Positions 1 through 64,000 of a stretch of 64,000 bases of DNA are shown here, piece after piece. Each line of letters begins with the position of its first letter. Position 1 is the first letter of the stretch. The DNA is taken from positions 111,207,314 through 111,271,313 of the forward strand of contig OY726559.1 of assembly GCA_963383645.1 (NCBI GenBank), given 5' to 3'. Below the pieces are notes generated by a model. The model saw nothing but the letters and a program-made list of their open reading frames with translations, had not been told where the DNA came from and did no database searches. A program made the translations under genes and the position numbers. This stretch comes from Muscardinus avellanarius (taxonomy: Eukaryota > Chordata > Mammalia > Rodentia > Gliridae).

Positions 1-300
1 TCTAGATAAATGACGACAGACCCCAGTAAAACAGTGGAGGGGGATTCAAGGAGAAAGATTTGCTGAAGGTAATAGTTAAAATAATGCTGTGCACATGTAC
101 ACAAGTATCAACAGTAATCATGACATGTATGGGGAGGGGAGGGATCAGGATAGTGTCTGGAGGGAAAGACACCAGGGGCTATGTGCATGCATGTTCTATC
201 ACGTGGAACCTCATGATGATGGCTAATTCCAGTGCCCCAATAAAAGTCTACAAAAAACACAACTAGGTGTTGCCTCGAGTTCCTTTACTTAATTATATCA
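1..300. other. Unassigned sequence
   Basis: I recognise no gene or repeat here. A G-rich stretch near 130-180 is followed by an AATAAA at about 239, which could be the 3' end of an old retroelement, but no target-site duplication is visible. Confidence 0.3.
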
Positions 301-311
301 ACAGTCTTCCA

Positions 312-380
312 GGAAAAAGTATAAGAATGTGCTTGCTTGAGTCACACAGCAAATAAGTTGGAAAACTGGGGATTCTAGTA
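312..380 (-). repeat. MIR-like SINE fragment
   Basis: The stretch reading 'gtcacacagcaaataagt' followed by 'ggaaaactggggattct' resembles the antisense form of the ancient mammalian MIR core (the 'aaggtcacacagctagtaag' part of the family). It is short and diverged, so the call rests on that core only. Confidence 0.45.
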
Positions 381-1588
381 GAGCCAAAAAAAAAAAAAAG
401 AATACAATTCTAAGCAGGAGGAATAGTATGCATCCAATCTTGACATTGAATGAGGTCCGTGTGATAACAGACACTCAGCGACATGTTGACGTGTTCCCAG
501 CAGCCACGGGATCTGTCCCACCCTGTGAGGCTGGTGCTGAAGAGGAGTCACCAGGTGAGCCTTCTTCACGTCTACTCCACTGCCTCTGACCGGCACAGGA
601 TGCTCAAGGAAGAGAAAGCAGAAAGCAGGCTGATTTTGGACCACTGAGATGCGCCCCACAGGCTTAAGTGACTATGGGAAAATACTAAGAAGATTTATTG
701 GACACGCGAAGAACGTGAGCCCTGAACCACGTGGGCACACGCTTAGCGTCCTAACCTGCCATCACTATCCCTTGCTCTCACCCTGAATTAACACACACAT
801 GGCTGTCAGAGTCTGAGGGAAAGCTGGCTTGTGCCTTAATACCCTGAAGGCTGCTATCTTTTAAAATCTGGCTATCAGCTTTGCTTTCATAATTCAGTGA
901 ACTGCTTTATTTCCTTTCAAGAGATTTCTAGGATTTTCTCTTTACCCTTGTGTCTATACAATTTTAAGAATCTGGGGCTACAATTGAGTATCTGTTTTTC
1001 CTCTGTTTCTTGTTTAGCCACTTGGTGAATGATCCCAACCTTGGTAATTTCTTATCCTATGTATAATTACCTAATCGTGGTTTACTCTTTCTGGAATTTC
1101 TATTGGTTGGACTTTAGAATTTCTGTGTTTTTTTTTTTATGCCCTTATTTTTCTATCTCCTTGTCATTAGGTCCTCTGTTCAGAGAAAATGTCTTCATTT
1201 CATATTTAAATTTTTATTAACAAGTGTAATTTGGCAATTACAATAATTATACACAAATTATAATGGTAAATTATATAGTATATTAGATGCTATATTATGT
1301 TTGCTCATTATCTCTGAAATTTCCAAGTTTCTTCTTTTTTTGTTGCTCTGACCGCTCCGGTTTCACACCCTTCCCCTTTCACTGTACGAGATCGTGATCT
1401 CAGAATCATCGAGCGCTATTTTAACTTTTTTTTCTGTTCCTGGAGTAATGGGTGCTGCCCCCAGAGTTACTTCCTCCCTGTCTCAGTCTTCTACTTCCAG
1501 GCTGAATTTCCCCCAGTGCACATACCCAAGGCACAAGGATCTTTGGGTAGGCATCATATTTAAGATTAAGACCGTGGAACAAGCCCAG
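381..1588. other. Unassigned AT-rich sequence
   Basis: No supported feature. Open frames on both strands are short, lack recognisable domains and overlap one another. A 14-nt A run lies near 388-400. Confidence 0.3.
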
Positions 1589-1604
1589 TGTGTGCGTGTG
1601 TGTG

Positions 1605-1643
<39 letters not shown>
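1589..1643. repeat. (TG)n microsatellite
   Basis: About 27 TG dinucleotides with interspersed CG variants. It gives long Cys-Val and Thr-His frames on the two strands that are not genes. Confidence 0.95.
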
Positions 1644-1644
<1 letters not shown>

Positions 1645-2340
1645 CACTTCTGGGCTTGAGCTTTTTGCTGAGTGGGTGGGGAGCCAGCATCCCAGCTGGG
1701 AATCCCCATGTTACACAATCTAAAGGGCCCCTGCCCCTTTTGGGACCCCACTCACATCACCAATTTGTTCTGCTGTGATCGTTTTTTTTTTTTTTTTAAG
1801 TGCTCTTTTGTGTATCTACTTGTTTTGGGCCTGGATGTAAAACACTTCTTTTTCAATCATTCTGGTCCAAGGATTAGGGGAGGGATTGCAGGCCCAGCGT
1901 CTAGCCTTTCGTGGCTGCGTTTCCGGGTCGTGGGGCAGGCTGGGTCTTTCTAGGCTCTCTTGGGTGGATCCCCCCCCTCCCCTCCTGCTGCAAGCCCCTC
2001 TCCTCCCTCATCTCTTCAGGATCTTATTTTCCTCGCCCAGTTTCCGAATCGCTCATCTACTTTTTCATCTCGGAGAAGTGTTTGGGAATATTTCACTTGC
2101 TAATAGCTTCTCCTCCGTTCTCTGCATTGTTGTGGGTTTATATCATTTTTATTCTTTTAACATCTTTTTAATGTGGTCTTGGGAGACAGTGCAGATAAAC
2201 ATTTTTGCACTGTATGCAATTTTGAACTGGAGAATCTGCTGTATTTTTCCTCACTAGATATTTACAAAGTGTTTTGCATTTAATTTTTTTGTGTAGATAA
2301 GAGATGTATGAACAACAAAGATCAAGAGATACAAAAGGGC
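1644..2340. other. Unassigned sequence
   Basis: Mixed sequence with a T run at 1783-1797 and a C-rich patch near 1970-2000. No repeat family or exon recognised. Confidence 0.3.
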
Positions 2341-2830
2341 TCACAGTGAAATTTAAACCACTCTCATTGTTGTTCTCTGGTAACCCAGTTTCTTGTGTAT
2401 TCTTCCAGAAATAGTCTATGCAAACACCTATTGTTTTAATTTTTTAAAGGTAGGATGCTATACACTGTTTCACACCTCTCTTTTTATGCTTACCAAGGGT
2501 CATTCCATATTCATACAGTACAGAGCTTTTAAAAGTTTATTTTTATTTCTCTGCACACTGTTTCACTGATGAATAGATTGGGATTTATATTATTTTTTTA
2601 ACATTTGCTTATTGGTGAGCTTGCAATCTCCTTTCTAATCTTGTGCTTTGTATAAAAAAAAGCTACAGCACATTTCCTTTTATATACAGTATTTTACACC
2701 CATGTGAGCACATCTGTCTGATAAATTCCTAGAAATGAAGTTGCTGGTTAATTGCCAGCTTTCTTGGGGACCCTAGCAATGCACATCCCTTCCAATTTAC
2801 GTGCGATTGCCGACATTTCCACGCTGGCGG
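2341..2830 (-). mobile_element. Ancient L1 3' region fragment
   Basis: Phrases such as 'attggtgagcttgcaatc', 'gataaattcctagaaatg' and 'aagttgctggttaattgcc' follow the order found in old mammalian L1 3' sequences read antisense. It is heavily diverged and has no usable reading frame. It differs in detail from the young L1 at 49.5-56.8 kb. Confidence 0.6.
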
Positions 2831-2870
2831 CTGCTCTTCTGCTGAGATCCAATCAGGAGTACCCACCATC

Positions 2871-3121
2871 CAGCGGAGTTCCACACAAAGAATGATTAAC
2901 TAGGTGTAAAGGTGTTAAGGAGAGAATCAAAATAAGAAGAGGACGTGATGGCAGCAGGGAGGTGCAGTTACAGGAAACAGCCCCCATCTTCAGGCCTGGA
3001 GAACAGGAGGCCGAAACTTACACTTCAGAAGCTTAGAGGAAAGGGCTGAACGGGTGATGTGTGCATGTGGGCCTCCGTCATCTTGCACTCCATAAGACGT
3101 ATGACTGCAAAGCACCAATAA
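2871..3121. other. Unassigned sequence
   Basis: No repeat or coding signal recognised between the old L1 fragment and the SINE that starts at about 3122. Confidence 0.3.
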
Positions 3122-3290
3122 TTTTTGTTTTGTTTTTTGCAGCACTGGGGATGGAACCCAGGGGCATTCTGCCTCTAACCTACACCTTCAATCCTTACTG
3201 TTATGTTTTTACTTTGGGACAGGGTCTCACTAGGTTGTTGAGGGTCTTGCTCAGTTGCTAAGGCTGGCCTCAAAGAACCCGCAATCCTGT
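3122..3290 (-). mobile_element. B1-dID SINE, 5' truncated
   Basis: On the minus strand the ID-like half and the linker are present, but the first ~60 bp of the B1 half are missing. The break lies a few bases from the LTR-like terminus at 3302. Confidence 0.75.
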
Positions 3291-3301
3291 CTGGACTGGG
3301 A

Positions 3302-3480
3302 CTGTCGAGGGTGAAGGGTCCGCTCTTCACCTCAGGGACTCTGTGGCAGAAGAGAATTTCAGCACGTGCCAGTCAGAGACAAAAACACGTTTATTTAGGA
3401 AAAGTGGGGATTACACGTTCAAAGGAGCACGCGGGCCATCTCAAGAGCATTTAGGGTCTTTACAGTCCTTTCCTTTTTTC
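3302..3480 (-). mobile_element. Possible truncated LTR relic
   Basis: Read on the minus strand it has an AATAAA signal (3390-3395), then a stretch ending in '...CCCTCGACA', i.e. a CA terminus at 3302 as retroviral LTRs have. The other end is lost next to the (CCTT)n tract. No TATA box or target duplication is seen, so this is a weak call; it could be a chance signal in unique DNA. Confidence 0.35.
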
Positions 3481-3489
3481 TTTTTTCCC

Positions 3490-3565
3490 CTCCCTCCCTT
3501 CCTTCCTTCCTTCCTTCCTTCCTTCCTTCCTTCCTTCCTTCCTTCCTTCCTTCCTTCTTTCTTTT
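3490..3565. repeat. (CCTT)n microsatellite, SINE tail
   Basis: A pure run that is (AAGG)n on the minus strand. It sits exactly where the A-rich tail of the adjacent minus-strand SINE should be, so it likely grew from that tail. Confidence 0.9.
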
Positions 3566-3766
3566 TTGCGGTACTAGGGTTGGAACTCAGGAACATTCTA
3601 CCTCCGAGCTACACCCCCAGCACTATTCTTTAGTTTTTATTTTGAAACAGGGTCTCACTGAGTTGCAAAGGGCCTTGCTAAGTAGCTGAGGCTGTCCATG
3701 AACTGCAATCCTCCGATCTCTGCCTCCCGAATGCTGGGATTACAAGTGTGCACCACCATGTCTGGT
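3566..3766 (-). mobile_element. B1-dID SINE, long-linker type
   Basis: Complete dimer on the minus strand: B1 half (3766 down to ~3650), linker with the 'CTTAGTAAGG...GCAACTCAGTGAGACC' pair of blocks, then the ID half ending near 3570. This is the common 'L' type in the window. Confidence 0.88.
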
Positions 3767-4819
3767 TCAGAAAGACCTTTCTAATTTGGAGATGATAAAA
3801 AGACTCTTCCATTTTATTTTCTTAGTGATTTTATGATTCTGCTTTTAAGATTTAGATATCTTATCAACTTGGAATTTTCCCTGCTATATCGTGAGAGGTA
3901 GTAACTGAGATATATATAGTGTGAAGTAGTAATTTAAATATATTTCTTTTACATGCCCTATTATTCAGACATTCTAACACCTTTACTGGATAATCCCCTT
4001 TCTCCACTAATTTGAAAATTCACCTTTATAATTCCTGTGTTTTTTTCCCCTTGGTCTATTCTGGGATTTTCTAATCTATTTTATTGTTATGTCTATTTAT
4101 GTACTGCCCTACATATTTTAATTATTTTACCCATAATATGTTTAAATTACTTTATTCTTAGTTTCCCTTTTTAGAATCTCATGTTTGTTCTTGATTATTC
4201 TCTTCTCCATAGGAACATTATAGTCATCTAATTTTAAATCCTGTGAGTGTGTTTCTTGAGATCACATAAAAATACGGATTAACTAAGGGAGAACTGAGAG
4301 GGCGTCATACTAAGTTATCCTATTTAAGACCATGATATGATATAGCTTTCAATGTCTTTTCTTCTTCTTTTTTTGCCTGTTTTTGTTAGGTTTACTCCAG
4401 GGTGTTAGTCTGCCCTTCCTGTTAGTAGCCACACGCATCTTGACTGGGTCTCTTCCCAAAATCTCAGTTCTTTTTTAATTTTCAGGGTGTATGGCGACCC
4501 CACTTCACATAAGAGGTTCCGTGAAGATGGAGTTGTCTCTGGTGTTGCTTTTGGGTGATTTGTGAAAACAAAAACGAGGGAAAATATTGGTGATAAAATA
4601 AGCTTTATTGTGTCTGCTATGAAAAGTCAGGGGCTGCTTCATTTCCATGCCCCCAACGCTCGGCGACCCCAGCCCACTGACTGCAAGAAATCCAGTTGTT
4701 ATCCCCCAAAAGATCTAGGCATCTCCATGGGGTGATAGATGGTTACACGGATGTAGACTGTCTCCAGGCACCCTGGTCCTCTGTCTCTTAGGCATCTAAG
4801 AGGCATCTCACCCATTCTG
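3767..4819. other. Unassigned AT-rich sequence
   Basis: No gene or confident repeat. An AATAAA on the minus strand near 4600 and a GC-richer patch at 4640-4680 are the only contrasts. It may contain old L1 DNA too diverged to name. Confidence 0.3.
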
Positions 4820-5295
4820 TTATTTTCTTAAATTGTTTTTAGTGGCGCAATGTTATCCTACATCTTGATGCAGTTCTGGGTGACAGAGGCACACGCCGCA
4901 CACAGCTCGCCCTCCTCACCTCACCAAGCTCAGCACAGTGATTGATAAATTTACCATGTCCATTTCCTTCCTCCCCGTCCCGTCTCCCTCGCTCCCCCAG
5001 GGTTTCTCCTCGTTTTCCCGGGCTTTCTCCCGTGTCCCACCTCCTCCCTAGCTTCCACATATGAGGGAGAACATCCGACCTTTCCATTTTTGTTAATCTC
5101 ACTTAGCATAATAGTCTCAAGTTCCATCCATTTCCCTGCAGAGGACATGATTTTGTTCTTCGTTATGGCTGAATAGAATCCCACTGTGCGTATATCCTAT
5201 AATTTTGCAATCCATTCATCTATATTGATGGACATCTCAGCTGGCTTCCACAGTTTGGCGATTATGAATTGTGCAGCTTTAAACATAGCTGCTTC
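4820..5295 (-). mobile_element. 5'-truncated L1 3' end
   Basis: Antisense L1: the 3' UTR lies at the left, and the end of ORF2 at right. Translation of the minus strand from 5184 gives 'MGFYSAITKNK' and 'WMELETIMLSEI', which match the C-terminal end of L1 ORF2p (compare '[11 protein letters not shown]' and '[11 protein letters not shown]' in the full-length copy). It is truncated upstream near 5295, as is usual for incomplete reverse transcription. Confidence 0.85.
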
Positions 5296-6200
5296 TCGCC
5301 CATTCTGCAAGAGTTGTGATCTGTCTCGAGATCAGCCTCCCTCAGGCGCTGCTCATCTTGTTCTTAAAGGGGGGCGCTGGTTGCCCTGTGGGTAAATGAA
5401 GGGTTCCAAGGCGTTAACAGTAAAAGCATCTTGGGGCCAACAGAGAGGAAACTCCAAGGACCGGCGCTGGTGCTGGGCAAGAGAATGGCCATGGTGACGG
5501 GAGGGAGGGCAAAGCCTTCGCTACCCAGGCCCTTGCAGAACTCTGTTTTCATTGAAACGAAAAGAAGATTGCAAGGCTATCAATGGACAGAAGCTAATTT
5601 TGGTTGATTGCTTACCGCGTTTCTGTTTTGTCTATAATTTGAAAAGAATTAAACGGACACATAAAAGAATTATATAGGACACATTAATGTCCTATAATTA
5701 AAACAATTACAGGACATTGCTATAACAAACTGTATTGGCATCTATTTATGCAGATGGACAGTTGTTTCAGTACTTACATTAAAAAGGAAATAAAGCTGAT
5801 AATAAATCCGGTCTCACCCTTGTAATGAGGAATGTTCATCCATGTATGTATAAGTTAATTTTTAAAACAAGCCTCATCTATCTTATTAAGAAATGTGTTT
5901 CCTGCCAAAGCATATTCCTCACGTTTGAAATTAGTTATTAAAACCACATGCAAATAAAACTTGAAATGATAACTTAATCCAGAAGAAAATCTTTACCATT
6001 TAGATTCTTATGGCTCCTGGAAGTTAAACACAATTTATTTTCATTTATTCATTTATTTATCTCTGTTGCAGGGAATTAGGATAAGGTGATCAATAGCACA
6101 CTTTCAAGCATACAATTTACATTATGATAAAATTCTGTGGGGAAAGTAGAATGGAAATGTCAGCTGAAGGAGGGGAGAAATGTTATAATTTTTTATATTA
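5296..6200. other. Unassigned sequence
   Basis: A moderately GC-rich part (5300-5530) passes into AT-rich DNA. I see no exon, repeat family or regulatory motif I can support. Confidence 0.3.
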
Positions 6201-6214
6201 AAAAGAGCTTGTTT

Positions 6215-6397
6215 GCCGGGCGTGGTGGCGCACGCTTGTAATCCCCGCGCTTGGGAGGCGGAGACAGGAGGATCGCGCAGGTTCGAAGCCAGCCGTGCTG
6301 GCGTAAGAGACCCTGTTTCAAAAATATAAAATAGGTCTGGGAGTGTAGCCCGGAGGAAGGAGGGCTTCCAGGAACCCCAGTACCACCACCACAAAAA
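6215..6397 (+). mobile_element. B1-dID SINE, short-linker type
   Basis: Reference copy for the younger 'S' type. B1 half 6215-6305 with the pol III B-box-like 'GGTTCGAAGCC', a short linker reading 'taagagaccctgtttc', then the ID half at 6332-6385 with 'GGTCTGGGAGTGTAGCCC' and 'CTTCCAGGAACCCC'. A 14-bp perfect target-site duplication (aaaagagcttgttt) flanks it at 6201-6214 and 6398-6411. It is non-autonomous and would have been copied by L1 enzymes. Confidence 0.95.
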
Positions 6398-6411
6398 AAA
6401 AGAGCTTGTTT

Positions 6412-6954
6412 ATGGATTTTTAAATGGATGAATTATATGAAATCTCAATTTCTATGAAATACATTCAACAAATGATATGATAGTTAATCTTAAGATGTCA
6501 ATATTTATAATATGCTAGAAGTTATTTATTTTGCAATTATTTAGACATGATGAAAAATTTAAATTGTCAAATTAAAAATGTCCGAGAAGGCACGTACTTT
6601 TAAAAAATTATTTTAGAGATTCTCAGGTTAATAAAAAAATCCCCTAAATAATTAAAAAAAAAAAGCAAACTTTTGGCCATTGCCCTACATTTGTTGAAGT
6701 AAATGCCTAATTTTATCCTCTCAAACTTTGAGGCTAGAAGAAGTAAGGCGTGTACAGGAAGGCGAGCAGCCCCAGACGCAGGCAGTTTTCGAGCCCGTGG
6801 ATACGCACCACGTGGGTCTCCTTTGGGACTCATCTTCGTCTGAATCTACACAGCAGCCAACCCTGGTGCTCCCACTCAAGCGCTCCTCTCTTTCCCCATC
6901 TCAAAGAGAGCCCTTCAACCTTACCCTTCCTTCTTTTTCATCTCTCTCTCTTTC
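6412..6954. other. Unassigned AT-rich sequence
   Basis: No gene or repeat family recognised. Overlapping short frames at 6728-6977 in two phases show no domain. Confidence 0.3.
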
Positions 6955-7730
6955 TGAATTTTATTAGTAGCATATAATTATACATTGTAGTAAATTCAAA
7001 GTAATACATTCATATATGCACACAGCACCTCTCGGGGTGGTTCTCTTCTAACCCCATCCCACTCCTCCACTCCCTCCTCACTGTACGTGCTATAAGGTTG
7101 TTAGTGATACCTTCATATATGGACATAATATTATTTGGCCTATTTCCTATCTCAAACCTCCACTCCCCTCTTCCCTCATCTCTCCCCTCATCCCTGTCCA
7201 CCATTCTGCTGGCCTCCCTCCTTATTATCATTAAATCTCTATTCTTTTCTTTTTTTGTGTGTGGTTGAACCCAGGGCCATTCTACCTCCGAGCTCCGCCT
7301 CCCCGCCCGATTTTTCATTCTTTATTTTGAAACAGGGTCTCACTGAGTTGCAGAGGGCCTCACTAAGTAGCCGAGGCTGGCCTCGAACCTGGATCCTCCT
7401 GTCTCAGCCTCCCAAATGCTGGAATTACAAGCGTGTGCCACCATGGCCGGCTAGTTTCTGTCCTTTTCTATTTTCTTTCTAGCTTCGACACATGGGGGGG
7501 AAATATACGACCCTTGACTTTCTAAGACTGATTTATCTCACTTAGCATAATGTTTTCTAATTCCATCCATTTTCCTGCAACTAACATAATTTATATTTTC
7601 TGTTCTTTATGGCTGAGTAAAACTCTATTGCGTGTATATCCCTCATTTTCTTTATTCATTCATCTGTTGACAGACACCTAGGTGGGTTCTGTGCTTGACT
7701 ATTGTGAACTGTGCCGCTGTACACATGTGA
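6955..7730 (-). mobile_element. 5'-truncated L1 3' end, split by a SINE
   Basis: Left part (6955-7246) is the L1 3' UTR and right part (7453-7730) is the end of ORF2 read antisense ('ttctttatggctgagtaaaa', 'tctgttgacagacacctagg'). The two halves are separated by the SINE at 7247-7452. The fragment ends near 7730 without a 5' region. Confidence 0.85.
7247..7452 (-). mobile_element. B1-dID SINE inserted in L1
   Basis: Full L-type dimer on the minus strand. It interrupts the older L1 3' end, so it is the younger of the two. Confidence 0.88.
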
Positions 7731-9042
7731 AGTCATCTTTTTCAGTGGAGAAGCCCAGCTTTTAGAAAGCACAGGGATACTGAACAGTTTCCTGCCCTCC
7801 TTAGGTGAAGCTCCGAGTGTCGCTTCCTGGGAGAGCGTGCCTGTTTATTAAGAGGAAGTGTGCCTGTGAATTTCCTTTGAGAAGCTGAAATCGGCCTCCA
7901 CACAAAGGCAGGAGAACATGGCAGCCAGACATCAGTACCTCTGACAACATCTGGGTGCTTTGTCTTAAATCACACCACACGTGGACAGGAACAGTCCAGC
8001 GGGGGCAAAGGTCCGGCTTCCCGTTTTGCACTCTGCTCTCTGATGACGAACTGTTAGGTCTGAACATCTTTTATAGCCAGCTCCCCTCTCTCTTCTTTTA
8101 GTGAATAAGGACTTGAATAATAACCCGTAGACCTTCCAAGAATCGGCAAGAAAGTCTCACGCAGGGAAGATAAATTTACCTATTAGAATGCAGTCCGCGG
8201 TAATAAAGATATGTCAAATGGCACCTGCAATTTACATCACTTAATAGAATACAACCTGCTCGGCTAAAACACTTTATGTCTGATTATTCCAATATCTTTT
8301 TTGCCGAGTTCAGTGGGAGAGCTTAAAAGACACCAGGACATTGAAAGGAACTTCAAATGATTTAGTTTTTATTTTTGCCCTAAAATGGAGGGCTGCCTTT
8401 CTCCAAAATCAGCTGCTTCCTGGAACTCTTTGAGGAGTAGCTAAGTCAGCATTCTTACTGCTGTTTTCCAAATACCTGAAATGCACAAAATTTAGAGGGG
8501 AAAGAGCTTTATTTGATTGGAGGTCTGGAGATGCCAATATATATATATATACATTGTCCACTTATGCAGACTTCCAAATGGGAGCCAGGGCTGCAGATCC
8601 TTAGGGTATGCTGATGGGGAGCAGAGGGATTGACAGGAGATTGGCACAGACCAGGATCATGTACAGCCCCAAGGCCACACCTCCAGGGGCACACCTCTGA
8701 GCGCGGCTGTCTCCAGACGAGCTTACCAAACCTTCAAGTGGAATTTTGCTAATCAAAACGCCTACGCAGCACAGAAAGCACACTCTGCCAAGGAAGAAAG
8801 CTCATCGCCATAATATCGGACACCATGCTATTTAGAGAGAACTCCTCTTGGGTTCCGAGGCAAACATGATATACTACCAATTTTATTTTTGATCCAGCTA
8901 GAAACTCATATGTACCTTAAAGCAAATTAAATAGCATTGTCACTAGTGAAACACAAAGATGTCTTTTCATCTTATGAATTATTAAAGGTTATAATTATAA
9001 GAATGAATTTTAAATGCTATATTTCATAATAAAGCAGATCAA
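7731..9042. other. Unassigned sequence
   Basis: No gene-like reading frame or repeat family recognised. A short (TA)n run lies at about 8537-8552. Confidence 0.3.
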
Positions 9043-9118
9043 TTTTTTTTTGTGGTACTGGGGATTGAACCCAGGGGCATTCTACCTCTGAGCTACACCC
9101 CCAAGCCCTATTTTTTAA

Positions 9119-9176
9119 TCTTTCTTTCTTTCTTTCTTTCTTTCTTCCTTTCTTTCTTTCTTTCTTTCTTTCTTCA
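9119..9176. repeat. (TTTC)n microsatellite between ID modules
   Basis: About 14 units with one C substitution; lies between the second and third ID modules of the multi-ID SINE. Confidence 0.95.
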
Positions 9177-9249
9177 TTTTGTGGGTCTGGGGATGGAGCC
9201 CAGGGGCATTCTACCTCCGAGCTACAGCCCCTGCCCTATTTATTATTCT

Positions 9250-9259
9250 TTATTTTATT

Positions 9260-9290
<31 letters not shown>

Positions 9291-9303
9291 TTCATTCATT
9301 CAT
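9250..9303. repeat. (TTTA)n microsatellite between ID modules
   Basis: About 12 units passing into TTCA variants; lies between the first and second ID modules. Confidence 0.95.
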
Positions 9304-9506
9304 TTTGTGGGTCTGAGGATGGAACCCAGGGGCATTCTACCTCTCAGCTACAGCCCCTGCCCTATTTATTATTCTTAATTTTGAAACCGGGTCTCAATGA
9401 GTTGCTGGGAGCCTCACTAAGTAGCTGAGACTGGCCGCGAACCGCGATCCTCCTGTCTCAGCCTCCCGAATGCAGGGATGACGAGCGTGCGCCACCACGC
9501 CCGGCT

Positions 9507-10411
9507 AGTTTTCTAACGTACAATGATTTATCATATCTTTTACAAAAGTGAAAAAATGACTTAAAACATTTCTGCCAGAGCCACGAGATATGGAGAAAAG
9601 CCTTTTTATAAAGAAGTCATTCCCAAGTCATCACGAAGCTGCAATTTTCCAGTCCCTCCCGTGGGACTCAGGTGAAATGCCTTAATTTTTTAGAGCCTCC
9701 ATTTCATAGGCTTCCAACATAGGTGGTGCTGACAGATAACTGATAGACAGGGAGACAAATTTAAATCGCTAATCACTTATTCCTGGGGACAAATTGCTAC
9801 TATATTCCTGATTGAAAATAATGCCATTTTCCCACTAGGACCCAGCAGGCCCACCCTGGGTTAAGCAAGTTAGCCGTGGTGAGTGGAGGTCCATGCTATA
9901 GGGTCCAGGCGGACCCCCGCCATGGCCGCTAGGTCTGGCTTTATAATTTATCAGTTAATTATCAAAGAGTGGGCCGTCCAGCGTTGAACAGGGGGGTAAA
10001 CAGACAGCAGCAAAGTTATTCTCTGACTCTCTGATGACCAAGAAACTTGTTAGCAACGCGGAATTTCTTTGAGAACCTGCGAACAACACAGCTGTGTTCA
10101 GGCTCTGGGCTCTTTCTGAACGGCCTCTCTAAAATGACAGGCCCTGCTCTGTTTTGGTGGAACTCACCGCGTAGGTCTTATTAAAACACCGAAAGCGCTC
10201 ACTGCTTCTTATTAACACGATCTACGAGCGTGGCCTTACCCTGGAACTGTGCGAGTCCCGAGGAATGCGGGCAGGTTACGGCCTCTGGAGACGACAAAAA
10301 TGTCAAATGCTAGTTATTACCATTGGGAAGTAATCCTGTCTCCCGGGCAGGAACACGCCACAGACGTTCTCTGTGCGCTTGAAGTGAAAAGGATGGAGTG
10401 ATTAGAACCGA
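9507..10411. other. Unassigned sequence
   Basis: Unique-looking DNA with a modest GC rise near 9830-9920 and 10140-10280. No exon, repeat or promoter motif I can defend. Confidence 0.3.
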
Positions 10412-10486
10412 GAGGGCGGGTGCAGCTCAGGGTACAGTGCTCGCTTGCCTGCTCTGTGCTTGACTCCTGGTGCTGCAGAAAAAAGA
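10412..10486 (+). mobile_element. ID element (tRNA-derived SINE)
   Basis: A stand-alone ID monomer: a head reading 'ggcgggtgcagctcagggt', the 'gtgctcgcttgcctg' anticodon-arm region and a short A/G tail. ID elements derive from tRNA-Ala/BC1-like RNA and carry internal pol III boxes. The copy is diverged. Confidence 0.7.
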
Positions 10487-10790
10487 AGGCTCTGGGGGAA
10501 GAATTCACTGAGTAGAATTAACTGCAATAACACACGGGCGTCTTTGAAATCTTAGATGCTATTGCAAGATCTTCGACTTGACCTGGATTGCAACTTGGCC
10601 CTTGGTCACGCAGCAAGCTGTACAGGATTCCTGCCACAACACCCACTTACTCCCAGCTAGTGGTCCCATCAGGACATTTCTTTCCATCCGAGGCCTGGCA
10701 ACTGAGCAGGAAGCTCCCAACACGCTCAGCACTGAGGGACTAGCTGGAGTTGGCCTTCTCTTCAGTTGTTCAACACTCACATTTTTCTTA
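10487..10790. other. Unassigned sequence
   Basis: Unique-looking DNA between an ID element and a SINE. A weak MIR-like phrase ('cttggtcacgcagcaagct') occurs near 10600; too short to call. Confidence 0.3.
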
Positions 10791-11037
10791 CTTTATTTAT
10801 TTTTATTTTTATTATTTATTTTTATTATTATTTTTTGCAGGTCTGAGGATGGAACCCAGGGGCATTCAACCTCCCAGCTACACCCCTCTGCCCTATTTTT
10901 ATTCTTTATTTGGAAACAGGGTCTCACTGAGTTGCAAAGGGCCTCACTAAGGAGCTGAGGGCTGTCCTTGAACCACGATCCTCCTGTCTCAGCCTTCCCA
11001 ATGCTGGGATTACAAGTGTGCACCACCACGCCGGGCT
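10791..11037 (-). mobile_element. B1-dID SINE with TTTA-rich tail
   Basis: Dimer body at 10838-11037 on the minus strand; the left 45 bp (10791-10837) are a (TTTA)/(TTTTA) tract in the tail position. The next feature is another B1 half in the same orientation, so the locus can be read as B1-B1-ID. Confidence 0.85.
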
Positions 11038-11057
11038 TCCAGCCCATTTTAAAAGTC

Positions 11058-11175
11058 TTTTTTTAAAAATTTGAAACAAAGCCTCACTAAGTTGCTGAGG
11101 CTAGCCTTAAACCTGTGATCCTCCTGTCTTAGCTTCCCAGATACTAGGATTACAGGTGTGTGCTGCCATACCCAA
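11058..11175 (-). mobile_element. B1 half-element
   Basis: Only the B1 part and a linker remnant are present; no ID module follows other than that of the neighbouring complete SINE. More diverged than its neighbour. Confidence 0.7.
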
Positions 11176-11182
11176 TGAGAAG

Positions 11183-11311
11183 TTTATTTTATATAATATA
11201 TAGTTTATTTATATAAATAAAATAAACTTATAAGCAAACTTTATCTTATATAATAAATCTCTATATATTATATAATGATATTTATATAATATAATATATT
11301 ATATATGTATA
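11183..11311. repeat. AT-only low-complexity tract
   Basis: About 130 bp almost without G or C, rich in TATA/ATAT steps with local inverted repeats. Confidence 0.85.
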
Positions 11312-11465
11312 AATGAAAGTATCAATGAAATGAGCACAACTCATATGATAGACTTTTTCCAATCTTATCATGATCATAAGCCCTATCTTCTGCAGTATTT
11401 GAAAGTCATTTCGTATGATCCTAATGATCCAGGATATCTGGACTTCAGTTCTTCCCGGGCCCAGG

Positions 11466-11757
11466 TTTTTTTTTTTTGTGTGTGTGGTACTGGAGTTCCT
11501 GGAAGCCCTGCTACCACCGGGTTACACTCCCAGACCTATTTTCTTTTTTCTTTTTTTTTTTTTGGTGGTACTGGGGTTCCTGGAAGCCCTTCTACCTCCG
11601 GGCTACACTCCCATGGGCTACACTCCCAGACCTATTTTTTAACTTTATGTGGAAACAGGGTCTCTTAAGCCAGCGAGGCTGGCTCCGAACCAGCGCGATC
11701 CTCCTGTCTCTGCCTGCCAAGCGCGGGGATTACAAGCGTGCGCCACCACGCCCGGCT
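11466..11757 (-). mobile_element. Short-linker SINE with two ID modules
   Basis: Minus-strand order: B1 (11757-11641), ID (11640-11564), T-rich spacer (11563-11540), second ID (11539-11478). Inside the first ID module a 14-bp block (gggctacactccca) is duplicated. Possible 9-bp flanks 'gggcccagg' (11457) and 'gggcccggg' (11759). Confidence 0.9.
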
Positions 11758-11767
11758 TTGGGCCCGG

Positions 11768-12566
11768 GTTTTACTAGCCCATCTAGAGCACACTTAGGAC
11801 TCTGTTTTCAAGACTATATGCCTGCCGAATCTGATGAGCATCCACGAGACGTTAGCACATGGCTGTAAACCTTTCCAGCTGGGACTATCTTTTCTAATCT
11901 GATTCTGCGTATCACCTTCTTAGCTACTAATTCTAGAAGCCAAAGGAAGGGCAAGGCACGGTGGAGCTTACTGTATTACTTCAGAGATGTGCGAGGCCTG
12001 TGGAAGGGGATGGTTTAGCCACGTAGAGAGAGCCCTGTTCTGAAGTTCTGGGTCCCTCAGGGCATCCATATCCTACGGCTCAAGAGCCCACTGCTCATCA
12101 GTGCTGTAATTTTCTTATAAGAAACATGGAGAGGTGGTGAGCACAACAGGAATTTTAATTTGTCAGCCTGCAATATGAATTTCTCAAAGTGATTTTCAGC
12201 GGCCTCAGCTTAGTGCCTGTAGCAGTAAGAGTCATTTGCCATGGTCATAAAACAGCTATATTTCCATCCCTCCCTATTTGAGCCATACCCTGGAGGATTC
12301 CATGTCTCTCACTCTGAATTAGCCAATCTCATGAGTTTGCATCCAAGGTCACAGTCTGAGCTCCGTCCTTCAGGACCCTTGTCTTTGGGTTCTTGAGCGT
12401 CTACAGGGCCTTCGTCTCAGTGTCTCCTGAGTGTCCACCTCTTTTTCAGCCTTGATAAGGGTTGTGTTTTCACTTTCTCCTTGAATTATATTTTCCTTAT
12501 CTTTGTTTATTTTGTTAGCATTTGCAAAGAATAAACTTTGAGTTTTATTAGTCAAGGTTATTCTTT
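11768..12566. other. Unassigned sequence
   Basis: No gene or repeat family recognised between two SINEs. Confidence 0.3.
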
Positions 12567-12635
12567 TCTCCTCCTCCTCCTCCTCCTCCTCCTCCTCCTC
12601 CTCCTCCTCCTCCTCCTCCTCCTCCTTCTCCTTCT
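12567..12635. repeat. (TCC)n microsatellite, SINE tail
   Basis: About 22 trinucleotides; on the minus strand (GGA)n in the tail position of the adjoining SINE. A polyleucine frame across it is not a gene. Confidence 0.95.
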
Positions 12636-12763
12636 TTTTGGTGGTGCTGGGGTTCCTGGAAACCCTTCTACCTCCGGGCTACACTCCCAGACCTATGAAC
12701 CTGTGCGATACTCCTGTCTCCGCCTCCCAAGCGTGGGGGATTACGTGCGCCCCCACGCCCGGT
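12636..12763 (-). mobile_element. B1-dID SINE with internal deletion
   Basis: Short-linker type. The ID module and the outer B1 part are present but the linker and inner B1 are deleted, giving 128 bp rather than ~190 bp. Confidence 0.85.
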
Positions 12764-12915
12764 CTTTTTCTTTCTTTTTTAAAGTTAATTTCAGTTATCT
12801 TTATGCATTCTTTCAACTGTTTTATTTCTCTTATTAACTTTTGAATTTTATTTTCAATTCATCTCCATTTAATCATACTTGAATACAGTTAAAACTCTGT
12901 AATATATATATATAT

Positions 12916-13117
12916 TTTTTCTTTGCGGGTCTGGTGATGGAACCCAGGGGCGTCCGACCTCTGAGCTACACCTCCTGCCTATTTTTTATCCTTTATTTGG
13001 AAACAGGGTCTCACTGAGTTGCAAAGGGCCTCACTAAGTAGCTGATCTGCAAACTGCGATCCTCCAATCTCGGCCTCCCGAAAGCTGGGATTACAAGTGT
13101 GTGCCACCACGCCCGGC
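12916..13117 (-). mobile_element. B1-dID SINE, long-linker type
   Basis: Complete dimer on the minus strand, next to a short (TA)n run at 12902-12915. Confidence 0.87.
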
Positions 13118-13283
13118 GATATACATGGATTTCCTTCTGACTAGATCTCGTAGAGTTTGAAACATTAGCGATCTATTACACTTATTAATTTCTAAGGAAC
13201 CTATAATCTTACTCATTTTTCTTATATTTTAATACTAAGACTTATTTGAAAAAAATTAACTTTTTCTGTGGATTTTTTTGGTA

Positions 13284-13503
13284 TTTTTTTTTTTTTTTTT
13301 GGTGGTACTGGAGATTGAACCCAGGGGCATTTTACCTCCTAGCTACACTCCCCCAGTCTTATTATTTTATTTTCTGTTTTGAAACAGGGTCTCACTAAGT
13401 TGCGAGGTGCCTCACTAAGCAGCTGAGTTTGCCTGCAAACATGCGATTCTCCCGTCTCAGTCTCCCAAGTACTGGGATTGTAGCGTGTGCCACCACACCC
13501 AGC
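13284..13503 (-). mobile_element. B1-dID SINE, long-linker type
   Basis: Complete but diverged dimer with a 17-nt T run (poly-A tail on the minus strand). Confidence 0.85.
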
Positions 13504-13615
13504 TTGCTAGTTTCTTTAACATTATTGAAGTTTTGTAGTATTTTGGCTGGTCTCAAAACTATTCTAAGTAGCTAGGCTACTTAGCATTGATACAGTCACT
13601 CTAGCACATAAATCA

Positions 13616-13831
13616 ATATGGTACTGGGGATTGAACCCAGAGACATTCTACTTCTGAGCTATACCCTTAGCCCTTTTTAATTTTTTTATTTTGAAACAGG
13701 GTCTCACCAAATTGCTGAGGACCTTGATTAATTGCTGAGGTTGGCCTCGAATCTGTGAGGTCCTCCTGTCTCAGCCTACAATTTTAGCTTCCCGCATACT
13801 GGGATTACAGGCATGCATCCCCATGTCTGGC
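13616..13831 (-). mobile_element. B1-dID SINE with B1 insertion
   Basis: Complete dimer. The B1 half carries ~16 extra bases near 13780 ('tacaattttagcttcccgca') compared with other copies. Confidence 0.82.
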
Positions 13832-13864
13832 AGAACATTTTGCTTAAAAAAAAAGGAGAGAAGT

Positions 13865-14140
13865 ACCTGGGCGTGGTGGCGCAGTTTGTAATCCCAGCAC
13901 TGGGGAGGCTGAGACAGGAGGATCGGGGTTCAAGGACAGCCCTCAGCTCCTTAGTGAGGCCCATTGCAACTCAGTGAGACCCTGTTTCAAAATAAAGAAT
14001 CAAAAATCGGGCTGAGGGTGGGGCTCAGAGTTAGAATGCCCCTGGGTTCCAACCCCAGTACTGCAGGGTAAAAAAAGAAAAAGAAAAAGAAAAGAAAAGA
14101 GGAAAGAAAAGAAAAGAGGAAAGAAAAGAAAAGAAAAGAG
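13865..14140 (+). mobile_element. B1-dID SINE with (AAAAG)n tail
   Basis: Opposite in orientation to the previous copy and only 33 bp away, forming an inverted SINE pair. The tail (14070-14140) is an A4-5G repeat. Confidence 0.88.
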
Positions 14141-14980
14141 ACAGAAAACAATTCTGCTGAACTGAACTGAAGTGTGCGGGCAGTAAGAAAACCTGCCCTG
14201 GCTGTGCTTGGAGCAGCCCCGCCCTGAAACACTGGAACTCTAGTGGCCCGGTGTGTCCATTATATAAATATTCCAGTGGGGTTTGAGGAAATCTGTATTC
14301 TCTGTTCGGCAGACAATATTGTACATCTAGTTACTCAAGTTTACTTATAACGTGACCAAGTCCTTGTGTCCTTATTCTTTGGTGTATTTTGTGTGTAACT
14401 TGCTGTAGGGGGGACATCAGAGCCTTCTCTGCCAGGGAGGGATTAGTGAATCCTCTCAGTAGTCCTAATCCACGTCAACATTATGCCGCCTGCCGCACAG
14501 AGGTTCATAACTGTGAAATCCTAGTGGCTCCTCCTCATCGCCATGAAAAGCCCACATTGCTTTTCTTTTATTGAATGTCTTTTACACTGAATTCTGTTTG
14601 GACTTATTTCTATATTGGTAGTCTTTCTTGCGGTATTTGCTCAAGATATCTCTGTTTGCTTTTTCATTTCTCATTTTTTTCCATGGGCTTTTAAGGCTGT
14701 CTTTTAGAAATAACATATCTCTGGACTAAAATGTTCTTATTTACCCAATTTTGGAGAGGATATTTTTATTTTTCTAGGGGAATTTGACCCGGTCGTGTAT
14801 ATTATGATGATGAATATATTTGGACTTGTGCTTGACATTCTGTTGTTTTTGTTTTTTGCCTTTTTTTTTTTGGAAACCGTTACTCATCTTTGCTTTTTGT
14901 TATATTTATCAAGGATTATTTGTTTTCTTTTGCTTTACTTTTTTTTTTCTGTATGCCCTGCCATTTCCTCTTTAAAGTAC
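14141..14980. other. Unassigned sequence
   Basis: AT-rich, with several T runs at 14850-14950; no supported gene or repeat. Confidence 0.3.
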
Positions 14981-15120
14981 TAGAACACTGGTTCACATAG
15001 TTAAAATCATGCAGAGTGCCTCTTAAATTCAGACTCCTAGGTCCTTCTTTCGGAAGTCCTGACTCTGTACATCTGAGGGTACATTGCCTGGGAATCTGCA
15101 TTGTATCACAAGAGGTTCTG
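14981..15120 (+). mobile_element. MER5A-like hAT DNA-transposon fragment
   Basis: The order 'actggttcacatagttaaaa', 'agagtgcctcttaaattcag', 'actcctaggtcc' and 'ctgggaatctgcattg' parallels the MER5A non-autonomous hAT element of placental mammals. It is diverged and the right terminus is not clear. Confidence 0.55.
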
Positions 15121-15479
15121 TAGAAGACATTTTCAAGATTCCAGAGCAAAAATTAGCGCAGTCAAATTACAGAAGTGAAACGTCATGTTGCTATTCTTTC
15201 AAGCATTATGTTAAATAATATAAATCTACATATACGTTATATATATATGTCAGGAATTTACCTAATGTTATAATCTGCATCTAATCAAGTTTAAAATATT
15301 ATCCTTTTACTTCCCTTTTTGATTTCCATCTGTGAACTAACTTAAGTTTTATATTATTTATTTGACCTTAAACATCTTCTTCAATGGCACTTTTTTGATT
15401 AACATATAGTTCACCGCTATATTTTCAGGAATTATGCAAAAATGCCTATCGGTTTAATAGGTTTATATTTCATTACTTC
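15121..15479. other. Unassigned AT-rich sequence
   Basis: Holds a short (TA)n at about 15237-15250; nothing else recognised. Confidence 0.3.
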
Positions 15480-15960
15480 TACTTTTTAAAGACTTTTGAA
15501 ACTGTAAAATATAGCATGCATTCAGAAAAATGCATAAAACATGAACTAATAAAGTAAGAACCACTAACCGGGTCAACAGAGTATTTCTGGTACCCTCTAA
15601 AATCTGCCGGTCCCTTGACAGTCATCACTATCTTCTCTGTTCCTCAAACACAAAGCCACTCCCTGATTGGTACGGTCATTCACTTCCTTGGTCTACTTTC
15701 CAGTTTTGCTATCTTATTATTCATTACACACTAAAGTTCATTCTATTTTTCCTATGTCAAGATTTTTATGAATAAAATTAACAATACACATTATTTTATG
15801 CCTAGTTCATTTTGTTCAACATTATACCCATAAGATTCTCTTTCTCTTTGTGACATATAGTTTCAATTAATATATTGATCCCATAATTTATTAATTATAC
15901 CTTTGGAGATTTGAGCTGTTTCTGTTTCAGGGACCACTAGCTCTGCTTCACACACACTTA
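15480..15960 (-). mobile_element. Possible ancient L1 fragment
   Basis: Phrases like 'aaaatatagcatgcattcag', 'atgcataaaacatgaact' and 'cattttgttcaacattatac' resemble antisense 3' sequence of very old L1 subfamilies. Divergence is high and no frame survives. Confidence 0.45.
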
Positions 15961-16069
15961 TGCACGTGTGAATTTAAGTGCGCAGGCAAATTCTGCCATC
16001 AGTTCTCTGAAACTATCTGAGTGTCCTACAATTCAACTCGATTTTGACACTAACTGCCCAAAGCTTGTT

Positions 16070-16700
16070 TAGACTCCGCAAGATAAGGACAGATTTCTTC
16101 ATAAGACTGCTCCCACTTCAGACGTCAGCCACAAATCCTAGGGCGCCACCCACACTCCTGCCTGGCCAGCTCCAGACTTCAAAATCCGGTGGACTCCTAT
16201 GCACTTCTGAAGTGCACAGGGACTTGGCATCAGATCCCACGAAAAGCTCAGTCCTCCTCAAGGTAGCTCTGCCGCAGAGGTCAACTGCTGGGCTTAGGGG
16301 CCCCGGCAATTCTGACTGCTTATACATTCAGGGGTTCTCATGAGCCCCTCAGGTTTGATGGTTCACTGGACCAACTCATAAAACTCAAGGCACTCTACGA
16401 GTGACTGTAGCTCTACAGACCAGGAGCAGATGCCGCGGGCGCAGCCAGGGTGCGGTGGGAGGGCAGCAGAACTCCATGGCTCCTTCGGAATCTGGGACGT
16501 TCGTTGTTCTCTCAGGGCATCAGTCTGAATGTTCCGGAAAGCTACGCGGAGCTTCCCAGCCAGGCAGTATTGGGTTTTCACTACATGGGCACGATTGGTT
16601 TAACCATTTAGCACATGGTTGAACTTACTCTCCTTCACCTGGAAGTCAGAAGGCTGAAAATTTCAGCCTTCTGAAAATGTGCCTGATTGTCTTTTTCTAT
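16070..16700 (-). mobile_element. Ancient LTR-like mammalian repeat
   Basis: The segment around 16320-16410 ('ggggttctcatgagcccct', 'gtttgatggttcactgga', 'ccaactcataaaactcaagg') and 16570-16640 ('acatgggcacgattggttta') recalls a widespread mammalian LTR-type repeat that I remember in outline but cannot name with certainty. The left limit and the strand are guesses. A 29-bp palindrome lies at its right end. Confidence 0.4.
16646..16674. repeat. 29-bp palindrome
   Basis: Arms of 14 bp (tcagaaggctgaaa and its exact reverse complement) around a single central A. Could extrude as a hairpin. Confidence 0.95.
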
Positions 16701-16709
16701 TAATCCCCT

Positions 16710-16766
16710 TTTCCTTCCTTCCTTCCTTCCTTCCTTCCTTCCTTCCTTCCTTCCTTCCTTCCTTCT
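16710..16766. repeat. (CCTT)n microsatellite, SINE tail
   Basis: Fourteen or so units in the tail position of the minus-strand SINE that follows. Confidence 0.92.
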
Positions 16767-16977
16767 CAATTTTTTTTGTATTAAAGGTTGCACCCAGAGG
16801 CATTATACCTCCAAGCTACAAACTCAGCTCCTTTTTTTTTTTTTTTTAAATTTGAAACAAGATGTCAGTTAGTTGCTGAGGGACCTCTTTAAGTTGCTGG
16901 AGCTGGCCACAAACCTTCAATCCTCCTGTACTGGCCTCCCAAGTACTGGGGTTACAGGCATGAGCCACCATGCCTGG
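16767..16977 (-). mobile_element. B1-dID SINE, diverged
   Basis: Complete dimer with a 17-nt T run between its ID and B1 parts and a B1 start closer to an old consensus (CAGGCATGGTGGCTCATGCC read on the minus strand). Confidence 0.82.
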
Positions 16978-17181
16978 TTCATGCGTGGTCTTTCTGCTGA
17001 CCAGCTCCTACCCTGAAATCATCCAGGGGCCACTACAAGTAACCTATCAGCATAACACAAATATTTTGACTACTCAGGACATGAAAGGAATTTTGAAGCT
17101 CTATGCCAGGAACCAGGGACAAAGACAAGATATTTTATAGTGTACCATGACAGGTAAGTAATGTTTTGGTGGCATATACTT
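16978..17181. other. Unassigned sequence flanking the composite element
   Basis: Unique-looking DNA that supplied the target site; it ends in 'acttaagattgaatctg', the left target-site copy. Confidence 0.5.
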
Positions 17182-17196
17182 AAGATTGAATCTGGA

Positions 17197-17342
17197 GGCG
17201 CTGGTGGGGCGCCCCTAGGCGACCCCACTCTCCACCCGGAAGGACCCCGTGGTCCGGCCCCCAGGCCCCGACCCTGGGCGGGTGGGCAGGCGCTGGCGGA
17301 GCAACCCTAGGCGACCCCCCTCTCCACCCGGAAGGACCCTGT
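17197..17342 (+). repeat. 92-bp-period GC-rich duplication at element 5' end
   Basis: Both copies begin 'ggcgctggYgg' (17197 and 17289), contain 'cctaggcgacccc' and 'tctccacccggaaggacc'. The second copy stops after 54 bp. CpG density is far above the flanks. In position it corresponds to a promoter-bearing 5' module, but no promoter activity can be read from it. Confidence 0.9.
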
Positions 17343-17376
17343 AAAAAAGGAAAAGAAAAAGAAAAAAGGAAAATAT

Positions 17377-17910
17377 CGGAGAGGGGTCAAAGAGGTGGCG
17401 GATGCCAGGATACTGGAGATGCAGACAAAACTTATCCAAATGAACTGGAATTATTGGAAAAATTCCCCGCTAAGGAGGACTGTTTCTTCTCTACATTGTT
17501 AAGAATCTGGGACATCACCTGTAAGGAGAGAGACTTTAGCGGAGACCAAGGAGAAAGGCGGTGCTGAAAGCGGTCTCCGCGTTGGCGGTGGAGACTTGTA
17601 TTCAGGCGGAGCAGAAATTGGAGCCTACCAACCTTATTTATTTATTTATTTTTTGGAGAAATTACACCAAAGGTTGAATGCTACCGTCACGCATGCTTAG
17701 GAAGACTGGACAACATTCAGAGTGGAAAAAGAGCTTGGGAAAGATTTGAAATGGTGGAGGCAGTGGCAATGGCAGTGGCCAGTACTCAGGGGAGGCAGAA
17801 ATCTGATGCATTACACCTGGAACCTTTGAAGTAATGACCCCAGAGGCAGAATACTACCACCACCACACACCCTCGAGAATGTGGGACAAATAGTTGGGCA
17901 AAGAGGGTGC
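17377..17910 (+). other. Unrecognised middle domain of the composite element
   Basis: About 530 bp with no similarity I recognise. It contains 'gagagagactttagcgga', weakly matched by a stretch at 27607 ('gagagactttggtggag'), and a short (TTTA)n at 17634-17652. Confidence 0.7.
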
Positions 17911-18530
17911 TCGGATTAGAGCCTGCCGAGGGTTGAGGCAGGTGACAGACACAATAAAGCTGGGATCGGAGCCTGCCGTGAGGCAAGGCCGGTGCTGGGG
18001 CCAACGGCTGGCATCGGAGCCTTCCATGAGGCAAGGCTGTTATTGAGGCCTCTGAGGCCAGGATCAGAGCCTGCCGAGGGGTTAGGCCGGTGCTGGGGCC
18101 AGCGAGGCAGGGATCAGAGCCTGCTGCGAGGCAAGGCCGGTGCTGGGGCCTCCAAGGCCTGGATCAGAGCCTGCTGAGGGGTTTGGCCGGTGCTGGGGCC
18201 ACTGGCCAGCATCGGAGCCTTCCATGAGGCAAGGCCGCTACTGAGGCCTCCGAGGCCTGGATAGGAGCCTGCCGAGGGGTTAGGCCGATGCCGGGGCCAT
18301 TGGCTAACATCGGAGCCTGCTGTGAGGAAGGCTGGAGCTGGGGCCTCTGAGGCCGGGATCGGAGCCAGCTGAGGGATTAGGCCAGTGTTGGGGCCAGCGA
18401 GGCCAGAACGGGGGCCTCCCATAAGGCAAGGCCGCTGCTTGAGCCAGTGAGGTCTGGATCAGTCCACCGGGTAGCCAGGCCACAACTGAGGCCATCAAGA
18501 GTGGGATCAGTACTTGCAACACGGCATGCA
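17911..18530 (+). repeat. VNTR of ~49-bp units with ~198-bp higher-order period
   Basis: Twelve to thirteen units, most starting 'cRgagcctgc': starts at 17967, 18015, 18065, 18115, 18165, 18213, 18263, 18311, 18360, 18409, 18460 and 18508, after a degenerate unit at ~17913. Units are 48-51 bp and share 'ggccggtgctggggcc'. The variant 'ccttccatgaggcaagg' recurs every fourth unit (18015, 18213 and, changed to 'cctcccataaggcaagg', 18409), so four monomers form a 195-198-bp higher-order unit. Confidence 0.93.
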
Positions 18531-18865
18531 CAGAGAAATATCGCAGAAAATTAAAACCAGATGCTTCCCCTAATCAGCAATAACTAGGAGGAAACGGGCA
18601 ACAGGAAGTGGTCGAGCTATAGAAAGGGCCCTATAGTGAAGCAATTAAGGTGACCAATCAGAGGGTATGGAATAGGGGAGGATGGAGCCTCTTTAAAAAG
18701 CAGGAGGTACATAAACATATGTATCAAAGTTAATCACCAAACAAGCATGGGATAGAGGGAGAGGAGGGAATGGGATGGGGACTGGATGAGGGCTAATTGG
18801 ATGATGTGTGCTTGTATATCCTCTCAAGTCTTATATTCCAATGTGATGTATGATTACAATGTACC
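18531..18865 (+). other. 3' region of the composite element
   Basis: Purine-rich ('gatagagggagaggagggaa') then an end of the form 'aatgtgatgtatgattacaa' + 'tgtaccaataaa'. The same end, with few changes, occurs at 27860-27878 and 43770-43795, which suggests an L1-family 3' UTR. Confidence 0.7.
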
Positions 18866-18896
18866 AATAAAAATAAATAAAAAAAGATTGAATCTG

Positions 18897-19229
18897 CTGG
18901 ACCATCATAAATATGTACACTCAAATCTGCTGGAAAATGCCAAACTATATTAAAAATGGTGATTTTAATTTATACCCTCCCTAGTAAAATATTTCTGGGA
19001 GCTCAAATGGTCCCATATTTTGTAGACACTTGGCATTATCGAAGTTCATAATTTTGTCAGTTGGTAGGTACATAGGTCTCTACCTTTTCCTTAAAATAAT
19101 AACTTCCTTTTATTCCTGGAAGTTTTCACTGGGTATGGAATTTTAGACCAGCAGTTATCCCCCCATATACATCCTTCCACTACCTTGTAGCTTCAGTGCT
19201 GCTGTTAAGAACTTTTATTTTTATTTTCT
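18897..19229. other. Unassigned sequence
   Basis: Unique-looking AT-rich DNA to the right of the composite element; nothing recognised. Confidence 0.35.
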
Positions 19230-19436
19230 ACCTTTTGTTTTTTGTGGCACTGGGCTTGAACCCATTCTACCTCTGAGCTACACCTGGTCCTTTTAATCTT
19301 ATTTTTATTTGGAAACAGGATCTCACTAAGTTTCTGAGGGCCTCACAAAGTTGTTGAGGCTGGCCTTGAACCTGTGATCTACCTGTCTCGGCCTCCTATG
19401 TACTGGGATTACAGATGTGTACCACCATGCCCGGCT
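19230..19436 (-). mobile_element. B1-dID SINE, diverged
   Basis: Complete dimer on the minus strand with a shortened ID module ('gaacccattctacc' lacks the usual 'aggggc'). Confidence 0.84.
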
Positions 19437-20441
19437 CTGTTGTTCTTTTAAAGATTGTGTGTGCGTGTGTGAGTGTGTATGCACAAAAGTTTATCTGTTG
19501 TTTTTGAGATTTAAAAAAATTATTTTCTCCAATTACAGGATGGTATGTCTGGGTGTGGGCTTCTTTTCATTCACCTTAATAGAGAGCTTTGGTCTTACCT
19601 GGACTAGGGTTTTTCTTTGGTTCAGGAGAATCCTCAGGCTTTATCCTTTCCAGTATCATTTGTGTTGTATTGTCTTTCTCTGCTGAGTGTCTGCTCAAGA
19701 CAGGTTACTCTGTCTCACTTCATTTTTTGTTTATTATCATTTCTCTTATTTATTTTTTACCTATTTAACTCATCTGTGCTGAGTTATGGCTGTGTCTTAT
19801 GATTTAAACACATTTCTCTAGTTCTTAAGCCCTTTTCACTCCCTAATTGGTCATCTAACTTTTCAGTTCGACAACCTTGTCTGGCTCTTTTTCAAGTATG
19901 CAATGTCAGTTTTTTTCCCCCGTTGCATGCAGATATTTTTGAATTTTAGAAATGTCTTTTGAACAGAGCCGGCACAGTCATTTTACCCACTGAGTCTGAT
20001 AATGTAAGCATAAGAGGCTTAGCAGGGCATTTTCTGATGTTTATGTTTTATTTATTTTTTTTTTCTTGGAGTCTATTTTCTTATGTGTCTGATTTATTTG
20101 ACCATGGTCTTTTCAATGTAAATAAAATATTTACTTGTGGGGGTGACGTAACATTTATAAAGTGTGTTCATGCTTATGTTAGCCTGGGATGGGGTCTGGG
20201 ATCTTCTTAGTTCCCGTTCACGGTCTGTGATTCTCTGAATGTTCAATAACGCAAGTCCAGACGGCAAGGCTGCCTATGCGAGAGTTTATTCACTCCTGAC
20301 TCTCCTCCATCCTCAGGATAAAACTCTCTAGGGTCTCCTTGTGTTGTGGAGAGAAATTTCTATCAGATTCCTCATCTTTTGCAGGCTCTAGGTATGGGTT
20401 ATTATTTTCTTGACCTTTGAGACCAGTTCCAAGAAAATTCA
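19437..20441. other. Unassigned AT-rich sequence
   Basis: T-rich with small TG run at 19457-19480. A 'gagagtttattcactcc' segment near 20280 would read as an AATAAA on the minus strand; no LTR ends found. No gene supported. Confidence 0.3.
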
Positions 20442-20523
20442 GGGGTTGGGGATGGAGCTGGGTGGTGCAGTACTTGCGTCCCATACACGAGGGGCTGGGT
20501 TCAACTCCCAGCATCACACACAA
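20442..20523 (+). mobile_element. ID element (tRNA-derived SINE)
   Basis: Single ID monomer starting 'ggggttggggatggagctg', with a B-box-like 'GGGTTCAACTCCCAGC' and a short CA-rich end. Well separated from any B1 half, so an independent ID insertion. Confidence 0.8.
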
Positions 20524-20671
20524 TGGACCATCAAAGTAATGAGAGGCAACCTCAACACAAGAAGAAAAACCTCAAACTGTCTGTGACTGGGAAGGAGTCC
20601 TATGGCCAAAGTAGCTGTCATGATCACATGTTATTTTGGAATTCTAGTTAGTTTTGACTTTACATTTTTAA

Positions 20672-20892
20672 TATTTATTTATTTATTTATTTCTGTGATA
20701 CTGGGGATGGAACCCAGTGGCATTCTCCCTTCAAGCTACATCCCCAGTCCTATTTTTTTTTTAATTTTTAAATAGGGTCTCACTGAGTTGCAGAGGGCCT
20801 CACTAAGTAGCTGAGGCTGTCTGCGAACAATGATCCTCCTGTCTCAGCCTCCTAAGTACTGGGATTACAAGCGTGCGCCACCATCCCCAGCT
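20672..20892 (-). mobile_element. B1-dID SINE with (ATTT)n tail
   Basis: Complete L-type dimer; the tail on the minus strand is (AAAT)4-5 (20672-20690). Confidence 0.88.
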
Positions 20893-20917
20893 TGACTTTG
20901 CGTCTTTAAAATTATTA

Positions 20918-20980
20918 TTCTTTTTCCCCCCTCTTTCTCTCCCTTTCTCCTCTTCTCTTTTTTTCTCTTCCTCTTTCTTA
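20918..20980. repeat. Pyrimidine-rich tract
   Basis: About 60 bp of C and T only, with CTCTTTCTC-like repeats. Confidence 0.8.
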
Positions 20981-21000
20981 GATTAAAATGTTTTATGTTT

Positions 21001-21194
21001 GACGCCGGGCGTGGTGGCGCACGCTTGTAATCCCCGCGCTTGGGAGGCGGAGACAGGAGGATAGCGCAGGTTCGAAGCCAGCCGGCGCGCTGGCTTAGGA
21101 GACCCTGTTTCCAAATAAAAATGTAAAAATAGGTCTGGGAGTGTAGCCCGGAGGTAGAAGGGCTTCCAGGAACCCCAGTACCACCAAAAAAAAA
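21001..21194 (+). mobile_element. B1-dID SINE, short-linker, young
   Basis: Near-consensus S-type copy. A 16-bp perfect target-site duplication (aaaatgttttatgttt) lies at 20985-21000 and 21195-21210. Confidence 0.96.
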
Positions 21195-21210
21195 AAAATG
21201 TTTTATGTTT

Positions 21211-22181
21211 TAGTTGTTTCTTGAGTGCTGTTCCAGTCATTACTGAAAACAGGAAGTATATTATTTTTTGAATACTTTTTATTTTGCTAGAGTCTAGAGT
21301 CTTTTTTTTAAGAAATAGTAGATGAGTAGTGAGTGCATTAAATCTTGATATATTAAAAAATCCTTTCTTTATCTTTATCTCTGGTTGATAATTTGGTTGG
21401 GTATAGTAGTCTAAGTCTGAAATGATTTTTCCCTACCACTTGTAAGCTGGGCGGTGTTTTCTGAATTCTCTTTTGAAGTTCTCTTCTCTAAATTACCCCT
21501 TTGCAATGGAAGGTCTTTTTAGGTCTTTAGGAAGGCATCTGAGGGCCCACGTGCTGATCAAGTAAGGAAATATTTGCATTCATGTCGGAGAATATTGGGT
21601 TTTGTTCCTGGGTGAGACCGTCTGTCTGATCTGACATGAAAATGTCTTGCCTAATAAGGAGATCTGGTGTTAGCCCAGCTATCCTCTCTTTACCCAAAGT
21701 CCCATGACAGAAGCCTTCTTTATGTGGACCCTCCACTATCAAGAGCAGATCTGGGGATTTTATTCCCATGATTAATGCCAAAGCACCAAACAGCTGTGCA
21801 TTATCAGGGGCAGGGAAGAATGATGACTGCTCAGCTGTGTTCTATGAAATACTTTAGTTAATTAATTTGGACACCCTTATTTCTTTTTTCTGGCATGAAC
21901 ACAGTGTCTAGAACCAGAAGTCTTTGCTTACCTCCTGGCCTTAATATAGGGAAAATTATAGGTGTCTGGGACATCTGCCCTCACTCCCAGGAAGTGGCAG
22001 TCATTATTAAAGTCCTAGGCAATGTCAGTAGGATGCTACACGATAAAAATTGCAGACGTTGCGATATCAATGCAAACTGTGAAATGGAACCCTGATCATG
22101 AAGAGGTAGTTCAACCGACCCCAGAAAGCGACTGAATTTTTAAAGTGTCTTTCTACATCCAGCCAAGCTATTAAAATAGTT
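21211..22181. other. Unassigned sequence
   Basis: Two facing frames near 21530-21780 and 21895-22095 have no recognisable domain. A fragment of an old retroelement is possible but I cannot show it. Confidence 0.3.
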
Positions 22182-22202
22182 AACAACAACAACAACAACA
22201 AT

Positions 22203-22241
<39 letters not shown>
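22182..22241. repeat. (AAC)n microsatellite
   Basis: About twenty AAC units with one AAT interruption; no SINE body next to it, unlike most long tracts in this window. Confidence 0.95.
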
Positions 22242-22242
<1 letters not shown>

Positions 22243-22938
22243 GTGTGACTTCAAAGGTCCGGAATGGATATTTAGCAAAGGCGGCTGCCCAGGCAGCTCT
22301 ACCATGCAGACACCAGTTACTTGGCTTCAGACGGCTCTTACCACCTGTGGCGACTCAGACTTGACCGCACTGGGCCCTCTGACTTCTTCTTCTTCACCCT
22401 CTGTTGGAGTACATAGGGAACACAGTTGTTCAATTTGTCCTTTAGCATCTCTCGTGTAAAATAAAATGGAAGATTTCTTGTAAATAACCAGCGGGCCTTT
22501 CTTGCCATTTCAGGAGGCTGGCCTCTAGCTCTGCCCAGGGAACCTGAGGTCTTTCTTCAATGTCACCAGAAGACAGCTGGATTCAACCCTCAGAGCTGGC
22601 ATTGCACCTGCTACCCAGGCCCGGCCCTTGAGCTCAGTGCCCTCCGGCTCCAGGTCCCGTGCACGCAGGGGTCTTAATGTCCATTTAGGTAAAGGAAAAA
22701 TGCCTTGGGAAGTGAAGAGGGAGAATTGGAGCCACTACACGAACACCCCTGATGGTGGATCTAACTACACGAACAAAAAAGCACCCTTCGAGACTGAATC
22801 ACCCACATGCCACGGTAGTTCAGTGTGGATTTATACTGTCCACATGATGTGATAATCCCCAAGCAAAGACTTCAGCATAAATAAAACACCTGCTTTCTTG
22901 TGACACTCTGGGGTCTTGAAAAATGTGTTTTCCATCTT
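22242..22938. other. Unassigned sequence
   Basis: No supported feature. A 15-bp stretch at 22924-22938 is the left target-site copy of the next SINE. Confidence 0.3.
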
Positions 22939-23148
22939 TTTTTTTTTTTGTGGGTCTGGGGGTGGAACCCAGGGGCATTTGACCTCCGAGCTATACCTCC
23001 TGCCCTATTTTTTATTCTTTATTTTGAAACTGGGTCTTACTGAGTTGCAGATGGCCTCACTAAGTAGCTGAGGCTGTCCACGAACTGCGATCCTCAGGTC
23101 TCAGCCTCCTGAATGCTGGGATTACAAGCGTGTGCCACCACGCCCGGC
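22939..23148 (-). mobile_element. B1-dID SINE, long-linker type
   Basis: Complete dimer with a perfect 15-bp target-site duplication (tgtgttttccatctt) at 22924-22938 and 23149-23163. The ID half carries the 'gtgggtctggggg' variant also seen at 9181, 12926 and 28490. Confidence 0.95.
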
Positions 23149-23163
23149 TGTGTTTTCCATCTT

Positions 23164-23520
23164 AACAGTTCTTGACGGGATGTGGCAGATCCGGCATTCT
23201 CTATTTGAAATCCTTAAAGAGATTTTTTTTTTTTTCAGTTTAAGGATGGTTGCATACTATTGATATTTTATTTCTCTTCTTAGGGTTGAGATAAAAGCAA
23301 AAAGGGGAATAAAAACTGAGATACAAACTCTATATTTGGAAAAATTAAGAGACAATGAAAATGTCGAATTGCAAAATACGTGGCTTTTAAAAGGAAATAA
23401 AATCAGGCTGGGTGCATCCCAGAGGAGCCAGGGTAATTGTCAGCAAAATGCACCTCTACAGTGAAGATAATATACTGAAGTGCTCTATAATACGACTCTA
23501 AGAAAAAAAAAAACCGCGTG
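23164..23520. other. Unassigned sequence
   Basis: A-rich DNA leading into an old L1 piece; nothing separate recognised. Confidence 0.3.
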
Positions 23521-23865
23521 GCAGAATACTTAGAAATTTTAATAACAGTGTTAGATCTCCACCATACCTGTGGGATACTCATAAAGCAGCGCTCAGAAAA
23601 ATATTAATAACCCCAAAATATATATTAAGAAATGAGAAAGGATGAAAACAAATATATTAATCATACGTTCTAAGAGGTTATTTAAAAACTCAATCAAATG
23701 ATCCTACAGAGAGCAGTGTGAAGGAATTAAGAAGGATAAAAGCAGAAATTAATGACTTAGAAGACAGGGAAATGAGAAATAATTATTAATAAGTCAATGA
23801 AAATTTGTCCCTTTGAAAAATTAATAAAACAGAAAAACTAATAACTAATCCATAGCAGCCAGTGT
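23521..23865 (+). mobile_element. Ancient L1 ORF2 fragment
   Basis: Plus-strand matches in order to the ORF2 stretch between endonuclease and reverse transcriptase: 'aagcagaaattaatgact', 'tagaagacagggaaatgag', 'aatttgtccctttgaaaa' and 'ttaataaaacagaaaaac'. Frames are broken throughout. Confidence 0.7.
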
Positions 23866-24220
23866 TCCATTAGAGAAATGTAATGGCTTATGTGATCACA
23901 GGGCTGCCTGGGCCAGGGTGAAATCTATGGGGCATGCTGGGACTTTGCCCAAACTACAGCTATGGGGCACAGCAGAGTTTCTTCCTCTAAAGAGATCTGC
24001 AGTTTCTAAAGACATTGAACAGATTAGGAGAATCTTCCTTACTTAAAGTATATTAATGACAGACTTTAAACACCTCTGCCAGATATGTTTATAGCAACAC
24101 CTAGGTTAGGATTTGACTGGGACCGCAGCTGACTGTTCTCTAATGTAGTGGAGAAAGTAGGAAGGCCCAGATCCCTCATCTAATAAAAGATAAAGGACAT
24201 AGCAAACTAGAAGAGTATTA
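23866..24220. other. Unassigned sequence
   Basis: Unique-looking DNA between old L1 and two SINEs; no gene signal. Confidence 0.3.
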
Positions 24221-24413
24221 GCTGGGTGTGATGGTACGCACCTGTAATTCCAGTACTGAGACAAGAAGATTGCAGGTTCAAGGACAGCCTCAGCAACTTA
24301 GATTCTCAGCAACATAATGAGACCTTGTTTCAAAACAAAAAGCAAAATAGGACTGGGGATTTAGCTCAAGGCTAGAATGTCCCTGGGTTCAATCTCCAAA
24401 AAAAAAAAAAAAA
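24221..24413 (+). mobile_element. B1-dID SINE, old copy
   Basis: Complete dimer with many substitutions and a 17-nt A tail; ID half ends early ('caatctcc'). Confidence 0.82.
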
Positions 24414-24433
24414 TTATCAGAATTACAACAGGT

Positions 24434-24621
24434 GAGCCAGGCGTGGTGGCGCACGCTTGTAATCCCCGTGCTTGGGAGGCAGAGACAGGAGTATGGCACA
24501 GGTTTGAAGTCAGTCACACTGGCTTAAGAGACCCTGTTTCCAAAAATTAAAAAATAGGTCTGGGAGTGTAGCCTGGATGTAGAAAGGTTTCCAGGAACCC
24601 CAGTACCACAAAAAAAAAAAA
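24434..24621 (+). mobile_element. B1-dID SINE, short-linker type
   Basis: S-type dimer, more diverged than most of its type. A short 'aggtga' repeat on each side may be the target duplication. Confidence 0.88.
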
Positions 24622-25713
24622 GGTGAATTTTTAACTTCACAAATAACTAGTTTTCTAGGAATGGACACATCTGCAAAATTGATTCCAGAAGAAGTAGAAA
24701 AACGAGAACACCGATTTCCATCAAAGGCGTGCCAATGCTTTTCCAGATCCTATTTCATAAAAGCATCCTATCATTAAAGACCTGATAATAATTTTTAATA
24801 TCATTAAAATATCCCAAAATATGATTTAATATTTTTAAATATCATTAAAGACCTGATAATAAAGCTTCTGCAGAATTGCTGTTAAGTTGGAATTTTCCAG
24901 AATCTCATTCTATGGAGAAACTTTGCAAAGCCCAGAGACAAGTGTTTGTTGGGGAGAAAGAGAGGCTTTATCAAATCGCCTAAGAATAGAGAAGAGAGAA
25001 CATCTCAATTCCAGGGAGTTGGGACTGTAGATAAAGGACTAATGAGGAAAGAAAATGGCTAGGAAAAGGGAGGAGACTGATCTTTCAGGGACCTAGGCAC
25101 CACCTCTCCATTCTTTTTACTGTTTGGTGTTTTTAGCTTTGAAGTAGGACGAGAGAGGCGAGGCTGAGGCTAGTCTAGGTCAAGTTAACCCTGCATTATA
25201 GACCCAGACAAAACATTTCGCAAGTGTTCAACATGCCTACACGCAGAGCCGAGCAGAACTTGATCCGCAGGTTAAGGCAGCAGAGGAGACAGATAGAATA
25301 CAAAGACAGAGATGCTCAGCTTTCCCCTCCAATCCCATCGCCCACCGGATATCTGTGGGCCCCGTGAGGATGTGGTGTTTACAGCCAAAGCAGCCTTCAC
25401 GTCCCTGAAAAGTAACCTAGGTAACCGTTATCCTCGTAACCCACACATCAGAGGCGCCATCGGCAGTGACTCTAGTGGGTTGCTTCCCTGGGTGACCTCC
25501 AAAGTGGGTGAGTTTCAAGCCAGTGGAGAGCAGGAGAAGCGAGGGGGCTGATTTAGGATTTTCTGTAGCAATAGGTGCGTGGCTACTGGAAGTTTAAACG
25601 CGGCTTGTTCTGCTGAAGGACTGAATTTCAACTTGATTTTAATTAATTTAAATTTAAATAGCCTTCTGTTGTCCTTGACTACTGCATAGTGCTGTTCTGG
25701 GGTACATAAAAGA
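24622..25713. other. Unassigned sequence with a local repeat
   Basis: A 22-bp block beginning 'atcattaaagacctgataat' occurs at 24770 and again at 24841, 71 bp apart. The rest shows no recognised gene or repeat; a CpG-containing stretch lies at 25300-25480. Confidence 0.35.
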
Positions 25714-25899
25714 AGGGTGTGGTGGGGCAAGCCTGTAATTCCAGTACTTGGGAGGCTGAGACAGGAGGCACGGAGGTTTGAGCCAGCTTCAGCAGTTTAG
25801 TGAGGTTTGCGACAACTTGGGGTCACCCTGTTTCAAAACTAAAGATAAAAAGGGCTGGGGGTGCAGCTGGAAAGCAGAATGTCCCTGATTTAAATTCCC

Positions 25900-25952
<53 letters not shown>
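25714..25952 (+). mobile_element. B1-dID SINE with (CA)n tail
   Basis: Diverged dimer; the tail is a ~24-unit (CA)n microsatellite (25904-25952). Confidence 0.85.
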
Positions 25953-25953
<1 letters not shown>

Positions 25954-26004
25954 GTTCAGAAAGAAGACTGTTGTTATAATTTATTGTAGCAAGAAAATGT
26001 CTCA

Positions 26005-26193
26005 GTCATCCTGGGGATGAATCCAGGGGCATTCTACGTCCGAGCTACACCCCCAGCCCTATTTTTTATTCTTTATTTTGAAACAGGGTCTCACTGAGTT
26101 GCAGAGGGCCTCACTAAGTTGTCCACACACTGCGATCCTCCTGTCTCAGCCTCTTGAATGCTGGGATAACAAGTGTGTGCCACCATGCCTGGC
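26005..26193 (-). mobile_element. B1-dID SINE with linker deletion
   Basis: Complete apart from ~13 bp missing from the 'AGTAGCTGAGGC' part of the linker. Confidence 0.86.
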
Positions 26194-26790
26194 CAGTTGA
26201 GGCTTTATAACTGAACAGTATAGACCTAGATGACAAACACTTCTGCCTGACAGTTCTGAAGAGTGGAAGTTCAAGAGTGGAAGTCAAGTCAAGACTGGGT
26301 TCTGCTGAGGGTCCCCTCCAGGTTAACAGATAACTGTCTCCTAACTGCGTTCCCAGGTGGTGCCATCAAGAGGGCCACCTCCTCCTCCTCTTGTGAGGAT
26401 GCCAACCTTACCACGAGGCCTACACTGTCGTGATCTAATTACCTCCCCAAGCCCTCCTCTCTTGCTTTTCCTATTAGTCAGAGTTCTCCAGAGGAACAGA
26501 ATCAACAGAATATTTACATACAAAAGGGATGTATTGGATCTGCTGGGATCACACATCCCAGAGGCTGAGGACCCCTGATAACTGTCTGCAAGCTGGAGAG
26601 CAGGGGCCTGGGAGCAGCCCAGCCTGGGAAGCTGGAAGTCTCCATGCGAGTCCAGCGATGGCCACCCATGCTGCCCAGGGTGCCAGTGCAAGTCTGAGTC
26701 CAAAAGCCAAAGATTATCATGTCTGATATCAACAGATATCAGATGGCAACAGCATCTGATAGGATGGCAACAGCAGAAAATGCACCCATT
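26194..26790. other. Unassigned sequence
   Basis: No gene supported. Just before the purine tract a 'gatggcaacagca' phrase is repeated (26742 and 26763). Confidence 0.3.
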
Positions 26791-27049
26791 GAGAAAGAAA
26801 GAAAGGGAGGGGGAGAGAGCGAGAGGGAGAGCGAGAGCGAGAGGGAGAGGGAGAGAGAGAGAGAGAGAGGAAGAAGAGAAGAGAAGAGAAGAGAGAGAGA
26901 CAGAGAGAGAGGAAGAAGAGAAGAGAAGAGAGGAGAGAGAGAGAGAGAGGAAGAAGAGAAGAGAGGAGAAAGAAGAGAAAGATAGAGAGGAAGAAGAGAA
27001 GAGAGGAGAGGAGAGGAGAGGAGAGGAGAGAGAGGGAGAGAGAGAGAGA

Positions 27050-27099
<50 letters not shown>

Positions 27100-27274
27100 G
27101 AAGAGAAGAGAAGACAGGAGAGAGAGACAGAGAGAGAGGAAGAAGAGAAGAGAAGAGAGGAGAGAGAGAGAGAGAGGAAGAAGAGAAGAGAGGAGAAAGA
27201 AGAGAAAGATAGAGAGGAAGAAGAGAAGAGAGGAGAGGAGAGGAGAGGAGAGGAGAGAGAGGGAGAGAGGGAGA

Positions 27275-27326
<52 letters not shown>
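26791..27326 (+). repeat. Homopurine tract with 227-bp tandem duplication
   Basis: About 535 bp of almost pure A/G on the plus strand: (GA)n, GGAGA and GAAGA blocks with a handful of C or T interruptions. The marker 'gaaagatagagagg' occurs at 26977 and again 227 bp later, and the surrounding sequence (including 'gagacagagagagagg') is duplicated with it. Long frames on both strands are Glu/Arg or Ser/Leu repeats, not genes. Confidence 0.95.
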
Positions 27327-27559
27327 CTCCCTTCTTTAGCTTCTCTCCTCCATTTGACCCCAGCCTGTTGGATGGTACTGCCCACATCGGGGTGGGTCTC
27401 CCACTCATTTCTCTGACCCACACACCAATCTTCTCTGGAAACGTCTTTACAGACATCCCAGAAGGTGCTTTACCGATTCTCTAGAAATGCCTCCATCTCG
27501 TCAGGTTGATACCTCAACCTCGTCAGAGGGCGAAGAGCCCTAAGTTTTCTCTCATATAC

Positions 27560-27883
27560 AGAAGCTGGGAAGTAATGGGGCTACCAGAGGGGCTTCAGAT
27601 AGTGGAGGAGAGACTTTGGTGGAGCCAGGGAGGTGTAGGGGAGGGGAGAGATGAGGGAGAGGGAGAGGATCAATGAAGCCGTCACTTTCATAGACACTCT
27701 ATACCTATGAGAGAATACCAGGGTCGATCTCAGTACCCTGGAGAAGCAGGGCTGGGTGGGGGAGAAGGAAGAGGGACCTGGGGAAGCCCACCAGGTGCTG
27801 AGCACATACATTATATATGTCACTATCAACATGGTTGTATTATGTTGTGAGACTTTATAATGTACCAATAAAAGTATATAAGA
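27560..27883 (+). mobile_element. Retroelement 3' end, possibly related to the composite element
   Basis: Purine-rich stretch (27600-27680) and an end '...actttataatgtaccaataa' followed by an A-rich tail. The end matches the composite element at 18852-18870 in 17 of 18 bases over 'ttaYaatgtaccaataaa', and 'gagagactttggtggag' at 27607 resembles 'gagagactttagcggag' at 17528. It could be an L1 3' UTR alone. No VNTR and no clear target duplication. Confidence 0.45.
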
Positions 27884-28049
27884 AAAGAAATATGCATGAT
27901 CTAGTTGAAGAAAACTACCGCTTCTCACGATCGTCAGGGGTGGCTTGAATCAATGGAGATGGCTGTCATAAATTAATCTGTGAAACGAGTGTTTTTTTGT
28001 TAAATCAGCAGTAGGACTTAAAAAAATTTCTTTACAATAAGGCCAGCTG

Positions 28050-28300
28050 ATTCTACAATTCATGTAGAAAAATTAAAAGAATGTCCAGGGAAGTTTCTAC
28101 CGTTAAATGTAAAGCTATACTAATTAAAGTAGGATTATCCTGGCACATAAATAGACTGACGTATCAGAATAGAAATTCTGGATATGAACCCAAAAGCATA
28201 TGGGAATTTAGGCTCTAATAAAGATATCATTTCAAAACAGCAGTTAAAAAGAAGAGCAGGAAGGAATCGGAGGATCCTCCTGTAAAAACCACAACAGCAA
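28050..28300 (+). mobile_element. Ancient L1 ORF2 fragment
   Basis: Plus-strand remains of the 3' part of ORF2 ('attcatgtagaaaaattaaa', 'tggcacataaatagactga', 'tatgaacccaaaagcatatg'). Frames are broken. Confidence 0.65.
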
Positions 28301-28447
28301 AACAAGTGACATTGTGCATAATTTCCATCCTGGACCAAACGGTTTCCAAGAGATTGAAGATTTAAATGGAAAGGAAAAAGTAATAAAGAATTAGAAATGT
28401 CAAGATTCTAAAGGACTAATTCTGCTTAGGCTATAGCCTACCTTGAA
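28301..28447. other. Unassigned sequence
   Basis: May be further decayed L1; not resolvable by eye. Confidence 0.25.
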
Positions 28448-28448
28448 C

Positions 28449-28488
<40 letters not shown>
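28448..28488. repeat. (ATT)n microsatellite, SINE tail
   Basis: Thirteen units in the tail position of the following minus-strand SINE. Confidence 0.95.
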
Positions 28489-28664
28489 TTGTGGGTGGGT
28501 CTGGGAATGGAACCCAGGGCCATTCGACCTTTGAGCTACAACCCCATCCCTATTTTTTTATTTCTTATTTTGAAACAGGGTCTTACTAAGTTGCAGAGGG
28601 CCTCACTAAGTAGCAGAGGCGGGGCTGAGAACCGTGATCCTCCTGTCTCAGCCTCCTGAATGCT
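28489..28664 (-). mobile_element. B1-dID SINE, 5' end cut
   Basis: ID half, linker and most of B1 are present; the outer ~35 bp of B1 are missing where the poly-T of the next SINE begins. Confidence 0.86.
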
Positions 28665-28669
28665 CTGTG

Positions 28670-28670
<1 letters not shown>

Positions 28671-28702
<32 letters not shown>

Positions 28703-28975
28703 GCAACTGGAATTGGAACCCGGGGGCATTCTACCTCCAAGCTAAGCTACACCCTCAGCCCTAATTTTTATTCTTTGATACTCGGGATGAACTCAGGAGC
28801 ATTCTACCTCCAAGCCACAAGCATGCCTATTTTTTATTCTTTATTTTGAAACAGGGTCTCACTGAGTTGCAAAGGGCCTTGCTAAGTAGTGAGGCTGCCC
28901 GCGAACTATGATCCTCTGGTCTCAGTCTCAGCCTTCTGAATGCTGGGATGACAAGTGTGCGCCACCACGCCCGGC
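28671..28975 (-). mobile_element. B1-dID SINE with two ID modules
   Basis: Minus-strand order: B1 (28975-28836), ID (28835-28778), second ID (28766-28701), then a 28-nt A tail. The second module repeats 'aagctaagct' internally. Confidence 0.9.
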
Positions 28976-29882
28976 GCTAATTCCTTTTATAGTTGGAAAA
29001 ATGCAAATGAAAGTTCGTGGTGGTGCCAACTTTCATGGGTCGCACTGACAAAGTCAAAAAAGCTTGGAAGCCCAGCGGGGTGGAGGAGCGTGGGGACAGG
29101 ACCCCTCGTCTGTGGCTGCACTTAAACGGTGACACTCCCTGGAGCCGCTGGGTTTGCGCTCGGGCAGAGTTTGTGAGTGCGGTTTCTGGAGAGGAGTCCA
29201 GATTTCAGGATGTAAAGAAGATAAACGTTCTGCAATCACGGCTCATACCATCGGGCTACTTTTGTGCTGCTACTGTCCTGTTGGAGGGACTTTGTGTAAC
29301 GGGGCAGCAGAGCCCACTTGCATCCTTGGCTTTGAATTTCTTTGGTTTCCATGACAATCCTGTTTAATTCATTCACATGGCAAATACTTTGTGCAATGTC
29401 CTGTCCCAGGACCTCTTCCTCTGCGGGCTATTCTTCTTTTCTCCTCAGGCATAGCTGCTTTTGACCTCCGTCTTGTAGACACAGCAGTGGTTCCTCTCAC
29501 ACATGTCATATTGATTTTACAATTCTGCGTCTGGCCTGTGAACCAAGGCTCTGGTTGGCATCCATCTTTCTTATTGTCCCGTGCCTGTGGGACCCACCAG
29601 CTGGACATACTATCTACTATGTTTCCCAGCGAGGCGATACCGTACAGTGACATTATACCCAAGATGCAATGGGACACGTGCGGTCCCACCCATGGGATGC
29701 TAATTCAGAAGCAGACATGGACATCCATTCATGTGCAGGGGCACAGAGGTGGAGAGGCAGCAGTTAGGAAAAACACCTTCTCAGTTTTGGTGGAGTGAGG
29801 TGTATGCCCACTGTCCAGGAAGCAGGAGCGTGGTGCCACTCAGAGCAAGAAGGGACAGACCAGTTAGAAATGTTTAGGTGTG
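28976..29882. other. Unassigned sequence
   Basis: Locally GC-richer than its surroundings with several overlapping frames (29017-29367, 29391-29798) but no domain, no splice context and no repeat that I recognise. Confidence 0.3.
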
Positions 29883-30165
29883 AAGCCAGGCGTGGTGGCG
29901 TACGCTTGTAATCCCAGCATTTGGGAGGCTGAGAAAGGAGGATCGCGGTTCGCAGCCAGCCTCAGCTACTTGGTGAGGCCCTCTGCAACTCAGTGAGACC
30001 CTCTTTCAAAATAAAGAATAAAAATAGGGCTAAGGGTGTAGCTTGGAGGTAGAATGACTCTGGGTTCTATCCCCAGTACTGTAAAAAGAAAGAAAGAAGA
30101 GAAAGAAAGAAAGAAAGAGAGAGAGAGAAAGAAAGAAAGAAGAAAAGAAGGAAGGAAGGAGAGAG

Positions 30166-30199
<34 letters not shown>

Positions 30200-30234
30200 G
30201 AAGAAAGGAAGAAAGGAAGGAAGGAAGGAAGGAG
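29883..30234 (+). mobile_element. B1-dID SINE with 150-bp purine tail
   Basis: Complete L-type dimer followed by (AAAG)/(AAGG) repeats from 30086 to 30233. An 8-bp target duplication 'taggtgtg' (29875-29882 and 30235-30242) brackets SINE plus tract, which shows that the tract belongs to the SINE tail. Confidence 0.93.
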
Positions 30235-30242
30235 TAGGTGTG

Positions 30243-30527
30243 CCTTCCAGTACAGAAGGCATTTGGTTAAAAGGAAGTGGACCTGCCAGGCCACACTGCA
30301 GAATCTGCCCGTGTAAAAGGGAGTGAAGAGTCACCAGGGAGATGAATCTGTGTTGGTTTTCTGAAAAGAAGTTCAGAGTGTGCAGTGAAGCTGACTCCAG
30401 GTGATGGTCCATGTCAGAGGAGAGAGCTCTGCAGTAGGAAGAAATCCCCCCAGGTTCTGCAGAATGGCCTCGGACAACCCCAAAAGTTTAATCATGTGAC
30501 TGTGGGGACCTCAAGCTTCACACTATT
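30243..30527. other. Unassigned sequence
   Basis: No feature recognised. Confidence 0.3.
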
Positions 30528-30722
30528 GGCCGGGCATGGTGGCCCATGCCTGTTATACTTGGGATGCTGAGACAGAAGGATCACAGGTTCAAGGCCAGCC
30601 TCAGCTACTTAGTGAGACACTGTTTCAAAAGAAAAAATAAAAACAGGGCTGGGGCAGGGCTCAGAGGTAGAAGGTTCCTGGGTTCAATCCCCATAACAAA
30701 AACAAAACAAAACAAAACAAAA
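30528..30722 (+). mobile_element. B1-dID SINE, linker shortened
   Basis: B1 half, one linker block and an ID half, ending in an (AAAAC)n tail. Confidence 0.88.
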
Positions 30723-30743
30723 TCCCCAAATCTTACTGCCATG

Positions 30744-30876
30744 CAGAATAGAGAGAAATAGGAAATGCCTGGAAATCCTTTTCTTTGCCAAGTAGCAAAA
30801 GAAAGCAGGGCTCCTTTTAACATTTGCAATTAAATGGGTCTTAATTATTCATAGGATGGTATATGTTAATTGAGAC
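30744..30876 (+). repeat. Direct repeat, copy 1 (about 133 bp)
   Basis: Matches 31444-31578 in the same order: 'gagagaaataggaaatgcct', 'agcaaaagaaagcagggct', 'gtcttaattattcata'. Family unknown; the similarity is roughly four bases in five by eye. Confidence 0.8.
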
Positions 30877-31443
30877 GAACTAGAGAAAGGAGAAGAAAAA
30901 GTGTTTTTGTAAGGATATGTATGTCCCCAGAGACTAAAATTTCAAGAACAATTTAAGGATTCCCTCTCTCTAGAGATTGAGGATGCGTGTAACGACACCG
31001 GCTCTCCCCAGAGGCAGGATGGCTCTGACAGTGGTCCCGGGTCCCTCTCTCTAGACACTCTTGCAATTCTAGCCTTGGCTGCAGGGAATTGATAAGGAAA
31101 TCACAGATTGAGACTCCTACAGATGCACAGCTCGGCTTCTGTTATTTCATTTACATGAGCTCATATTTATTGTCTACTCCGTGTCAGCCGGCACAGCGCT
31201 TCACATCCGTGAACTATTTCTAAATAAGATTTTAAAGTGAACGTGTTATGTACACAGAGCATTGCACACAAATCAGAAGCATGTAATGTGTGCTCCGGCA
31301 CAAAGTGAGCATGCAGTGTAACAACCGCTTAGGTCTAGAAATACGGTAGAGCCCTCTCGGCGCTCAGAAGCAGGGACCGCCGCTCTGTAGACCAGCGCCC
31401 CCCTGACTTCTATCAGTGTAGACTGGGTATGCCTGTTTTTCGA
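30877..31443. other. Sequence between the two direct repeats
   Basis: Unique-looking; 'ctctctctagagattgagg' and 'ctctctctagacactcttg' near 30965 and 31050 are a small internal echo. No gene. Confidence 0.3.
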
Positions 31444-31578
31444 GAACAGAGAGAAGTAAGGAATACCTGGAAGTCCTTTGCTTTGTCAAATAGCAAAAGA
31501 AAGCAGGGCTCCTTTGAACATTTGTAAAAATGCGTCTTAATTATTCATAAGACGATATAGGTAAATTAAGATGTACAT
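31444..31578 (+). repeat. Direct repeat, copy 2 (about 135 bp)
   Basis: Second copy of the 30744-30876 sequence, 700 bp downstream. Followed by a local 'tgatatattgtgtaaattct' type repetition at 31588-31640. Confidence 0.8.
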
Positions 31579-31734
31579 TTTGTAGATTTTGATATATTGT
31601 GTAAATTCTGATATACCATGTGAATTTTGATCTATTCAAAAGTCTGTTCAAGCCTCCTTTTTCTCTTGAATTCTGTGAAGATTTCATATTGAATTTTATC
31701 ATGTATACATGCATATATATGTATATACAATATA

Positions 31735-32099
31735 GGTGTGTGTGAGTGTGTGTGTGTGTGAGTGTGTGAGTGTATGTGTGAGTGTGTGAGTGAGTGTGTG
31801 AGTGTATGTGTGAGTGTGTGTGTGAGTATATGTGTGAGTGTGTGAATGTATGTGTGTGAGTGTATGTGTGAGTGTGTGTGTGTGAGTGAGTGTGTGAATG
31901 TATGTGTGAGTATGTGTGTGAGTGTATGTGTGAGTGTGTGTGTGAGTGTGTGTATGTGAGTGTATGTGTGAGTGTGAGTGTATGTGTGTGTTTGAGTGTG
32001 TGTGAGAGTGTATGTGTGTGAGTGTACGTGTGAGTGTGTGAGTGTGTGTGTGTGAGTGTGTGTGTGAGTGTATGTGTGAGTGTGTGTGAGTGTGTATAT
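31735..32099. repeat. Degenerate (TG)n/TGTGAG minisatellite
   Basis: About 365 bp of TGTGTGAG, TGTATG and TGAG variants. The minus strand gives a long Thr-His frame of no coding value. Confidence 0.95.
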
Positions 32100-32733
32100 G
32101 GCAGAATCGGTTTGCCTTGTCTCGTGTCTGGGTTCTTTCCCTCAACGCTGTGTTTGTGGGGTTCAGTCTTATTGTTTCATTGGTAGTTTATCCATCCTCG
32201 CTGGGATGTGCTGTGTGATTCTACCACAATTTCCCCATTGCACTGTTGATGGACTGTTCAAAGGTCCCAACATTTGGTTAAGGTGATCGATAGTTTTATC
32301 AACACTTTTGTACACATCTTTGGTGGCAAATACGCATGTATTTTGGGCTACACTGGGAAATGAACTTGCTTGGGCGTAGGGTAGATACATATTGGTGGTT
32401 GGTAGGAACTACCACATCATTTTCCAGGGTAGCATAGATCCTGTTCCTTTCCACTAGCTGCGCATGAGAGCGCCAGGAGCCTTCCTTACTCAGCTTTTGA
32501 AATTCAGCTATTTGGGGAACTGTATGATGACATTTTATTATGGTTTTAAATTTAAATTTGATTTCCTCGATCACTACTAAGGTCGAACACATTTTTTAAC
32601 ATGCTTATTTGCAAGTTGGATATTCTCTTTTGTGAAATGTCTATTAAATCCTCCTTTTTATTTTGGATTCTGTGAAGTTTTTCGTATTGAATTTTGGAAG
32701 TTCTTTTTATCCATATTAAATATAAAGCGTTTA
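32100..32733 (-). mobile_element. Probable ancient L1 3' region
   Basis: Antisense phrases 'ggaaatgaacttgcttggg', 'aactaccacatcattttcc' and 'tttgtgaaatgtctattaa' follow the order of the region at the end of and after ORF2 in old L1 elements. Highly decayed. Confidence 0.5.
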
Positions 32734-32916
32734 GCCGGGCGTGGTGGCGCATGCTTGTAATTCCCGCTCTTGGGAGGCGGAGACAGGAGGATCGCGCAGG
32801 TTAGGAGCCAGCCTCTCTGGCTTAAGAGACCCCGTTTTCAAATAAAATTATAAAAAAAATAGGTCTGGGAGTGTAGCCCGGAAGTAGAAGGGCTTCCAGG
32901 AATCCAAGTACCACAA

Positions 32917-32951
<35 letters not shown>

Positions 32952-32955
32952 ATAG
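32734..32955 (+). mobile_element. B1-dID SINE, short-linker, (AAAT)n tail
   Basis: S-type dimer close to consensus with a 40-bp (AATA)n tail (32915-32955). The flanks 'agcgttt' and 'agtgttt' may be the target duplication. Confidence 0.92.
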
Positions 32956-32964
32956 TGTTTGATA

Positions 32965-33254
32965 TTCTTCTCAAACTGACCTACAGATTTAATGGAATAC
33001 CAATAACGTTTCAATTATTTATTTCTTGAAAATCATTAAACCAATTCTAAAATTTATATGTAAACACAGCAGGTCAAGAAAAGCTAAGGAAATTTTTAAG
33101 AAAAAAAATTAGAGAATTACTCTACGGGATTTCAAGGCTTAAAGTGACAGTATTTAGATATTGTGGTACGGACACATGGATAGGTGGACCAATGAAACAG
33201 ATCAGAAAGAGACAGAGGATGTATGGAACCTTGATTTATGACAATGTGACCCTG
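32965..33254 (+). mobile_element. L1 ORF2 fragment, part 1
   Basis: Decayed ORF2 sequence: 'aatggaataccaataacgtt', 'caagaaaagctaaggaaat', 'tattgtggtacggacacatg', 'ggaccaatgaaacagatcag'. Interrupted by the SINE at 33270 and continuing after it. Confidence 0.75.
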
Positions 33255-33269
33255 AGAAATAGTGAGGAG

Positions 33270-33464
33270 GTGGGCGTGGTGGCGCACGCTTGTAAACCCA
33301 GCGCTTGGGAGGCGGAGACAGGAGGATTGCGCAGGTTCAAAGCCAGCCTCAGCTACTTAGTGAGGCTCTCAGCAACTTAGTGAGACCCTGTTTCCAAATA
33401 AAATATAAAATAGGTCTGGAGTATAGCCCAGAGGTAGAAAAGCCCCTGCGTTCCACCCCCAGTA

Positions 33465-33503
<39 letters not shown>

Positions 33504-33504
33504 A
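33270..33504 (+). mobile_element. B1-dID SINE, hybrid subtype, (CA)n tail
   Basis: Long linker but an ID head of the S type ('ataggtctggagtatagcc') and an ID end of the L type ('agcccctgcgttccaccccc'). Inserted in old L1 with a 15-bp duplication differing at one base (33255-33269 and 33505-33519). Confidence 0.93.
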
Positions 33505-33519
33505 AGAAATAGCGAGGAG

Positions 33520-33672
33520 ATATTTGTTCTTGCTCATAAATGATCCTAGATCAACTGATTATCCAAATAGAAAAATGGCACTCAATTCTGACCTCAGAAT
33601 AAATTTCAGGTGGCATGGATATGGAAACAGGCTAGACAAAATGATAATTATTTTGCACCAATTAAAAAAAAA
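33520..33672 (+). mobile_element. L1 ORF2 fragment, part 2
   Basis: Continuation of the 32965 fragment: 'tcaactgattatccaaatag', 'actcaattctgacctcag', 'tggatatggaaacaggctag'. Confidence 0.65.
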
Positions 33673-33917
33673 GAGCCAGGCATGGTGGTGTGCACTTGTA
33701 ATCCCAGTATTCCGGACGCTGAGGCAGGAGGATCGTGGTTCTGAGCCAGCCTCAGCTACATAGTGAGGCCCTTTGCAACTCACCGAGACCTTGTTTCAAA
33801 ATAAAGAATCAAAAATAGGGCTGACGGTGTAGCTCGGAAGTAGAATGCCCCTGGGTTCTATCTCTAGTACTGCAAAATAAATAAATTAAAAAAAATAAAA
33901 ATAAATAAATAAAAACA
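33673..33917 (+). mobile_element. B1-dID SINE, (AAAT)n tail
   Basis: Complete L-type dimer with degenerate AAATA tail. Confidence 0.88.
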
Positions 33918-34026
33918 TTGACGACTAGGTTTATTAGTAAAGCTATTTTACCGTAGATCTCAAAAAAATAATAACTATTTAGGAAGATCACACAGGAGGA
34001 CAGTTTCATGGCCTTGGAAGGAGAGA
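33918..34026 (+). mobile_element. L1 ORF2 fragment, part 3
   Basis: Short remnant that appears to continue the old L1 between SINEs; continuation after 34227 reads 'attttgtaaacaggatactc', as in the late part of ORF2. Confidence 0.45.
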
Positions 34027-34226
34027 TTTTTTTTTTTTTTGGTGGTACTGGGGATGGAACTCAGGGGCCTTCTACCTTCTGGCTACACTCCCAGACCCAT
34101 TTTATTTATTTTTTATTTGGAAACCAGGTCTCTTAAGCCAGCAGAGGCTGGCTTTGAACCTGCCTGATCCTCCTGTCTCAGCCTCCCAAGCGCGGGGATT
34201 ACAAGCGTGCGCCACCACGCCCAGCT
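34027..34226 (-). mobile_element. B1-dID SINE, short-linker type
   Basis: S-type dimer in reverse. Imperfect flanks 'cttggaaggagagatt' (34013) and 'cttggagggagagagatt' (34225). Confidence 0.92.
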
Positions 34227-34324
34227 TGGAGGGAGAGAGATTTTGTAAACAGGATACTCAAAGCCCTAACGTGAAGAAAGGATGGACGCTAATATAAAAA
34301 ATTCATCAGGAGACAGCACGAGGG
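34227..34324 (+). mobile_element. L1 ORF2 fragment, part 4
   Basis: Last piece of the same decayed L1 before the next SINE. Confidence 0.45.
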
Positions 34325-34527
34325 AGCCTGGCATGGTACTACACGCCTATCATCCCAGTACTTGGGAGGCTGAGACAGGAGGATCCTGGCTTTAAGGACA
34401 GCCTCAGCCACTTAGCAAGACCTGATTTCAACATAAAAAAAAAAAAAAACAAACAAAAAAGTTCTGGGGTGTAGCTTGGAGGTAAAATATGCCTGGTTTT
34501 GCTTAATCCCCAGTACCACAAAATAAG

Positions 34528-34566
<39 letters not shown>

Positions 34567-34568
34567 AT
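34325..34568 (+). mobile_element. B1-dID SINE, old, (AAAT)n tail
   Basis: Complete dimer with ID half 'gttctggggtgtagcttgg' and a 45-bp (AAAT)n tail. Confidence 0.87.
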
Positions 34569-35079
34569 ATTGTAGTGACATTGCAGCTAGGCTTAAATGT
34601 ATTTATTTTTGTAACGTACTTAGAACAAAACATGAAGTAAATGTTAGTTTTTATTGTGACTCCCAAATCTACATTTCTAATTTTGTTTTCTTCCTTCAGT
34701 GGTAACTCTGCATATCCTGACGCATCATGAATATTTCCCTTAACAATTTTATGAATTAATTAATTTCATTTATTCACTAAAAATATACTTTGCCGAGTGT
34801 CTATTATACTAGTCCATGACCCCAGCTGTAGTAGTCTTCACCACTTCTCTTGTCTTCTTAACCTTTTAGAAACTAAATTTTTACCCAATCTTTCTCCTAG
34901 TAATTCTTCCCTACCCTCCTAAATAAGTTTTTTATTCCTAACATTTCTGTTAGTATCACTGTCTCACTATTTTTCTGGTAACAATTCAATAATAACTATA
35001 ATCGTTTGTGGAGTCTTACATTTTATTAGACATTTTCACATATGCAATACTAAATACTAAGTGATAAATTTGTCAAAGG
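34569..35079. other. Unassigned AT-rich sequence
   Basis: No feature recognised; the last ten bases before 35090 are a SINE target-site copy. Confidence 0.3.
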
Positions 35080-35089
35080 CAGGATTAGT

Positions 35090-35284
35090 CTTTTTTTTTT
35101 TTTTGGTGGTACTGGGGTTCCTGGAAACCCTTCTACCCCCAGGCTACACTCCCAGACCTATTTTACACTTTTTAATTTGGAAACAGGGTCTCTTAAGCCA
35201 ACGAGCTGGCTTCGAACCTGTGCAATCCTCCTATCTCCGCCTTCAGAGCGCGGGGATTACAAGCGTGCGCCACCACGCCCGGCT
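35090..35284 (-). mobile_element. B1-dID SINE, short-linker, young
   Basis: S-type dimer with a perfect 10-bp duplication 'caggattagt' at 35080-35089 and 35285-35294. Confidence 0.95.
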
Positions 35285-35353
35285 CAGGATTAGTAATTTT
35301 ATTTAATAGACCCAGTTCTATAACTTATAACAAGTGATCAAGAAATGCTCGGA

Positions 35354-35545
35354 GCCGGGCGTGGTGGCGCACGCTTGTAATCCCCGCGCTCTGGAGGCGG
35401 AGACAGGAGGATCGCGCAGGTTCGAAGCCAGCCGCACTGGCTTAAGAGACCCTGTTTCCAAATAAAATATAAAATAGGTCTGGGAGTGTAGCCCGGAGGT
35501 AGAAGTCCCCTGGGTTCCATCCCCAGTACCCCCCCCCCACAATAA
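35354..35545 (+). mobile_element. B1-dID SINE, hybrid subtype
   Basis: S-type B1 and linker, but the ID module ends in the L-type 'cccctgggttccatcccc'. A C run (35529-35538) precedes an AATAAATATA tail, unusual for this family. Faces the previous SINE, forming an inverted pair 70 bp apart. Confidence 0.92.
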
Positions 35546-36227
35546 ATATATAAATATATTTGTGTATATTAAGAAAATATAAGCAAAAATGGTCTGATGA
35601 TGCACCCTAAAAATACCACAGGGAAGAAAACTCACTGGAGTAAAAGATGGTGACAATTTCTATTTACCACAGAATCAAGACAGAAAATGCTGTGGAGCTA
35701 AAAGTAAAGCATTTTAGAAGAAAGAAAAAGGGAAGTGACAGCGGGAGGTGGAATACTAATAATCCTAGGCTGCAGAGGAGCAGGGTATTACACACCAACT
35801 CTAAGCCTGGAGGGAATCTTACCTGATAGAGAAACAAATTCAAATAGGTGAGTTAGGTAATCTCCCGTAGACATGATTTATGTCTAAATGACTCCGTGGT
35901 TAAAAACAACCCCGTAGCCACTTCTCCTGGGGTCTCTGAAAACAAATGACTTCTAAGGGGCTAGTCATGGATTGAGTAATCCCGTAAGTTATGATAATCA
36001 GACATTGGAGAAAGCATGCAACTTGAAGAAAAAAAACAAAACAAAAACAAAAACAAAGCACCCCCGCCAAATGTAGCTTGCCTCTAGGATCCGCAGCGTT
36101 TTAGAAAAAACTCCTGCTTTTGCTGTTGTCTCTTCAGTGAGTCACTCTGAGCTGCTGCAGGTCCCTTGCTGCTGGCTTCAGGCTCACCCTGGCCTGCTGG
36201 AGTACCCCTCAGGGATGACTCAGACGT
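35546..36227. other. Unassigned sequence
   Basis: No gene or repeat family recognised; A-rich run at 36030-36060. Confidence 0.3.
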
Positions 36228-36346
36228 GTCAGCATCAGCATCATCAGCATCTTCAGCATCAGCGGCAGCAGCAGCAGTGGCAGCATCAGCATCAGTATCA
36301 GTATCAGTATCATCACATCATCATCAGCATCAGCATCAGCATCAGT
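36228..36346. repeat. CAG/CAT-type trinucleotide tract
   Basis: About 120 bp of CAGCAT, CAGCAG, CAGTAT and CATCAT blocks. It reads as Ser/Ala-, Gln/His- or Ile/Ser-rich in different frames; no flanking coding signal supports an exon. Confidence 0.92.
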
Positions 36347-36425
36347 AGACGGCCACTAACCTAGGTCTGTTCTCTTCACACAAGCAAACAGAAACTTCGC
36401 TTAGAAGCATCCCTTCTAGCTGATT

Positions 36426-36633
36426 TTATTTGTTCGTTTATTCGTTTGTTTTTTGGTGGTACTGGGGATCCTGGAAACCCTTCTACCTCTGGGCTACACT
36501 CCCAGACCTATTTTTATATTTTTATTTGGAAACAGGGTCTCTTAAGCCAGCGAGGCTGGCTTCGAACCTGTGCGATCCTCCTGTCTCCGCCTCCCAAGTG
36601 CGGGGATTACAAGCGTGCGCCACCACGCCTGGC
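36426..36633 (-). mobile_element. B1-dID SINE, short-linker type
   Basis: S-type dimer with 9-bp duplication 'tagctgatt' (36417-36425 and 36634-36642). Confidence 0.94.
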
Positions 36634-36642
36634 TAGCTGATT

Positions 36643-37005
36643 GATTTTGAATCAAACATTGGCAAGCCACAGACAGCCAGCTAGACCTCGTTACACAACT
36701 AGAAGCCTCCCAACAAATCAAAAGAGTCAAATGCCAACCAAGTACTTACTTTGCTTCTAAGTTTAGCTTTTTCCGAAGGCCGCTGTTCATATCACCCACG
36801 TGGGGCTCTCCCAACATCTACCGGCTTCCAGCATCACCCAGTGCCTGATTTGCTCTTTGTGAAATAAACTCTGGTGACTTCTCTTGTCTAGTATTTTTTT
36901 TCTTTTACTTTTAGCCCATGTGACAGACAAAAATGAAATTCCAAAGGGAAAAAGCCCCTGTGATCGATTCGCAAGAGAAACTCGTACAAGCGTGAAGTCA
37001 AGGTA
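36643..37005. other. Unassigned sequence
   Basis: Contains 'gaaataaactctggtgac' near 36862, an AATAAA signal. Together with the next feature this might be ERV-derived, but that is not shown. Confidence 0.3.
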
Positions 37006-37472
37006 TGCTGCTTAATGGATTGGGAAGTACGAATCCTAATCCTAACTATCGGGGCTCAGCCAGGGGACTTTCACCGATTGCTGGAGAACTGGTTGTTACC
37101 TGGAGGATATTCACCGGTTGCGGCAGCAGGATATTATATCAATGGTGCAGGCTTCCGTCGCTTACCAATGGGAGAACTCTGTCTGTGAGCATCTGACCGG
37201 CATCTTGAGGAACAGCCCAGCCCAGTGGCTACCAGGGAGTGCCCTGCCCGAGCCAGCGGTCAGCCTCATAGATGGCAGAGTGGAGCTCAGAGAGTGTTGA
37301 CAGCTTGTTGCTGTGGCTTATATACAGTTTGTCCTTGTGTGGCTTAGGCCAATCAGAGAGCATGCTTGTCTGATATGGTGCGTTCTGCATGGACAGATAG
37401 TCTTCTGATAGAGTGTCCCTGGCTGAGGCTGGCACCAGATTGTATCTTCACGACAAGTTCACTCAAATGGGA
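37006..37472 (-). mobile_element. Candidate solo LTR
   Basis: A 467-bp block flanked by 'aaggta' (37000-37005 and 37473-37478), a 6-bp duplication as left by some ERV classes. On the minus strand it ends in CA and has an ATTGG box (37349-37353) 25 bp upstream of TATATAAG (37317-37324), a promoter-like arrangement. Against: the minus-strand 5' terminus is TC, not TG, and no AATAAA lies after the TATA box. It could also be an unrelated promoter. Confidence 0.42.
37317..37353 (-). promoter_or_regulatory. TATA and inverted CCAAT boxes
   Basis: TATATAAG and, upstream, ATTGG on the minus strand within the candidate LTR. Function inferred from motif and spacing only. Confidence 0.4.
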
Positions 37473-37750
37473 AAGGTATCACTCAGAAAAAAAATGATAA
37501 TATTGGATATCATTCCTAACACTCATACTTGTGCCAATGAATATTATTCCTAAGAGCTCTCAGCCTCCCCTTCTTGGCCCTAAAGGTGGGCTCCATGACT
37601 TCCCACCTGGAGCCTGGGCCCCCGCAGGGCTCCTGGGCCCCCTTGGGTGTCAGGTGAGAAGCTGAGCAGGGTTTCTTTGGGGGTATTTCTCTGTACTCAG
37701 TCCCCTGGCTCTGGGTCTCTATGTGGCAATCCCATTTGATCATTGTAATG
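37473..37750. other. Unassigned sequence
   Basis: No feature recognised. Confidence 0.3.
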
Positions 37751-37804
<54 letters not shown>

Positions 37805-38003
37805 CAGTATTAGGATGGAACCCAGGGGCACTCTACCTCCAAACTACACCCCTAGCCCTATTTTATCTTCTTTATTTTGAAACAGGGTCTCCCTGAGTTG
37901 CAAAGAGCCTCACTAAGTAGCTGAGGCTCTCTGCAAACCGCAATCCTCCTGTTTCAGCCTCCCAAGCACAGGGATTACAAGCATGTGATTCCATGTGCAG
38001 CTG
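37751..38003 (-). mobile_element. B1-dID SINE with (CT)n tract
   Basis: Complete dimer body 37804-38003. The (CT)26 at 37751-37803 is (AG)n in the tail position on the minus strand. Confidence 0.88.
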
Positions 38004-38105
38004 AGCTTCTGTTCTTTTGTTCCACCCTGAGCCCCACCCAGAGGCCTGGGCTCCTTGCCCCTCCCACTATCCAGCCTGCCTTTCTACTTCTGTTTTTTTT
38101 TTTTT

Positions 38106-38563
38106 AATTTTTTATTGGTGCACTGTAGTCATACGCCTTAATGGGGTACAAGATGGCGGAGGCATATGGGCACACATCGCTCATCCAGCCCTTCCCCAAT
38201 TCCGGCCCCATTCCCTCCTCCTCCCTCCTTGTCATGTTTGGCTTACTAATTGACACTGATATGTTTGTTAAAATACATCATGTGCATACTTCTGTTTGTT
38301 TATTTTTATTTGGTGCATTGTAACTCTGATGTCGTATTGGGAGTTAGAGTGTCAGAGAGATGCACGCACATAGTCCTGGGGGCCCTCCCAGTAGGGTCCC
38401 TCTCTCCTTCCTCCCTATCCCTGCGCCTGTCTTTCAGATTGGAATTGGCAGATTTATGATGCTTCATGGCATCGTTTATACTGTTAGACTCTCTAAGACT
38501 TCATCTCCCATCCTGACCCCCTCACTTACTCCCTGGAGCCTGGGCTCATCTATCTTTCTGAAT

Positions 38564-38621
<58 letters not shown>

Positions 38622-38925
38622 ACCTCTCCTCGTTTTGTGAGACTGGCTGTACTTAGTATGATATTCTCAATCTCCTTTTGCAGGAAAACACATCCTGCAA
38701 AAGGTGAGATTTGGTTCTCCTTTACAGCAGAGTAAAATTCCACTGTGTGTCCACGCCAAGGTTTTGTGGTCCACTCATCTGTGGACGGGGACCTAGGCTG
38801 GTTCCATAATTTGGCTATTGTAAATGGTGCTGCATAAACACAGATATGCAAGTGTTTTAATGTTCTGGTTTTATTTCCTTTGGGAAGATGCCCAGGAGCG
38901 CGATGGCTGGCTGCATGGTTCCGTC
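38106..38925 (-). mobile_element. 5'-truncated L1 3' end, different L1 lineage
   Basis: Left: 3' UTR with a G-poor 'tttttattggtgcactgtag' end, seemingly partly duplicated ('tttatttggtgcattgtaac' at 38306). Right: ORF2 C-terminus on the minus strand ('[16 protein letters not shown]', 'EFYSAVKENQI'). A (TC)n tract at 38569-38616 lies inside. The 3' UTR differs from that of the full-length copy. Confidence 0.85.
38674..38704. repeat. Perfect inverted repeat in L1 fragment
   Basis: Arms 'ccttttgcagga' and 'tcctgcaaaagg' (12 bp) around a 7-nt spacer. The second arm may be a templated local copy of the first. Confidence 0.95.
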
Positions 38926-39547
38926 CCCGGGCTTCTGAGAACCCTGCACACTGGCTTTGTTTTCCTTAGTGACCTTCACACAGCTATTCTCCCTTCCCCT
39001 TCTACTTTCTGTCTCCTACACCTGCCTGGGGAGGCCCTGCCTTCTTGTTTTCCTCAGTCCGGCTTCTGTTTTGCTCCCGTGACACGACATCACAGACATG
39101 ATTGTCCTGTAACATTCGCCGAGACGAAGCCATCCCTTCTAGTCACTATACGCGTCATGGAGGACGTCTTTAAACACCAAAACAATAAAGCTTAAGTTAA
39201 TGAGTGAATCAATGAATGAATCAACGAATCAGTTTCCCTTTCTGACTTCTGGTCCCTGTGACCTGTTTTGTCGCATTCTTTGCCTAAGAACAGGCCCCTG
39301 GGCTCCTGGGTGTGCAAATCCCAGCCCAGGATGTCCTGTCCGTGCATGGGTGCGCGCTGTACCCCTCATCTCAAGTCACTGGTGCTCTGAGCTGAGACCA
39401 AAACCTGTTTTACCGTTCATTTCAGGTTCCCAGGCACGCTACAGTGGCCCCTCAGTGCCTCTCTGGCTCTTCTGGCTGCGTCCAGAGCAGTGTACTTCCC
39501 ACAGTGTGATTCTCAGGAGCCCTAAATAAAGATACCCGAGGTTCCTA
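38926..39547. other. Unassigned sequence
   Basis: Locally GC-rich with a plus-strand frame ending at 39195 that has no recognised domain; it begins inside the L1 fragment, so is not a gene. Confidence 0.3.
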
Positions 39548-39765
39548 GCCAGGTGCAGTGGTGCATGCCTGTATTCCCAGTACTTGGAGAGGCTGAGACA
39601 GGGGGATTGCAGGTTAGAGGCCAGCCTCAGCAATTTAGGGAGTCCTTCAGCAACTTAACTAGTCCCTGTTTCAAAATTAAGATTAAGTTTTAAAAAGGGC
39701 TGGGGATATAGCTCGGAGGTAGAATGCCCTGGGTTCAATCCCCAGTACTAAAACCAAAACGAAGC
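39548..39765 (+). mobile_element. B1-dID SINE, old
   Basis: Complete L-type dimer; ID half 'gggctggggatatagctcgg'. Confidence 0.88.
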
Positions 39766-40050
39766 ACCGCAACTCCCCTTCCAAAAAGAAAAGAAATGGG
39801 GGAAAAAAAAAAAAAAACCACCCAGGATTCTTATTAGGAGTGAAAATTCTAGGTTCTTCACTTTTAGAAATTCAGATTATCTATGGCTATTCAGGGCTGG
39901 CTTCATGAGCATGTGACCTGGGAGTTGCTCCTGCCCCTGTGTTCAGGAGGGCCCTGCGCCTAGTCACAGGCACTGCTGATGCAGCCTGAGCATTTGGATA
40001 ATTTTCGTTTTGCTCTGGGTCATCAAAATGATGCTGCTGGGACTGTCCTG
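39766..40050. other. Unassigned sequence
   Basis: A 15-nt A run at 39803-39818, otherwise nothing recognised. Confidence 0.3.
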
Positions 40051-40154
40051 AGCGTGTGTGTGTGTGTTGTATGATGTGTGGTGTGTGTGTATGTGTGCAT
40101 GATGTATGTATGTGTGTGTGATATGTGGTATCTGTGTGTTGTATATGTTGTGTG

Positions 40155-40190
<36 letters not shown>
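40051..40190. repeat. Degenerate (TG)n tract
   Basis: About 140 bp of TG with TATG/GATG variants; pure (TG)n at 40155-40189. Confidence 0.93.
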
Positions 40191-40271
40191 TTGAGGACAG
40201 TGTCATAATCCTCCACCTGGAAGGAACAAGCATTCCCTAGCTTTTATGATTTTCAAGAGAACTCCCAGGAA

Positions 40272-40440
40272 TCTGGGCAGGAAGTGGCGTATGCCTGGCA
40301 TCCTGGCTAATCTGGAGGCTGAGGCTGGAGGATCCCATTTGCATAAATAAATAAAAGAACAAAAAAGGCTGGGTGTGGCTCAGGGGTAGAGAGCCCAGGA
40401 CATCCCCCAGCACCACACACAACACAACAAAACTACCACA
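40272..40440 (+). mobile_element. Degraded B1-ID SINE
   Basis: Shortened B1 ('ggcaggaagtggcgtatgcc') joined to an ID module ('ggctgggtgtggctcagggg') with most of the linker lost; tail CA-rich. Confidence 0.65.
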
Positions 40441-40450
40441 GAGAGTTTTG

Positions 40451-40640
40451 CTTTTTTTGTGTGGCACTGGGGTTCCTGGAAGCCCTTCTACCTCCGGGCT
40501 ACTCTCTCAGACCTACTTTTTATATTTTTATTTGGAAACAGGGTCTCTTAAGCTAGCACGGCTGGCTTCGAACCTGTGTGATCCTCCTGTCTCTGCCTCC
40601 CAAGCGCGGGGATTACAAGAGTGCGCCACCACGTCCGGCT
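40451..40640 (-). mobile_element. B1-dID SINE, short-linker type
   Basis: S-type dimer close to consensus, directly abutting the degraded SINE in opposite orientation. Confidence 0.92.
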
Positions 40641-40742
40641 AAAAAATAAAAGTAAATTTCTAATGTTGGTGAGAATATGAGAAAAAGAATAGTCTCATTT
40701 ATTACCTGTGGTAATGTGATTTTTCAGAGTGAAGCTTAATTT

Positions 40743-40746
<4 letters not shown>

Positions 40747-40791
<45 letters not shown>
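40747..40791. repeat. (CT)n microsatellite
   Basis: Twenty-two units, not next to a SINE tail. Confidence 0.95.
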
Positions 40792-40799
<8 letters not shown>

Positions 40800-41133
40800 C
40801 TCTTTTTGGACTTGAAATTTAAAAATCTTAATACATTATTTGCCCATATCTTTGCTCTTAGAGCTATTTATTTGGTGTTGACTTTTATTGGTTTTATTTC
40901 TAAATTTTATTCCCATTAAGCAAATGCACACCATGTTTAAAAATCACACAGTACTAACATGTTTTAAGATTAAAACCCAGCAATTTCCTGCTTTTTCCTC
41001 CTCGTCTCTAAGCTCTGCTTCGACGGTCAAGAATCATCGAAACGATTCTTTTAGTTTTGTCTACTTCTCTACTTCTTTTCATGATTTAGCAGATGTAAGT
41101 GACATGTTAACTTCCGTTAGAGTACAAATGATT
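40792..41133. other. Unassigned sequence
   Basis: No feature recognised. Confidence 0.3.
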
Positions 41134-41352
41134 TAATTTTTTTTCTGTGTATATGGTACTGGGGATGGAACTCAGAGTCATTCTACCTCTGAGCTACACC
41201 CCCAGCCCTATTATTTATTCTTTATTTGGAAACAGGGTCTCATCAGGTTGCAGAGGGCCTCACTAAGTAGCTGGGGCTGGCTGCAAATTTGCGATCCTCC
41301 TTCTCATCCTCCCAAGTACTGGGGTCACAAGCGTGCACCACTGCACCTGGCT
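41134..41352 (-). mobile_element. B1-dID SINE, long-linker type
   Basis: Complete dimer, moderately diverged. Confidence 0.86.
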
Positions 41353-42113
41353 GGCATTCTCTATAGGCCAATCCTTCCATTACAGAGAAAAGGCTAAATA
41401 CATGTGACTAAATATACATAGGTAGCCAAATAATTATATATTGTCATATTTTGGTGTTCTCTGCTCCTCCATATTTTTTCTTTTCTTGGAGGAAAAGGAA
41501 TGACCCAGGCTCAGGAAAGGCAAACCACCGGTGCTACAAGCACCTGGGCCCTCTGCAAGTGAAGACTTACCATGCAGTGCTCAGGCATGAACTGGACATC
41601 CGCACCTCCCTCCCAGCAGGGCCATCACTACTGGGTCTCCATTGAAGATTATTCTCTGCTGCCTTCTAAATCGACAAGCTGCTCCTTACTGTGGATGCTA
41701 ATTGGGCCACACAGGATGGCCCAGGCCATGCCCTCGCCAATGTTCAGAGGGTCCCATGGATGCAGGACTGGAAAGATGCGGCCTCGGGCCAAGGCCGGGG
41801 ACCCTGCATTTTGCTCCTGGTGGGCTGTGCAGGATGAACTCAAGACTTTTGTCAGGCCTGACACCTCCTTGGGTCCTTGTTCCTCACCTGCGGCTTGGGG
41901 GCCGGATTCTAGATGTTTCCCAGAGGCACAGGGTTTGGAGACTATTTCTAGATGTCTCAAGGTACCTGGAGATGGAACTGTAGTGGGTTGGGGTTGGGGG
42001 AGAGGCTCGGTCAAGAGAAGAGAGGGCAGAGAGAAGGGGTTAGTGATTTTTTTGTTCTCCGATCATATAGGTGCCGAATAGGAACAGGTCTAAATAACAA
42101 ATTTTACAGTTCT
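41353..42113. other. Unassigned sequence
   Basis: Three overlapping frames (for example 41572-42081, 169 codons) show no domain or bias toward one frame, so no gene is called. Confidence 0.3.
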
Positions 42114-42308
42114 GCCAGGTGTGGTGGCTTATACTTGTAATCCCAGCATTTGGGAGGCTGAGACAGGAATATCATGGTTCATGGCCAGCCTCTGCTACTT
42201 GGTGAGGCCCTTTGCAGCTCAGTGAGACAGTGAGACTGTTTCAAAATAAAGAAAAAATAGGGCAGGAGGTACAGCTTGAAGGTCAAATCGCCCTGGGTTC
42301 CATCCCCA

Positions 42309-42361
<53 letters not shown>

Positions 42362-42505
42362 CTGGTGGTGTAGCTCAGAGGTAGAATGCCCCTGGGTTTC
42401 ATCCCCAGTACCACAAAAAACAAACAAACCAACCAAATACACATAAAACACAGGGCTGGGGGTGTAGCTGGGAGATAGAATGCCCCTGGGATTAATCTTA
42501 AGAAA
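42114..42505 (+). mobile_element. B1-dID SINE with three ID modules
   Basis: B1 42114-42240; ID modules at 42258-42308, 42360-42415 and 42453-42500. (CA)n (42309-42359) separates the first two, a CAAA/CCAA spacer the last two. Each module starts near 'ggYtgg.ggtgtagctY'. The third ends in 'gggattaatcttaag' and lacks 'CCCCAGTACC'. Confidence 0.9.
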
Positions 42506-42533
42506 AAGAGGGTGAGGGGATCCACATAACTCT

Positions 42534-42795
42534 GCTGGGCATGGGGGCAGACTTTGTAATTCCAGTACTTGGGAAGCTAAGAGGAGGGTGGACCGCAGGT
42601 TCAAGACCAGCCTCTGTAACTTAGTGAGACCTTGTCTCAAAACAAAAAATAAAGTAGGGTTGGGGGTATAGTGCAGAGGTCGAATGCCCCTGGATTTCAT
42701 CCCCAGATTCACATACAAAACAGGGCTGGGGATGTAGCTCAGAGGTATAATGCCCCTGGGTTCAAACCCTAGTACCACACACACACACATACAAA
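42534..42795 (+). mobile_element. B1-dID SINE with two ID modules
   Basis: B1 starts 'gctgggcatgggggcag'; ID modules at 42655-42708 and 42722-42779 are only 13 bp apart; ends in a short (CA)n. Confidence 0.9.
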
Positions 42796-42971
42796 ATTAC
42801 GGTTTCTCAATTTCCCCCTCTTTCCTGAAAACCTGTTTGGGCAAGTTTTTTCCTGCCTAAATGAGAGCAAAGTATTCTTGCCGATGTACGCGGAGCTCTG
42901 TGTCAGTCTGGTGGACAACCAGTTCTCACTCATGGCCCAACCATATTATTTTTTAAAAAATCTTTATTAAT

Positions 42972-43184
42972 TGTTTTTGTGTTGTGTGGTACTGGGGATT
43001 GAACTCAGGAGTTTTCTACCTCTGAGCCACACTCCCAGTCCTATTTTATTTTTTATTTGGAAGCAGGGTCTTGCTAAGTGACTGAGGGGCTTGCTAAGTG
43101 GTTGAGGCTGGCCTTGAACCTGCGATCCTCCCGTCTCAGTCTCCCAAATTCTGGGATTACAGGTGTGTGTTGCCACATCTGGCT
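42972..43184 (-). mobile_element. B1-dID SINE, old
   Basis: Complete dimer with repeated 'ttgctaagtg' linker blocks. Confidence 0.84.
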
Positions 43185-43690
43185 CTGCCCATATTATCGG
43201 TAGCCAAGGTTCAGTTTCATCCACGCAGTTGTTCTCACTCAACAAATGTCCATTGAGCTTCTGTGAAGTGGCAGCTCTAATCCCCTGCACACATGCACAA
43301 TACGATTTTGAAAATGTATATAAATCTCTCACTTCTAAAGGCTGGACAACATCCTTACTTGTTACAAGATGAAGTTCACGGAGAGCTAAACAATTTTACA
43401 ATCCTATTTCTGCGTAATCAGCGTATTGATCACTTTTAACACAGCTGGATGGGCATAAGCAGTTTGATTTTTCCCCCTCCCACTTCTGTTTCCAACCAGA
43501 CCTTGTAGAATTTCTATTTCCTGCTTCTGTTCACTCTTTCAGGCAGATTCCACGATGTTTCTTTCTCTTTTAATTATGAAAAATCGAGATGCCCTTATAA
43601 CTCTCTACCAGACTTGGCAAGAGTAAGAGTTGTGGCCTGTGGGATATGAAGACCAAGGAAGTCAATGGTGTGTTTGTTCTTGTGGTTTTT
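43185..43690. other. Unassigned sequence
   Basis: No gene or repeat family recognised. Confidence 0.3.
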
Positions 43691-43812
43691 TTAAGGTCTG
43701 AGGGAGGTGACAGGCCTGTCTTTAACACGTGTGCATGCTGTGTGCATGTATGTTTCTATCCCACTGAAGCCCAATGTGATGTATAATTATAATGTATGGG
43801 AAAACCTGTGCC
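43691..43812 (+). mobile_element. Retroelement 3' end fragment
   Basis: 'cccaatgtgatgtataattat' + 'aatgtatggg' resembles the terminal sequence of the composite element at 18835-18865. Interrupted on its right by an antisense L1 insertion. Confidence 0.45.
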
Positions 43813-43823
43813 TTTTTAACACA

Positions 43824-44167
43824 TATTTTTTAATTTAAATTTTTTATATAAGTGGAACATATTGAGAGTGGTGTACATTTACACTGTGCTTCATGCCCTT
43901 CCCCCTCCATTTCCCTCCCCCCCAATAGAGAGTGTCCAGGTTAATCATGTTGTATTTATGCTATTACACATATTCGTATGTAGCTCCTCCATTGAACAAC
44001 CTCAGCTTTCTTCCTCTCCTATCCTTCCGTTCAAGCTTTGCTGATATTTCCCCTCCATCATCTGGAATCCCTCTGGTATTACCACTACTCCCTAGCTTGG
44101 ACATATTAGAGAAAACATATGTCCCTTTTCTTTCTGTGTTTGACTAATCTCACTAACACACACTTTT
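43824..44167 (-). mobile_element. Young 5'-truncated L1 3' end
   Basis: About 340 bp close to the 3' UTR and ORF2 end of the full-length L1 (49511-49830): 'gtacatttacactgtgctt', 'gtccaggttaatcatgtt', 'tagcttggacatattagaga'. An 11-bp duplication 'tttttaacaca' flanks it (43813-43823 and 44168-44178). Confidence 0.88.
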
Positions 44168-44283
44168 TTTTTAACACAGGGAACTCAAACCACCATGTAT
44201 CATTGCAATCCACCAATAAATTATGAAAAAAATGCAACTTTTCAGATAGGACACTGATTCTGGGACATCAAAAACTCCACAAG
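44168..44283. other. Short unassigned stretch with a retroelement-like end
   Basis: 'ccaccaataaattatgaaaa' near 44208 resembles a polyadenylated 3' end. Confidence 0.35.
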
Positions 44284-44496
44284 TTGGGTGTGGTGGTGCA
44301 CGCTTGTAATCCCAGCATTCGGGAATGGAGACTGGAGGATCGTGGTTCCTGGACAGCCTCAGCTACTCAGAGAGGCCCTTCCCAACTTGTTGAGACCCTA
44401 TTTCAAAAATAAAAGACTAAAAAAAAAAAAAAACAAACAAACTAGGGCTGGAGTGTAGATAGTAGGTACAATGCCCCTAGGTTCTATCCCCGGTAC

Positions 44497-44546
<50 letters not shown>

Positions 44547-44605
44547 GGGTTGGGGGTATAGCTTGGAGGTAGAAGGCCCCTAGGTTTCATCCCCAGTACT
44601 GGAAA
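44284..44605 (+). mobile_element. B1-dID SINE with two ID modules
   Basis: B1 44284-44420, A/C-rich spacer, ID 44446-44497, (CA)n 44498-44542, second ID 44547-44600, A tail. Confidence 0.9.
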
Positions 44606-45234
44606 AAAAAAAAAAAAAGAACTCCACATTTCTCACAAATTTCTGGAAGCTGTGGCCTTTTTCTAGCAGGACTCATCTGAAGGCAACTGGGCTGTTCTGC
44701 TCAGCATTCACTTGGCCATAATCTAAAGATCTGACCAAATAACTTAGAGGGAGATAAGGGGATAAAGGAACCCTACATATAATCCCATGGCTGCACGCGG
44801 CCCCAGGGCCCTCCTCCTCCAGCTCCACCCTATTGATCTGCTGGGTACCGCTCAGTAGATCCATTACAATCGATGTGTCCACTGCCAGGGTTACAACGCT
44901 CATGAATCCACTACATCAAGCCTGGATATCAATAATTGAGCTCTTTAGTGGACATTGTATATCTAACTATATCATGAGCCCAGGAAGGGAGAGGCCTCGG
45001 GGTCTAGCACAGTGTCTGCATGTAACATATCATCGATAAATGGATTTATGATAGTATGCAGGTATTTGGATAGACCCACATTTAAGCCTATGTAATCATG
45101 TATATACAAGTACCTCCGTGTACAGCTATGTTATTTGTCTTTCTGTCTTTTCCAGGTCCTATGAAATGGTGGACATACAGGGCTTGATGTAAGGCAGAGA
45201 CCTCTCTCCTTACTAACTACATGGTGGTTTACTT
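44606..45234. other. Unassigned sequence
   Basis: No supported gene or repeat. Confidence 0.3.
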
Positions 45235-45365
45235 AGCCTTTCTGAACTGCAGCTGTAATGATCGAATAATGATACCTATCTCCCTAGATACTATCACGAC
45301 TGTTTTATAGTTCTAGAAATAGACACACAGAGAAGTTAGAATATCTAGTGAGTAGTAGAGAACAT
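45235..45365. repeat. MIR-like fragments
   Basis: 'tttacttagcctttctgaac' and 'aataatgatacctatctcc' follow the MIR order on the plus strand; 'cacacagagaagttagaat' and 'ctagtgagtagtagaga' follow it on the minus strand, so two remnants may abut. Confidence 0.5.
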
Positions 45366-45407
45366 CAGAAATATTAGAAAACTGGCAGTTGATCTGACTG
45401 CAGATGT

Positions 45408-45617
45408 TTTATTTTTTGGTCCTGGGGATGGAACCCAGGGGCATTCTACCTCTGAGCTATACCTCCAGCCCTACTTTTATTTTTTATTTTGAAACAGGCT
45501 ATTACTGAGTTGCAAAGGGCCTCACTAAGTAGTAGCTGAGGCTGGCCATGAACTGTGAGCCTCCTGTCTCAGCCTCCCGAATGCAGGGATTATAAGCGTG
45601 CGCCACCACGCCTGGCT
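45408..45617 (-). mobile_element. B1-dID SINE, long-linker type
   Basis: Complete dimer; flanks 'tgactgcagat' and 'taactgcagat' (45395, 45619) are a likely target duplication with one mismatch. Confidence 0.9.
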
Positions 45618-45654
45618 TTAACTGCAGATTTTTGTTCTTGACGTCTATGGGATG

Positions 45655-45655
45655 A

Positions 45656-45721
<66 letters not shown>
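45655..45721. repeat. (CT)n microsatellite
   Basis: About 33 units with one interruption, not in a SINE tail position. Confidence 0.95.
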
Positions 45722-45723
<2 letters not shown>

Positions 45724-45841
45724 TTTTACAGTAGTTCTATGTACTGTTCAGTTTTTCTACCCCAACACAACTTGGAAATAGTGTATGAGAAAGGAAATTG
45801 TTTCTGCAGCTCAGAATACTGACATCATGCATTTCAATTTC

Positions 45842-45884
<43 letters not shown>

Positions 45885-46075
45885 TTTTGGTGGTACTGGG
45901 GTTCCTGGAAGCCCTTCTACCTCCAGGCTACACTCCCAGACCTATTTTTCATACTTTTTTATTTGGAAACAGGGTCTCATAAGCCAGCACGCGTGGCTGG
46001 CTTCGAACCTGCACGATCCTCCTATCTCTGCCTCCCAAGCGCAGGGATTACAAGCGTGCCCCACCACGCCCAGCC
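45842..46075 (-). mobile_element. B1-dID SINE, short-linker, (TTTA)n tail
   Basis: S-type body 45888-46075 with a (TTTA)11 tail (45842-45887). 'caatttc' repeats at 45835 and 46076. Confidence 0.93.
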
Positions 46076-46455
46076 CAATTTCATATTTATTAACTGAGAT
46101 CTGTCTGATGCCAAGGCTGGTGCTTGGCTCTGGGTTCACAGAAGCAGACCCACTGATGGTCTTTCGTGTGATGGAGGAAGCGGGCTAGCTAGCCGGTGGG
46201 CAGTTATGAGACATCCCCCAGGCAGAGACAAGTTTGGAATGGGAGCTCATGGGAGGAATCGCTTGGGTGATACAGGAAAGCCATTTTAGTAGAAAGGATA
46301 TCCAGGATGAGATCAGGGAGAGTCGAAGGAGGGGGAGAACCTGATGCTTCAGGAAGATGAAGGTTGGGAGCAGTTAGTGGTGCGTTGGAAAGCACACCAA
46401 GTTCAGGTTAGCTGGCCATCTGTCAGGTTAGCTAGCCATCTTGTCAAGTTGAGCC
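46076..46455. other. Unassigned sequence with a 20-bp tandem duplication
   Basis: 'tcaggttagctggccatctg' (46402) is followed by a near copy at 46422. Otherwise nothing recognised. Confidence 0.4.
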
Positions 46456-46580
46456 CCGTAAGTTACCATCTGCCTAACTTGAAACAAGTCAGTTAACTTT
46501 TCTACCATTAACCTAAAAAAGTGGGGTGGGGAAATGCATAATTGGAGGGATTGTTTGAAGAATGGAGGAGGGGTATCACA
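46456..46580 (+). repeat. MIR-like SINE fragment
   Basis: 'aacaagtcagttaactttt' and the 'gtggggtggggaaatgcata' that follows resemble the MIR core ('gcaagtcacttaacctctc' ... 'aaaatgggga'). Confidence 0.45.
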
Positions 46581-46650
46581 TTTGGAGACCACTGTGAAGT
46601 GCCCCATACTATGAAATTAAAATATTAAGTGAAATAATTCGTGTGACCAT

Positions 46651-47194
46651 TGTAAGACCCCCGCTGAGGGGAGACCCTCAATCAGCCTCGGGACACGCGA
46701 CTTCAAGAACACAAGAGAGACTTTATATTCCTTGATACAATGAGCAAAAGGTAAAATTTTATTAGGGAGCCAGTGCACTGGGGCCGACTCGTATCTCACT
46801 TAAGAGCAGAGGAGTTCGGCCCCGAGCAACTGAAAGTGTGGATATTTATAGGGAAAAGACCACCAGTTAGGGGGGTTTGGGCCAAGTTACATGCGTTTAC
46901 AAAATATTACAGAATCATTTGAAAAAGTACATTCTGTAGTCAAGTGTTAGATAAGATACCAGGTGTAGTCAGCAGGTTCCCGGCACAGGACGCGCTGACC
47001 CGGTCAGTATAGATAAGATGCTAGGTACGTTCCAGGAACAGGGTGGGCTTATTGCATATTTCTCATTCTTAAGCTATGCTTCTTAAGCTGCAAGCTGCAG
47101 TAATATATACTTTTCTTTTTAACTATTAGCTGGCTGTTTTAACTATTAGCTGGCTGCTAGGGCTTGTGATTTTTCTTCTAAATGGGGCCTTTCA
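46651..47194 (-). mobile_element. Solo LTR of an endogenous retrovirus
   Basis: A 544-bp LTR in reverse. On the minus strand it begins TGAAAGGCCCC (47194), has a TATA box CCCTATAAATATCC (46842-46852), the AATAAA signal at 46758-46763, and ends ...GGGGGTCTTACA (46651), giving the canonical TG...CA termini. Flanks 'accat' and 'gccat' match in 4 of 5 bases. No internal retroviral genes are next to it, so it is a recombination-derived solo LTR. A 20-bp block (ttttaactattagctggctg) is tandemly duplicated at 47117-47156. Confidence 0.78.
46842..46852 (-). promoter_or_regulatory. LTR TATA box
   Basis: CCCTATAAATATC on the minus strand, ~85 bp before the LTR AATAAA signal: the usual spacing of promoter and polyadenylation signal in an LTR. 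Confidence 0.6.
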
Positions 47195-47273
47195 GCCATC
47201 ACTTAGTGCCTGCCTATGGTAAACCCTCATGACAATTGCTTTCTCCACACTCCACTGTGATGCTCTTTCAGAA

Positions 47274-47489
47274 TTTTTTGTGTGTGTGAGTTTTGGGGAT
47301 GAAATCCAGGGGCATTTGACCACCAAGCTACACCCCCTGCCCTATTTTTTATTCTTTTTATTTTGAAACAGGCTCTCACTAAGTTGCAGAGGGCCTCACT
47401 AAGTAGCTGAGGCCGTCCACAAACCGTGATCCTCCTGTCTTAGCCTCCCGAATGCTGGGATTACAAGCGTGCGCCACCACGCCCGGCTG
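47274..47489 (-). mobile_element. B1-dID SINE, long-linker type
   Basis: Complete dimer with 8-bp duplication 'tttcagaa' (47266-47273 and 47490-47497). Confidence 0.93.
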
Positions 47490-47537
47490 TTTCAGAAATC
47501 TTGTCTCCTTCAAAGGTGCAGTTCTAAAAAGCTGGAT

Positions 47538-47755
47538 TCTTTCTTTTTTTTTTCTTTTTTGCAGTACTGGGGATGGAACTCATGGGCATTGTACCTCCAA
47601 GCTACACCACCAGCCCTGTTTATTATTCTTTATTTTGAAACAGGGTCTCAGTGAATTGCAAAGGGCCTAAGTAGCTGAGGCTTTCTGCAAATTGTGATTC
47701 TCCGTTATCAGCCTCCCAAATGCTGGGATTACAAACGTGTACACCACGCTGGGTT
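47538..47755 (-). mobile_element. B1-dID SINE, long-linker type
   Basis: Complete dimer; 'agctggat' repeats on each side (47530 and 47756). Confidence 0.9.
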
Positions 47756-47763
47756 AGCTGGAT

Positions 47764-48842
47764 CCTTCTAACATTGCCTGTTCATCTAGTCTTCAGAATT
47801 ATCTGTTTCTTCCTCTTGTCTCCTGTTCCAGGGCTGGTTGCTCAATCGTGGTTTCTATTTTGCTGACAGTTGGTGTTTTATATCCGTGTTCTCATCTTCC
47901 ATTGTCTTTATGGAAGGAGAAATAAAGGCGGGGGAGTTAGGGGCCAGAACTTTAAGTTTTTCTGGCCTTGTACATAAAGGAGGCTGAGCTTTTTGCACCA
48001 GTGCTTTTAAAAAATCTCCAATTGTGGCAGGATTTTCTGGCCTCAAAATTGATGTGTTTTTCATTTAGGCCAAAGTATAATCAGGAAATGTTCTGATTCT
48101 GAATTGTACATGGTACATGGCTCTATTGAAAAAAAAAAGTGTTCCTTTTAAGGATGTTACAAAGCTTCTATCCTGGTACAGACAGGAGTAGTTTTCTTGG
48201 TAACTCCATGACCTTTTGTTAAAAACCCGACTGCTTCTGCTCTGCTGCTCAGGGAGTAATCAGCACAAGTGGCTAAATCAACACCAGAGGTTAGAAAGGT
48301 CTTGAAACAGAAAGTTCAGGAAAGGCTGGAAAACAGACCTCATGTGATTTTTCCCCCTCCCCTGTGGACCTGAATAAGACTCTGTTAACCTTTAGATGAG
48401 GGGTGGGTGCAAAGTACAGAGGAAAAAAATGTAGCAGGTCCCCTACAAAGTTTGGGGTCCCCTCTAAAATTCAGGTTGAAAAAAACAAACAAACAAAGCA
48501 AAAAAAATAAAACAAAAAAATCCCAACAAGATAAGATCAGCAGATTGGGGGATTTGGGCAGTTTACTGATTGCCACTAGGAATCGAGGAAGCAGTCGAGA
48601 TCCAGGAAACATAACGAGTGTTTTGGAAAAGCCTCTCGGAAAACGAGGCAAGTACTTGAAGTGAAAATGACTGTATCACTTGTAATAAAGCCGTGGACAT
48701 TAAAAGAGGGCAGAGGCGGTGATCGGACATAGATTAGACAGGAAAAGCACAATCTCAAGCAATAATGGGGTAGAACTATGGGGCGGTGACCACTTTAATT
48801 TAAATGATCTGAAATCATGTCCACTTAAAAGTTCTGCTCATA
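47764..48842. other. Unassigned sequence
   Basis: No repeat or exon recognised. A-rich stretch at 48480-48530. Confidence 0.3.
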
Positions 48843-49130
48843 GCCTGGCGTGGTGGCGCACGCTTGTGATCCCAGTGCTTGGGAGGCTGAGACGGGAGGA
48901 TTGCACAGGTTCGAAGCCAGCCTCAGCTACTGAGTGAGGCTCTCAGCAACTTAGTGAGACCTTGTTTCAAAATAAAGAATAAAAAAAATAGGGCTGGGTG
49001 GTAGCTTGGTGGTAGAATGCCCCTGGGTTCCATCTCCAGTACCACAAAAAAGAAAAACACAACAAACAAACAAACAAACAAACAAACATGGTCACAAAGA
49101 TGGAGATAGAATGCCCCTGGGTTCAGTTCC

Positions 49131-49185
<55 letters not shown>

Positions 49186-49190
49186 TTTTT
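48843..49190 (+). mobile_element. B1-dID SINE with partial second ID module and (CA)n
   Basis: B1 and linker 48843-48985, ID 48991-49045, (CAAA)n spacer, a partial second ID ('agatagaatgcccctgggtt', 49100-49128), then (CA)n to 49183. Confidence 0.88.
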
Positions 49191-49475
49191 TTTCATCTGT
49201 TACAGTGGCTACATTTGACTGGTCAACTGTTGTCTAGTGGTGGGGATGTGGGTTTTTTACACCACCATACTTACAGTAATGATTACACCCTTATTTTGGA
49301 ACAGTTAATTTCAAGCACAAAGTTATGGCTCACATAACTTTGGGAGAAAGAGGAAGACAGTATGACCATTGCAGATAGGCGAGGTAGAGACCATGATGAC
49401 CTTTGTAGCCACTGGCCCGGTGGAGTCTTGGGCTCCCGCCTGGTTCCATGGAGAAATCAAAGAATTTTGTTTTTT
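49191..49475. other. Unassigned sequence left of the L1
   Basis: Unique-looking DNA ending at the L1 target-site repeat. Confidence 0.35.
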
Positions 49476-49510
49476 TAAACAAAATTTTTAAACAAAAATT
49501 TTTTAAACAA

Positions 49511-49753
49511 TTTTTTATTGAACATAAGTAGTATACATTTACACTATATTTGGTGCCCTCTCCCCCCCGCCCCCGTTCCCCCCCCCACCAATGGTTGTCC
49601 AGGTTAACCATGTCTTATTCATAATTTTACACATGTTCAGGTGTAGACCCTCATTAATCAAGATCGGCCTTTCTCCTCTCCTATCTTTCCATTAAAACTT
49701 AGCTAGTATTTCCCCTCTAATATCTGGGGTCCTACTGGTATCCTTTGTGTTTT
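49511..49753 (-). other. L1 3' UTR with G-rich tract
   Basis: On the minus strand, four G runs (GGGGGGGGG, GGGGG, GGGGGGG and shorter) lie at 49560-49590, a quadruplex-capable motif as known from L1 3' UTRs of other mammals. It ends in 'gttcaataaaaaattg'. Confidence 0.88.
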
Positions 49754-52700
49754 CTAGTTTGGACATATTAGAGGAAACATGTGTATCTTCTCCTTCTGTG
49801 CTTGGCTGATCTCACTTAACATGATGCTCTCCAGGGCTTTCCATCTTCTTGCAAATGATATAATTTTGTTCTTCTTTATGGCTGAATAGAATTCCATTGT
49901 GTGTATTTCCCACAGTTTTGCTATCCATTCATCTGTTGATGGTGATCTGGGTTGGTTCCATATTTTGGCTATTACAAATTGTGCTGCTATGAACATAGGT
50001 ATGCATATGTTGCTGTATTTCTCTGAATTCAACCCCTTTGGAAAGATACCGAGGAGTGGTATAGCTGGATCATATGGTGGGTCTATTCCCACCTTTCTTA
50101 GGAATCTCCACACAGATCTCCATAGTGGCTGAACTAGTTTGCACTCCCACCAACAGTGTAAAAGAGTTCCTCTTTCCCCACATCCTCGCCAGCATTTGTT
50201 GTTGTTTGATTTCTTTATGCTTGTTACTCTGACTGGGGTTAGATGGAATCTCAGTGTAGTTTTGATTTGCATTTCCCTGATGGCCAATGATGTAGAACAT
50301 CTTTTCATGTATCTATTGGCCCTTTGTATCTCTTCTTTTGTGAAGTGTCTATTTAGTTCACTTGCCCATTTCTTGATTGGGTTGTTTGTTTTGCTAGTGT
50401 AGAGCCTTTTGAGCTCTTTGTATACTCTGGATATTAGCCCCCTATCAGAATGGTGGCTGGTAAAGATCCTTTCCCATTCTGTAGGCTTCCTCTTTAGGTT
50501 ATTGATAGTTTCCTTTGATGAGAAGAAACTTTTTAGTCTGATGTTGTCCCACTTGTTTATTCTTGCTTTAATTTCCTGGGCTTTGGAGGTTTTGTTGAGA
50601 AAGTTACTGCCTGTGCCAATATGTTGTAGTGTTGAACCTATGTTCTCCTCTACTAACTTCACAGTCTCAGGTCTAATTTCTAAGTCTTTGATCCATCTTG
50701 AGTTGATTCCTGTGTTTGGTGAGATATAGGGGTTTAGATTCATCTTTTTACAAATGGTTAGCCAGTTCTCCCAGCACCACTTGTTGAAAAGGCTGTCTTT
50801 TCTCCAGCGTATGTGTTTGGCCCCTTTGTCAAAGATTAATTGACTAAAGATGTGTGGGTTTGTTTCTGTATCTTCTATTCTAATCCACTGGTCAGTATAT
50901 CTGTTTTTGTGCCAGTACCATGCTGTTTTTACTACTATTGCTCTATAGTATAGTTTGAAGTCTGGGATTGTAATGCCTCCTGCGTGTTTCTTGTTATTGA
51001 GAATTGCTTTTGCTATTCTAGGTCTTTTCCTTCTCCATATGAAGTTCATGATTGATTTTTCTAGGTCTCTGAAGAATGTCACTGGTATTTTAATGGGAAT
51101 TGCATTGAACCTATAGATCAGTTTTGGCAGAATGGCCATTTTGATGATATTTATTCTGCCTATCCATGAGCACGGGAGATCTTTCCATCTTCCAAGGTCT
51201 TCTTCAATTTCTTTCTTTAATGTTTTATAGTTTTTGTTGTAGAGGTCTTTTACATCTTGGGTTAGGTTTATTCCTAGGTATTTTATTGGTTTTGAGGTTA
51301 TAGTGAATGGAATTGTTGTTTTTGTTTCCTTCATTGTGGGTTCGTTGTTGGCATAAAGAAAGGCCACTGATTTCTTTAGGTTGATTTTGTAACCGGCAAC
51401 TTTGCTGAATTTGTCAATCAGCTCCAGAAGTCTTTTGGTTGAGTTCTTTGGGTCTTCCAGATAAAGGATCATGTCATCTGCGAATAAGGATAGTTTTACT
51501 TCCTCTCTTCCTATGTGGATTCCTTTGATTTCCTTCTCTTGTCTGATTGCTGCAGCAAGAGTCTCAAGGACTATATTGAAAAGGAGTGGTGATAGTGGGC
51601 ATCCTTGTCTTGTTCCTGACTGTAGCGGAAATTCTTGCAGTTTTTCCCCATTCACTATAATGTTGGCTTTGGGTTTGCAGTATATTGCCTTGATGATGTT
51701 GAAGTACTTTCCTTCTATCCCAATTTTTTGCAAAGTTTTTAACATAAATAGGTGTTGGATTTTGTCAAATGCTTTTTCAGCATCTATTGCTATGATGATG
51801 TGGTTTTTGTTCTTGGTTCTATTTATGTGGTGGATAACATGTATTGATTTGCGTATGTTGAACCAGCCTTGCTTTTCTGGGATGAAACCGACTTGGTCAT
51901 GATGTATTATTCTCTTGATATAGTTTTGAATGCGTATAGCTAGTGTTTTGTTTAGAATTTTTGCATCTATGTTCATTAAGGATATTGGTCTGTAGTTTTC
52001 CTTTCTTGAGGTATCTTTATTTGGTTTGGGGATTAATGTGATACTGGCCTCATAGAAGGAATTTGGAAGAGTTCCATCTCTTTCAATTTCCCGGAACATG
52101 TTATGAAGTATTGGTATTAGTTGTTCACTGAAGGTTTTGTAGAATTCAGCTGGGAACCCATCTGGGCCTGGGCTTTTCTTTGGTGGAAGAATTTTTATTG
52201 CCATTTCTATTTCTTTGGTTGTTATTGGTTGGTTTAGGCTTGCTATGTCCTCTTGGTTGAGTGTAGGAAGGTTAACTGTGCTTAGAAATCTGTCAATTTC
52301 ATCCAGGTTTTCAAATCTATTGGAGTATAAATTTTTAAAGTAGTTTCTGATAATATTTTGAATTTCATCACTATCAGTGGTGATATCTCCTTTTTCATTT
52401 CTAATTTTGATAATTTGAGTTGATTCTCTTTTTCTTTTGGTTAGGTTGGCCAGGGGTTTATCAATTCTATTAATCTTTTCAAAGAACCAACTTTTTGTTT
52501 TATTGATTCTTTGAATTGTTTTTTTGTTCTCTATTTCATTTATTTCTGCCCTAATTTTGATGATTTCTTGTCTTCTGCTGGCTTTGGGAATAGACTGTTG
52601 CAGTCTTTCTAGGTCCTTTAGTTGTGTCATTAGGTTCTTTACTTGGTGATTCTCTGTCCTTCTTATGTGGGCACTCAATGCAATAAACTTTCCTCTTAGT

Positions 52701-53580
52701 ACTGCCTTCATGGTGTCCCATAGGTTTTGGTAAGTTGCGTCTCTGTTTTTGTTTGTTTCCATAAATTTCTTTATTTCTTCCCTAATTTCTGCTCTTACCC
52801 ATTCGTCATTCAATAGTGTATCATTCATTCTCCATGAATTTGAGTACTTTCTTTCGAGTTTCCTGTTGTTGATTTCTACTTTTATTCCATGTGGTCTGAA
52901 AAGATGCATGGAATTATATTACATTTTTTGAATTTTCTGGTATTTTCTTTGTGTCCCAGGATGTGATCTATTTTGGAGAAGGTTCCATGGGCTGCTGAGA
53001 AGAAAGTGTATTCTGTAGTTCCTGGTTGAAATACTCTGAAAACGTCTATTAGGTCCATTTGGTTTATGGTTTCCTTTAGTTCTAAAGCGTCTTTACTCAT
53101 CTTTTGCCTTGAAGATCGATCCAGTGGTGTGAGAGGCGTATTAAAGTCTCCCAGAATTATTGTATTTGGGTCTACTTGGGATCTTATGTCCAGAAGGGTT
53201 TGTTTTACAAATGTGGTTGCACCCACATTTGGGGCATAAATATTTACTATCATTATATCTTCTTGGTGTATTGTTCCTTTTAATAAAAGGAAGTGCCCTG
53301 ATTTGTCTCTTTTGATGTGTTTTAGTTTAAAGTCTGTTTTTTTGGATATCAGGGTTGCTACCCCTGCTCTTTTTTGGTCACTGGTGGCATGGTATATCTT
53401 TTTCCATCCTTTCACCTTCAGCCTGTGAATGTCTTTGGCTGTGAGGTGAGTTTCTTGCAGACAGCATATATTTGGATTATGTTTCCTAATCCACATTGCC
53501 AGTCTATGTCTTTTGATTGGTGAGTTAAGTCCTTTGACATTAAGAGATATTATTGAAATATGATTTTTGTTTTCTGCCAT
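49754..53580 (-). pseudogene. L1 ORF2 (endonuclease-reverse transcriptase), one frameshift
   Basis: Starts at 53580. The endonuclease part (232 codons to 52882) has all key residues: N14, E43, D145, N147, D205 and H230. Right after H230 the frame shifts by one base (about 52886-52893), giving a stop at 52882-52884; the remaining 1,051-codon frame (52909-49754) carries the reverse transcriptase with D376 in 'AIDAEKAFD' and the FADD motif (D478, D479, numbered in that fragment) and the C-terminal CX3CX7HX4C knuckle (C906, C910, H918, C923). The rest reads without stops. In L1, ORF2p nicks target DNA and reverse-transcribes RNA on site. Because the shift separates the two activities, this copy should not make full ORF2p unless the base is a sequencing error. 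Confidence 0.95.
52886..52893 (-). other. Frameshift position in L1 ORF2
   Basis: The endonuclease frame reads ...SDHM-E-stop while the next frame resumes with ...HGIKVEIN. The change is a single-base loss relative to a continuous frame. Could be a true mutation or an assembly error. Confidence 0.85.
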
Positions 53581-53625
53581 TTTGTGTTCTGTCTACTCTT
53601 GGGTGGTGTGATCTTTCTTCTTTAC

Positions 53626-54603
53626 TTAAGTGGTCCACTTATTAACTTCCTCTCTTCTCTGATTCTGAAGTCTGCTTCTTTTTTCTTCCTTATGATTTAT
53701 TTCTTTAAGAATTTTCTCTGGTGTTGGCTTTGAATTCATGAATTTTTTGAGATTCTGTTTATCCTGAAAGACTCTGACTTCCCCATTGATCTTGAATAGT
53801 AGTTTTGCTGGATAGATGAGCCTTGGCTGGGAGTTATTTTCTTCCAGGGTCTGAATCACGTCGTACCAGTCTCTCCTAGCATTCCTGACCTGGGTTGTAT
53901 AGTCTGGGGTGATTCTTATTGTTTTGCCTCTATATGTCACCCGTCCTTTTGTTCTCACTGCTTTTAAGATTCCTTCCTTGGCCTCTATGCTGGTAAATTT
54001 GGTTATTATGTGGCGTGGAGTGTTTTTTCTTTGGTCCTGTCTCAGTGGAGTTCTGTATGCCTCCTGGACTTGAAGATCGAAGTCTCTTTCCATATTTGGA
54101 AAATTCTCTGAGATTATTTCCTTGAAGATATTACAGATGCCCTTGGTCTGTACCTCTATCCCTTCCTCGATGCCTATTATCAGTAAATTAGGGCGCTTCA
54201 TATTATCCCATAATTGCTGGATGTTTAGGTTTTGTTGCTGTAAAGATTTCTGTATATCGCTGACTGTGTTTTCGGTTTGGGATGTACTGTCTTCTAATAT
54301 TGATATTCTGTTTTCCATTTCATCTAATCTTCCAGAATTTCTTTCTATTGCTGTCTTCATTTCACTTATTGCCTCTTTCATTTCATTCCAGACCTCTTTC
54401 TGATTCTTTTTTAGTGTTTCTAATTCACCTTTAACATCCTCTATACTTGTTTTAAATCCTTTCATCATATTGAACATCAAGATTCTGAACTCCCCTTCTT
54501 GCATTTCTAGTAGGTCAGTATTCATGATTTCTGCTGTCCCTTCATAATTCCTGGTTCTCATATTTATAGCGTTCTCTGTCCTGTTTTTCTGATTTCTACC
54601 CAT
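53626..54603 (-). CDS. L1 ORF1 protein (RNA-binding nucleic-acid chaperone)
   Basis: Complete 325-codon frame starting at 54603 (ATG) and ending 45 bp before ORF2. Family role: trimeric ORF1p coats its own mRNA in cytoplasmic particles and acts as a chaperone in retrotransposition. Visible layout: variable N-terminus (1-44), heptad-rich coiled coil (about 45-132), an RRM (about 137-230, from 'KRPNLLIIGIEEG' to 'TYRGKTIRI'), and the C-terminal domain (about 231-290, 'TPDYTTQVRNARRDW', 'QPRLIYPAKLLF'). The basic tail 'HKEEKRSRLQNQRREE' follows. Length fits L1 ORF1 of other mammals (about 330-370). No stop or frameshift, consistent with a young copy. Confidence 0.95.
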   Translation of the reverse strand: MGRNQKNRTENAINMRTRNYEGTAEIMNTDLLEMQEGEFRILMFNMMKGFKTSIEDVKGELETLKKNQKEVWNEMKEAISEMKTAIERNSGRLDEMENRISILEDSTSQTENTVSDIQKSLQQQNLNIQQLWDNMKRPNLLIIGIEEGIEVQTKGICNIFKEIISENFPNMERDFDLQVQEAYRTPLRQDQRKNTPRHIITKFTSIEAKEGILKAVRTKGRVTYRGKTIRITPDYTTQVRNARRDWYDVIQTLEENNSQPRLIYPAKLLFKINGEVRVFQDKQNLKKFMNSKPTPEKILKEINHKEEKRSRLQNQRREEVNKWTT

Positions 54604-55162
54604 CGTTCGTGAGTACTGTGCTTAGTCAAATCTTAATATTAGGAGTTTGGGGGTATTGGTTAGTCAGCAGAGCCTTTCCAGTGTTGAGGGCGGGTGATGT
54701 GTAAGGAGCTGGGGTGATTGGTAAAGGAGTCGGATTAGGTAGAGGATATGTTAGGTTGAGAAAGACTTTAAGTATGATAAGGTAATAACTTGCTAGGAAT
54801 GAGAGAGAGTTAACTACTAGACTCTTGTCGTTGGAAGAGTAATTATAGATATAAGAGATACTTTGAGTATTAAACCAGGAGGTATATTATGGGGAAAAGT
54901 TTTGGGGGAGAAAAGTATGTAGGTTAGTGTGGGTAGGTTTGTAAATAGGGATGATGGAAGGAGCAGACAGACATTAAAAAAAAAAAAAAGAATCCACACA
55001 AGATACCAAGACTATTATGTAATCCAAGAAAAATGAAGGAAAACCAATCAAAGGAGGAGAGTGAAAAAAAAGGAAGGAAGAGGAAGAAAGAGGAAAAAAA
55101 AACAAGAATAAAATAAAAGGAACTAGCAGCTGTGTGAAATAAAAAAATAAGGCAAACTATCC

Positions 55163-55200
55163 AATGTGTATATATATATATATATATCTATATATATCTA

Positions 55201-55233
<33 letters not shown>

Positions 55234-55251
55234 ATATATATATATATATAT
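55163..55251. repeat. (TA)n tract in L1 5' UTR
   Basis: About 88 bp of TA with CTA interruptions. Confidence 0.95.
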
Positions 55252-56765
55252 CAACAAGTTAAAGTAAAAGAAGTGTGGGTTAAAAGAAAAAAAAAATAAA
55301 ACAGCAATAACCATACAAAACAAAAGCACTGTAAAAGCAAAATAAAACAAAACATCCACATTAAAAGTAAAACAAACAGTCCTCCTTATTTACGCATATG
55401 GGGTCAGGTCCAAATAATATGTGCGTATCTGATTGCTTTGGTAGCTTTCAGAATACCATCCAATGTTTCTTAGTTTTCTTTGTACTCTATTTTTATCTTC
55501 TTAAGTCACTCTGTGTGTTTGGACACCTTTCTCTCCTTTAGCTGCTTTAGGTTTATGTGTCCGGATGTCTGATTTCACTGTTATTTGATTCTGTACAATT
55601 CACAGGTTCTGCGAAATTCTAACCTGTGGTCAGCACCTCTGCACTCACCACCCTAGCCTCCAGCCTGTGCTTCCCTACAGCAGGGGTGGAGAATGACCAA
55701 AGTATAATTGGAACCTCCCCCTGAGGTCCTGAGCAGATTTTGTGGCCTGATGGATTTTCTTGTGTCTCTGGAAATTCCAGTTGGGCTAGCCGGTTTGGTC
55801 CCAAGATGATTCCTGGGCAAATGGATGCTGGTTCCTGGATGCCCACACTTACTGCCAGAGCTCTGCCTATTCCAAGAGTGCAGGCTGGATGCGCTGCTAA
55901 TACTGGACCCAAGTGAGAGTGGATGCAGCTGTCTATTGCTGTTGGTATGCTCTTCCAAGGTGTATTGAGCTGTGTTCTCGCTTAGCACTAAGCCTCTGGC
56001 TACCAGGAGGGTGGGAACACCCAGCGGTGGGCCAGGGGTGCAGGGTAGGTGCTCAAGGGTCCAGTGCGTGGTGTCCAGCAATGGTCTCTGCCTCCCGCAG
56101 GATGTAGAAGCTGGGGGTGCCCCAAGGAGATTTCCGGGTCACCCAGGGCTTTCGCAGCCTGGAAGGCAGGCTCTGGCAAGGTGGCAGGGGCTAGACACAC
56201 AAGCAGACTCCAATTTAGGGGTGGCAGTGTACCGGTACTGACTACCAGCAGGGGACCGTGGCGCAGGCAAGTTGCGCGAGGAGAGTGCTCGGTTCTGAGG
56301 CTTGAGCCCGTGCTGGGGGGTTGAGGCTGCGCACATGCTAGGACCCCAACTTACCAGGGCGCCCTCAGGTACCTGACTTGGTGCAGGAATTCGTGGGAGT
56401 CTCTATGCAGTTGTGATCCGGTCGCTGGTGGGCACACAGAATTCTGGTGGCTGCTGCTCGCTGCTTAAGATGCGGTCCTAAGTCCGTTTTTAGTCCTGGA
56501 TTATCTTGCCGCGGTAATATCGGGCAGGCAGCTCCTCGGGCAGCTGCAAAAGCAGCCCGCTGATCGGCGTTCCGATCAGCGTTCAGATTGTATCTGCAGC
56601 AGGTCCCGTGTCCGATCTTTGTTCTTCTTCTTCAAGTTCAGGGTTCCGCCGAGGTACCTGGATGTGTTTTGGTTCCTGGTATGTATTTATTTTGTTGATT
56701 TAGACACTGCTTTCTAAGTATTTAAACTTTATTTGCTTCAGCTACTGAGAAGTGCTGTGTCCCTC

Positions 56766-56780
56766 GGTCGCCATTTTGGA
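56766..56780 (-). promoter_or_regulatory. YY1-like site at L1 5' terminus
   Basis: CCAAAATGGCGACC on the minus strand. In human L1 a YY1 site at the same place sets the transcription start; here it is a motif match only. Confidence 0.6.
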
Positions 56781-56842
56781 AAAAAAATTAAACAAACAAA
56801 AAAAACTAAACAAAATTTTTAAACAAAAATTTTTTTAAACAA

Positions 56843-57685
56843 ATTAACAATTTTGTTAATTTGTCAGATGAAAACAGCACACCTCTTGTGCCGTTTCCCC
56901 GTGTGGACAAGCCTACTGTCGCGAATGACAGAATGTGGTACAGAAGACATGAATCCTGCAAACTAGATGTAGTTGGCTTACGGGAGAGGAAGAAAAATGC
57001 GAAACTGAATTGAGGCAGGAGGAGAAAGGAAATCCTGGTATCTTTCACTTAGAGGCCGAAAAGTACTGCCTTCACTCCAAATGAGCCACTGAGGCATTAT
57101 AAGTATTATGAGTGTGTTTCTCTTAATTACGAATTGTGTTTCTCTTAATTACGAATTTGCTTCATGGGGATAAGCTTTAAAGATATGCTTGGAATGGGCC
57201 AGTGGCCCACCAGATTTGGGGCTGGTTCATGAACCAGGTAGAAAAGGGACGAGAAGCAAGCTAATTGCCACGTTGCGCAGGTGACTGGACTCCATTGGCA
57301 GTGGGAACTGGAGTAGCTCTTTCAAACCGTGGTCTTTCTATACTATTTTGTATTTACAGTCATGTGTTAATTGCCAAGGGGAAGCTGTTGTGTTAAATGT
57401 ATTATTGGGTGACACTGTTGCATGAACATATGCAATATGTTTACATTAATGTCCTGTACACAAATGAAGGCAGCTCCATCACTGGGCCACATAATCTATG
57501 GGACTGACAGTGAATATACGGCCCATTTTTGGCCAACAGTTCTGAGGTGGTGTAGACATAAATTTAGAAGAACAGTGTGAGGTGTGCAGGGGAGAGAGAA
57601 GGCTCTGCCTGCAGGGAGCTATCATTTCTCCTTTTCTAGAAACTTAGAGAAGCCCAGTATTCTACTTAATCAAAAACAAAACAGC
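56843..57685. other. Sequence right of the L1, with a tandem repeat and a palindrome
   Basis: A 22-bp unit starting 'gtgtttctcttaattacgaa' is perfectly duplicated (57114-57135, 57136-57157). 'ctggttcatgaaccag' at 57222-57237 is a perfect palindrome. No gene. Confidence 0.5.
57356..57500. mobile_element. Possible ancient DNA-transposon relic
   Basis: Starts 'cagtcatgtgttaattgcc' and continues with 'tattattgggtgacactgtt' and 'gcatgaacatatgcaatatg', recalling a widespread mammalian repeat beginning CAGTCATGYG. I cannot name the family with confidence. Confidence 0.35.
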
Positions 57686-57855
57686 CCCCATTGGGAGACT
57701 GAGACAGGACGATGGTAGGCTTGAGACCAGCCTCAGCAACTTAGACTCTCAGCAGCCTAGTGAGACCCTGTTCAAAGTAAAAAGATAAACAGGGGTGGGG
57801 GTTTAAGCCAGAGGTAGAATGCCCCTTGGTTATATTCTTAGTACAACATACACAC
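57686..57855 (+). mobile_element. B1-dID SINE, 5' truncated, old
   Basis: Begins within B1 ('ttgggagactgagacagg'), has a long linker and a decayed ID module. Confidence 0.75.
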
Positions 57856-58091
57856 ATCAGACCCACGTACACAGAACAAAAACAACCCTACAACATAACA
57901 ACAACAAAAAAGCAAGGAGAGCCCTGTAGTAACTGGAACTTGTCTCCCAGGGGCCCCTTGAGTGACCATCGACCACGTCCTTCCCCCAGGAAATACTAAT
58001 TTTTCACCCAAAGTTTCCCCGAGTCTTCTTCCCAAGTCCGCCATCTAGCCAATGTGCTCCTGGGGAAGAGTCCCTGTCCCGCCAGCCTCCA
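57856..58091. other. Unassigned sequence
   Basis: Short unique-looking stretch; nothing recognised. Confidence 0.3.
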
Positions 58092-58329
58092 TTTTTTTTT
58101 TTCTTTCTCTTCTTTTTGCAGTACTGGGGATGGAACCCAGGGGCAGCCAGGCATGGTGGCGCACACTTGTAATCCCCGCACTTGGGAGGCGGAGACAGGA
58201 GGATCGCGCAGGTTCGAGGCCAGCCGCTCTGGCTTAAGAGACCCTGTTTCCAAACAAATAATATAAAAAATAGGTCTAGGAGTGTAGCCTGGAGGTAGAA
58301 GGGCTTCCACGAACCCCAGTACCACCACC

Positions 58330-58361
<32 letters not shown>

Positions 58362-58571
58362 AACCAAAAAGAACCCAGGGGCATTCGGGGCATTCTACCT
58401 CCTAGCTACACTTCTAGCCCTATTTTTTATTCTTTATTTTGAAACTTTCTTTAATATCTCACTAAGTTGCGGCCCTCCGCACTAAGTAGCTGAGGCTGGC
58501 CTAGAACCACGATCTTCCCGTCTCAGCCTCCCAAATGCTGGGATGACAAGCATGCGCCACCACCCCTGGCT
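58092..58571 (-). mobile_element. B1-dID SINE split by a nested SINE
   Basis: Left piece 58092-58145 (tail and start of the ID module), right piece 58371-58571 (rest of ID, linker, B1). Interrupted by the plus-strand SINE at 58146-58370. Confidence 0.92.
58146..58370 (+). mobile_element. B1-dID SINE nested in another SINE
   Basis: S-type dimer with a CAAAA-rich tail. It duplicated 13 bp of the host SINE, 'gaacccaggggca' (58133-58145 and 58371-58383). Confidence 0.95.
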
Positions 58572-59285
58572 CCTTGCCTTCATTTTTTATGCGCTCAGGG
58601 AAGCCTCCGAGCCAGGGCAGCAGCTGGGCAGTCTCTCTTTTCAACATGATTCTCTTTGAGGTGCACAGGACATTTTTAGTGTGGAGAAACAGAAGATACC
58701 AGCAGTTGAGAATCTCTGTCCCCCAGGAGCGGGCAGAGGCCGCCATGGGGCCCCCGGGGGAGGTAGGCCCGGTGAGCTCTGGGCAGCTCTGCCAACTGAC
58801 TCAAGGCCGCCCCAGCCCCAGAGGTGCCGCTTTTGCCCCACGATCTTTGTGACCGGGCCCAGTGTGAATCGAGAGCAGCCCAGCAGAAGCAGAGCTGAGG
58901 CTGCCGGGCCTCCTCGGTGGCCGGGCCCCGGGGGTGTTTCTACTCAAGAAATAATCAGCGGATCGGCTCCAGACCTGGCGTAGAACACAGAGAGCTTTCA
59001 AAATGATTTATACATTCCAGAAGGAGGAAGACCCCCTCGGGAGAGCAAGTACCCTGAGAGGTGCTCATGCATCAAAATCTTCCTCAGGAAGCCGAGATTC
59101 CTAACCAAGGAAACGGGAAAATAAGTAGTGTGGGTGTGGGGGAGAGAGTGAAATGGAAATGCCATTTGCAAAGCAAAGAAATTCATAAAGAAACCAGGGG
59201 TGTGCCAAAATATTTCAGTCTTTAGATGTAACCTTTCTGCCTAGAAACAGAATCTGTGGGCTTTTTAATTTATTTTATTATCACT
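58572..59285. other. Unassigned sequence with a GC-rich core
   Basis: 58700-58950 is GC- and CpG-richer than the flanks. Frames there (58574-58852, 58681-58983) have no recognisable domain. It might be a small CpG island or a remnant of one. Confidence 0.35.
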
Positions 59286-59375
59286 TTTTTTTTTGCAGTA
59301 CTGGGGATGGAACCCAGGGACGTTCTACCTCCGAGCTATAGCCTTAGCCCTATGTTTTATTCTTTCTTTCTTTGC

Positions 59376-59418
<43 letters not shown>

Positions 59419-59719
59419 TTGTGATATTGGGGATGGAACCCAGGGCCATTCGACCTCTGAGCTACAGCCCCAGTCCTATTTTTATTCTATTTATTTATTT
59501 ATTTATTTATTTACTTATTTAATGGTCCTGGGGTGGAACCCAGGGGCATTCTACCTCCAAGCTATACCCTCAGCCCTCTTTTTAAATTCTTTATTGAAAC
59601 AGTGTCTTGCGAAGTTGCAAAGGGCCTCACTAGGTAGCTGAGGCTGGCCACGAACCGCGATCCTCCTGTCTCAGCCTCCCAAACGCTGGGATTACAAGCG
59701 TGAGCCACCACGCCTGGCT
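59286..59719 (-). mobile_element. B1-dID SINE with three ID modules
   Basis: Minus-strand order: B1 (59719-59585), ID (59577-59522), (TTTA)n (59521-59486), ID (59480-59421), (TTTA)n (59420-59375), ID (59352-59295). Same architecture as the 9043-9506 copy 50 kb away. Confidence 0.92.
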
Positions 59720-60485
59720 AGGCTTTTTTTATTAAAAAAAAAAAAATTAAGATCTGCAAGCTAGGCTAAGTCTTTGTAATGAAATTCTGTGTGGAGTTGT
59801 GTAGTCCAAAATACAACGATAGTTCCTTGTTATCAGATTTTTCTCTCTTCTCCTCCCTCCCCTCTCCGTTCTTTTCCTTTAATAGATTGAAGAGGCTAGG
59901 GACAGAGGAGTCACCTTGTGAGAGACTGATGATTAAACGGACCATTTGCAAACACCAAGAGGATGGACAGAAGTCTCCTCACACCCACAGGGGTCGCCCA
60001 CCTTCGGGGCGTGTGGAATCTCTGCTCTTCTCTGTTTTAGAATGTAACAAACAACTACAGCTTATTTGCACAAGTCGGCTGCAACGTGGAAACCTGGTGG
60101 TCTCTTGGTGACCTTTGGGGCTCAGCCTTGGCAGGTGCTCAGCCACCGGCCTCCTTCGGTGATCAGGTGGTCTGCGTTTCCCTAGACTCTGGTTAAGGAC
60201 AGGATGCCAATCACACTAAGCCCTGTGGGCTCTCCCTCCAGGGGTGCTGCCCCTAAACTCGGGATTAGAAGGGGCTCTGAGTGGAGCGGCGTGGCCGTCT
60301 GGCTCTTGTCTCCTGGGCTCTTTTCTGAGACTACTTTGCCTCCTCTACATGAGGTCTACACAGAGTCAGAATCCAGAAATACGCCAGGGGATCTCATTAC
60401 AAGCGGGTTAACAGGAAGACTGGGCTTGCTTCTGTCTCACACGGCCGGTACTAAGCTTGTCTTGTGAAAAACAACTCGGTTCAGT
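59720..60485. other. Unassigned sequence
   Basis: No gene or repeat recognised. Confidence 0.3.
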
Positions 60486-60644
60486 TCCTTCCTTCCTTCC
60501 TTCCTTCCTTCCTTCCTTCCTTCCTTTCCTCCCTCCCTCCCTTCCTTCTTTCCTTCCTCCCTCCTTTCTTCCCTTCCTTTCCTTCTTTCTTCCCTCCCTT
60601 CCTCTCTTTCTTTCTTTCTTTCATTCTTTCTTTCTTTTTCTTTT
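60486..60644. repeat. (CCTT)n-based pyrimidine tract
   Basis: About 160 bp of C/T only with a few variants, in the tail position of the following SINE. Confidence 0.94.
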
Positions 60645-60995
60645 TGTGGTACTGGGGGTGGAACCCAGGGCCATTCTACCTCCAAGCTACACCCCCAGCC
60701 CTATATTTTAGTCTTTATTTTGAAACAGGGTCTCACTAAGTTGCGGAGGGCCTCACCTAAGTAGCTGAGGCTGCTGTGAACCATGATCCTCTGGTCTTAG
60801 CCTCCTGGATACTGGGATTACAAGCATGCTCCATTCCACCATGCCTAGCTTCTTTATTTTGTTTTATTTTTTGAAATAGGGTCTCACTGAGTTGCAGAGG
60901 GCGTCACTAAGTAGCTGAGGCTGGCTTCGAATAGCGATCCTCCCGTCTCAGCCTCCCAAACGCTAGGATCACAAGTGTGCGCCACTGTGCCCGGC
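60645..60995 (-). mobile_element. B1-B1-ID SINE
   Basis: Minus-strand order: B1 with linker (60995-60865), a second B1 with linker (60850-60715), one ID module (60712-60646). The B1 part is doubled rather than the ID part. Confidence 0.88.
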
Positions 60996-61275
60996 AACCT
61001 TGTTAAAATGAAGATTAGAAAGTTTGCCCCTGCCTCTTTCCCTCAGAATGGTCGTGGCTCTCTGGTCTTTCTAGATCACAGAAGGTCTGGCGATTCTATA
61101 ACATGTCTCCACCAGCCTCTATACACGTTGGTTCTTCCAGCGTGGAAGAGATGGGATGTCTATTCGTCTTCTGTCCACCTCAATCCTGAGCCAAGACGTA
61201 GTGCCAAGGAGAGCTCGGTGACTTTAACCTCACATCTCTCCACACAGGAACTTCCTGCAAGTCTCCTCACCCAGG
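60996..61275. other. Unassigned sequence
   Basis: No feature recognised. Confidence 0.3.
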
Positions 61276-61290
61276 AAAATCCTTTCTGGA

Positions 61291-61549
61291 AGCTGGGCAT
61301 GGTGGCGCCCGCTTGTAATCCCCGTGCTTGGGAGGCAGAGACAGGAGGATCGTGCAGGTTCGAAGCCAGCCTTGCTGGTTTAAGAGACCCTGTTTCCAAA
61401 TAAAAATATAAAAATATGTCTGAGAGTGTAGCCCAGAGGTAGAAGGGTTTCCAAGTACCACCAAAAAAAAAAAAAAAAAAAAAAAAAAAGAAAGAAAGAA
61501 AGAAAGAAAAGAAAAGAAAAGAAAAGAAAAGAAAAGAAAAGAAAGAAAG
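61291..61549 (+). mobile_element. B1-dID SINE, short-linker, AAAG tail
   Basis: S-type dimer; the ID module lacks 'GGAACCCC' ('gtttccaagtaccacc'). Poly-A passes into (AAAAG)n/(AAAG)n. Near-perfect 15-bp duplication 'aaaatcctttctgga' (61276-61290 and 61550-61564). Confidence 0.95.
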
Positions 61550-61564
61550 AAAATCCTTTCTGGA

Positions 61565-62351
61565 CCTTCCTGGTGAAGCCAGTCCTGGAACCACATGGCT
61601 AAAGGCCTCTCTACTTATGTATCTGGGGGTCACACAGAAAAGAAATGGATGCTTATCCACACAAGTCAGAGATAGACAGGACCAGCATGCTTCTCTGTAC
61701 ATTATTGCTCCCCAGACTGGACAGCCGTCGTGACCAGTGTGGCAGTTATCAGTAAGAGTCTCTGTCCCGGGCTCTTATGACTTCTGACTTGTCCCTCTCC
61801 CCTAAGGATTCTGAGTCGCTCCAAACTCTCCCTCTGTGGCTTTTGCTGGCTGTGTTCATCAGGCCAACCGCTCTGCCTGAGAAAAATGCCCAGGGCAAGT
61901 CACCGGAATCCCATCTTTATTTCAAGTGAGGATAAAAGGAACTCTCCTCAATTTATAATACGCTATTGCATATAGGAAACAGAGAATTAAAATAAGACCC
62001 AAGGTTGCACTCACAAGACGAATTTACAAAGGAAATGACTAAGAAGCCGATCTATGACTGTCTGTCGCCAGAGCGAGGCGCTTGGGCAGGCAGAGGTGGG
62101 GGTGTAAAGAGACTTCTCCAAAGGACTTCTCTGCAGAGAGCTGTTGCTGCCCGAGGGAGCACTGGCACGTGCCTGGTATCTCAAGAGGATCATTGCAGCT
62201 CCTCTGGTTCATTCACCTCTAACCTAGGGATGAGGTTTCCCAGGGAACCAGTCAGAAAGCTCACAAAATGTTCCTTGCTCTTAGGAGACTCAGGGGGACT
62301 TCAGAAAGCTAAGCTACAGTTATTGTAGAAGAGAGAAGTATTTTCTGCATT
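61565..62351. other. Unassigned sequence
   Basis: Overlapping frames without domains; no repeat family recognised. Confidence 0.3.
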
Positions 62352-62752
62352 ATGACGCTTGTCATCCCAGTATTTGGGAGGCCGAGACGGGAGGATTGCT
62401 GTTCGCAGACAGCCTCAGCTACTGAGTGAGGCTCGTTGCAACTCAGTGAGACCCTGTTTCAAAATAAAGAATAAAAGCCGGGCGTGGTGGCTCACGCTTG
62501 TAATCCCCGCGCTTGGGAGGCAGAGACAGGAGGATCGCGCAGGTTCGAAGCCAGGCACGTGCGCTGGCTTAGGAGACCCTGTTTCCAAATAAAAATATAA
62601 AATAGGTCTGGGAGTGTAGCCCGGAGGTAGAAGGGCTTCCAGGAACCCCAGTACCACCAAAAAAAAAAAAAAAAAAAGAATAAAAAAAAATAGGGCTGGG
62701 CATGTACCTTGGAGGTAGAATGGCCCTGGGTTCCACCCTCAGTACCACAAAA

Positions 62753-62785
<33 letters not shown>

Positions 62786-62837
62786 AGAGAAGAGAAGAGA
62801 AGAGAAGAGAAGAGAAGAGAAGAGAAGAGAAGAAAAG
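62352..62837 (+). mobile_element. B1-dID SINE split by a nested SINE
   Basis: Left piece 62352-62476 (B1 lacking its first ~25 bp, and linker), right piece 62686-62753 (ID module), then an (AAAG)/(AGAGA) tail to 62837. Confidence 0.9.
62477..62675 (+). mobile_element. B1-dID SINE nested in the linker of another
   Basis: S-type, near consensus, inserted in the A-rich linker of the host SINE with duplication 'aagaataaaa' (62467-62476 and 62676-62685). A-rich SINE linkers are natural L1-endonuclease targets. Confidence 0.94.
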
Positions 62838-63000
62838 AAGCCGGGCTTGGTGGCCCACACTTGTAATCCCAGTGTGGGCCACCAAGCCCGGCTTGGGAGG
62901 TTGAGACAGGAGGAAAACACAGATTCAAAGCCAGCCTCAGCTACTTAGTGAGGCTCTCAGCAACTTAGTGAGACCCTATTTCCCAATAAAATTTTAAAAA
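62838..63000 (+). mobile_element. B1 SINE half with inverted duplication of its 5' end
   Basis: B1 start and long linker are present, no ID module. Between 'gtaatcccag' and 'ttgggaggttgag' sits an extra copy of the first ~22 bases in inverse orientation, giving 24-bp perfect arms (62838-62861 and 62871-62894) with a 9-nt spacer. Confidence 0.92.
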
Positions 63001-63427
63001 GTGGCCATATTTCCTTTTCCATTCGTGGTCTGGTGCCTGGGTCTTTGTGTATTTTGGGTGAACAGCCTCAGAGACGTTCTGAAGCTCTGCAGGGTCCTTG
63101 GCTTCATTGCCACCATCTCTGAGAAAGACTGTCCTTTTGTTCAGAAGAAGCTCTAATTCCCCAGCTCATCCCTCTTGAGGCTATACCAGACTCTGTGGGT
63201 CATACTTTTTATAATCATTCTGATTTCCACTGATAACACCTAATTGTTTTATAGCCTTATAATTAGGAAGATATTTGTTGCGTTGAGCGGTACCTGAAGT
63301 GACATCTAAAGGCAAGAGAACTAGGTTGTGGGGGGCCACTCCAGTTCTATCCTGTGAGAAGGAGAGACCAGTAAAGGATTTGGACTGGAGTTCATGGAAG
63401 CTCTATTCATGGTATATATTCTATTGC
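63001..63427. other. Unassigned sequence
   Basis: No gene or repeat family recognised. Confidence 0.3.
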
Positions 63428-63451
63428 CATATATATATATATATATATATT
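63428..63451. repeat. (TA)n microsatellite
   Basis: Twelve units directly before the tail of the next SINE. Confidence 0.93.
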
Positions 63452-63612
63452 TGTGTGTGGGGGGGTACTGGAGATGGAACCCAGGGGCATTCTACCTCTG
63501 AACGACACCCCTAGCCCTAATTTTTTATTCTTTATTTTGAAACTGGGTTGCAAAGGACCACACTAAGTAGCTGAGGCTGTCCGTAAATCGCGATCCTCCT
63601 GTCTCAACCCGA
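63452..63612 (-). mobile_element. B1-dID SINE, cut within B1
   Basis: ID module, linker and the inner part of B1; the outer part is missing where the plus-strand SINE begins. Confidence 0.85.
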
Positions 63613-63807
63613 AGCCAGGCATGGTGGTGCACACTTGTAATCCCCATACTTGGGAGGCTGAGACAAGAGCATCACATAGATTTGAAGCCAGCCTCAGCTA
63701 CTTAGTGAGACCCTGTTTCCAAATAAAATATAAAAATAGGTCTGGGAGTATAGCCCGGAGGTAGAGAGCCTCTGGGTTCCACCCCCAGTACCCTCCCACA
63801 CACAATT
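63613..63807 (+). mobile_element. B1-dID SINE, hybrid subtype
   Basis: Single linker block followed by an S-type ID head ('ataggtctgggagtatagcc') and an L-type end ('ctctgggttccacccccag'). Abuts the previous SINE head to head. Confidence 0.9.
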
Positions 63808-64000
63808 AATGATTAGCAGCCTGTATGTGTTGCCACTAATTTGCTTCTCTTCTTCCTAGTTACTTAAAGCTTCACCTCCCCATACTTTCCAACTTTTTAT
63901 TTTTTCTGGTTAATGAAGCATCAATTACCCAACGAAGCAGATTCGAGAGAAAGTGGTCCCATGGCAAGCACTACACAGATGCAGGGACCATGGTACGATA
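63808..64000. other. Unassigned sequence to window end
   Basis: No feature recognised. Confidence 0.3.

Follow-up and report, generated by a model that had tools for sequence, protein, structure and literature searches.

A dispersed family of composite elements with a 92-bp monomer array, a GC-rich VNTR and an L1-derived tail in the hazel dormouse

Introduction

The closest described systems are the hominoid VNTR composites. According to the sections of PMC4432496 drawn on here, they have in common a CT hexamer/Alu-like 5' region and a VNTR, while their 3' ends vary; SVA and LAVA carry conserved unit arrays at both ends of the VNTR, and the 3' end of LAVA, in gibbons, is composed of U1-AluSz-U2-L1ME. 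Passages of PMC4432496 and PMC7353768, which have one author in common, state that VNTR composites are hominoid-specific. For the human genome an excerpt of PMC4982230 gives roughly 2,700 SVA copies.

In the literature searched, which had most subscription papers beyond its reach, we met no VNTR composite from a dormouse or a squirrel. Here we describe such an element, 1.7 kb in length, at positions 17182-18896 of the window, i.e. the whole stretch of 64,000 nucleotides that was analysed. A sequence-only reading of this stretch had proposed an SVA-like composite in a squirrel or a relative; the host is instead the hazel dormouse, Muscardinus avellanarius (Gliridae). A contig with mitochondrial genes in the same assembly codes for a cytochrome b 100% identical to the one of this species, other dormice coming next at 90-93%. 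We have little doubt that the element represents, in complete form, a composite family dispersed in the dormouse genome, one that is likely non-autonomous and likely copied by L1 proteins in trans.

Anatomy of the element in the window

The modules of the element are given in Table 1, with those of a young L1 located elsewhere in the window. The 13-bp duplication is a perfect repeat with two occurrences in the window, one at each end of the element, and the target of this copy reads TT|AAGA. As the 92-bp unit ends in C, the single G that precedes the first monomer base is possibly untemplated, i.e. cap-derived. The 92-bp period is seen from a GC-rich stretch of 55 nt, 89% identical when the positions starting at 17196 and at 17288 are compared. 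The duplication, its target, this period, the VNTR of ~49-bp units and the AATAAA with its A-rich tail had all been listed in the sequence-only reading, and each of them was found again in the sequence.

Table 1. Position of the features of the composite element and of the young L1 in the window.
Feature	Position	Strand	Basis or remark
Left target-site duplication, AAGATTGAATCTG	17182-17194	+	TT just before, an L1 endonuclease-type site
Single G between left duplication and first monomer base	17195	+	Sequence
92-bp monomer array, 1.6 units (17196-17287, 17288-17342), GC 0.75	17196-17342	+	Predicted promoter module
A-rich linker	17343-17372	+	Sequence
Unique 5' domain, ~540 bp	17373-17911	+	Recurrence across copies
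VNTR, GC-rich units of ~48-50 bp, GC 0.66	17912-18492	+	Unit recurrence, copy comparison
L1-derived 3' domain, ~390 bp (last part of ORF2 and 3' UTR)	18493-18883	+	L1 alignment
AATAAA polyadenylation signal	18866-18871	+	A-rich tail up to 18883
Right target-site duplication	18884-18896	+	Perfect repeat of the left one
Young L1, nearly complete, not part of the element	49500-56790	-	ORF1 and ORF2 open frames
Young L1 ORF1, open, 331 aa stop to stop	53629-54621	-	Open frame
Young L1 ORF2, two overlapping open frames, one frame break near 52885-52918	49757-53592	-	Open frames

Between 17100 and 19000 of the window copy, Rfam returned one match only, an unrelated archaeal one below threshold. ORF1 and ORF2 of the window L1 had no match inside the element, and a word of the VNTR had 0 matches in viral contigs. 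The unique domain seems to contain a degenerate internal duplication of ~175 bp (window 17582-17900), whose local score of 60 is near the chance range.

A dispersed family

With at most 2 mismatches allowed, the assembly searched (2.497 Gb in 104 contigs) matches a 26-base unique-domain signature at 6,506 places and a 3'-domain signature at 9,932; these are counts of signatures and not of complete elements. Both sets are split about equally over the two strands, and the reversed-pattern controls gave 0. With the whole element as query, 95 matching stretches were obtained from the best 40 of 12,586 candidates. The middle query (17345-17910) and the 3' query (18500-18883) gave 40 matches each, at the best 40 of 4,529 and of 3,235 candidates respectively, spread over many contigs. 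The 5'-part query gave 90 matches at the best 40 of 1,493 candidates, many of them in tandem steps of ~92 bp. Since the architecture recurs across copies, a chance origin of the features of the element is excluded. The many dispersed copies with a common 5' module that the sequence-only reading had asked for as support are thus present, and together with the thousands of signature matches they refute a processed transcript confined to a single locus. Among the matches listed for one contig stretch, 22 of 69 exact unique-domain signatures are accompanied, no more than 6 kb away and in the same orientation, by an exact 3' signature, a proportion lowered by the exactness demanded on both sides and by truncation.

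The whole, middle and 3' queries provided 68 loci, four of which (L009, L018, L039 and L048) are the same places as others. The VNTR lies within 40 bp of the 3' end of the unique domain in all 49 unique copies showing that end, and an AATAAA is present near the 3' end of the 49 copies examined (49/49). Monomer arrays reach 7.65 units (39 copies). The VNTR measures 444 to 1,466 bp (40 copies), many copies differing in steps of ~49 bp, so that its length varies, which had also been asked for as support; unit spacing is mostly 50, 48, 98 or 100 bp. The units at the ends of the VNTR have a high likeness between copies (0.90 and 0.88 on the 5' side, 0.93 and 0.90 on the 3' side), above that of the units 150-200 bp inside (0.81 and 0.80). 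The value at the centre of the array, 0.68, is not comparable with those of the end units because the units are out of register there.

Four of the 30 middle-query loci (L016, L017, L026 and L035) pass from the VNTR to other sequence, without the L1 tail of the element. These could be cases of 3' truncation, of rearrangement or of alternative 3' ends. Four more (L010, L012, L013 and L021) are still in the VNTR at the locus edge. In L013 (C9:21770234-21773363) the monomers are ~2.8 kb away from the unique domain, with L1 sequence between them; this L1 sequence appears to have been inserted into the composite copy at the A-rich linker.

Insertion mode

Insertions were analysed in 38 unique copies with both ends in view, L016 and the four duplicate loci having been excluded beforehand. 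Target duplications adjoin the element in 32 of them, so that copies carry their own, as the sequence-only reading had required for support. They are 10-21 bp long (median 15), at A-rich sites; in the control, where flanks were swapped between copies, duplications were obtained in 2/227. The duplication opens with A in 27 of the 32 cases, and T stands immediately before it in 14 of them all. For the remaining six copies (L011, L029, L044, L045, L046 and L057) no duplication was called. Of the copies retrieved with the 3' query (28 unique loci), 14 have their 5' truncation point in the VNTR, 13 extend as far as the unique domain or the monomers, and one continues up to the edge of its locus. 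Such duplications, A-rich sites and truncation are what target-primed reverse transcription by L1-type enzymes leaves behind. The family inserts in the L1-type manner, i.e. with duplication, at an A-rich site, with a polyA tail and with truncation.

Start sites within the monomer

We mapped 69 array starts onto the 92-bp unit and kept 63. The six dropped were L013, whose array is split off by L1 sequence, L049, L058, L063 and L068, at the locus edge, and L104, whose start is ambiguous. The starts cluster (Rayleigh R 0.52, mean position 58, p about 4e-8, n=63): 46 of the 63 fall at monomer positions 46-77, against 21.9 expected, and 17 fall outside. The interval 46-77 was picked by eye after seeing the data; the Rayleigh test is independent of it. 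This pattern was first noticed in the loci of the other searches, with 23 starts out of 36 in the interval, and then checked in those of the 5' search, with 23 out of 27. For this check 28 further places were fetched out of the best 40, and 27 were usable.

The simplest reading of the clustering is that transcription starts inside each monomer, since random 5' truncation would give uniform starts. From this clustering, each 92-bp monomer is predicted to carry a promoter. In mouse L1, transcription starts inside the monomers and the copies start within a 5' monomer unit, as the dormouse copies do. Both have tandem 5' units in varying number, but the mouse units are ~200 bp long instead of 92 bp, and the dormouse element has a VNTR and neither ORF1 nor ORF2.

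Origin of the 3' domain

The 3' domain (18493-18883) aligns at 74.5% with the L1 end present in L016 (Smith-Waterman score 280, maximum of 111 in 200 shuffles). With seven other old L1 ends the values are 73-76%, and these alignments begin at 18504-18541. The L1-like 3' end described in the sequence-only reading, with a boundary at 18531, is therefore retained, its start varying from 18493 to 18541 with the L1 copy compared. The search with the L1 end of L016 gave 39 other places at 90-93% (best matches scored). Upstream of the four that were fetched lies L1 ORF2, over 200, 188, 117 and 45 aa, the last belonging to a truncated copy. These four copies are mutually 92.6-95.1% identical in overlaps of >340 bp, and 88-97% over shorter ones.

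Aligned with the tail, the young L1 of the window scores 93-112 (78-80% in stretches with gaps), where the shuffles of a similar test reach at most 111. A score at about this maximum does not mark it as the source of the tail, and the A-tail is its sole tie to the element. Judged from these alignments, the 3' domain derives from L1, of a dormouse lineage unlike the young local L1. The partnership with the local L1 that had been put forward is thus, at most, something we infer: the A-tail is common to both, but the 5' UTR of the window L1 is not shared and its 3' end is weakly similar at best. An L1 of this young kind could nevertheless supply enzymes to the element. Of 150 scored L1 ORF2 matches, 31 fall in frames that stay open for 1,279 aa, and the genome thus has a possible enzyme source.

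The VNTR gave two weak matches with L1 5' regions. Its gapped score with an older L1 5' region is 87, above the null of tandem-preserving shuffles (at most 67, n=100); with the reverse strand of the young L1 5' UTR it is 90, and such shuffles reach 100 (n=60). Both matches looked compositional. An LTR origin of 18500-18740, a stretch with CCAAT- and TATA-like letters, was dropped, as the stretch aligns to L1.

Two observations concern the L1s themselves. In its two longest matches to the young ORF2, the older dormouse lineage (L016, L106-L109) is 61-70% identical at the protein level; its copies differ from one another about as much as those of the composite family do. The 5' UTR of the young window L1 begins at a CCAAAATGGCG stretch, and this L1 is flanked by a repeat of ~38 bp, with one gap and one mismatch, which may be its target duplication.

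Comparison with SVA and LAVA

As in SVA, the order of the modules is repeat module, 5' domain, VNTR (30-50-bp units), 3' domain and A-tail, and the VNTR ends are more uniform between copies than the inner units. A central VNTR of 30-50-bp GC-rich units varying in number, by which VNTR composites are recognised, is present. LAVA is likewise a composite without ORFs of its own, with a GC-rich central VNTR, a piece of an older L1 at its 3' end, L1-type duplications and an A-tail. By analogy, the dormouse element would work like these two.

Differences nevertheless appear at both ends. The 5' end of the dormouse element is a 92-bp monomer array followed by a unique domain. Of the 36 copies in which the start of the array can be seen, none has a run of at least two tandem CT hexamers, (CCCTCT)n, at its 5' end, and tandem hexamers are likewise absent from the window copy. 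No SRP RNA match indicating an Alu-like (7SL-derived) region was obtained at E<=1 for 17100-19000 of the window copy. At the 3' end SVA has a SINE-R from HERV-K, whereas the dormouse domain aligns to L1. As to the AluSz and L1ME of LAVA, an L1 3' end is present, in a comparison made with dormouse L1 only, and no 7SL-derived part was found; the host also belongs to a different order. The dormouse genome has 9,932 3'-signature matches, against ~2,700 human copies of SVA in the excerpt of PMC4982230. The claim that this combination of features defines SVA and LAVA was too strong, since hominoid composites have, besides the VNTR, the CT hexamer/Alu-like 5' region, of which neither part was found here.

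Proposed mode of propagation and alternatives

Transcription by RNA polymerase II likely begins within a 92-bp monomer, near position 58 of the unit. The transcript would extend across the VNTR and end at the polyadenylation signal of the L1-derived tail; once A-tailed, it would be the template for reverse transcription at a nick made by the L1 endonuclease, with duplications of 10-21 bp and frequent truncation at the 5' end as the outcome. With starts inside the array, every round would lose monomers, to be regained by expansion of the array at the DNA level.

The element could also be an internally deleted L1, the monomers and the unique domain being its 5' UTR, the tail its 3' UTR, and the VNTR having grown in the deletion. 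The tail is indeed L1, the mode of movement would match, and mouse L1 has 5' UTR monomers of ~200 bp (PMC4982230, excerpt). We nevertheless regard this as unlikely, because, in a comparison covering two L1 5' regions, the 5' UTR of the young L1 and the sequence preceding an older ORF1 (L055), the monomers and the unique domain resemble neither of them above the level of shuffles, and because the unique domain leads directly to the VNTR in 49/49 copies. A large family of processed pseudogenes, derived from a single host gene whose transcript bears a VNTR, has the signature matches, in their thousands, against it. Its processed copies would also have an A-tail, duplications and truncation, but the starts recur within the 92-bp monomer, the transcript end is an L1 3' end, and none of 9 candidate protein relatives of the 5' ORF (17190-17564) was found at E<=10; we give this explanation very little credit. 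As for membership of the hominoid SVA/LAVA lineage, whether inherited or acquired by transfer, the module types come in the same order and unit length and size are similar. But the lack of tandem CT hexamers in 36 copies and of a 7SL-derived match up to E 1 in the window copy indicates that the element is not an SVA/LAVA member, and its tail comes from a dormouse L1; such membership is next to inconceivable.

The dispersed dormouse composite family that we favour would then likely be an independently evolved rodent counterpart of primate SVA and LAVA. A wider proposal, towards which we lean by a little, is that dormice independently evolved a VNTR composite, in some ten thousand copies, from self-renewing promoter monomers, a GC-rich VNTR and a captured L1 tail, the VNTR being therefore a repeatable route for recruiting L1 and not a primate accident. 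A rodent family without the hominoid 5' sequences would constitute a natural replicate of the VNTR composite architecture. The shared features (GC-rich VNTR of ~50-bp units, A-tail) would be candidates for what L1 needs, and the differing ones (Alu-like region, CT hexamer) for what L1 can do without. The role of the VNTR in retrotransposition would become testable by comparing dormouse and hominoids.

Divergence of the family and other observations

Pairwise non-CpG divergence has a mean of 0.040 and a minimum of 0.015 in the unique domain (41 copies), and a mean of 0.0275 and a minimum of 0.0054 in the 3' domain (51 copies); as the samples are best matches to the window copy, these values lean to its subfamily. 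Neutral rates in rodents are 2-4 x 10^-9 per year. With such rates, half of the divergence means a family age of a few to ten million years, which does not imply recent activity.

Elsewhere in the window, 26791-27325 is a GA-rich array of half a kilobase with a 227-bp higher-order repeat (96% matches). A nuclear copy of cytochrome b (G000:C23:90928265-90928822), with 250 bits against 252 for the mitochondrial one, is likely a young numt.
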